Positions 1-33,986 of a DNA stretch of 33,986 nucleotides are shown here, piece after piece. The notes beneath the pieces are model-generated. The model had not been told where the DNA came from. It saw only the letters and a program-made list of their open reading frames with translations, and did no database searches. The first letter of the stretch is position 1. Every line of letters starts with the position of its first letter. This DNA comes from a virus, in the IMG/VR virus record IMGVR_UViG_3300028743_000020, positions 1 to 33,986 of that record; one strand, given 5' to 3'. Position numbers and translations under genes: made by a program.

Positions 1-858
1 ATGTTCATTGCCATCTATTCATTGGATGCAGATGATGATTGGAGAGATGAAAAGAACTGGATTAAATGTGCTCCAAATCTGGACATAACTGTTACTACCA
101 AATACATTAAAGGACAAGTTCGGCAAGCAATCAATAACCCTTCGGATGAAGTCGGTGTAAAAACCAAAACCTTAAATCTCTGGTGTGATTCTGCTGATGT
201 GTGGTTGCCTGATGATTATATTGTCAAATGCAGCCAAAAAGTAAATTTGGAAGACTTTAAAGATCAGATATGCTATGTAGGCGTGGATTTAGGTGCTACC
301 TCAGATTTAACGGCAGTATCTTATTTGATTGTAACAGAAGATAAATACTATTTCAAAGTCCATTACTATTTGCCTGAATCTGCCTTAAAAGATAAGGTAG
401 ACAAAGAACTTTACAAGTGCTGGAAACAGCAGGGATTATTAACGGTAACGGCAGGCAATGTTACTGACTATGACTATATAACCTGTGATATGCTTAAATA
501 TTCAGAGGTTGTAAATATACAATCCGTCGGTTATGACAAATACAATGCAACGCAATGGGCAATAGATGCAACTTCACAGGGATTACCATTAGAAGAATAC
601 AGCCAATCACTTGCCAATTTCAATAAGCCAACCAGAGAGATGGAACGACTTATTTTATGTGGCAAAGCGGTTATAGATAATAATGAAATAAACCGTTTCT
701 GTTTTAGAAACGTAGTCCTTAAATCAGATCACAACGGGAATGTTAAACCAAACAAACAGGTCAACAAGAAAAAGATAGATGGTACAATTGCACTGATCCA
801 ATCTTTAGGAATGTATCTGGAATCTCCCCATTATTCAAACGACATACTTACAATTTAA
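1..858 (+). CDS. terL: Phage terminase large subunit, C-terminal nuclease part (5' end outside window)
   Basis: This is the DNA-packaging motor subunit that cuts concatemeric phage DNA. Only the C-terminal nuclease half is present: there is no Walker A/B ATPase domain, and the reading frame begins at base 1, so the methionine at 1 is probably internal. The RNase H-like nuclease is recognised from YVGVDLGATSDLTA, giving a candidate metal-binding Asp96, and from VGYDKYNA with Asp179. Intact HK97-type (Terminase_1) proteins are about 500-570 aa. The stop overlaps the portal start (TAATG at 856-860), which implies translational coupling. The family call rests on the motifs and on the portal-protease-capsid order that follows. 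The identity is firm and the truncation is caused by the window edge. Confidence 0.88.
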   Translation: MFIAIYSLDADDDWRDEKNWIKCAPNLDITVTTKYIKGQVRQAINNPSDEVGVKTKTLNLWCDSADVWLPDDYIVKCSQKVNLEDFKDQICYVGVDLGATSDLTAVSYLIVTEDKYYFKVHYYLPESALKDKVDKELYKCWKQQGLLTVTAGNVTDYDYITCDMLKYSEVVNIQSVGYDKYNATQWAIDATSQGLPLEEYSQSLANFNKPTREMERLILCGKAVIDNNEINRFCFRNVVLKSDHNGNVKPNKQVNKKKIDGTIALIQSLGMYLESPHYSNDILTI

Positions 859-2090
859 TGATATTCAAAAGCTTTTTTAAAAAGAAGAAGCCAGAAACAG
901 AAGAAAGAAATTATCTCTTTGATTCACTAACCTATAATTCCAAAGGTGGTTATACCACAAACAAAGCGATGCTGTTATCCACAGTCTACAGGTGTGTAGA
1001 CGTTATATCGGATTCAGTGGCTCAGTTACCTTTGGAACCTTATCTAATAGACAGTTCTGGCTATAAAACAAAGTATACAGATCATCCCACTTACTATTTG
1101 CTGAACAGGGAACCTAACCAAAATATGAGCAGATTTACTTTTATAAAGACATTGATAGTCAGTGTTCTTTTAAAAGGAAATGGATATGCTTACATAGAGA
1201 GGGATAATAACGGCAATGTCCAATCATTGCAATTTATTGAAGCAGATTATGTAACCGCTTTTACTACAGGTAATAAACTAATGTATTCCATTACAGGCTT
1301 TAATACTTTGGTAGAGCCTATCAATATGATTCATATACTGAATTTTAGTTATAATGGCATTGATGGAATCAGCACACTTGCACACGCTAAACTAACCTTA
1401 GGATTATCTACAGATTCAGAAGCACACGCAGCAGGATTTTTTAAAGGTGGTGCAAACTTAGCAGGCATACTAAAAATACAGGGCACGCTGACAGGCAAAC
1501 AAAAAACAGATTTAAAAACAAGCTGGCAAACAGCATTTAGCCCATCTACAGGTACACCCAATGGAGTAGCCGTCTTAGAAGGAAATATGGATTTTCAACC
1601 TATCACAGTCAGCCCTTCAGATGCACAATTATTGGAAACCAGAGAATTTAATGTGATTGACATTTGTAGATTCTTTGGAGTATCACCTGTCAAAGCATTT
1701 GATTTAAGTAAATCCAGTTACAGTACTGTAGAAGCCACACAACTTTCCTTCTTAACAGATACATTATCCCCTTTATTGGAAAAGATAGAACTGGAGTTTG
1801 AGCGTAAACTTTATAAACCTTCTGAGAAAGACGGCATAGAGGTTAGATTTGATACTTCTGTACTTTTAAGAGCAGATAAAGACAGTTTAGCGACTTATTA
1901 TAACACACTGTTCCAGATAGGCGCAATCACCCCAAACGAAATAAGAAAAGCCTTAGATCTTCCACCATTATCCGATGGTGATAAAACCTTTGTACAGGTA
2001 AATGTACAACCGCTGGAATATGCAGTACAAAACAACAAAAACACAGAATTAACGACAAACGAAAATGGAGAAAGAAGTCAGAAGCTTTGA
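858..2090 (+). CDS. Phage portal protein, HK97 family
   Basis: The portal is the dodecameric ring at the capsid vertex through which DNA enters and leaves. It is 410 aa, a normal length for HK97-type portals. The N-terminal part (about residues 30-75) has the usual signature around STVYRCVDVISDSVAQLPL. The middle contains IHILNFSYNGIDGIS, and a helical stem region runs from about residue 245 (SPSDAQLLETREFNVIDI), including RFFGVSP. The start overlaps the terminase stop by one base, and the 3' end overlaps the protease gene by 26 bp. The C-terminal tail is polar and Asn/Thr-rich, probably disordered. Its place between terminase and protease supports the call. Confidence 0.93.
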   Translation: MIFKSFFKKKKPETEERNYLFDSLTYNSKGGYTTNKAMLLSTVYRCVDVISDSVAQLPLEPYLIDSSGYKTKYTDHPTYYLLNREPNQNMSRFTFIKTLIVSVLLKGNGYAYIERDNNGNVQSLQFIEADYVTAFTTGNKLMYSITGFNTLVEPINMIHILNFSYNGIDGISTLAHAKLTLGLSTDSEAHAAGFFKGGANLAGILKIQGTLTGKQKTDLKTSWQTAFSPSTGTPNGVAVLEGNMDFQPITVSPSDAQLLETREFNVIDICRFFGVSPVKAFDLSKSSYSTVEATQLSFLTDTLSPLLEKIELEFERKLYKPSEKDGIEVRFDTSVLLRADKDSLATYYNTLFQIGAITPNEIRKALDLPPLSDGDKTFVQVNVQPLEYAVQNNKNTELTTNENGERSQKL

Positions 2091-2619
2091 GAGCAATCTA
2101 TCCAATGAAAACGAAAGACTAGTAACAGGCTATGCCATAGTTTTTAATAAAGAATCAAGGGACTTAGGAGGATTTACAGAGATCATAGAGCCAAAAGCAA
2201 TTACAGATGTATTAGAGAAATCAGACGTACTTTGTTTTCTCAATCATAACGAAGACAGAGGTTTGTTAGCCAGATCAAAATACGGTAAAGGCTCATTGGA
2301 TTTAACTGTAGACGATACAGGATTAAAATACAGATTTGAAGCTCCAAACACGGCATTAGGTGATGAACTTCTGGAAGGGTTAAAGAGAGGCGATATAAGC
2401 ACATCCAGTTTTGCCTTCACTATTGATGAAGACAAATGGGAAAAGAGAAGCAACGGTTCATACCTTAGAAAGATCACAAAGTTTAAAGAGCTGTTTGATG
2501 TTTCACCCGTTTACAAAGAAGCCTATCCAGATACAACCGTAGCCCTAAGAAAGATGGAAAACATAAGCAAAGATGAATTGAACGGATATTTTGAAAATCT
2601 TAAAAGCAGAATTAATTGA
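2065..2619 (+). CDS. Prohead maturation protease, HK97 family (peptidase U35 type)
   Basis: This serine protease trims the scaffolding delta domain of the capsid protein during head maturation. It is 184 aa, typical for the family. Visible motifs are VTGYAIVFNKES near the N-terminus, a His in CFLNHNEDR (His61), and GDISTSSFAF with the candidate nucleophile at Ser114-Ser115. The third member of the triad was not assigned. The start lies inside the portal gene, and the TGA stop overlaps the capsid ATG, so the three genes are tightly coupled. The protease and capsid are separate genes here, not a fusion, and the capsid has the N-terminal coiled-coil region expected of its substrate. Confidence 0.92.
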   Translation: MEKEVRSFESNLSNENERLVTGYAIVFNKESRDLGGFTEIIEPKAITDVLEKSDVLCFLNHNEDRGLLARSKYGKGSLDLTVDDTGLKYRFEAPNTALGDELLEGLKRGDISTSSFAFTIDEDKWEKRSNGSYLRKITKFKELFDVSPVYKEAYPDTTVALRKMENISKDELNGYFENLKSRIN

Positions 2620-3806
2620 TGAACACATTAGAACTATTAGACAAAAAGGATCAACTAAAGAAAAGAGCGCAGGAACTTGTATCTGGTGCAGAGAAAGAAA
2701 CCAGAAAGCTGAATGAAGCAGAGAATACACAATTTGACAATATAACCAAAGAGTTGGGAGATATTGATACAGAGATCAGAAAGATTGAAGAAGAGAACAA
2801 GAAAAACCTTAATAAAGTAAACACTCAAACTAAAACTATGAAAGAGAAATTTTCATTAATTAAAGCCATTAATGACGTTGCGAACAACAGACAACTAGAC
2901 GAAAGAGCACAAGAAATAACCAATGAAGGTATTGCTGAGTTTAGAAAAGCAGGACAAAACTACTCAGGTCAAATTGTATTGCCTGTTGAACAAAGAGCAG
3001 CAATAACATCCACTGTTGCAACGGCAGGGCAAGAAGTTATAGCAGAAGATAAATTAGACATATTAGAACCGCTTAGAGCCAATTTAGTAATGGTACAAGC
3101 AGGTGCAACCTATCTTTCAGGATTAACAGGCAATGTTTCTATTCCTGCTTATTCAGGAAGTAATGTTTCTTGGGCTGGTGAAACTGAAGGTGCTGGTGAT
3201 GGTGCTGGAACATTTAGTGAAGTTACTTTGGAACCTAAAAGATTAACCGCCTATATTGATGTATCCAAACAATTCTTAATACAAGAATCTCTTAGTGCAG
3301 AAGAAATGCTTACAAGAGATATTGTCAATGCAATCTCAAACAAATTAGAAGCAACCATCTTAGGTTCAGATGCAGGAAGTACTACAAAACCTGCCGGATT
3401 ATTTAATGGAGTAACAGCAGAAACAGCCACTATTAACTATGCCAATATAGTTGAGATGGAAACAGAATTGGAAACAGCAAATGTAAATGGCAATAAAGTA
3501 TTTATACTTTCCCCATCTGCAAAAGGTGAATTGAAAACTACTCTTAAAGCTTCAGGCGTTTCAGGTTACTTGATGGAAGACAATGAGGTTAATGGATATA
3601 ACGTTTTATCTACCTCAGCCGTAACTTCCAAAGGTCTTGTTTTCGGATGTTTTGAAGATTATGTAATAGGACAATGGGGCGGTATTGATTTAACTGTTGA
3701 CCCTTATACACAAGCAGGAAACGGTAAAGTAAGATTGGTTATCAATGCTTATTTTGATGCCAAACCTAGAAGAACAGAATCTTTCCAAAAAGCCATTTTA
3801 GCATAA
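2619..3806 (+). CDS. Major capsid protein, HK97 gp5 family
   Basis: This is the shell protein of the icosahedral head. The best start is the ATG at 2619, overlapping the protease stop; a TTG at 2616 would add one residue but is a less likely start. The protein is 395 aa. Residues 1 to about 75 are highly charged and coiled-coil-like, as expected for the delta scaffolding domain removed by the adjacent protease. The rest has the HK97 fold pattern, including an N-arm around GQIVLPVEQRAA, a segment around VSWAGETEGAG, and the P-domain-like stretch LEPKRLTAYIDVSKQFL. The C-terminus RLVINAYFDAKPRRTESF is also typical. The exact cleavage site cannot be read from sequence alone. Confidence 0.93.
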   Translation: MNTLELLDKKDQLKKRAQELVSGAEKETRKLNEAENTQFDNITKELGDIDTEIRKIEEENKKNLNKVNTQTKTMKEKFSLIKAINDVANNRQLDERAQEITNEGIAEFRKAGQNYSGQIVLPVEQRAAITSTVATAGQEVIAEDKLDILEPLRANLVMVQAGATYLSGLTGNVSIPAYSGSNVSWAGETEGAGDGAGTFSEVTLEPKRLTAYIDVSKQFLIQESLSAEEMLTRDIVNAISNKLEATILGSDAGSTTKPAGLFNGVTAETATINYANIVEMETELETANVNGNKVFILSPSAKGELKTTLKASGVSGYLMEDNEVNGYNVLSTSAVTSKGLVFGCFEDYVIGQWGGIDLTVDPYTQAGNGKVRLVINAYFDAKPRRTESFQKAILA

Positions 3807-3810
3807 GCAT

Positions 3811-4116
3811 ATGTATATCACACTTGAAAAAGCTAAACAGCATTTGATAGTGGATATGGATTTTACAGAGGATGATTCATACATAGAAGATTTGATCAAG
3901 GTCGCTGAGGATGCTGTTACGCAGCATTTGAATGTAACCTCATTGAGTGAACAGGAAGTAGATGGTCAATTGCCATCTGCTATCCTTCACGCAATATTGT
4001 TAATGATCGGTAATCTTTATGCAAACAGGGAACCAGTAGCCTTTACTGCTGTAAACAAATTACCTCTGTCTTATGAATATCTTATAAGCTTATATAAACA
4101 CTATCAAACCACTTAA
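3811..4116 (+). CDS. Head-tail connector protein (HK97 gp6-like / QLRG family)
   Basis: The 101-aa protein begins MYITLEKAKQHLIVDMDF and continues with an acidic helix and AILLMIGNLYANREP. This is the helical hallmark of gp6-like adaptor proteins that form a ring below the portal. The start lies 4 bp after the capsid stop. Its length and place directly after the capsid gene match the family (about 90-120 aa). The family call comes from the ITLEEAKxHLRVD-type N-terminus and synteny. A structural comparison would be needed to confirm the ring role. Confidence 0.85.
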   Translation: MYITLEKAKQHLIVDMDFTEDDSYIEDLIKVAEDAVTQHLNVTSLSEQEVDGQLPSAILHAILLMIGNLYANREPVAFTAVNKLPLSYEYLISLYKHYQTT

Positions 4117-4119
4117 CGT

Positions 4120-4440
4120 ATGAGAGCAGGATTATTAAGAGAAACTATCACTATACAGCAGCCTGTTATTGAAAAGGATGAATATGGATCAGGTAATAAT
4201 AGTTGGAAAGATCTGATTAGAACAAGGGCACAGGTTACTTATAAATCTGGTGACAAAATCAATCAGAATAACGAAATTATAAATACCAACAACATCATTT
4301 TTACCATTAGATCATATCACCAGATAAGCGATACTTACAGGATTCTTTACAAGGGAAAGAAATACAGAATCCTGTTCATAAAAGTGGAATCCTATAACAA
4401 ACAATCAATTACAATAACAGCGGAAATAATCAATGAATGA
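4120..4440 (+). CDS. Head closure / head-tail adaptor protein (SPP1 gp16-like)
   Basis: This 106-aa protein starts MRAGLLRETITIQQPV and contains YGSGNNSWKDL and a repeated beta pattern ending RILFIKVESYNKQSITITAE. The form (an N-terminal R-E-x-I-x-I-Q strand, then W-x-D, then a small beta barrel) is that of phage head-tail joining proteins, which close the head after packaging. It starts 4 bp after the connector gene and overlaps the next gene by 8 bp. The length is normal for the family. The function is inferred from fold signature and gene order. Confidence 0.82.
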   Translation: MRAGLLRETITIQQPVIEKDEYGSGNNSWKDLIRTRAQVTYKSGDKINQNNEIINTNNIIFTIRSYHQISDTYRILYKGKKYRILFIKVESYNKQSITITAEIINE

Positions 4441-4924
4441 CATAAAAGTCGATGACAGGCATTTACTTGAAATGTTTTCCAGCCTTTCTTCTAAGAAGAT
4501 GAAAAATACTTACAAGTCAGCTTTAAGCAAGGCTGCTAGGATTCTTGTAAAACAAGCAAAGGATAATCTGAAAAAAGTTACTGCAAAGTTTAATTCCAAA
4601 ACCACCAATCTCAAAAACGGTTGGCACATTAAAACAAAGAAGAACGGTCAAAAGAAGATAGCAAGTTTACAGGATGGTATAAAATACAGAATAGAAGACG
4701 GTGCTCAAAGTGCTAAGGTTCATATTATGGGTGATTTCCGATTGAAGTTCTTTGAGAAAGGAACCAAAGAAAGAATACTTAAAAAGAATGGAGCCAAAAG
4801 AGGTAAGATAAATGGTTCTTATTTCTTTAAGTCCGCACAACAGGATAAAGAGCAGGAAATATTCAGCAATATAGAAAGGCTGATCAGCGAATCTATTCAA
4901 AGAACCGCAAACAGAAATAACTAA
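4433..4924 (+). CDS. HK97 gp10-like head-tail / neck protein
   Basis: A 163-aa, very basic protein (many Lys, pI clearly alkaline). The segment YKSALSKAARILVKQAKDNL and the later HIMGDFRLKFFEKGTKER match the gp10 family pattern, in which an N-terminal helix is followed by a beta strand ending in FxExGT. Members sit between the head closure and tail completion proteins, as here, and probably act at the head-tail interface or in tail assembly. It overlaps the upstream gene by 8 bp and is followed without a gap by the next gene. The family assignment is good; the detailed role is not settled for the family. Confidence 0.8.
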   Translation: MNDIKVDDRHLLEMFSSLSSKKMKNTYKSALSKAARILVKQAKDNLKKVTAKFNSKTTNLKNGWHIKTKKNGQKKIASLQDGIKYRIEDGAQSAKVHIMGDFRLKFFEKGTKERILKKNGAKRGKINGSYFFKSAQQDKEQEIFSNIERLISESIQRTANRNN

Positions 4925-5320
4925 ATGAGTTTACAAATAGGAAAAGTTATCTATTCCTTACTTAATGCCAATGAGAATTTGGTAGCAAAAACGGGCAATA
5001 AGATTTTTCCTTTGATCTCTGAAATTGATACCACATTCCCCTTCATCATTTATAAAAGAACCAGCGTAACACCGATTTACACGAAAGATTATCTGACAGA
5101 AGACGAACTTACGGTGGAAGTGGTGGTGGCTTCTGATAAATATAATGAAGCAGTGGAAATAGCAGATTTAGTAAGAGATTCTTTAGAAGGGAAAAAAGGT
5201 ACATATTCTGATTTAACCATTAAGAGTATCAGAATGAAAGAAGCAGATGAAGACTACACACAAGATACATTTATTCAAAATCTAAATTTTATTATTAAAG
5301 TATATGGCAAACGTAATTAA
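4925..5320 (+). CDS. Tail completion protein (DUF3168 / gp17-like)
   Basis: 131 aa. It opens with LQIGKVIYSLLNANENLVAKTGNKIFP, followed by a strand with P-F-I-I-Y and a central EVVVASDKYNEAVEIADLVRDSLEG. This is the alternating helix-strand layout of DUF3168 proteins that cap or terminate the tail tube next to the head. The 3' end overlaps the tail tube gene by 17 bp. Length and position are standard for siphophage neck modules. Function is by family knowledge and synteny. Confidence 0.8.
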   Translation: MSLQIGKVIYSLLNANENLVAKTGNKIFPLISEIDTTFPFIIYKRTSVTPIYTKDYLTEDELTVEVVVASDKYNEAVEIADLVRDSLEGKKGTYSDLTIKSIRMKEADEDYTQDTFIQNLNFIIKVYGKRN

Positions 5321-5753
5321 TGGTAGTGATTTGATGTTATTTATTAATGGCAAGAGCTTGGCTTTTGCCACTTCACATAAACTATCAATCAGTGCAGATA
5401 CAACAGAAACAAGCAGCAAAGATTCTTCTGGAAGTTGGACAACTAAGAAAGTAAAGAAACTTTCTTGGACAGCGTCTACAGAAAACCTCTATTCAGAGGA
5501 TGGAGCTGGAGATAATTTTGATGACCTCTTTGATTTGATGATCGCTAAAGCAGAAATTTCAGCAGTATTTACAATAAAGAGTGATACGACAGAGGATGTC
5601 CCCACAACAGGATGGGCGACTACAGCAGGAAAAGGTTATACGGGAAAAGTAATCATCACTTCATTGGAAGCAAATGCGCCCAACGATGAGAATGCTACTT
5701 ATACCGCATCTTTTGAGGGAGTAGGTGCTTTGGCTCCAGTGGTCAAAGCCTAA
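5304..5753 (+). CDS. Major tail tube protein
   Basis: A 149-aa protein with the phage tail tube pattern: a short N-terminal strand (NGSDLMLFINGKSLAFATSH), a Ser/Thr-rich segment ISADTTETSSKDSSGSW, then W-x-A-S-T-E-N-L and a C-terminal beta sandwich ending TASFEGVGALAPV. Such proteins stack as hexameric rings to make the non-contractile tail. It is followed by a strong hairpin and T-run, then the tail assembly chaperone pair, which is the usual order. The terminator-like site directly after the gene would favour higher expression of this abundant protein over the genes downstream. Confidence 0.88.
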   Translation: MANVINGSDLMLFINGKSLAFATSHKLSISADTTETSSKDSSGSWTTKKVKKLSWTASTENLYSEDGAGDNFDDLFDLMIAKAEISAVFTIKSDTTEDVPTTGWATTAGKGYTGKVIITSLEANAPNDENATYTASFEGVGALAPVVKA

Positions 5754-5759
5754 TAGATT

Positions 5760-5796
5760 TGCCCTTTATGCTTAGGCATAAGGGGCATTTATTTTT
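5760..5796 (+). terminator. Rho-independent terminator or attenuator after the tail tube gene
   Basis: A hairpin runs from 5760 to 5787. TGCCCTTTATGC pairs with GCATAAGGGGCA around a short TTAG loop, with one wobble pair, and is followed by ATTTATTTTTA. It sits in the only clear gap (60 bp) of the head-tail operon. Genes downstream are on the same strand without an obvious new promoter, so partial termination is more likely than a full stop. Confidence 0.75.
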
Positions 5797-5813
5797 AATA
5801 CACAAAACAGACT

Positions 5814-6116
5814 ATGACAATACAAATACAAGAAGAAAGTTATTCTATCAAATATACCTTAAGAGCCTTATTCATTTATGAAAAGATCACAGGAAAAACC
5901 TTTAAAATGGAAACCTCATTAGATCAATATATCTTTTTCTACTGTTTGGCTTTAGCTAACAATCCAGATAAGCCCTTAACGTTTGAAACGTTCATTAATG
6001 CCTGTGACAACAGCCCTAAGATTGTAGCAGATTTTCAGAAATTACTTATGGATGAAATGCAGCAACAGGCAGCATTTATGAAAGACGAACAGGGAGAGAT
6101 AAAAAAAAAGAAATAA
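5814..6116 (+). CDS. Tail assembly chaperone, upstream frame (gpG analogue)
   Basis: A 100-aa protein, MTIQIQEESYSIKYTLRALF and onward, that ends in a run of lysines encoded by the A-rich slippery site. Genes in this place, between the tail tube and the tape measure, make a short chaperone and a longer frameshifted one that together coat the tape measure protein during tail assembly. The fold is predicted helical with the phrase ALFIYEKITGKTF. The ATG at 5814 is 61 bp after the tube gene stop, beyond the terminator. Sequence similarity between such chaperones is weak across phages, so the call rests mainly on position, size and the frameshift signal. Confidence 0.82.
   Translation: MTIQIQEESYSIKYTLRALFIYEKITGKTFKMETSLDQYIFFYCLALANNPDKPLTFETFINACDNSPKIVADFQKLLMDEMQQQAAFMKDEQGEIKKKK
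6104..6110 (+). other. Programmed -1 ribosomal frameshift site, A_AAA_AAG
   Basis: The heptamer occupies 6104-6110 with zero-frame codons AAA (6105-6107) and AAG (6108-6110), two codons before the zero-frame stop TAA at 6114. This is the same heptamer as the well-studied dnaX signal. Slipping back one base moves ribosomes into the frame that stays open to 6436. The downstream frame has no ATG near its beginning, which supports frameshifting over independent initiation. Confidence 0.85.
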
Positions 6117-6436
6117 GTATCAGTGATCTTTACTGTCTGCTGGTGATTGAAAACGGCTTTGATCCTGAATACGTGCTGGACAAAATGCAGATGTATGAAG
6201 TAAGGGCTGTACTTGAAAATCTCTTTAGACGAAATAAAGACGGATGGGAACAAGTCAGATTCATAGCCTATCTGATTGCACAGGTAAACAGCACTAAAAA
6301 GATCAAGCCTTCCGATATACTAAAATTCGCTTGGGATGATGCTTCTACAGAAGATTCCAATACTCACATCTCAGAAGAAGATATAGCCAGACTAAAGGAA
6401 AAATCCAATAAACTAATCAATACACAGAACACATAA
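6110..6436 (+). CDS. Tail assembly chaperone, frameshifted extension (gpT analogue)
   Basis: This is the -1 frame reached from the slippery site. It adds 108 residues, beginning EISISDLYCLLV, to residue 99 of the upstream chaperone, giving a fusion of about 207 aa. A GTG at 6143 could in principle start a shorter protein, but the frame is open without a break back to the slippery site and reads like coding sequence there. Conserved-looking parts are YEVRAVLENLFRRNKDGWEQ and the acidic C-terminus. By analogy with lambda gpG-gpGT, the extension would bind tail tube subunits while the N-terminal part holds the tape measure. The stop is followed 1 bp later by the tape measure ATG. Confidence 0.78.
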   Translation, partial: EISISDLYCLLVIENGFDPEYVLDKMQMYEVRAVLENLFRRNKDGWEQVRFIAYLIAQVNSTKKIKPSDILKFAWDDASTEDSNTHISEEDIARLKEKSNKLINTQNT

Positions 6437-6437
6437 T

Positions 6438-9338
6438 ATGGCAGATTTAGTAACTAGACTACTATTAAACAGCACACAATTTGACAGCAATATAACAAAA
6501 TCAACAGCAGAGATAAAACAATTTAAAGGCGTAGCAGAATCAGCAGGTAAGAATGTCGGTACAGTATTAGGTTCCGCAGGTTTTGGCGGTTTATTAAAGT
6601 TCGGAAGCATTGCAGGGATACTAACAACCGTAGGCGGTGCAATGCAAGAATCAGTAGAAGGAGCTGCTGAGTTTGAAAAGTCATTATCAGGACTGCACGC
6701 TTTAACGGGAATGACTGGAAACGATTTGGAATACCTTAAAAAATCAGCTATAGAATTAAGCTCCACCACTACACAATCGGCATCCGATATAGTAGACGCT
6801 TATACGCTTATCGGTAGCCAAATGGCTGAATTATTACAACACAAGGAATCTCTTACAGCCGTAGCCAAAGCGGCAATCACATTGGCAGAAGCCGCAGGAA
6901 TGGCTGTGCCAGATGCCGCAAAAGCATTGACAACCTCCTTAAACCAGATGGGACAAGGAGCAGGACACGCAAACGAGTATATTAATATATTGGCAGAAGC
7001 CAGTAAAGAAGGTTCAGCCGAAATTCCTTATTTAGCGTCTGCATTGGAAAAGTCTGGTGGTGCTGCATCATCAGTAGGAGTAAAATTTAATGAGTTGGTC
7101 GGTAGTATAGAAGCCATTGCTCCTAAAATATCAGAAGCCAGCGAAGCAGGCACTAACCTTAGAAATATATTCCTTACATTAGAATCTTCCACCGACCAGA
7201 AATTAAAGCCGTCTGTGGTCGGATTTACACAGGCTTTACAGAACCTGTCAGCGATGGGATTGAATGCTACAGGTATGACACAGATGTTCGGTAAAGAAAA
7301 CGTAACAGCAGCTTTAGCCCTAGTAAATGCAAAGGATACAGCCATACAGCTTTCTAAGTCAATTATTGGAACCTCTACAGCAGAAGAACAGGCAATGATC
7401 AATACCGACAATTTTAAAGGTTCTGTAGAAAAATTAAGTAATTCGTGGAAAAGTTTTTTGTTGGACATAAATAGTTCAAACGGTCTTCTAAAAACGGTTA
7501 TAGATAATTTGAATGTCTTTGTTCATTTTATGGATGAAATATACAAAGGGAATTGGAAAGATTTGAATTTTGATTTGAATAGTTATGCCAATAGTTCCGC
7601 ATCAGAATATTTACAAAGGGAAGAAAAAACAATTATCAATGTCCATAAGCAATATGATTCTTTAGTTGCCGGATTTGTCAAAGGTGGAAAGACACAACGA
7701 CAAGCGTTAAAGGCTGCTTATAATGAAATGATGAATGTATATAAGAATCCTAAGATGCTTGTAACACCCAATGCAAAAATACGGAAAACAGAAATAAGTA
7801 AATATTCCAATGAACAATATCAAAAGCTCTATGAAGATGCACATCCTAAAGTAACTATTCAGACAGGAAACAATGGCACATCATCCACTAAAAGCAATAA
7901 AAAAGTTGCAAAAACGATAGAGGAGGAATACGATGATGCCCTGAAAAAATTGGAAGCAAAGAAACAGCTAAAGATAAAAGCAGGATTGAATACGGATGCC
8001 ATAGATGCCCAAATAGAAAAGACGCAAGCGAAGTTAGATAAATTCAAACTTAAAATGATTGATGATTCTTCTTATGAAGGTTTGAAGAAAAAACTATCAC
8101 AGCTTCAGGAAATACAGACTAGAGTAAAAACAAAAGTGGATTGGAATAATTTACAGGCTCAAATAGACAAGGTTCAAAGTAAAATCTCTGAGATAGACGG
8201 TACTGTCTATATAAAACTTGAAAAAGGTTCAGAAGCGGATTTGAAACAACAACTTTCAGATGTGGAATCACAGATGGAAAATACTGATAGTATTTCAGTA
8301 AAAATGCAATTATCCGTTAAGAAAGAAGACTTGAAAGATCAGTTGAAGAATACGGATCAATTGATGGAACCCATATCTAAGCCAGTAAAGAAGAGTGTGG
8401 ATACCACTTTCAACTATTCCAATACAAAGTCTGCAAATTTAAAAGAAGAATATGAAGCAGAAAAAGACTACCTCAAATCAATGTCTGAATACAATAAAGA
8501 GGCAGGTTCAAAATTTAAATATTCCAATGAAGCCATAGAGAAGCAAACAAATTTGGTACAGGATTTAGACAAGCAATGGAAATCCTCAAAATTGACGGAA
8601 GAAGTGAAGAAATATCAAACTGAAGTTGATAATCTGAAATATGAATCCATTGTTAGTAGTGTGTCAACCTTATCAAGTGTAGCTAATTCTTGGAAGTCTT
8701 TAGGTGAAACATTAAGTGGAGATGCAGATGGTTTTGATAAAGTAACGGCTGTGATCAATGCAATGATTACGACATCCGATGGAATAAAAGGAATCATAGA
8801 ATTATTTGATAATCTAACTAAAACGACCCAATTACTGACCACTGCTAAGGCTGCACAAACTACAGTAGATGCAACCAATACAGCCACACAGGTAGCAGAT
8901 AGTACAGCAGCTACCACCGCATCATTGGCACAGGCAGCCATAGAAACGGCTACAGCTTCTGAACTTTCAGGTATGTATTTAGGATTGGCTGCTGCTAAGA
9001 CATTTGCAGCACACGCCTATATTCCTTTTGTTGGAACCGCTTTAGCAGCAGGATTTATTGCCCAGCAACAAGCAGGGGCAATAGCAGCAGCCATTCCTAA
9101 ATTTGCAGATGGAGGTATCGTTTCAGGTTCGTCATATTTCGGCGATAAGCTAATTGCCAGAGTAAATAGCGGTGAGATGATATTGAACGGTACACAACAG
9201 AATAATCTATTTAAGATACTGGATAAAGGAACTGGCACACAGGATTCCAGTTACAATAATGTAACCTTCACTATTAGAGGAAAAGATTTGATGGGAACAT
9301 TGGAAAATTATAGCAACAAAATGAGCAAAATAAAATAA
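6438..9338 (+). CDS. Tail tape measure protein
   Basis: The largest protein here (966 aa). It sets tail length and is ejected ahead of the DNA. The N-terminal third (about residues 75-290) has the PhageMin_Tail-like pattern, for example LSGLHALTGMTGNDLEYLKK and EAAGMAVPDAAKALTTSLNQ. The middle (about 480-760) is Lys/Glu-rich coiled coil. The C-terminal part has an Ala/Gly-rich hydrophobic stretch (AAKTFAAHAYIPFVGTALAA), likely membrane-interacting, then KFADGGIVSG and the closing GEMILNGTQQNNLF, common endings for these proteins. By the usual scaling of about 0.15 nm per residue the tail would be about 145 nm; this is inference. It starts right after the chaperone extension. Confidence 0.92.
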   Translation: MADLVTRLLLNSTQFDSNITKSTAEIKQFKGVAESAGKNVGTVLGSAGFGGLLKFGSIAGILTTVGGAMQESVEGAAEFEKSLSGLHALTGMTGNDLEYLKKSAIELSSTTTQSASDIVDAYTLIGSQMAELLQHKESLTAVAKAAITLAEAAGMAVPDAAKALTTSLNQMGQGAGHANEYINILAEASKEGSAEIPYLASALEKSGGAASSVGVKFNELVGSIEAIAPKISEASEAGTNLRNIFLTLESSTDQKLKPSVVGFTQALQNLSAMGLNATGMTQMFGKENVTAALALVNAKDTAIQLSKSIIGTSTAEEQAMINTDNFKGSVEKLSNSWKSFLLDINSSNGLLKTVIDNLNVFVHFMDEIYKGNWKDLNFDLNSYANSSASEYLQREEKTIINVHKQYDSLVAGFVKGGKTQRQALKAAYNEMMNVYKNPKMLVTPNAKIRKTEISKYSNEQYQKLYEDAHPKVTIQTGNNGTSSTKSNKKVAKTIEEEYDDALKKLEAKKQLKIKAGLNTDAIDAQIEKTQAKLDKFKLKMIDDSSYEGLKKKLSQLQEIQTRVKTKVDWNNLQAQIDKVQSKISEIDGTVYIKLEKGSEADLKQQLSDVESQMENTDSISVKMQLSVKKEDLKDQLKNTDQLMEPISKPVKKSVDTTFNYSNTKSANLKEEYEAEKDYLKSMSEYNKEAGSKFKYSNEAIEKQTNLVQDLDKQWKSSKLTEEVKKYQTEVDNLKYESIVSSVSTLSSVANSWKSLGETLSGDADGFDKVTAVINAMITTSDGIKGIIELFDNLTKTTQLLTTAKAAQTTVDATNTATQVADSTAATTASLAQAAIETATASELSGMYLGLAAAKTFAAHAYIPFVGTALAAGFIAQQQAGAIAAAIPKFADGGIVSGSSYFGDKLIARVNSGEMILNGTQQNNLFKILDKGTGTQDSSYNNVTFTIRGKDLMGTLENYSNKMSKIK

Positions 9339-9339
9339 T

Positions 9340-11724
9340 ATGTACAAACTTAGGTATTATTCAGACTTTAATGACATAGATAATAACGATTTAAGAATCG
9401 AAATATACAAAGACACGGATGAAGCAGTATCAGCAGAAGAATTATTACTTTCTGCTGATGCCGTATCAATAGAATACAAATCAGATGATCTATTCAAGTC
9501 TTTAAAGCAAAGCGGTTGTAGTGTAAACGTATTTACAAAGAATGTACTTACGGAACTCTACACAGGAAAGATCAATGAAATAATTATTAAGATATATAGA
9601 AATGGTACATTCTTCTGGTATGGTTATTTGACACCCAATGTTTATTCTTCTGAATTTTCTTCTGATTATGATTTGTTGAGTTTGGAGTTTATAGATACGA
9701 TTGCACAGTTAGATAATATCAAATATGCGTATATAGATGGCACACAAAATATACAAAGTTTTTACAGCATTATCACCTCCATATTGGATAAGATAGACAA
9801 ATACAAAGTGATCAATAAGATTTATCTTCATAAGTCGCTTTCTATTACAGAGAATCAAACACCTATCTATGATCTGCTTAATTCGTTGCTGATTCAGGAA
9901 AGAAATTTCTTTGACGAAGAAGATGATGAAGATGACAATGCAGAAACAGGCAAAGAAGTAATGACTGATCTAATATCATACTTGGGAATGTCTATTGTAC
10001 AATTTAAGGATGCTTTCTACATATTGGATTATACTGCATTGAAATCTGAAAACTATGATTTTCTAGTCTATGACAGGACAGGAACTGCACCAGAATCCAT
10101 CACCTTGACACCTGATGTCAGAACAGTAGAGAATATCGGCATTTATAAAGCAGATGCTTCCATCAGTTTGGGAGATGTTTATAAGAAAGTAAAAGTAATA
10201 GGCAACAATAATCCAGTGGGAACATTAATACCTACAGTCTTTGATGATGATAATTTGGTGAATCAGAATACGGATGTAAACAAATACGATAAAAAAAGTG
10301 TAGACAAATATATCTTTCTGATTGCCTATTTAAAAGCGAAAGCGAATTGGATAACAGCTAATAATGTCTATAGTTTTAATAGTACCACACTTCAATATGC
10401 AAACAATCCTCTAGCAGAAATTACAGTGGAGAATGTAGATACTATTTCTTCTGGCTCATTCTTTCAGAGAGAAGACAGTTATAAGTATTTGGACAGTGAA
10501 GGCGCAGCTATAGAGAATGCAGAGCCCAGTTCATTATCGTGGACAGATTATCTGACATTCGTAAATAACGGTACAACAATGACAGAAAATTTAAATATAG
10601 TAAATGGTGATCCCTGTTTAAAATTGTCTACAAAGAACTATTCAGTTATACAAGGAGGTTATTTGATTATCAATTTAAGTTACAAGCTTTCTACCAATAG
10701 CCTTTCTAATGATTCCATTGCATCAGACAATGCAGATGCTGTTTATTACAGTGGACAATATAGCGACCGAAGTAAATACTCTGGGCAATTTGGTACGGGA
10801 AATGGTTATGATCATACCAATTTCAGATGTTTCTTAAAAATCGGTGATTACTATTATACTGGTAGCGAATGGAAGCCTTATTCTGATTATACAAGCCATC
10901 TTACGGATTATATAAAAGCCACAGGACAAGGTACTGTAAACGGTGAGTATAAATTCTGGATTTCAAATACTGATGGAACAAAGACTTACATAACCAGAGC
11001 AGAGTATAATAAAATCTATTTGATGGATAATTTCTGGCTGGTGCATAAAAATAGTGACGGTGATAAAATCAAAGATGAATGGAAAACACTAACCAATCAA
11101 GTAAGTTACACTTATAATCTGGCAGAATCCAGTGATGGAGTATTAATAAGTTTACCCGATTTCCCTTTATGTGGAAATGTTGAATTCATCCTTTATGTAC
11201 CTGAGAATTTGGGTAAAGCACAAAATTACAGGACTGATAAAACAGAGGATTACACTAAAGCGACTTATTGCCATATCAAGGCATTAACCGTAAAATGTGC
11301 CAATAGCAAGAATTATACCGATATATTCAATCAAAAAGAATATGATGCAGATACACTATTTACCAATGTTGTAGATGATGACTATGTAACAGAATTAGAT
11401 GATCTTACTTTAAAAGTAAATACCTATACAAGTAAGGCTACCTCTTATTCCTATGTAATTCAAAAAGGTGGAACTTATACTTATTCCTTTGCTGATACTT
11501 TATTGGGTGTGGAAGGAGAGAAGAAACAAGAAGAACGGATTATACAAAAATATGTAGATCATTACTCCACACCAAAATTTATCTATGAAAACAACCTGAT
11601 CAATAATGATTTGAAACTATATACTAAGATTCACGAAAAGACTTTAGATACTGATATGGTAATAGATTCTATCACTTATGATCTTAGTACGAATTCTGCT
11701 ACAGTAAAAGCAATACAACTATGA
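9340..11724 (+). CDS. Tail tip / baseplate protein (distal tail plus hub-like), Bacteroidales phage type
   Basis: 794 aa, directly after the tape measure gene, the place of distal tail and tail-associated proteins. The first about 130 residues form a beta-rich domain (LRYYSDFNDIDNNDLRIEI through NGTFFWYGYLTPNVY) that resembles distal tail proteins in layout. A strongly acidic stretch at about residues 188-205 (FDEEDDEDDNAE) interrupts a hub-like middle. No peptidoglycan hydrolase motif was seen. The stop overlaps the fibre gene start (ATGA at 11721-11724). I recognise it by position and layout rather than by a catalytic motif. An alternative is a combined Dit-Tal protein. Confidence 0.65.
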   Translation: MYKLRYYSDFNDIDNNDLRIEIYKDTDEAVSAEELLLSADAVSIEYKSDDLFKSLKQSGCSVNVFTKNVLTELYTGKINEIIIKIYRNGTFFWYGYLTPNVYSSEFSSDYDLLSLEFIDTIAQLDNIKYAYIDGTQNIQSFYSIITSILDKIDKYKVINKIYLHKSLSITENQTPIYDLLNSLLIQERNFFDEEDDEDDNAETGKEVMTDLISYLGMSIVQFKDAFYILDYTALKSENYDFLVYDRTGTAPESITLTPDVRTVENIGIYKADASISLGDVYKKVKVIGNNNPVGTLIPTVFDDDNLVNQNTDVNKYDKKSVDKYIFLIAYLKAKANWITANNVYSFNSTTLQYANNPLAEITVENVDTISSGSFFQREDSYKYLDSEGAAIENAEPSSLSWTDYLTFVNNGTTMTENLNIVNGDPCLKLSTKNYSVIQGGYLIINLSYKLSTNSLSNDSIASDNADAVYYSGQYSDRSKYSGQFGTGNGYDHTNFRCFLKIGDYYYTGSEWKPYSDYTSHLTDYIKATGQGTVNGEYKFWISNTDGTKTYITRAEYNKIYLMDNFWLVHKNSDGDKIKDEWKTLTNQVSYTYNLAESSDGVLISLPDFPLCGNVEFILYVPENLGKAQNYRTDKTEDYTKATYCHIKALTVKCANSKNYTDIFNQKEYDADTLFTNVVDDDYVTELDDLTLKVNTYTSKATSYSYVIQKGGTYTYSFADTLLGVEGEKKQEERIIQKYVDHYSTPKFIYENNLINNDLKLYTKIHEKTLDTDMVIDSITYDLSTNSATVKAIQL

Positions 11725-13772
11725 AAATAACGACAAACCAAATACCTCATACCTTTAGAAACAAGTATTTGCAAAACAATGCAGGTATTTTTTCTTCTGG
11801 CTCTGATAGTGGATCCAGTACAGAAGTATCAAAAGGTACGGACATTGAGATTATTAAAACCACAAGTTCCGTTAATGCAAATGATGATAATGTATTGTCT
11901 GCTGCCCGTTCATACAAAGATTTTCTGCAAATAGATAAAGACTGCAGTACCTCAAAATCAATAGATTTTCTTGCAGGAATTAAAATAAATGGCACTTTGA
12001 TAGAATATGATTCATCTACCAATGCCATTAAAATAAATGCGAATTTATATGCGACTGGTGGAATATCGGCACTTGGACAGAATCCGAATACGGCTACCAG
12101 TGGTGGTGTTTCTGCCTTATCGGAATTGGTAGATGTATCAATCGGTGATCTAGTAGATAGTGATGTCTTATATTATGATAAAAATACAAGCCATTGGAAA
12201 AATAGAGCTGACAGTTATTTTGCTAAAACGAGTGATCTATCTGCACTTGCTACAAAAATAGAGAATCAAAATAACTATACACATCCCACATATACAGCTC
12301 AGAATGTAGGAGGTGCACGTAATTTTCTTACAAGCTTCACCTCAGATGCACTTGGACATATCACAGGAGTTACAACAGCAGCAATGACTAAAAGCGATAT
12401 ATCGGCACTTTGGGGTAATACGATTTGGGATAATAGTAATTTTAATCCAGCAAGTTATTTACCGCTGACAGGTGGAGCATTAACAGGGAACCTACAAATA
12501 GGCAATACTACAATATATGCAAGTGGTTCAAATGGAGGTATAAATTCAATCGCACCATCAGATGATGTTATATTGGGAGATTGTAATATCGGTGGGCATT
12601 TGGGGCTAAAATCATTAAATACAACAAGTGCAGGCATTAGTTTCTATGATCCATCTGGAAATAATCTAGGAAGATTCACTGTGAATTCATCTGGAGTACC
12701 AACTTGGAGTGACAGTACTATATGGCACGCTGGTAATTTATCTAAAGTATCACAACTCACAAATGATTCAGGGTATATAACAAGCAGTGCATTAAACGGT
12801 TATTTACCGCTTGCAGGTGGTACGCTTACTAATTTATTACATATAAATGTAAATGGTGTCACTTCAGATATTGGAGCGCAAAATGCCAGTTGGTTCCATT
12901 TTTATACTTCTGTGCCAGTAATCTTTAATAAAGATGTTTATGCGATAGGTAATTATTATGGAGGTACAGCCTATAATCGCAGATTAGCCTATGCAGATGA
13001 AATAGCAGGAACCGTTGTTAGTCATTCAACAAATTCTGAATATATCGGGAATGACGCTCAATATATGCGTTTTCATTGGTCTGGTCAAGGTGGACAACCA
13101 ACTTGGTTATGGGGTGGAAATGATGCAGGTAATATGTATGTTTGGAATCCTTCTAATTTTAGCGTCAATTATGCAAATTATTCAGGATATGCAAATAGAA
13201 TTGATGGTGTCAATTTAAGCGGAACAGCAACCTCTAATTTAATTTATGCTACTATTGCAGATAATGATTTCTTTCGTTTACAGGTTGGAGGTACGGCTTC
13301 AAATGCTGGCTATGTTGAGTTGGCTACAGCGGATGATGGAAACGAACCGATATATGTAAGACAATATACTGGTGTTTTCACTAATATTGTTAGGACTTTG
13401 ATATTACTAGATGAAAGTGGTAATACAACAATGCCAGGAAGCCTAACGGTTAATGGAAATGTCTTTGCTACAGGTGGCGTTACATCTTTGTCCGATGTTC
13501 GGTATAAAAACATTCTACATAACCGTGATATAAAATTAGAAGATATTGCAAAGGCTCCATTATTTGATTTCACATTAAAAGATCATATGGATAAGAGCGT
13601 TCATATTGGTACAAGTGCCCAGTATTGGAAGAAAATTCTACCTGAATCAATTAGAAAAGAAGAAGATGTTTTGACAATGGATTACGCGTCAACAGCATTG
13701 GCTTGCAGTATTAGTATGGCAAAAGAGATAGAATATTTAAAATCAAAATTAGAAAATTATGAGTTACGATAG
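11721..13772 (+). CDS. Tail fibre with C-terminal S74 intramolecular chaperone
   Basis: A 683-aa receptor-binding fibre. The body carries repeated fibre motifs such as YLPLTGGALTGNLQIGN and YLPLAGGTLTNLLHI, plus TIWHAGNLSKVSQL and LTNDSGYITSSAL, typical of trimeric phage fibres. The last about 95 residues form a peptidase S74 / endosialidase-type chaperone domain. SLSDVRYKNI (Ser591-Asp592 at the expected self-cleavage point) is followed by a helical end with MDYASTALACSISMAKEIEY. The domain helps the fibre trimer fold and then cuts itself off. The gene overlaps its upstream neighbour by 4 bp and the downstream one by 14 bp. Host range would be decided mainly by the central part. Confidence 0.88.
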   Translation: MKITTNQIPHTFRNKYLQNNAGIFSSGSDSGSSTEVSKGTDIEIIKTTSSVNANDDNVLSAARSYKDFLQIDKDCSTSKSIDFLAGIKINGTLIEYDSSTNAIKINANLYATGGISALGQNPNTATSGGVSALSELVDVSIGDLVDSDVLYYDKNTSHWKNRADSYFAKTSDLSALATKIENQNNYTHPTYTAQNVGGARNFLTSFTSDALGHITGVTTAAMTKSDISALWGNTIWDNSNFNPASYLPLTGGALTGNLQIGNTTIYASGSNGGINSIAPSDDVILGDCNIGGHLGLKSLNTTSAGISFYDPSGNNLGRFTVNSSGVPTWSDSTIWHAGNLSKVSQLTNDSGYITSSALNGYLPLAGGTLTNLLHINVNGVTSDIGAQNASWFHFYTSVPVIFNKDVYAIGNYYGGTAYNRRLAYADEIAGTVVSHSTNSEYIGNDAQYMRFHWSGQGGQPTWLWGGNDAGNMYVWNPSNFSVNYANYSGYANRIDGVNLSGTATSNLIYATIADNDFFRLQVGGTASNAGYVELATADDGNEPIYVRQYTGVFTNIVRTLILLDESGNTTMPGSLTVNGNVFATGGVTSLSDVRYKNILHNRDIKLEDIAKAPLFDFTLKDHMDKSVHIGTSAQYWKKILPESIRKEEDVLTMDYASTALACSISMAKEIEYLKSKLENYELR

Positions 13773-14766
13773 TGGGAAAATATATAAACCTGTATCAATC
13801 GCTGATGTTCAGAAAGCAATAGGAGTGACAGCAACCGATTTGGCTACATTATGTAAGTCGAGTAACATAAATCAATATAGCAAGTATAAACCAGTTATCT
13901 ATAATAGTTATTTTCCGTCTTCATCTGAAAATTATTGGAAAGCAACCGATAGTAAAAGCGGTGTTGTTGTACCACAATATACATCATTTTCGGATATGAT
14001 AAATGCGATTAAAGCAAGTTCAGTAAAGTGGACATATCGACCGCCTACATCTATCTTTAGACTTGCAGATTTTAATGGATACAATGCAAATGCACAGAAG
14101 CCAATAGGTTCAATTTCCTCAGTACAAATACATAGAGGTGATGTTATTACACAAACTGTTAGTTTCATCCCAGATCAGAACGAAGATAACATAGGGTTAG
14201 AAGAAATTGGATTAGGTGATTTCTATTTATCATTGGCGATTATGAAATCCGATTCAGACACAACAGCAGCATATTTAGCAAGTTCACCATATACAGTAGC
14301 TGGGACACTTGATGCCGCTATACCGGTAATAATTATAAATGCCTATGCTAATGAATTGAATGCAGGTACATATCCAATGTATTTGTTCTTTTCAAAAAAG
14401 GCTATGCCAGACTTAACAGATCAGGTGCTTGTTCCTATTGATAATGCGATAGGTAGATTGACAATAATAAACTCAGTTACAATTACTGTTTCAGGTACAT
14501 ATGATGCCAATGATGGGGACTATATCATTTATAAGGTTGTAATCGTTAATAACGATTCATCAGCTAAAACATTTAGTGATAGTTATATCTGGTTAGGCAA
14601 TGATCCAACGGGTAATTCAGTGAATAAGAAGATTTCATTAGGTAATATAACTGTTGCTGCTGGACAAACTAAAACATTAACAGATAAAGTCTATGATTCA
14701 GATGCTAGTCCTTGGACTGTATTTGTAGCAAATTCAATAATACAGGGATATTCTGAAACAGAATAA
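13759..14766 (+). CDS. Putative tail tip or accessory receptor-binding protein
   Basis: 335 aa, overlapping the S74 fibre gene by 14 bp. The first part (SYDSGKIYKPVSIADVQKAI) is a short helical adaptor-like region. The middle is beta-rich, and the last about 110 residues look like an immunoglobulin-like domain (ITVSGTYDANDGDYIIYKVV, then ISLGNITVAAGQTKTL). No enzymatic motif is visible. Gene order after the main fibre suggests a second fibre-associated or tip protein. The family was not recognised, so the call is positional. Confidence 0.55.
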   Translation: MSYDSGKIYKPVSIADVQKAIGVTATDLATLCKSSNINQYSKYKPVIYNSYFPSSSENYWKATDSKSGVVVPQYTSFSDMINAIKASSVKWTYRPPTSIFRLADFNGYNANAQKPIGSISSVQIHRGDVITQTVSFIPDQNEDNIGLEEIGLGDFYLSLAIMKSDSDTTAAYLASSPYTVAGTLDAAIPVIIINAYANELNAGTYPMYLFFSKKAMPDLTDQVLVPIDNAIGRLTIINSVTITVSGTYDANDGDYIIYKVVIVNNDSSAKTFSDSYIWLGNDPTGNSVNKKISLGNITVAAGQTKTLTDKVYDSDASPWTVFVANSIIQGYSETE

Positions 14767-14790
14767 TATTAATTTAAAAAACACATAAAT

Positions 14791-15027
14791 ATGAATTTAG
14801 TAAAAACGAATGAGCATATAGAGAAGTCTTATTCTTCAGATACAAATAACAAAGAAACTATATTATCTACATCCTATGATGTAACCGATGGCACTAACAA
14901 TTTGGGTAATGTGAGCATAACACCCACAGGTTTTAATATGAATGTGTATAGCATTCCTAATTCTACTATTTCCGATTTAGAATCAAAGATAACAGATTTT
15001 TTCACTAATCTATTAACTGTAAAATGA
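14791..15027 (+). CDS. Small phage protein of unknown function
   Basis: 78 aa, starting MNLVKTNEHIEKSYSS and ending in the helix DLESKITDFFTNLLTVK. There is no signal peptide or membrane segment. The A-rich leader (AAAAAACACATAAAT) before ATG 14791 is typical for these genes. Its stop overlaps the ATG of the holin-like gene (ATGA at 15024-15027), so the two are probably translated together. It could be a structural accessory protein or part of the lysis cassette; nothing in the sequence decides this. Confidence 0.6.
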   Translation: MNLVKTNEHIEKSYSSDTNNKETILSTSYDVTDGTNNLGNVSITPTGFNMNVYSIPNSTISDLESKITDFFTNLLTVK

Positions 15028-15218
15028 AGTTAGATAATATACAATTGATAGTAGCCTGTTTCTTAGTACTTGTAGGAGTTGGTTTACTTATCGCTGGTTT
15101 TGTTGTACCTCCTAGAGGGCAAATAGATAATAGTGTATTGGTGGCTTTTGGAGAAATAAGCACATTCTCAGGATCTCTATTTGGAGTAGATTATCATTAT
15201 AAACGAAAGATTAAATAA
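15024..15218 (+). CDS. Small membrane protein, holin-like
   Basis: 64 aa. One strong membrane segment covers residues about 8-28 (LIVACFLVLVGVGLLIAGFV). A second, weaker hydrophobic stretch is around LVAFGEISTFSGSLFGVDY, followed by a basic tail HYKRKIK. Small membrane proteins with this two-segment form and a basic end, placed at the end of the tail genes, are commonly holins of Bacteroidales phages. No endolysin gene lies beside it in this window, which weakens the call. The gene is followed at once by a terminator, so it ends the late operon. Confidence 0.55.
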   Translation: MKLDNIQLIVACFLVLVGVGLLIAGFVVPPRGQIDNSVLVAFGEISTFSGSLFGVDYHYKRKIK

Positions 15219-15224
15219 AATAAG

Positions 15225-15257
15225 AGCCTGTGGTCTATGAAGATTGCAGGCTTTTTT
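15225..15257 (+). terminator. Terminator at the end of the phage late operon
   Basis: AGCCTG (15225-15230) pairs with CAGGCT (15247-15252), followed by a T-run to 15257. It lies 7 bp after the holin-like gene. Its sequence and the bases after it are clearly related to the terminator-promoter block at 15839-15875. Confidence 0.82.
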
Positions 15258-15258
15258 A

Positions 15259-15266
15259 TTCCTTTG
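15259..15266 (+). promoter_or_regulatory. Candidate Bacteroidales promoter -7 box for the 171-aa gene
   Basis: TTCCTTTG is followed by CAA, close to the Bacteroidales -7 consensus TAnnTTTG, and lies inside the sequence directly after the terminator T-run. It would give a leader of about 60 nt before the ATG at 15331. The first base pair of the box is off-consensus, so the call depends on its likeness to the boxes at 15866 and 16885. Confidence 0.4.
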
Positions 15267-15330
15267 CAATACAATTCGGTAGGACAAACTAATATTACAT
15301 TAGAGCCTAAAAACTGATTGATATAAAGAT

Positions 15331-15846
15331 ATGAGCAATATAAAAATTCCAATTTCAGCATTAAAATATATCTATTTTGCTACTTTAGAAAAAAGTAAAT
15401 TGGAGATCACTAATTTTGATGATAAAGATTTAGGAACTTTAATAAAAGAGGGTAATTTTGATGGGACGTCACAGTCTAATCTCTATCTTTCTTGTAATTA
15501 TAATATACCTCTTTTGGGTATAGATGAAAATGATAATGAAAAATATTTTGATATAAAGACGGGTAAAACAATAGAGAAAAAAGATTATGGACACTACGTT
15601 CTTATATGGGGATCAAACAATATACAATCTGCATCTGTTATCAGATATTGTTTGGAGTATTGGAAAAATAAGGACGATGAAAAATATAAAACTAAATTTG
15701 AAGAACTAGAGGGCAAGAAAAATATAGAAATCATTTTTATTTTGAGTGATAGCGCAGACAAAATATTTAATATCAACGGGTGGGACGAGATGATAAAGAA
15801 TATAAATAATTGGATAGAGAATAATTGTTCAAATGGAAGCCTGTAG
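15331..15846 (+). CDS. Accessory (moron-type) protein of unknown function
   Basis: 171 aa, acidic and Asn/Lys-rich, no signal peptide and no membrane segment, so probably cytoplasmic. It reads as an alpha/beta protein: SALKYIYFATLEKSKLEI, a central YGHYVLIWGSNNIQSASVIR and a later strand NIEIIFILSD. I do not recognise a family. It stands alone between a terminator plus promoter-like box on the left and a terminator that overlaps its own stop codon on the right. That single-gene cassette layout is the mark of a moron, a gene a prophage can express independently of its lytic programme. Possible roles include superinfection exclusion or defence, but no motif supports one. Confidence 0.7.
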   Translation: MSNIKIPISALKYIYFATLEKSKLEITNFDDKDLGTLIKEGNFDGTSQSNLYLSCNYNIPLLGIDENDNEKYFDIKTGKTIEKKDYGHYVLIWGSNNIQSASVIRYCLEYWKNKDDEKYKTKFEELEGKKNIEIIFILSDSADKIFNINGWDEMIKNINNWIENNCSNGSL

Positions 15847-15864
15847 TCTATGCAGACTTTTTTT
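15845..15864 (+). terminator. Terminator overlapping the stop codon of the 171-aa gene
   Basis: AGTCT (15845-15849) pairs with AGACT (15854-15858) around ATGC, followed by a T-run to 15864. The stop codon TAG (15844-15846) lies in the stem. The surrounding sequence (GCCTGTAGTCTATG) closely repeats GCCTGTGGTCTATG at 15226-15239. Confidence 0.75.
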
Positions 15865-15865
15865 A

Positions 15866-15873
15866 TTCTTTTG
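15866..15873 (+). promoter_or_regulatory. Candidate promoter box for the 296-aa gene
   Basis: TTCTTTTG then CAA, a near match to TAnnTTTG, sits after the terminator T-run and 16 bp before ATG 15890. The leader would be very short. The similarity with the box at 15259 suggests the two blocks arose by duplication or by exchange of cassettes. Confidence 0.4.
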
Positions 15874-15889
15874 CAAAAACTTAATAAAA

Positions 15890-16780
15890 ATGGAAATTAA
15901 AGAATTATTACCAATAGACGGACAGAAACTCCCCTTATCAAATGAAGATCAATGTTTTTATTTTGAGGATTATTCTAATGAGTTGCTTGATTATGTAGAG
16001 AAAGTCGCCAATAAAGTACAACCTAATAGACCTTCTCCTGATGGAGACTTTGATTATGGATATAGGTTTTACGGATCACGTGCTATAAGTCATTTTGTGG
16101 TAAAATATTTAAATGGTGATGTAGATACTAGTTTTAAGCAGAAATTCATAGACAACAAAGACGTACAGGATACTATTAACGGATTTGGAATAGATGTTGA
16201 TAAGTTCTGGTATCTATTGTTGTTCATTAATGATTATAGTTTTTGTAGGTGTAAAAAAGGTCTTGGTATAAAAGATTCACCTGAAGAACAAATAAAAAAA
16301 CTGGTTTCTAAAATTGTTTTTAGTATAAAGGATTTTAATAAGGACTTAGTTGAAGTAACCTTTAACGAACCTATTGAGATAGATCTAAAGATAAATGGAC
16401 AACGAGTAACAACAATTGACGACCCTCTTGCTGTATTGAAAGTTGCTCAAGATTGTCTTGATGGATTGGAAAGAATAAAAGAAGGATCTGCACTGAAAAT
16501 GGGAAGAGGAAGTGGCTCTATTGTAGGAGTTAATTCAGTACAGATTTGTTATTTTTATAAATTATTTTTGATCTTTTTTGATCTGTATCCCCAATTTAGA
16601 AAAAGACAGAAAAAGGGCTCTACAATATCGTTTAATAGGAAGTTGCTGATTTCTAGACTTATAGACATTGTGGGATTACCTGAAAAAGGAGATTATAAAA
16701 ATTCTGTGGAATCTTTAGACGGAGTTTTAAGCAAATATAAGAATCATCCAGTGCCACCATTTTGTCTTGAATATTCGTAA
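15890..16780 (+). CDS. Accessory (moron-type) protein of unknown function, 296 aa
   Basis: The start is taken as ATG 15890 (MEIKELLPIDG). An in-frame ATG at 15833 would put the terminator inside the gene and is rejected. The protein is soluble-looking, rich in Lys, Asp and Phe, with DYGYRFYGSRAISHFVVKYL near the N-terminus, a cluster SFCRCKKGLG, and a Gly/Ser segment KMGRGSGSIVG about two thirds in. No signal peptide or catalytic motif could be assigned, and I do not recognise the family. It has its own promoter-like box and a very strong terminator at 16833-16866. That isolation, in the accessory region of a prophage, suggests expression during lysogeny. The GxGSG-like loop could bind a nucleotide, but that is a guess. 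Confidence 0.7.
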   Translation: MEIKELLPIDGQKLPLSNEDQCFYFEDYSNELLDYVEKVANKVQPNRPSPDGDFDYGYRFYGSRAISHFVVKYLNGDVDTSFKQKFIDNKDVQDTINGFGIDVDKFWYLLLFINDYSFCRCKKGLGIKDSPEEQIKKLVSKIVFSIKDFNKDLVEVTFNEPIEIDLKINGQRVTTIDDPLAVLKVAQDCLDGLERIKEGSALKMGRGSGSIVGVNSVQICYFYKLFLIFFDLYPQFRKRQKKGSTISFNRKLLISRLIDIVGLPEKGDYKNSVESLDGVLSKYKNHPVPPFCLEYS

Positions 16781-16832
16781 TATATTTATAATAAGTGATT
16801 TATAAATAATATCCTAGCTTAGTAAATTAAAG

Positions 16833-16866
16833 AGAGTAGAAAAGTGGCTATTTTCTACTCTTTTTA
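16833..16866 (+). terminator. Strong rho-independent terminator after the 296-aa gene
   Basis: AGAGTAGAAAA (16833-16843) and TTTTCTACTCT (16851-16861) form a perfect 11-bp stem with a 7-nt loop, followed by more T residues. The A-run before the second strand's T-run makes it usable in both directions. Confidence 0.9.
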
Positions 16867-16884
16867 ATTGAATTCATAAGTATT

Positions 16885-16892
16885 TATCTTTG
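16885..16892 (+). promoter_or_regulatory. Promoter (-7 box) of the ParB-like operon
   Basis: TATCTTTG is an exact match to the Bacteroidales -7 consensus TAnnTTTG and is followed by CAA. A T-run at 16861-16865 about 19 bp upstream can serve as the -33 element, although it is not a perfect TTTG. Transcription would start just after, giving a leader of about 95 nt before ATG 16993. Confidence 0.7.
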
Positions 16893-16933
16893 CAACCGTA
16901 ATTAAGGACAAGGGGTGCACATCTTATTCTTGA

Positions 16934-16974
16934 TTATCTGGACTCTTTCACCAGAATTGAAAGATTATAGATAA
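16934..16974 (+). promoter_or_regulatory. Leader hairpin upstream of the ParB-like gene
   Basis: TTATCT (16934-16939) pairs with AGATAA (16969-16974), and inside it TCTTTC (16944-16949) pairs with GAAAGA (16959-16964). The nested stem lies in the 5' untranslated region and is not followed by a T-run, so it is not a terminator. It ends 18 bp before the ATG. It may control translation or be bound by a protein; which of these is unknown. Confidence 0.5.
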
Positions 16975-16992
16975 CCATTTAAAAATAAAAAG

Positions 16993-17859
16993 ATGGAAAC
17001 TTTAATAAGTAATTTTGCGGCTTTGAATAAGAAAGTAGCATTTGTTAGCGGAAATAGAGCTATCAGTAAAAACAACTTAAGCAAAAAGATTGCATCCATT
17101 AAAGAGTGTGGACAATTGATGCCAATTGTTATTATTAATGGGGAAGATGCTGTAAAAGAGGATTTAACTCTAATTGACTATGAAACAAATAGCCCTGTTC
17201 CTGCTGATAAAGTAAGTGATTATAAGGTCGTTATTGAAGGGCAACATAGATATACAGCTATTAGAACACTTCAAACAGAAGATGAAAAGAATGGAACATC
17301 TGATGCACCTACTGATATAACGGTTATGTATATTCAAAATCCTAAAGGTATAAGTGTAAAGAAGCTTATATCAGAATTGAATAGAACCTCTATTGTTTGG
17401 GATGGTAAGGATTATGTTACAGGTGCTGCATTGTGCAATCCTACTAATGAATTGCTTAAGTTCGCGAAGGAATTAGTAGACTTAAAATCAATAAAGAAAG
17501 GTGATGGGCTACCTAGCAATGGTTATCCGATCAGTACAATAAGTAAATTGGCGACATTTGGCACAAATATAGATAAAGCTAAATTAGCTAAGTGTATGAA
17601 TAACGGCACAGAGACTTTGCCATCTGCTAATATTGATAAAGCTAAAAAGATACTAGAAAAAGCTAGAAATGCTGGTTTTACTGACAAATATTTATCACAC
17701 AAATACTTCATTGATTGGGTGATGGATGAATCTAATAAGTCTGATATGGATGTAATATATACGATGATAGAGAAATTACAACCAGAAGATGTAGCGGCTA
17801 TAACAAAGATAAACGGGGATGATTATATCTCTGAGATAAGAAGCATTATTAACAAATAA
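16993..17859 (+). CDS. Orphan ParB/Srx-fold protein
   Basis: 288 aa. The ParB/sulfiredoxin core lies in about residues 20-120. NNLSKKIASIKECGQLMPIVII is the usual N-terminal pattern, and VVIEGQHRYTAIRTL carries the Gly-x-His-Arg nucleotide-binding motif (Gly83-Arg86). The C-terminal half is helical and could bind DNA or a partner. There is no ParA beside it, so classical partition is unlikely. ParB-fold proteins in phages also act as CTP/ATP-dependent clamps, nucleases or transcription factors. It has its own consensus promoter and a structured leader, and shares an operon with a 95-aa protein 12 bp downstream. The core assignment is good; the role is open. Confidence 0.78.
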   Translation: METLISNFAALNKKVAFVSGNRAISKNNLSKKIASIKECGQLMPIVIINGEDAVKEDLTLIDYETNSPVPADKVSDYKVVIEGQHRYTAIRTLQTEDEKNGTSDAPTDITVMYIQNPKGISVKKLISELNRTSIVWDGKDYVTGAALCNPTNELLKFAKELVDLKSIKKGDGLPSNGYPISTISKLATFGTNIDKAKLAKCMNNGTETLPSANIDKAKKILEKARNAGFTDKYLSHKYFIDWVMDESNKSDMDVIYTMIEKLQPEDVAAITKINGDDYISEIRSIINK

Positions 17860-17871
17860 AATAATAGAATT

Positions 17872-18159
17872 ATGGAAAAAGAACAAATAGAAGATTTGAA
17901 GGGTAAAGTTAAAGGACTATTAGCCCAATGCACTTTCCAATACAAAGGTGTAAAAGTAACTGTAGATGAGTTTAAAAAATATGATATCTGGCAAATTAAC
18001 GGTGATAACGGTGAGTATAGCTTTAGAGGTACTGCTAGAATCAAAATGGATATGACAGAGAATTTCTATGATATTTCTGGAACTTTTAAAGAGGAAGATG
18101 AAAAGGTTAGTATTAATAATCCTGTGTTAATTGGCAAAGTACATTATGCCCCGCAATAA
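17872..18159 (+). CDS. Small protein co-transcribed with the ParB-like gene
   Basis: 95 aa, starting MEKEQIEDLKGKVKGLLAQC. An N-terminal helix is followed by a beta-rich part (GEYSFRGTARIKMDMTENFY, then YDISGTFKEEDEKVSI). It is acidic, with no signal peptide or membrane segment. It lies 12 bp after the ParB-like gene and before a strong hairpin, so the two form a two-gene operon. That makes it a candidate partner, inhibitor or specificity factor of the ParB-like protein. The family was not recognised. Confidence 0.65.
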   Translation: MEKEQIEDLKGKVKGLLAQCTFQYKGVKVTVDEFKKYDIWQINGDNGEYSFRGTARIKMDMTENFYDISGTFKEEDEKVSINNPVLIGKVHYAPQ

Positions 18160-18175
18160 ATGCTGATATAGATTA

Positions 18176-18208
18176 TAGAGCCAGTTATCCATTTGATAGC
18201 TGGCTCTA
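18176..18208 (+). terminator. Terminator between converging accessory operons
   Basis: TAGAGCCAGTTATC pairs with GATAGCTGGCTCTA (one G-U pair) around a CATTT loop, a 14-bp stem. It ends the ParB-like operon and also faces the minus-strand genes at 18279-18833. The T-run after it is weak (CTTTCATT), so it may work mainly as a stable transcript end. Confidence 0.75.
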
Positions 18209-18278
18209 CTTTCATTAGAAGCACTTTCATAATATTGTGTGTGCTATCATATATATATAGGTTAGTTTTTATTTTTTT

Positions 18279-18434
18279 TCATAACAATTTGATTGCATAA
18301 TGACTATCGATGCATAAAAGTACAACTATAACTGCAATTATTTCTGTAGTTCCTGTTACATTGCATCCAACATCATATGAGGCTTTATCTATAACATAGT
18401 ATCCTACCACCAATATTATTACAGCAAAATACAT
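18279..18434 (-). CDS. Small membrane protein, 51 aa
   Basis: Read on the minus strand from ATG at 18434 to TGA at 18279. Two hydrophobic segments, FAVIILVVGYYVI and EIIAVIVVLLCI, are separated by a polar loop DKASYDVGCNVTGTT, a clear two-span membrane hairpin. It starts 6 bp after the stop of the secreted 130-aa protein, so it is probably translated from the same transcript. No family is recognised. Holin, antiholin and inner-membrane exclusion proteins share this shape, but so do many other small membrane proteins. Coding is supported by the layout and the hydrophobic pattern rather than by homology. Confidence 0.5.
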   Translation of the reverse strand: MYFAVIILVVGYYVIDKASYDVGCNVTGTTEIIAVIVVLLCIDSHYAIKLL

Positions 18435-18440
18435 TCCATA

Positions 18441-18833
18441 TCATTTTAGTTCCTTAATGTATCTGATTTTATACATATATTTACCATTGCTATATTCAAT
18501 TAAAATAAATGCATCTTTATCATTATGAATAGAAAAAGATAAAAGTAGACTTCTATCTTTAGAGTCTATAGCGTGAACTTCTCTCACATAATGGTTCTTA
18601 TCAGATTCTATATTTTTAAGGATTGTGTAATTTATAACTTGAATCTCTTGGCTCATTATTACAATGCGGCGTTTATCCCAATTAACATACACATCAATAT
18701 TACATTTATCCCAATTACTAAATGATTGACCAGTTTCGCAACAAGAGCAGCTTACTGCTTTGTACTTAAATGATTTTGCATTTAAAATGCTTGTGCAAAA
18801 TATACACAATATTATTATTGATAATCTTTTCAT
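18441..18833 (-). CDS. Secreted protein of unknown function, 130 aa
   Basis: The start is best placed at ATG 18833 (MKRLSIIILCIFCTSILNAK). An upstream in-frame ATG at 18857 adds eight polar residues that would spoil the signal peptide. A standard signal peptide is cut near LNA-KS, so the protein reaches the periplasm or beyond. A Cys cluster (SCSCCETG) follows. The rest is beta-strand-like, with NWDKCNIDVYVNWDKRRIVI, an S-Q-E-x-Q-V stretch, and a C-terminal YKIRYIKEL. It resembles small secreted proteins found on Bacteroides mobile elements whose role is unknown. Within a prophage it is a candidate lysogenic-conversion gene. Confidence 0.62.
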   Translation of the reverse strand: MKRLSIIILCIFCTSILNAKSFKYKAVSCSCCETGQSFSNWDKCNIDVYVNWDKRRIVIMSQEIQVINYTILKNIESDKNHYVREVHAIDSKDRSLLLSFSIHNDKDAFILIEYSNGKYMYKIRYIKELK

Positions 18834-19055
18834 ATTTATTTTTTTTGTATCAGTCATTACAAGCGTTTACATTCAAGACAATCTGGAATTTGGAAGGAAT
18901 TCTTGATGGAATTGCGCATTTCGCTTGATATTCGGTAACAGTGCATACGCTGATGCATAATCTGTTTTTGTCATTTCTACTTTTTCTTGTAAAGGTATTA
19001 CTAAAACAGAGCGGTATCAATGCGGAATTATGGACGTTACCTATAATATATAAGG

Positions 19056-19502
19056 TTAGAGTTTACCAGTTCCGTTACAACTCGGACAATATATTGCACC
19101 TCTTCCATTACATTTTGGGCAGTTGCCTAAATTACCTGTACCATTACAGCGACGGCATAATTTTTTTCCTGTTCCTTTACAGACTGAACAATACAGCATT
19201 TGATTCCCGGATGTGTTATATCCCCGTCCATTACATACAGAACAATTACCAGCACCAAAACAAGAACCTGCGCCTTTACAGTCTGGACAATTTATAACAT
19301 CAGATCCATTACATTCAGGACAGATAATTACTCCTTTGCCGTAGCATTGACGACAAGAATAAGTAGGAGCAGGGGGAATAGAAAAGCCCGCAGGTGGAAT
19401 GTTCGGAGAATAATAATTGGGAACAATAAAACCGTTCGCATCTTGAGCATAAGAACTTAGTCCCAAAATAGCGAAGAAGAAAGACATAATAACTTTTTTC
19501 AT
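19056..19502 (-). CDS. Secreted DnaJ-type zinc-finger (CxxCxGxG) protein without a J domain
   Basis: The start at ATG 19502 (MKKVIMSFFFAILGLSSYAQ) gives a clean signal peptide. The longer open frame to 19688 runs through the structured leader and is rejected. After a Pro-rich linker (about residues 24-48), the protein is a chain of eight CxxCxG motifs, such as CRQCYGKG, CPECNG, CPDCKGAG, CSVCNGRG, CKGTG, CRRCNGTG, CPKCNGRG and CPSCNGTG. In DnaJ four such motifs bind two zinc ions, so this protein could bind about four. There is no J domain, so it is not a classical Hsp70 partner. Its place outside the cytoplasm suggests metal binding or thiol/redox-linked folding. It is set between phage genes and is preceded by an elaborate leader. 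Confidence 0.72.
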   Translation of the reverse strand: MKKVIMSFFFAILGLSSYAQDANGFIVPNYYSPNIPPAGFSIPPAPTYSCRQCYGKGVIICPECNGSDVINCPDCKGAGSCFGAGNCSVCNGRGYNTSGNQMLYCSVCKGTGKKLCRRCNGTGNLGNCPKCNGRGAIYCPSCNGTGKL

Positions 19503-19555
19503 AATGGCGAATTTTAACGATTCTTCATTGCAGTCAATATGAAGAGTTTGTTTAA

Positions 19556-19708
19556 AAAGAAGTGGACTGCCACCTATGTTACTCGTTAGGCATCGCCAAA
19601 CACCCGTATATACGCACAGATTAACAGCCCACCCTATGGTCGACATCTGTGTCCTGTATATACTTTTCTTTGAGATTGGCGATTTCAACGAGTATAAGAC
19701 ACTTCTTT
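19556..19708 (-). promoter_or_regulatory. Long structured leader RNA (candidate switch) of the CxxCxG gene
   Basis: Five perfect paired blocks nest around a 23-nt loop. On the + strand AAAGAAGTG (19556-19564) pairs with CACTTCTTT (19700-19708), ACTCGTT (19581-19587) with AACGAGT (19687-19693), and ATCGCCAA (19592-19599) with TTGGCGAT (19676-19683). GTATATAC (19606-19613) pairs with GTATATAC (19656-19663), and CACAGAT (19615-19621) with ATCTGTG (19645-19651). This is 39 base pairs in 153 nt, with uneven internal loops. It lies between a consensus promoter and the ATG at 19502. The 3' arm of the RNA can also pair with 19505-19520, the bases just before the start codon. No known RNA family was recognised. 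Confidence 0.7.
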
Positions 19709-19738
19709 ATTATTTCAAAATTGTCCGTTAGGACATTG

Positions 19739-19746
19739 CAAAGATA
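19739..19746 (-). promoter_or_regulatory. Promoter (-7 box) of the leader and CxxCxG gene
   Basis: On the minus strand the bases read TATCTTTG followed by CAA, an exact TAnnTTTG match and the same word as the ParB-like operon's promoter. A TTGC about 21 bp upstream is a weak -33 element. A small hairpin, TGTCC/GGACA at 19722-19735, lies around the expected transcription start and could be an operator. The leader to ATG 19502 would be about 230 nt. Confidence 0.65.
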
Positions 19747-19976
19747 AATAGAAATATTGTAATGTCGCAAGTAGTATTCTACTTTATTTTTAGGTGTGAT
19801 ATGAAAATTCTTTCCGATTTTGGAGCATATAGGGGTATGGGGTAATATTTTAAAGATTTTGACGCTGAAACCACACGCCCCTCAACTTTTCGCGGATGGC
19901 AATTTTTCAAATTTCCGAAACTAGCAAAATCCTTAAATGCCAAAGATTCTACTAGTTTTGGAAATGAATGTGATTC

Positions 19977-21680
19977 TTATTTGTTAATATCCCATTCTTT
20001 TAATTCAAATTCGGCTTCTAATGCTGAAAAATCGTACTCTATATTTTTAACTGCACCCAATGGAAATTCATTAAGCTTTGGACGTTCTGTTAGTACTGTT
20101 GTTACCACTGTTCTATTATCAGGATTAAACTTAAAGCCAGATAGTAAAGCAACATATCCACGCTTACCTTTTTTTACGGCTAGTATGTTCCTAAAGCCAT
20201 TGGTATAATCTATAACAATAAATCCTTTATAGATAGTAACAGAATAGTACACAACTCTTTTTAGTATTTTCCTAAATAGGTCTGCTTTATCCTTTTCTGT
20301 AAAATCATTAAATACATTTTTCGTTTCTGCGGAAAGAATCTTTTGAATGTTTATTTTGTGATCTCCTATTTCTGTCTGTATATTTTCCTTTTGCTTATTT
20401 AATTGATTTATTTTACCATCAAGTTCAATATATTGTGATTGATATTTCTGTACAAGTTCTGGAAGGTCAACCATTGTAATGGCTTTTTCTATTCTGTTCT
20501 TATCTTTCTTTAAATCATCCTGAGTGCAAGTTAATTCGTATATTTGTTTTTCCAACTGGTTTATAATATCATTTTCAGCATCTCTTTGAGTACTATTCTT
20601 TTGTGCATATTCTGTGACATTTAATGTCTGTTTTGCCACCGTCCATACACTGTTCAGCAATAGATCTTTATTAATACCCAAATTGTGACATCTGTAAGAA
20701 TTAGCTATATGTCTTTGATGTGTACACCTCAGTATAGTATATCCATCACCATTCCATTTGATCTTATGTAGCATTAATGAATACCCACAAGGGCAAAAAG
20801 CTATACCTTTAAACGGATTAAAGTTGACTGACCATTTCCCTCTAAATGTTTGGTTTGATTGCAAATGCTTATTTGCCATATTCCAGTCATCATCAGGAAT
20901 TATCTTCTCAATTTCCAAAACCAAATCTTTATACTTTCTTTTTCCATTATATAAAGGATTCCTTATTATATGGCAAATAGTACCTTCTACAAATAGGTAA
21001 TTTAATTTTGTTTTGTATCCCATCTTCGTAAGAAGTTCTGCTGTATGCCTAGAAGTATTTCCCTGTATAATTAATTTGTAAATAAGTTTTACCAATTCTA
21101 CTTCTTTTGGTTCATAGGCTATGATTCTTTTAACTTCTTGATTATCTTTTTGATCTTTAAATTTTGGGTTATTAATAGCTTTAAAACCTAATGGTAGTGC
21201 ATTTCCACCAAGATAGATATAAGGATTTTGTTGAAATTTCGTATACTTACCTGTGCCCATTCTTGTTGAAATTTTTTTCCTCTCTTCTGATGCAGCGTTT
21301 GCTTCTACCGATAAGGTTATAATATCAATTAAAGATAATGTGCTATAAGCTTCATATATCTTATTTGGGCTATCTAAAAATAATATGTCTAGTCCATTTT
21401 CTAATAAATCATTTATAATTGATAATAAATTCATTATCTCAGATTCTCTACTTAATCTAGATAATTCTGATACTACTATCATATCAGCCATTTTACTGTC
21501 AACTTCCATTAAATTACTAATGCTTAGTCTATTTTTTTTAGCACCAGATACTTTTTCTGATATTATTTTTACCAAATCATATCCTTGTAATTCACAATAG
21601 TCCTTTATTAAGATTTTCTGTCTGTCCAAATCCTGTTTCTCAGTTGAAACTCTGGCATAACCAATTACTTTTTTCCCCAT
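19977..21680 (-). CDS. Large serine recombinase (phage integrase)
   Basis: 567 aa. The resolvase-type catalytic domain covers about residues 4-145: GYARVSTEKQD has the nucleophile Ser12 with Arg10, and SELSRLSR supplies Arg75 and Arg78. The Recombinase domain follows at about 160-275 (LPLGFKAINNP, then CHIIRNPLYNGKRKYKD). A zinc ribbon has Cys296, Cys298, Cys319 and Cys331. A coiled coil lies at about 365-440, the part that in this family controls integration direction. The N-terminus points toward the truncated VirE gene with about 40 bp between, so the enzyme sits beside its attachment site as in other phages of this type. All catalytic residues are present, so it is likely active. Its excision factor was not identified. 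Confidence 0.93.
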   Translation of the reverse strand: MGKKVIGYARVSTEKQDLDRQKILIKDYCELQGYDLVKIISEKVSGAKKNRLSISNLMEVDSKMADMIVVSELSRLSRESEIMNLLSIINDLLENGLDILFLDSPNKIYEAYSTLSLIDIITLSVEANAASEERKKISTRMGTGKYTKFQQNPYIYLGGNALPLGFKAINNPKFKDQKDNQEVKRIIAYEPKEVELVKLIYKLIIQGNTSRHTAELLTKMGYKTKLNYLFVEGTICHIIRNPLYNGKRKYKDLVLEIEKIIPDDDWNMANKHLQSNQTFRGKWSVNFNPFKGIAFCPCGYSLMLHKIKWNGDGYTILRCTHQRHIANSYRCHNLGINKDLLLNSVWTVAKQTLNVTEYAQKNSTQRDAENDIINQLEKQIYELTCTQDDLKKDKNRIEKAITMVDLPELVQKYQSQYIELDGKINQLNKQKENIQTEIGDHKINIQKILSAETKNVFNDFTEKDKADLFRKILKRVVYYSVTIYKGFIVIDYTNGFRNILAVKKGKRGYVALLSGFKFNPDNRTVVTTVLTERPKLNEFPLGAVKNIEYDFSALEAEFELKEWDINK

Positions 21681-21707
21681 AAATTGTTTTACTTTTTAAT
21701 TATGCCA

Positions 21708-21715
21708 CAAAATTA
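21708..21715 (-). promoter_or_regulatory. Promoter (-7 box) of the serine recombinase
   Basis: On the minus strand the bases read TAATTTTG, a TAnnTTTG match 27 bp before ATG 21680. The -33 region would fall at about 21735-21740, across the attachment site. Integration or excision would therefore change what lies upstream of the integrase gene. Confidence 0.55.
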
Positions 21716-21723
21716 AATAAAAC

Positions 21724-21739
21724 ATTGCACCTATGCAAT
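21724..21739. other. Right prophage-host junction (attachment site), approximate
   Basis: The interrupted VirE-type reading frame stops here: its last codons spell SLATIA and then TAG, whereas family members continue into the DUF3987 domain. The junction is an inverted repeat, ATTGCA-CCTA-TGCAAT. The serine recombinase begins 44 bp away. The exact crossover bases cannot be fixed without the left end of the prophage, which is outside the window. Confidence 0.65.
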
Positions 21740-23008
21740 AGTTGCCAGCGAGGTCATGAGCATCATACTCTTTTCCGCCACCGTGTCAACATGCGATACG
21801 ATTTGAGTCAGCAATGGAGGCAACTGATCAAATACCCATTCAGGAAACATCGGAAGCCCTTTCATCTCATTAGCCACATCTATCTCTTCTTGAAAGGTAT
21901 GGTAAGGATTAGAAATATCCACTCCCGCTGTTTTGCAAAGTTCAAAGAAAGTAGCGATCTTAATGTCATCCCGTTTCTTGTGCAGGCAGTCTGTGAAAAA
22001 TTTGTTCAGATCACGAGTCTGCTCTCCCTTGTAATACGAGCAACAATGCTCAAAGATAGGTCGTCCCACTTCGCCCAAGGTTGCTAATGAAAAGCCCAAG
22101 CGCAAGAAATCTTCATAGTTAGGTGCTATGTCCTTGTTTATACGACCTGCCACCACTTGCACATGGGCAAGCGATGTTTGTTCATCCATACAATGATCCT
22201 CAGGGGAATCAGCTTGAAAGGCAAGCTCATTTTCCAATGAATCCGCTTTCGATGAATTGGTTGCTGATGGATCACTTGGTAATATTTCACTTGAAGATGG
22301 AACATTCAAGGAAGAAACATTCGATGGTGAATACTTGAAGGAGGCATTTGCAGGAATAGTCTCCGGTGTTCCTTGAAACTGCTTGTAACGAGCCAGCCAT
22401 ATATTTACATCCACTCCGCACATCAGTCCGGTTGTTGAAAAATAAGCTTGTGGATCATAAGAGACAAAACAAGCACGTGTAGGATCGCAACACGCTCTGT
22501 CCGCTTTCAAATGGCACACATCAGCTAAATACTGCATGATCGCGTGAGAATAATCTTCCACCGTGGCAACCTTCGGATCATAGCGAAACATTACTTTCAA
22601 GCCCTTGCCTAAAGAACTCACAATCGCCATAAACGAATGTAACAACGGATCATTCAATACCGTTACACGCATTTGCTGAGGAGTCTTACCCGGATTATCC
22701 TTACCATCCAAATCCGCACAGATCACTCCACTAAAATCGGTGATGCAACTATTCTTACGTTCTGTACAAATGACCGAGGGTGTGAAATAATCAAGCTTTG
22801 ATTTCATAGCCGATTGTTTCTTGGGATCCGGCTCTGCACGCATCGCCTCTATTTGCTCCTTGTATTTATTACTTTTAGTTCGCTCATACAGTTCATAAAA
22901 AGCCTCCGTCCCATAGGATTTCACATTGCTAATCGGACCGTGAAAGGAAGAGCATCGCAACTCGGTTATTTCTCTATTGACAGCCTCTTTACTATTATCT
23001 GTTTCCAT
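21731..23008 (-). pseudogene. VirE/BT4734-type primase-like protein, cut by prophage insertion
   Basis: 425 codons remain. Residues about 20-190 are the BT4734-like N-terminal domain, with SFHGPISNVKSYG at its start and ICADLDGKDNPG holding Asp99 and Asp101. These domains are related to archaeo-eukaryotic primases. A Ser/Pro-rich linker (about 215-265) follows, then a primase C-terminal-2 type domain (YEDFLRLGFSLATLGEVGR). The sequence breaks off at the first helix of DUF3987, the helicase-like half (EWVFDQLPPLLTQI then MMLMTSLATIA). Intact proteins are about 700-800 aa. The stop codon comes from phage DNA. Its other half should lie at the left end of the prophage. It would be restored by excision, so this is a reversible gene disruption. 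Confidence 0.85.
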
Positions 23009-23119
23009 TTTTCTTTTTCACTTAATCATTATATAAAAACAGCTGCCGCTTTTGCTCCCGGGATTTACAAAAGAGAACAGCACCTTCGGGACTTTCCCAA
23101 AAGCGCTGCAATAGTATAG

Positions 23120-23159
23120 ATATTTTGTGTACACTAGCCCCCTAGTGTACACAAAATAT
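23120..23159. repeat. Perfect 18-bp inverted repeat upstream of the VirE-type gene
   Basis: ATATTTTGTGTACACTAG (23120-23137) and its exact complement (23142-23159) are separated by CCCC. Each arm contains the palindrome GTGTACAC. There is no T-run, so it is not a standard terminator. It lies 112 bp before the VirE-type ATG, and a promoter-like TACTATTG follows it on the minus strand, so it could be an operator. Confidence 0.85.
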
Positions 23160-23320
23160 AACACACGTTAACCATTAAGCCTTTGGATAAGTCTTTTGCA
23201 AGGCTCGTTCTCTGCAAACGATTGAAATCGGAAATATATATCATAGTATATGCATGATTGGTTAAGTAATTATTTTTGGCTACATAGTTGTTCCCAAGTG
23301 TAATGAGAAAGTCTGATTTA

Positions 23321-23334
23321 CAATTCGCGAATTG
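23321..23334. repeat. 14-bp perfect palindrome
   Basis: CAATTCGCGAATTG is self-complementary, with TTT and AAA one base outside each end. It lies in the gene-free stretch between the terminator at 23393 and the inverted repeat at 23120. A dimeric regulator site is possible. Apart from these two palindromes I see nothing coding in 23009-23392. Confidence 0.5.
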
Positions 23335-23392
23335 CAAACCAGAATGTGACTATAAAGAAAAGAACGACCAGTCCGGTTCACCAAGAAGTAAT

Positions 23393-23429
23393 AAAAAAAT
23401 CCTCCTTGGCTTTGTTGCCAGAGAGGATT
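23393..23429 (-). terminator. Minus-strand terminator after the antitoxin remnant
   Basis: On the minus strand AATCCTC pairs with GAGGATT, with an inner TGGC/GCCA pair, and is followed by seven T residues. It ends transcription of the 24512-23458 genes. It survives although the gene directly before it is decayed. Confidence 0.85.
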
Positions 23430-23457
23430 ACTTTGAATGGTTTTTAATTTCTACTCT

Positions 23458-23650
23458 TTACATTGCCGGTGTAATATTCACCGTTAATCCCAACGCGTTT
23501 GCTATTCTATAAAATGTGGCTACACTCTTATTTTTCGAGCATCCAGCAATATTTGGCTTGTATAGAAAGTAGAAGCTTCCTCGTCAAACTTTGTGCGTTC
23601 TGCGGTTCCGTATTTGCCATATCTGTTTTCAAGAACGCTTTTTCATTCAA
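23458..23650 (-). pseudogene. Decayed XRE/HigA-type antitoxin
   Basis: On the minus strand three pieces of one family appear in different frames. The first is NEKAFLKT near 23650. After a one-base shift comes RYGKYGTAERTKFDEEASTF through QILLDARK. After loss of the helix-turn-helix centre and another shift comes KSVATFYRIANALGLTVN followed by a stop at 23458. The first parts match the usual N-terminus, and the last matches the C-terminus, of Bacteroidales HTH antitoxins that accompany HigB/RelE-type toxins. Those proteins are about 100-115 aa, while only about 190 bp remain here. No toxin gene is seen nearby. The call is from family pattern knowledge, not a database search. Confidence 0.6.
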
Positions 23651-23654
23651 GCAA

Positions 23655-24512
23655 TCAAATTACGCAATAATCCAACTGTTCCGCCAGCTCTTTCCATTTC
23701 TTCTTTTTCAACTCACGTGATGAGCCGTGGTAAAAATTCGCCATATCTACGGAAAAGGCGATTCCGATTTGAGAGAAAAAGCTTTTCTCCGTAAGTATGA
23801 TATTTCCTTTGTCATCCATTTTGCGAATGAAATATTTATAATAGAGCCTTACCATCGTAAACAATACGGAGAATGCGCCATTGATTACTCGGCCGTCCGC
23901 GCGTCGCTTGAGATCTATTTGCAACGGCTTTTCTCTATCCACCACATCCATTGTTTCTTTTGGAGTGCTTACACGTTCCACTGATGCCTTAATATCCTTC
24001 CGGACCAACCGACTGCGCAAAAATCGTAGAAACTTCTTATGATAAACACAAGCCCTTAGCAAGTTACTCTTTTTGAAAATGGCACTCCTTGACTGAATCC
24101 AGGCTTTGAACTCAGCATAACCGATGTGTGAAGGAATACGCACAATATGATTGGTAATCATTTGTATAAAAGCCGGATGCATTTCTTTGTTTTTCAAGTA
24201 ACTTTTTATGTGATTGTAGCAACCCATCAGCACCCTCATTTCTATATTTTGTGTAGCATGAATCAGAATGTAGTGTAGCATCACACACTGCTCTTCACTT
24301 GAATAATTTTCCTTTATCTTTTCGTTCCAGAACAAGTCAAAATTATACAAATCGTAATTGCTTACATAAGCATGCAACATTTCGTCGGCAGTCACCACAA
24401 TCTTTATGGCACTTAAATCATTCGGTGCAAAATATTCTTTGGTAATGGCTATGAATCTACTATTAATATCGCTATCTATCTCTGCACAGTGTGTTTTTGT
24501 CTTGAAAGTCAT
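23655..24512 (-). CDS. Conserved-looking hypothetical protein, 285 aa
   Basis: 285 aa, basic and helical, without a signal peptide or membrane segment. The central part has several aromatic and His residues (EQCVMLHYILIHATQNIEMR), and the C-terminal third is Lys/Arg-rich (LRRSRLVRKDIKASVERV-type composition), ending in SSRELKKKKWKELAEQLDY. It may bind nucleic acid. The start ATG 24512 follows an A-rich leader. It lies between the mini-MutS gene and the antitoxin remnant on the same strand. I do not recognise a domain. Neighbourhood with VirE-like and MutS-like genes suggests an old Bacteroidales mobile or DNA-metabolism island, which is inference. Confidence 0.6.
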   Translation of the reverse strand: MTFKTKTHCAEIDSDINSRFIAITKEYFAPNDLSAIKIVVTADEMLHAYVSNYDLYNFDLFWNEKIKENYSSEEQCVMLHYILIHATQNIEMRVLMGCYNHIKSYLKNKEMHPAFIQMITNHIVRIPSHIGYAEFKAWIQSRSAIFKKSNLLRACVYHKKFLRFLRSRLVRKDIKASVERVSTPKETMDVVDREKPLQIDLKRRADGRVINGAFSVLFTMVRLYYKYFIRKMDDKGNIILTEKSFFSQIGIAFSVDMANFYHGSSRELKKKKWKELAEQLDYCVI

Positions 24513-24570
24513 TTCTTTTAGTTTTGTTTATTATTGATGTTTTTCTTACTATTTTATTTGAGCACAGAAA

Positions 24571-24612
24571 TGCCTGCAAGTTACACCTTATATATAGTGC
24601 AATTTGCAGGCA
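24571..24612 (-). terminator. Hairpin after the mini-MutS gene
   Basis: TGCCTGCAA (24571-24579) pairs with TTGCAGGCA (24604-24612), with a further imperfect TTACAC/GTGCAA pair inside. On the minus strand it follows the MutS-like stop by 16 bp and is followed by TTTCTG, a weak T-run. It probably separates this gene from the 285-aa gene. Confidence 0.6.
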
Positions 24613-24628
24613 TTTACTTTATATCTAT

Positions 24629-25099
24629 TTATTTGTGTACCAATGCTTGCAGCTTAGCTATAAAGTTCAGTGCATCCAATGGTGTAGAGCGAGACAAATC
24701 ATATGAGCGGATAGCTTCTACCACTGCCGTATCCTGAGGCTCTAACTTCACTTTCTTCTCCGGTTCCATCACTACGATTCCTTCCGAGGTACAATCTATT
24801 CCGGTGAATTCTATACAATCATCTGTTTGTGATAAGATCTGTCCACCGGCTGCTCTGATGAGCTCTAATACCGATGGTAAATTGTCTGTGGGGAAACCTG
24901 CGGTTATCATTTCCAATCCGCTCCTACGTACTTTTTTCCTCACACGATATTTCATTACTCGTGCCAAAGCGTAAGCACCCGCATTGTATGCATGAAAGAA
25001 ATAGCCTATTTTCATTAGGCACAACACTTCATTTCCACTTTCCTCTTGTCTATTGATCAATTCTTGTTCTTTGATCGTCTGATCATTTAATTTCGCCAT
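24629..25099 (-). CDS. Mini-MutS: MutS mismatch-recognition domain I joined to the MutS C-terminal motif
   Basis: 156 aa. Residues about 25-95 align by eye with MutS domain I. VLCLMKIGYFFHAYNAGAY corresponds to the MutS segment around R-M-G-D-F-Y-E, and EMITAGFPTDNLPSVLELI corresponds to the AGIPYHAVENYL region. The mismatch-wedging Phe is kept (Phe34), but the partner Glu of the F-x-E motif is His36. The end, DLSRSTPLDALNFIAKLQAL, matches the MutS C-terminal S-x-T-P-x-x-A-L-x-x-I helix. All central domains, including the ATPase, are missing. It therefore cannot do canonical repair alone. It may act as a DNA-structure sensor or interfere with host MutS. It is intact and starts with a normal ATG, so it is not simply a fragment. 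Confidence 0.72.
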   Translation of the reverse strand: MAKLNDQTIKEQELINRQEESGNEVLCLMKIGYFFHAYNAGAYALARVMKYRVRKKVRRSGLEMITAGFPTDNLPSVLELIRAAGGQILSQTDDCIEFTGIDCTSEGIVVMEPEKKVKLEPQDTAVVEAIRSYDLSRSTPLDALNFIAKLQALVHK

Positions 25100-25178
25100 A
25101 ATGCTCTATTATTTACTATTTATAATTACTTCATTCTTAACTTCTATGTCTATTATTATTTTCACCTTGTTTCTTATA

Positions 25179-25304
25179 TCAATCTACCCGTCTTACAACT
25201 TTTATTCCCTCTTGCGAAGGATCGATTTGTACATGCAGATTACTCAAAATGCACTTCTCCGTAGGCTTAATTGACGGAAGAATTAGTTTACTCAAATATC
25301 TCAT
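25179..25304 (-). CDS. Possible small protein, 41 aa
   Basis: From ATG 25304 to TGA 25179 on the minus strand, starting MRYLSKLILPSIKPTEKC and ending GIKVVRRVD. It lies between the fimbrial tip-like gene and the mini-MutS gene, 42 bp after the former. There is no signal peptide. It might be a real small gene or the remnant of a larger one. Only an uninterrupted frame with plausible codon use supports it. Confidence 0.3.
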   Translation of the reverse strand: MRYLSKLILPSIKPTEKCILSNLHVQIDPSQEGIKVVRRVD

Positions 25305-25346
25305 AGTTATCTGTTAAACAATTGTTTATAAAACTTTTTATTCTGT

Positions 25347-27077
25347 TTAAAAAGCAAGAATACATCTTATTTTACGACCAGTTAAATTTTTATAATTTTG
25401 ACCAAAACTTAGGTCACCACTAGTATTAAAGTATACATCACAACAATAAGGAGCACTATACTCTGATGCAACTGAGTAAACGGAATTTGTCGTAAATGTA
25501 GTTCCACTAAATTTATTCATTATTGTATTTAAATTATTTATTATAGTAGTACCTCCGCCACTAATAGATACATTATCAGCTGTGTTTGTTGTGTAACTAC
25601 TTAAATTTATTCCTCCAAGATTTTGTAACAAATCCCACCATTGTCCCGCACTTGGCATATACCATCCACTATTGTTAGTTACTGTAGGGGCTGCATAGGT
25701 TAAACTACTTGTATAACTAGTTCCATAACGTTTAGCATAATAAAATACAGGATAGTTGGTATTATCACCCAATGCTTGTGTATTACTATAACCGCTCAAA
25801 TCTTGATATCTTAATTGATCTGAAGTTATCTTGCTCAGACCTGCATCAGTCAGATTATTTCCCCATATGCCAGACGATGAAACCTCTGTTATTGCTACCA
25901 CATAACCATGAGTCCAACCCTTATTTATCTCTGTTGTACTCATACGACTTGCATTATTTTGAAAAACAACTCCAATTACGGTTTTACCAGAAATAGGAGC
26001 AACAGTTCCATCACTCCAATTTCCATCACTATAGTAGTAATCCCCTATTTTGGGTACCGAATAAGTAACTCTCACATCAACAGCATCGGCTCCGTCAATA
26101 TGTATATTATAAGTACAATTGTAATTACGGTATATATTGTAATTGGCATAATCATTAGTCCCACTACCACCTAAATAAATGCGATAGATCGCATGCCAAC
26201 AACTATCACGTTGTTGTGCATAAATGAGTAGATACGTAGCATCAGTCGGTGCATTAGATGCATTACGAGAAAAATAGGATGTTGCACCGGATTTTCTACC
26301 TACAAGATTCTCATACGTATAGAACGTAGGGCTTATGATTGTCGTAGAGCTTAAATTGGACACGGCATCCAAATTTCCATAGGTTGCACTCGGATTAAAA
26401 TGAGTACTATCTGTTGCGCTAGTTATGTAACTTGACATTGGCACATGGCACAATTGATATCCCGTAATGGTAATGCCCGTTGCAGGCGTGATATTAAATG
26501 TCACTTTTGAACCTAATCGTGTTAAAGTAATACTTGGAGTGTTTGATGATGCTGTGGAAGAAATTGTCACACTGCTCGTTTGACCGAACATAGTCATATT
26601 GCTACCATTACCTAATGTGGCAGCAGAGGACATTAAAATAAATTTCTTATTAAAGTCACTGACAGTGGCTACGTTTTTCAAAGAATCGGAAGGCAGATTT
26701 GCCACCGCATAGATGGTGCAACTGCTAGCCACGCGAGTGGGTACAGTTACTGTAAATGAGGAAGTTTGAGATGTGCCGTATGTTTGATAAGTACTTCCGA
26801 TCAACTTGCCGTTACTGTCAAAAATAAGCACATTAATATTGTCCACCTGACTTTCACTTGTGCCGGTAGACGAGAGGGAGCGTGTCAATGAAGTTTGCTG
26901 TTGCAGGTTGAAGGTGAGGCGTACCTGTGTGCTGTCGCTGCTTGTGGTGGAAGCGCTCGTCACGGATTCGTCCACACAAGAGGAGAACAGCAGCAGAGGA
27001 AGAAGTAACACCCCCATCCATTTCCCTATACTTGCATATACACGTTTTATATATCTATTTATTATTTTCTTATTCAT
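25347..27077 (-). CDS. Fimbrial tip-like lipoprotein with a C-terminal FISUMP/Lcl-type domain
   Basis: The start is probably ATG 27077 (MNKKIINRYIKR), four codons inside the longest frame. The signal peptide ends in a lipobox, LLLFSSC. Residues about 35-330 form a fimbrillin-like N-terminal part (VRLTFNLQQQTSLTRSLSST, then INVLIFDSNGKLIGS). The last about 230 residues form a separate domain with GVVFQNNASR, GWTHGYVVAITE, FYYAKRYG and GWYMPSAGQWWDLLQNLGG, ending GRKIRCILAF. That pattern is the Fibrobacter-succinogenes-major / Lcl C-type-lectin-like domain found at the ends of Bacteroidales surface proteins. It lies downstream of the fimbrial anchor gene, where minor tip subunits are usually found. 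It is likely an adhesin at the fimbrial tip; the ligand is unknown. Confidence 0.75.
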   Translation of the reverse strand: MNKKIINRYIKRVYASIGKWMGVLLLPLLLFSSCVDESVTSASTTSSDSTQVRLTFNLQQQTSLTRSLSSTGTSESQVDNINVLIFDSNGKLIGSTYQTYGTSQTSSFTVTVPTRVASSCTIYAVANLPSDSLKNVATVSDFNKKFILMSSAATLGNGSNMTMFGQTSSVTISSTASSNTPSITLTRLGSKVTFNITPATGITITGYQLCHVPMSSYITSATDSTHFNPSATYGNLDAVSNLSSTTIISPTFYTYENLVGRKSGATSYFSRNASNAPTDATYLLIYAQQRDSCWHAIYRIYLGGSGTNDYANYNIYRNYNCTYNIHIDGADAVDVRVTYSVPKIGDYYYSDGNWSDGTVAPISGKTVIGVVFQNNASRMSTTEINKGWTHGYVVAITEVSSSGIWGNNLTDAGLSKITSDQLRYQDLSGYSNTQALGDNTNYPVFYYAKRYGTSYTSSLTYAAPTVTNNSGWYMPSAGQWWDLLQNLGGINLSSYTTNTADNVSISGGGTTIINNLNTIMNKFSGTTFTTNSVYSVASEYSAPYCCDVYFNTSGDLSFGQNYKNLTGRKIRCILAF

Positions 27078-27116
27078 AAAAAACATTTCTGTTTCACTTG
27101 TTTTGTTTTTGAAAAA

Positions 27117-27146
27117 TCAATTCCCCGCATCACTGCGGAGGATTGA
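27117..27146 (-). promoter_or_regulatory. Leader hairpin before the tip-like gene
   Basis: TCAATTCCCCGCA (27117-27129) pairs with TGCGGAGGATTGA (27134-27146), with one mismatch and one wobble, around TCAC. On the minus strand it is followed by ATTTTTC, 40 bp before ATG 27077. It could be an attenuator that lowers expression of the tip subunit relative to the shaft. Confidence 0.5.
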
Positions 27147-27185
27147 CGAACAATTTCTATTGTTAAATACATTTTTACAATAGTT

Positions 27186-27335
27186 CTATAAGCAATTATA
27201 AATATAAATCAAGTTTCTTTCTCTAATATCTATTGAGGAATTCTTACGAATCACTCGTTTTTTGTTACGGGCATTTATACAATCTCCCGGTATATTGTTC
27301 TTTGCTGTCATATATTCAGTCTTCTCTTTATTCAT
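27186..27335 (-). CDS. Possible small basic protein, 49 aa
   Basis: From ATG 27335 to TAG 27186 on the minus strand, with AAGG just before the ATG. The protein starts MNKEKTEYMTAKNNIPGDCI and has a basic core, NARNKKRVIRKN. It lies in the 403-bp gap between the FimB/Mfa2 gene and the tip-like gene. No family is recognised. It could be a leader peptide, a small regulator or chance. Confidence 0.33.
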   Translation of the reverse strand: MNKEKTEYMTAKNNIPGDCINARNKKRVIRKNSSIDIRERNLIYIYNCL

Positions 27336-27357
27336 CCTTATTTATTCTTTTTAGTAA

Positions 27358-27415
27358 TTGTTATTGCCGGTTTCCGCGAGGACTGGCATCCCCACGGAAA
27401 CCAAGCAAATAACAA
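27358..27415 (-). terminator. Long two-part hairpin after the FimB/Mfa2 gene
   Basis: TTGTTATT (27358-27365) pairs with AATAACAA (27408-27415), and inside it GGTTTCCG (27369-27376) pairs with CGGAAACC (27395-27402). It lies 66 bp after the FimB/Mfa2 stop. There is no clear T-run on the minus strand, so it may be a processing or stability element rather than a classical terminator. Confidence 0.5.
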
Positions 27416-27480
27416 TACAAGAATCAAATGTATGAGATCAACTCTCATTTCTTTCAATTTCTTTTTTCTGTATAAATTCA

Positions 27481-28380
27481 TCAATAAATCACCGTGCTTT
27501 GCTGATAATCATTCCAAGACATTACTTGCAAATAGAAATCGAGCCGTTGCACATCAATCACAATCACTTTGTCGTCCTCTGCTGAGAGGGTTACCTGCTT
27601 GCCGTTTTCGTCCTTATCTGTGGCCCAAAGCAAGGCACCATCCTTGTAGATTTGAACCGTTACATACTCATTTACTTTCGTGGGCAATGTATTCACCGCT
27701 TCGGTGGTATAAACATCATTGTCACTGAAAGAGCCGGACGGCGAATAGATGACCGAATCACCGGTAACCACACCTGCAAACGTGATGGCATCTCGAAAGC
27801 CTTGAAGCACTATTTCATAATTACCTGCACCAAATTGAGCTAGTAAATGCTTGCTCACCACATGCACGCGGGAATGCTGATTGTACATTGGCAACGTTAC
27901 CGTGGTAGTGGTGGAACTTTTGTCCACCGAAGTGTAATCGAAGCGACCATAAAACAGATGAGTAGGTGAAGCAAAAGAGCCGCTTGTAGCCCGAGTGTTA
28001 CTTCCCAACAAGCCGATAGATATTTGGCTGATATCCTCACCCGTTTCGGGTGTATGAATGTTGATGCTATCCGGATTCATATTACCGAATGTCACCAACG
28101 TGGCTGGTAAATTGCTATCAAAACTGATCAGATATTTGCTATTTGATTCTGCGGTGACCACATGATCAAACTTGTTATTCAAAAACAAGTAAGCTTTTAC
28201 TGTACCCACCATCGAATCAGGCAAAACATCCCCACTCTTATTCACCAATTGAGTCACTACGGCATATTGCACGCAATTGCTCATGTCCTCATTGACGCAA
28301 GAGTACAATCCCAATGCTGTCAGCATAAAGGGAAATAACAGTGATGTAAATCTACCACGTTTCATTAAACTTCTTTTCAA
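27481..28380 (-). CDS. FimB/Mfa2-family fimbrial anchor
   Basis: 299 aa. The signal peptide ends in a lipobox (ALGLYSC), followed by VNEDMSNC, the characteristic start of FimB/Mfa2 proteins (C-x-x-E-D-x-S-x-C). Next come a beta sandwich with VKAYLFLNNKFDHVV and a middle with THLFYGRFDYTSV. The end, VIDVQRLDFYLQVMSWNDYQQ, is also family-like. These lipoproteins anchor the Mfa-type fimbria to the outer membrane and limit its length. The gene follows the major fimbrillin by 26 bp on the same strand, as in Porphyromonas and Bacteroides loci. An alternative start is ATG 28365. Confidence 0.88.
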   Translation of the reverse strand: MKRSLMKRGRFTSLLFPFMLTALGLYSCVNEDMSNCVQYAVVTQLVNKSGDVLPDSMVGTVKAYLFLNNKFDHVVTAESNSKYLISFDSNLPATLVTFGNMNPDSINIHTPETGEDISQISIGLLGSNTRATSGSFASPTHLFYGRFDYTSVDKSSTTTTVTLPMYNQHSRVHVVSKHLLAQFGAGNYEIVLQGFRDAITFAGVVTGDSVIYSPSGSFSDNDVYTTEAVNTLPTKVNEYVTVQIYKDGALLWATDKDENGKQVTLSAEDDKVIVIDVQRLDFYLQVMSWNDYQQSTVIY

Positions 28381-28406
28381 GCAACTACTAATCAGCTTGT
28401 CAACTA

Positions 28407-29630
28407 TTAATTAACAACCGTGGTTTGTCCAAGATCTCCCCAATTCTGAACCGTAAGCGTCAAGTTCACTGAAGCCGGGTCAATATTAGAGGCCGGAGAA
28501 CTTACTCCAATGGAACGAATCACCACTGACATGGCATAGCGCGTGTTTGGAGCAACTTGAGTATCTGGCCCCGGAGTTCCTACAAAGCTAGTACCTGTTT
28601 GAGCATGATTGATCAAAATGGGGTAATACATTGGAACATTAACGGAGGCTCCAAAAGTCCAAAGTCCTTTAATTACTATTTTAGTCGCAGTCGCTGTGCT
28701 AGTTGCACTTGACGATGTGTTTGGAAACACATAGAAATAAGAAGGATTAGCTGTGGTCTTCAGATACGACAATTCGGTAGCTGTTGCCGAAAAAGCTGGA
28801 GACAAAGCTGTGGGAGACAATGAAATAGACCCGCTACTTAGATAAGAATAATTGGTAAGACTAGGATTAGTGCCTGTGGCATCCGTTGATTCTCCACTCT
28901 GGAAAGAGGCGGTTGAAGGCATCGTATTGTCCCAATTATCGGTGGTGTTGCCATTGTATATAAAAATTTCTTTCGGTACAAACGAAGCACCTGCATAAGC
29001 ACCCGCATTTTCAAAACTGGTGGCAATGCTCGTCATAGATATGCGTGAAACCATACGGACTAAATTTGCAGTAACAACCGTACTTGAATTGGCAGCTAGA
29101 GTTCCGGTTCCAATTAGTTGTGCAGCACTCGACATGGGCAAAGCGGTAACTGTTTGACTGTTCACGGTTGCCACTGCATTAGCTGTGTTGCCATCGCTGC
29201 TTGTCGTATATCCTAAATCGGTTGCTTTAGTCGTCACGTCCAATAACGTTGTTTTCCCACTAAAATAGTTTGTTGGAGCATTGGCAAATACAGCAATATA
29301 TTTAGCAGCTGTGGTAGTAGTGATCGTATTGGTACCGCTAGGAGAAGTAATCTCCTGAATAGTCACCACTTTGCTTGCGTTGCTGTTGCCATCAAAAGTA
29401 ATCACACTGACGCGATTCAGCTTTGCTTCATCCGAGGATGAATTAGTAATGGTTCCATCACCGGTCGGAACGGCTGTGCCGGTAGAACCTCCGGTTCTGG
29501 TTGCACCTGCTGACAATGTCAACTTTATTGTAGCCGGCCCGCTTGATTCCGGCGCGGTTGATTCACTTGCGCAGGATGTCAACAAACCGACTGACACGAT
29601 ACCTGCAATTAATAATCTATTGATTCTCAT
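28407..29630 (-). CDS. Major fimbrillin, Mfa1/P_gingi_FimA-like
   Basis: 407 aa, Ser/Thr-rich. The lipoprotein signal ends GLLTSC. The N-terminal strand ATIKLTLSAGATRTGG contains an Arg at the place where fimbrillins are cut by an Arg-specific protease before polymerisation. Later comes NRVSVITFDGNSNASKVV, then NLVRMVSRISMTSI, SYFYVFPNTSS and VPMYYPILINHAQTG, all standard for Mfa1-type subunits. The end, LTLTVQNWGDLGQTTVVN, holds the donor-strand-like C-terminus. It is placed directly before the anchor gene. It is most likely the main shaft subunit. The leader of 220 bp contains small hairpins (AAGAAC/GTTCTT at 29695-29715). Confidence 0.87.
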   Translation of the reverse strand: MRINRLLIAGIVSVGLLTSCASESTAPESSGPATIKLTLSAGATRTGGSTGTAVPTGDGTITNSSSDEAKLNRVSVITFDGNSNASKVVTIQEITSPSGTNTITTTTAAKYIAVFANAPTNYFSGKTTLLDVTTKATDLGYTTSSDGNTANAVATVNSQTVTALPMSSAAQLIGTGTLAANSSTVVTANLVRMVSRISMTSIATSFENAGAYAGASFVPKEIFIYNGNTTDNWDNTMPSTASFQSGESTDATGTNPSLTNYSYLSSGSISLSPTALSPAFSATATELSYLKTTANPSYFYVFPNTSSSATSTATATKIVIKGLWTFGASVNVPMYYPILINHAQTGTSFVGTPGPDTQVAPNTRYAMSVVIRSIGVSSPASNIDPASVNLTLTVQNWGDLGQTTVVN

Positions 29631-29692
29631 ACGTTGTTAATTTTTAATATTGATTCCGTTTATCTCTATTTAATTTTCTACTTTTCTATCCT

Positions 29693-29809
29693 CTAAGAAC
29701 TGCATGTACGTTCTTCGAGTTTCATTCTCATTAGACAATTTTTGTCTTTGTTCCTAATGCACTTTACCATAGGTTTTGCTGAAGCACTATTTCTTATTCT
29801 ATATTTCAT
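29693..29809 (-). CDS. Possible leader ORF, 38 aa
   Basis: From ATG 29809 to TAG 29693 on the minus strand, in the leader of the major fimbrillin. The product is short, basic and Cys-containing (MKYRIRNSASAKPMVKC at the start, LEERTCSS at the end). Its stop lies within the AAGAAC/GTTCTT hairpin. It parallels the 49-aa frame before the tip-like gene. There is no homology evidence. Confidence 0.22.
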   Translation of the reverse strand: MKYRIRNSASAKPMVKCIRNKDKNCLMRMKLEERTCSS

Positions 29810-29850
29810 AGCTATCTTTTTAATAGATATTTATACAATTTTTATCAAAT

Positions 29851-31782
29851 TTAAAAAGCAATTACCGATCGGATTCTATTTCCTCCAAATGCTTCATTTT
29901 TTGCAGCACCACCCTGACCTATAACGGCATCTCCACTCCCGTTTAAATCAAAATACCATGCTAGAGTCTGTGAATATTCAGTACTTGACCAATACCATCT
30001 AGTTGGTGGATTGGAAGCTGTCCAATCAAATAAATCAATAGTAGCTCCTCCTGCCTTTGCCGCATTCAAATAAGTATTTATCGCTGCTGCAGTTACCGAT
30101 GCCTTTCCTACCCATCCCCATCCATAGTTAATGACACTAGGAGCTCCTGTAATTCCCCCCAAATTGACCATTATATCATACCATTGTCCCATACTAGGCA
30201 AATACCATCCACTATTATTTGTTCCGCTGGGGAGGCTTACCGTATTTTTATAGTTTATTGCATAGTAGAACGCAGGATAGTTAGATGAAAGGTCTGTTGA
30301 TTTATTCAGAATAACTTGAGTATGACTATATCCATCCTTATCAGCGATGATTAGGGAGTAATCCGTATAGTCTGGAGCAAAATCTTGTGTAGTATTGGAA
30401 GACCAAATTTTCACCGATGCAGCATTTGTCAAAGCCATTGCATACCCATGTGTCCATCCCTTAGCCTTATCGGCAGTGCTAGTTTGATTAGAAAATACCA
30501 CCCCAATCGCCTTTCTTCCATCTGTAGGTGCAGCACTCGTCCCCCACGACCCGTCATCGTAATAGAAATTACCCGGGTAAGCCTTAGCCGGTGTAAATGT
30601 ATTAGTTGGGTATGTCACCAATGTCCAACTAGCCACTGTCATCGTCACCGTCGCACTAGATGGCGTGATATCCTGACTAGCACTCGATACACCGCGTCCC
30701 TGAATCGTTATAGACAAATCATATGAAGTATTGGCTGCTATTTGAGAGTCTTTCGAAAAAGCAGCACCGTCTACGTAAGTGTGACCATCCGTGTCTTTAA
30801 TGGTCGTGCCGATTTGGCTGTGGTTGATAATGATTGGGTAATACATCACCTCACCCGTTGATTCTGTGGCTCCTTTCGGATAAAAGATCCCTTTGATGAT
30901 CAACTTCGTCGGAGTGGTTGCTCCATTGGGGAACACGTAGAAAAAGTAGGGATTATTCGAAGTGGACAAGTAGGTATTCGTTCCTGCTACACCGGTCATG
31001 CTGCTGAGCAGCCCGCTACTCAAATACCCCGTATTTGAAGAAGAGGATGCCGTCAATGCTCCCGGTGAGCCGGAAGTGATTTCTCCCGACAAGTTCGTAC
31101 CCGAAGAAGAGCTTGTGCCGTTCCACTGGTATTGGTCGTTCACGTTGTACATGAAAATCTCACGGGGAACAAACGTGGCGTTCGCAAAGCCTACGGTCGA
31201 GCCGAAGTTTGTACTCAGGCTTTTCAGCACGACTCTGCTTACCACACGCGAAAGCGTAAGCGATTGGCTGCTTGTACTCGAAGCCGTCAAAGAGGAGGAT
31301 AGTGTAGTTGACGCAAACATGGGAAGTGCTGTTAAGGTTTGGCTGCTGGCAACCGTTTTGTTGCTATTTGACAAACCATCGGCACTAGTCGTATAGGACA
31401 AGTTCTGCACTTTATTGAGAAAACCCGTACGGGTGGTCACTCCCGAGAAGGTACCTTTAGGCACATTCGCCGCTATCAAAATGTTTTTGGCTGTGGTTCT
31501 TGTCACGATATTTACCGTTCCGCTATAAGTATATTGGTAGAGGGTAATTATATTATCCGAACTGTCGAAAATGCCTACACAGACATTGTTTATTTTTCCT
31601 TCATTCTGCCCCACAGTTCCTCCATTATCCGCAGGAATGGTAGCATTTGTTTTCGTAGCTCCCATAGCCAACGACAACCTAATAACCGCCGAATCATCCG
31701 TGGAGGCATCCTCTTCGCAAGCACACGAAGAGAACAAGCTCATAGACAACATCAAGGCAATTAATAAATTGTAGACTTTCAT
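29851..31782 (-). CDS. Fimbrillin fused to a C-terminal FISUMP/Lcl-type domain
   Basis: 643 aa. The signal peptide is of lipoprotein type (LFSSC). Residues about 30-385 are a complete Mfa1-like fimbrillin, closely parallel to the next gene: LYQYTYSGTVNIVTRTTAKN, then LSRVVSRVVLKSLSTNFGS, YFFYVFPNG, VMYYPIIINHSQIGT and SATVTMTVASWTLV. The remaining about 250 residues carry the same C-terminal domain as the 25347 gene: GVVFSNQ, GWTHGYAMALT, FYYAINYK, GWYLPSMGQWYDIMVNLGG, YWSSTEYS and the end GNRIRSVIAF. The extra domain after the polymerising end would cap the fibre. It is therefore likely a tip adhesin. It lies 15 bp after the DUF3868 gene, in the same operon. Confidence 0.8.
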   Translation of the reverse strand: MKVYNLLIALMLSMSLFSSCACEEDASTDDSAVIRLSLAMGATKTNATIPADNGGTVGQNEGKINNVCVGIFDSSDNIITLYQYTYSGTVNIVTRTTAKNILIAANVPKGTFSGVTTRTGFLNKVQNLSYTTSADGLSNSNKTVASSQTLTALPMFASTTLSSSLTASSTSSQSLTLSRVVSRVVLKSLSTNFGSTVGFANATFVPREIFMYNVNDQYQWNGTSSSSGTNLSGEITSGSPGALTASSSSNTGYLSSGLLSSMTGVAGTNTYLSTSNNPYFFYVFPNGATTPTKLIIKGIFYPKGATESTGEVMYYPIIINHSQIGTTIKDTDGHTYVDGAAFSKDSQIAANTSYDLSITIQGRGVSSASQDITPSSATVTMTVASWTLVTYPTNTFTPAKAYPGNFYYDDGSWGTSAAPTDGRKAIGVVFSNQTSTADKAKGWTHGYAMALTNAASVKIWSSNTTQDFAPDYTDYSLIIADKDGYSHTQVILNKSTDLSSNYPAFYYAINYKNTVSLPSGTNNSGWYLPSMGQWYDIMVNLGGITGAPSVINYGWGWVGKASVTAAAINTYLNAAKAGGATIDLFDWTASNPPTRWYWSSTEYSQTLAWYFDLNGSGDAVIGQGGAAKNEAFGGNRIRSVIAF

Positions 31783-31797
31783 ATCGCAAATATTTTA

Positions 31798-33288
31798 TTA
31801 TTTAATCGTTTTGATATATTTCAACACAGTTGAAGCTTGTTCCACACCGGCTGCCTGAGCCATTTGCAAGTAAACCTCAGCTTTGTCTTTGTTGCCTTCC
31901 AGCAAGTAAAGAAGCCCCATGTTATTGTAAGCTCTAGGGTCGGTTTGCCAACGAAGCAAGTATTTACGAGCTAGTTTTGTATCTCTGCGAGTTAAAGCCA
32001 CTGCGGCTGCATCTATATTCGCTTCCGGGTTATCAGGGAACAGGCGGGCTGCCAAGTCCATGATATCGTTGAATTCTCTCGAACCAGCTTTATAGCTCAT
32101 TGCCACAGTGTAGAAATCGCTCAATGACATGGTTGACGGATTGTTCTTCACCATCAAACGACCTGTCTGAGCATCCATACCTTGACGATCAAAGTTCAAT
32201 GTGTATGCTACACGACATACTTGTGGGAAAATATTGTGACGCATGTATTCATAAGGTACACCGTGGTTTAAGTCTTCCAATACCTTTTCACGACCGTTTA
32301 CTACATCCACACTCTTGATAATATCTAGTGCTGCTTCCTTTAAAGACATGTTGCTGTTGCTTACCAAAGATGCAATACTATCCCAGTCTTCTGTCACCCA
32401 AGTAACCTCCAAGGAATTCTTGTTCGTCAAATGGTTGCCCATCAAGCAGCGCTTTAATGACAGAGAGCGTTCCATCGCTTGCGTTTCATTCTTTTTATAG
32501 TCGCCGATTGGAGCGCCGTAACCCGTTACGTTCACTTTCGTGAGTGTCGTGCCGTAATATTGTAAAGCATTTTTGATATCGGCAGATATGATGTCGAAGA
32601 TTGAACGGTTCTGTTTGTTCTCGCTTAAGTTGCTAAGTCCTTTATCTCTGTACCAAGAAATGACACCTTTTTTCGCAAAGCTGTTACCCTCTTGTGCTTC
32701 CGGTCTCAGGAATTGTACCCAGGCAAGTAAGGTCTCATTTTTAACCAATGGATCCACAGATTCTTTCGGTTCATGTGTAAAGGGAATACTTGCCAATACA
32801 CGATCTTCGTAAATATGAGCCCTGTGTCCGTTGCAATTGCATTCTTCGCTTTCTACATAAACCGAGCCGTTTTCCATCCAATCCTTGTAAGGGATCGTTG
32901 TATCATAAATAAATGAGCGTTTGCCCGTATGACTTTCTCTCACTACCACTGCCACGTTGCTCCGACGACGATGTTCCAACACCGCTGCACGGCGTTCAGC
33001 CTTTTCTTTCCTGTAACCATTGATTACTACCGAAGAGAGATGGACGATATTGCTGTCCGTCTTCAACACCGGAGTAAAGGTGAGTGATTCACCTGAGCCG
33101 ATGGCTGCATTGTCGTAACTCACTTTCATATACACATGCAGCAAGTCGCCTTGGCGTTGAAAGCTCTCATTGTTGATATAGAGCTGTCCCTTGTAGGCTA
33201 CTTGTCCGTAGACTGCTGCTCCGCCACAGCAACAAAGTGCCAGTAGCAGTAACAGCTGTTTTGTTTTTCTTGTATTGCAAATATTCAT
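31798..33288 (-). CDS. DUF3868-domain fimbrial-locus protein with a TPR-like end
   Basis: 496 aa. A signal peptide ends near AAVYGQ. Residues about 28-175 are DUF3868 (VAYKGQLYINNESFQRQGDL, then LTFTPVLKTDSNIVHLSSV). The middle resembles an OmpA-like segment (LTKVNVTGYGAPIGDYKKNE, with a MERSLSLKRCL helix). The C-terminal part has a tetratricopeptide-like pair (AYNNMGLLYLLEGNKDKAEV, then LQMAQAAGVEQASTVLKYI). Proteins of this kind lie with DUF3575 at the front of Bacteroidales fimbrial operons and are thought to help fimbria assembly or anchoring in the envelope. The next gene starts 15 bp later. Confidence 0.85.
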   Translation of the reverse strand: MNICNTRKTKQLLLLLALCCCGGAAVYGQVAYKGQLYINNESFQRQGDLLHVYMKVSYDNAAIGSGESLTFTPVLKTDSNIVHLSSVVINGYRKEKAERRAAVLEHRRRSNVAVVVRESHTGKRSFIYDTTIPYKDWMENGSVYVESEECNCNGHRAHIYEDRVLASIPFTHEPKESVDPLVKNETLLAWVQFLRPEAQEGNSFAKKGVISWYRDKGLSNLSENKQNRSIFDIISADIKNALQYYGTTLTKVNVTGYGAPIGDYKKNETQAMERSLSLKRCLMGNHLTNKNSLEVTWVTEDWDSIASLVSNSNMSLKEAALDIIKSVDVVNGREKVLEDLNHGVPYEYMRHNIFPQVCRVAYTLNFDRQGMDAQTGRLMVKNNPSTMSLSDFYTVAMSYKAGSREFNDIMDLAARLFPDNPEANIDAAAVALTRRDTKLARKYLLRWQTDPRAYNNMGLLYLLEGNKDKAEVYLQMAQAAGVEQASTVLKYIKTIK

Positions 33289-33301
33289 AATGCTTATCCT
33301 T

Positions 33302-33986
<685 letters not shown>

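Follow-up and report, generated by a model that had tools for sequence, protein, structure and literature searches.

In trp- and his-type attenuators, the pairings 1:2 and 3:4, the latter beside a U-run, exclude the pairing 2:3, with a promoter upstream and the gene behind. The RNA element described here shares this design, since it has mutually exclusive 1:2, 2:3 and 3:4 helices and a U-run directly after 3:4. Unlike these attenuators, it has no coding leader that we could find across the element, it carries an extra covarying rod of P1 and core that reinforces 2:3, its genes do not belong to one pathway, and one genome holds up to 18 copies. LoaP/UpxY-type and put-type antitermination leaders are also structured leaders before accessory operons, and Bacteroides has UpxY proteins. 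Our element, however, lacks a recurring partner gene of this kind at its side, and it has conserved competing helices instead of a fixed binding hairpin. Integron attC sites resemble it in that structure is conserved more than sequence and neighbours are exchangeable, but the element differs in its promoter-like box, its U-run, its strand-specific competing helices and its lack of association with an integrase.

Structured motifs scattered in Bacteroidota genomes are known from Flavo-1 and other Bacteroidetes RNA motifs (Weinberg 2010; Rfam), whereas neither the window studied here nor other members of our family have an Rfam match. Flavo-1 occurs in both orientations relative to transcripts, unlike the element (PMC9723704). 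The Flavobacterium transcriptome in the same study contains structured leaders without Rfam hits. A human-microbiome screen reports palindromic Bacteroidetes structures of 80-132 nt (HMP2_4078, HMP2_4205 and others), one of them near phage domains (PMC8040213). These candidates might be partial sightings of the element family; in their short descriptions no switch appears (PMC8040213). A full-text literature search, with supplements outside its reach, returned no description of the element family.

The window, a virus record of 33,986 bases, comes from a gut phage of the tailed dsDNA type, recognised by its terminase, portal, major head and tape measure. The initial annotation had placed in it a long hairpin, a promoter box, a start codon, a segment next to the start that mimics one hairpin arm, and a small hairpin, and all of these are present at those places (Table 1). 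The predicted transcript (19738-19555) folds at -58.7 kcal/mol, compared with -39.6 +/- 3.8 kcal/mol for shuffled sequences (z -5.0), indicating that the hairpin is beyond chance. A terminator-like site was called at 19575-19560 in the window, where one such site was found and 0.9 are expected by chance. Upstream of strand A the window offers only ATG-TCC-TAA, and the GGN-GTTTGGCGAT-N'CC element could form a local hairpin in the C:D state. The 148-aa protein encoded downstream scores 30.3 bits against Pfam DnaJ_CXXCXGXG, slightly below the cut-off of 32.7. Starting at TTG 19688, a minus-strand frame (19688-19056, 210 aa) stays open across the hairpin and on into this gene, which a coding test attributes to chance. 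A large serine recombinase gene (Resolvase, Recombinase and Zn ribbon; 21680-19977, minus strand) lies directly upstream of the leader and its gene.

Table 1. Features of the leader and its gene in the window.
Feature	Position	Strand	Basis
Nested hairpin, between box TATCTTTG and ATG 19502	19708-19556	minus	read in sequence
Outermost helix, 9 bp	19708-19700 x 19564-19556	minus	sequence
Helix P1, 9 bp; 5' arm TACTCGTTG, 3' arm TAACGAGTA	19694-19686 x 19588-19580	minus	9/9 pairs covary (66 sequences)
Core helix, 8 bp within an 11-bp helix; 5' arm ATCGCCAA	19683-19676 x 19599-19592	minus	covaries in members found by covariance model
Helix, 8 bp	19663-19656 x 19613-19606	minus	sequence
Helix	19653-19638 x 19633-19614	minus	sequence
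Apical rod 5' arm, B:C state	19638..19663	minus	B:C z -26.1
Putative promoter -7 box TATCTTTG, TAnnTTTG type (Bacteroidota)	19739..19746	minus	sequence; family enrichment
Small 5' hairpin TGTCC-TAAC-GGACA, near predicted transcript start	19722..19735	minus	fold; varies across family
Strand A ('1'), partner of B in alternative state	19691..19702	minus	A:B cis/trans z
Strand B ('2'), partner A or C	19649..19664	minus	cis/trans tests
Strand C ('3'), partner B or D	19615..19634	minus	C:D z -25.4, -14.6
Strand D ('4'), partner C	19560..19578	minus	cis/trans tests
GGN-GTTTGGCGAT-N'CC element around core 3' arm (19599-19592)	19589..19605	minus	GGN/N'CC covarying
U-run TTCTTTTTA, end of the element	19554..19562	minus	U-run counts in family
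Start-proximal TCGTTA-AAAT-TCGCCA, mimic of 5' arm	19505..19520	minus	present in window; not conserved
Small hairpin	19545-19522	minus	present in sequence
Downstream gene, 148-aa ORF, Cys-rich, CXXCXGXG-like repeats, probably secreted	19056..19502	minus	signal peptide by eye

The window hairpin is a member of a large RNA family and is not unique to this locus. A distant search of phage records gave a single match, in Bacteroides phage BS-TP1, which covers exactly the hairpin; it lies at an unrelated locus and precedes an unrelated gene. The two RNAs have the box, the fold and the U-run in common and differ by compensating changes, and the BS-TP1 RNA also folds better than its shuffles (z -5.3). 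A pattern of the invariant core recovered about 28 further phage loci and at least 119 loci in genomes; among the genome matches listed, nearly all are from Bacteroidota, with a few from Lentisphaerae and Kiritimatiellae. A first covariance model, built from 66 loci, found members with different cores. With a second model, the element was detected in 66 of 396 Bacteroidota genomes, in 47 of 195 genomes of a second phylum, presumably that of a Kiritimatiellia member, and in none of the 200 genomes of a control phylum, that of a Mesorhizobium. A pattern match in Mesorhizobium itself is not a family member. Together, pattern scans and covariance models yield more than 100 distinct members, some in phages and others in chromosomes; the highest copy number in one genome is 18 (G013), and three others have 9 each. 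These counts are a lower bound of the family size because the large searches used strict filters. Searches of viral contigs with an exact 21-mer and with a 3'-end pattern had zero matches, and a plasmid search found no element.

The initial annotation recognised no known RNA family, and Rfam 15 agrees: at gathering score the window has no match, and 20 member loci match only a TPP riboswitch and a tRNA, both elsewhere in the loci. On the element, permissive Rfam scans give nothing beyond chance-level matches. A 6S-like or other known RNA was ruled out on these grounds. In the genome with 18 copies, two Acido-Lenti-1 RNA matches lie face to face (L275:4133-4320), one of them above the gathering score.

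We asked where the members lie relative to genes, using mechanical ORF calls near the loci. According to the initial annotation, a repeat scattered in genomes without a gene behind it would refute the proposed switch; the element is scattered, yet in 87 of 95 cases the first ORF behind it shares its strand (87:8). The distance from the end of the U-run to the ORF start has a median of 59 nt. For about one quarter of members, the stretch from the core to the next same-strand ORF exceeds 290 nt, and ORF calls there are crude. Of 102 members, 53 have TAnnTTTG, a consensus named in PMC9723704, no more than 100 nt upstream, compared with 6 expected after shuffling. Similarly, 79 of 103 members carry a U-run after D, compared with 19 after shuffling, and it is present in 43 of the 47 members of an independent set. 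Genes upstream of the element are on the same and the opposite strand in a ratio of 56:28 (about 2:1). The element itself is non-coding: intercore lengths are spread over the three values modulo 3 (39/33/31), and each frame is open in only 9-13 of 103 members. The uniform spacing rules out a peptide, such as GVWRY/VFGD, encoded through the core.

To examine which strands pair, we compared how well a segment pairs with its own partner and with partners from other members (cis/trans test; 103 non-redundant members). Segment A precedes the core, the two cores enclose B and C, and D follows the 3' arm of P1. Pairing is strongly specific for A:B (z -22.9), B:C (z -26.1), C:D (z -25.4) and P1 (z -37), whereas the control pairings A:C (z +0.6) and B:D (z -0.3) are unspecific. 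A second set of 47 independent members, found by covariance model rather than by exact core and including 18 from one genome, gives A:B -12.3, B:C -4.1, C:D -14.6, P1 -24.8 and core -14.8, with controls around 0. A closing helix A:D, present in the window, was rejected: its z of -6.7 in the first set falls to +0.3 in the independent 47, and by this measure the outermost 9-bp helix is not conserved across the wider family. About 70% of the bases paired in A:B and C:D overlap B:C, so the states compete. From these comparisons, A:B, B:C and C:D emerge as three mutually exclusive helices, each evidently kept by sequence-specific complementarity.

Further tests place this conservation at the RNA level. 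B:C is part of a long rod that contains two further covarying helices. Imperfections in the three helices are G-U far more often than A-C (140:16, 142:27 and 130:7), indicating that selection acts on the transcribed strand as RNA. In the 66-sequence set, 92.8% of cells are paired, compared with 36-43% when partners are slid by 1-3 columns. Across the family, pairs of P1, the core, the apical part and GGN/N'CC covary. GGN and N'CC are complementary in 66 of 66 sequences, the variable pair being UA in 42, CG in 20, GU in 2 and UG in 2. The core is invariant in this set because the search pattern demanded it; in members found by covariance model, both sides of the core helix change with almost no broken pairs (for example CTGGTA/TACCAG and TCGGCA/TGCCGA).

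Minimum-free-energy folding of growing transcripts gives an order to these helices. A:B is present in 90% of members when the transcript ends at B. Once C is complete, B:C has replaced it in 96%, and by the U-run 98% have formed the rod. No other state is as stable as the rod in 100 of 103 members, and it is better than A:B plus C:D by a mean of 11.5 kcal/mol, loop-loop pairing not counted. The C:D loop is long, about 40 nt, and is partly filled by the GGN hairpin.

We consider the element a member of a family of portable structured 5' leaders and, on the comparative evidence, most likely a transcription attenuator, a reading that we hold with moderate confidence. From the promoter, the polymerase would transcribe A, B, C, D, the U-run and the gene in this order. 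In the off state, A would hold B, leaving C free to pair with D, and C:D beside the U-run would end transcription. In the on state, C would take B from A, P1 and the core would zip up the long rod, and the polymerase would read past unpaired D into the gene. We infer the terminating role of C:D, the assignment of the on state and a tuned choice between the two. At equilibrium, readthrough would be the default, with termination favoured by some factor or by a slow exchange of strands; since the rod is 11.5 kcal/mol more stable, the off state may be rarely reached without a factor. The long C:D loop, the variable gene distances and the lack of a shared function among the downstream genes count against an attenuator. 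That C:D is followed by a U-run points to transcription attenuation and not to masking of the start codon.

The genes behind the element are very diverse and include DNA methyltransferases, Mrr, HsdR-like and PD-(D/E)XK nucleases, GIY-YIG and DUF2971 proteins, BspA-type LRR proteins and other secreted proteins, lipoproteins, HTH proteins, small membrane proteins and phage cargo. This extreme diversity leaves the zinc or metal signal proposed in the initial annotation without support. Neighbour families each recur in about a tenth of loci at most, which rules out one common partner gene, for example for a recombinase, a reverse transcriptase or a nuclease. A small-molecule riboswitch is not suggested either, as the downstream genes form no coherent regulon and the conserved positions lie in covarying helices, except for A-rich bases flanking the core, rather than in unpaired aptamer nucleotides. 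Small membrane proteins of the ARKKGRS...GWFILS..LACLG type recur behind several of the closest relatives of the window (L019, L070, L133, L166), and at several loci (L069, L095, L271, L272, L276) the gene immediately behind the element encodes a small XRE/Cro-type HTH protein, similar in size from locus to locus. One unrelated member (L101) also precedes a DnaJ_CXXCXGXG-like Cys-rich gene, at most a curiosity.

Elements that are 90-93% alike occur between unrelated flanks (L102/L136, L118/L124, L056/L074). In phages L003/L035 and L042/L048, the upstream sequence is 95% identical and is then followed by a different element and an unrelated cargo gene, which identifies an apparent cargo-exchange hot spot at the element. 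Near-identical elements with unrelated neighbours and these cargo swaps indicate that the module is portable. Since the element moves together with exchangeable cargo genes or in front of them, it probably supplies them with a ready-made regulated promoter-leader. Tandem pairs in the same orientation occur at L085:2492-3365, L086:1508-4715 and L028:769-1087, with a gene between the copies in L085 and L086.

The anatomy of the element, with promoter-like box, strong structure and U-run, is also the full anatomy of a small RNA. A free-standing RNA could start at the box and always end at the U-run, with the folds serving maturation or target pairing via the loop UUUGGCGA, and the gene would merely be nearby. 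We regard this as unlikely: in 87 of 95 cases a same-strand gene follows, and its distance is short and nearly constant; a plain small RNA does not need conserved strand competition; and the 18 copies in one genome have differing core loop sequences, which excludes a common target. A passive 5' rod that guards the mRNA from decay, its alternative pairings being leftovers of a repeat origin, would agree with the rod being the most stable state in nearly all members. However, A:B and C:D are as specific as B:C and are kept by G-U-biased substitutions in divergent members although superfluous for a rod, and A:D, expected under simple repeat retention, is not conserved, which makes a purely passive role very doubtful.

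Structure kept with little sequence, exchangeable neighbours, the tandem element-gene-element loci L085 and L086 and the cargo swapped behind near-identical phage sequence (L003 and L042) are also what a DNA-level recombination site of a gene-cassette system would produce, acting as an attC-like folded strand with promoter and U-run incidental. Against this, box and U-run are conserved at fixed sides, no recombinase or other gene recurs alongside, and the G-U bias fits RNA, though G-T in single-stranded DNA could mimic it. Neither an adjacent integrase nor cassette arrays were found; no neighbour family recurs, and upstream genes are just 2:1 same-strand (56:28), unlike integron arrays. We therefore give a recombination site little probability. 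The initial annotation had proposed that translation may be switched by pairing of the hairpin's 3' arm with the region around the start codon. Its general idea, an RNA switch with mutually exclusive folds in the 5' leader, is supported, but its second fold is not, as the conserved competition is that of A:B and C:D with B:C. Likewise, of its two helices, those of the hairpin covary among homologues (9 of 9 P1 pairs in 66 sequences), whereas the start-codon helix is not conserved. The 6+6 bp pairing exists in the window sequence only: only 5 of 103 members have TCGCCA near the start, and pairing of the 3' arm with its own start region is hardly better than with that of another member (mean -9.98 vs -9.50 kcal/mol). 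This refutes start-codon pairing as a family property and makes a translational switch highly improbable.

Returning to transcription attenuation, we tentatively propose, with somewhat less than even confidence, that the family is a new class of portable promoter-attenuator module in Bacteroidota, a second phylum and phages. Such modules would be swapped among accessory genes as these arrive, among them phage cargo, restriction-modification and surface proteins, and would place them under common control through RNA folding during transcription, each copy having its private core and P1. If so, one RNA-level control that current annotation misses would act on many genes that Bacteroidota of the gut and the environment have acquired horizontally, restriction systems and phage cargo among them, which would explain how newly acquired genes are controlled on arrival. 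The element would also serve as a model of attenuation driven by folding, in a phylum where few RNA regulators are known, and as a compact leader part for Bacteroides engineering, and the family is large and varied enough for mapping by mutation and covariation.
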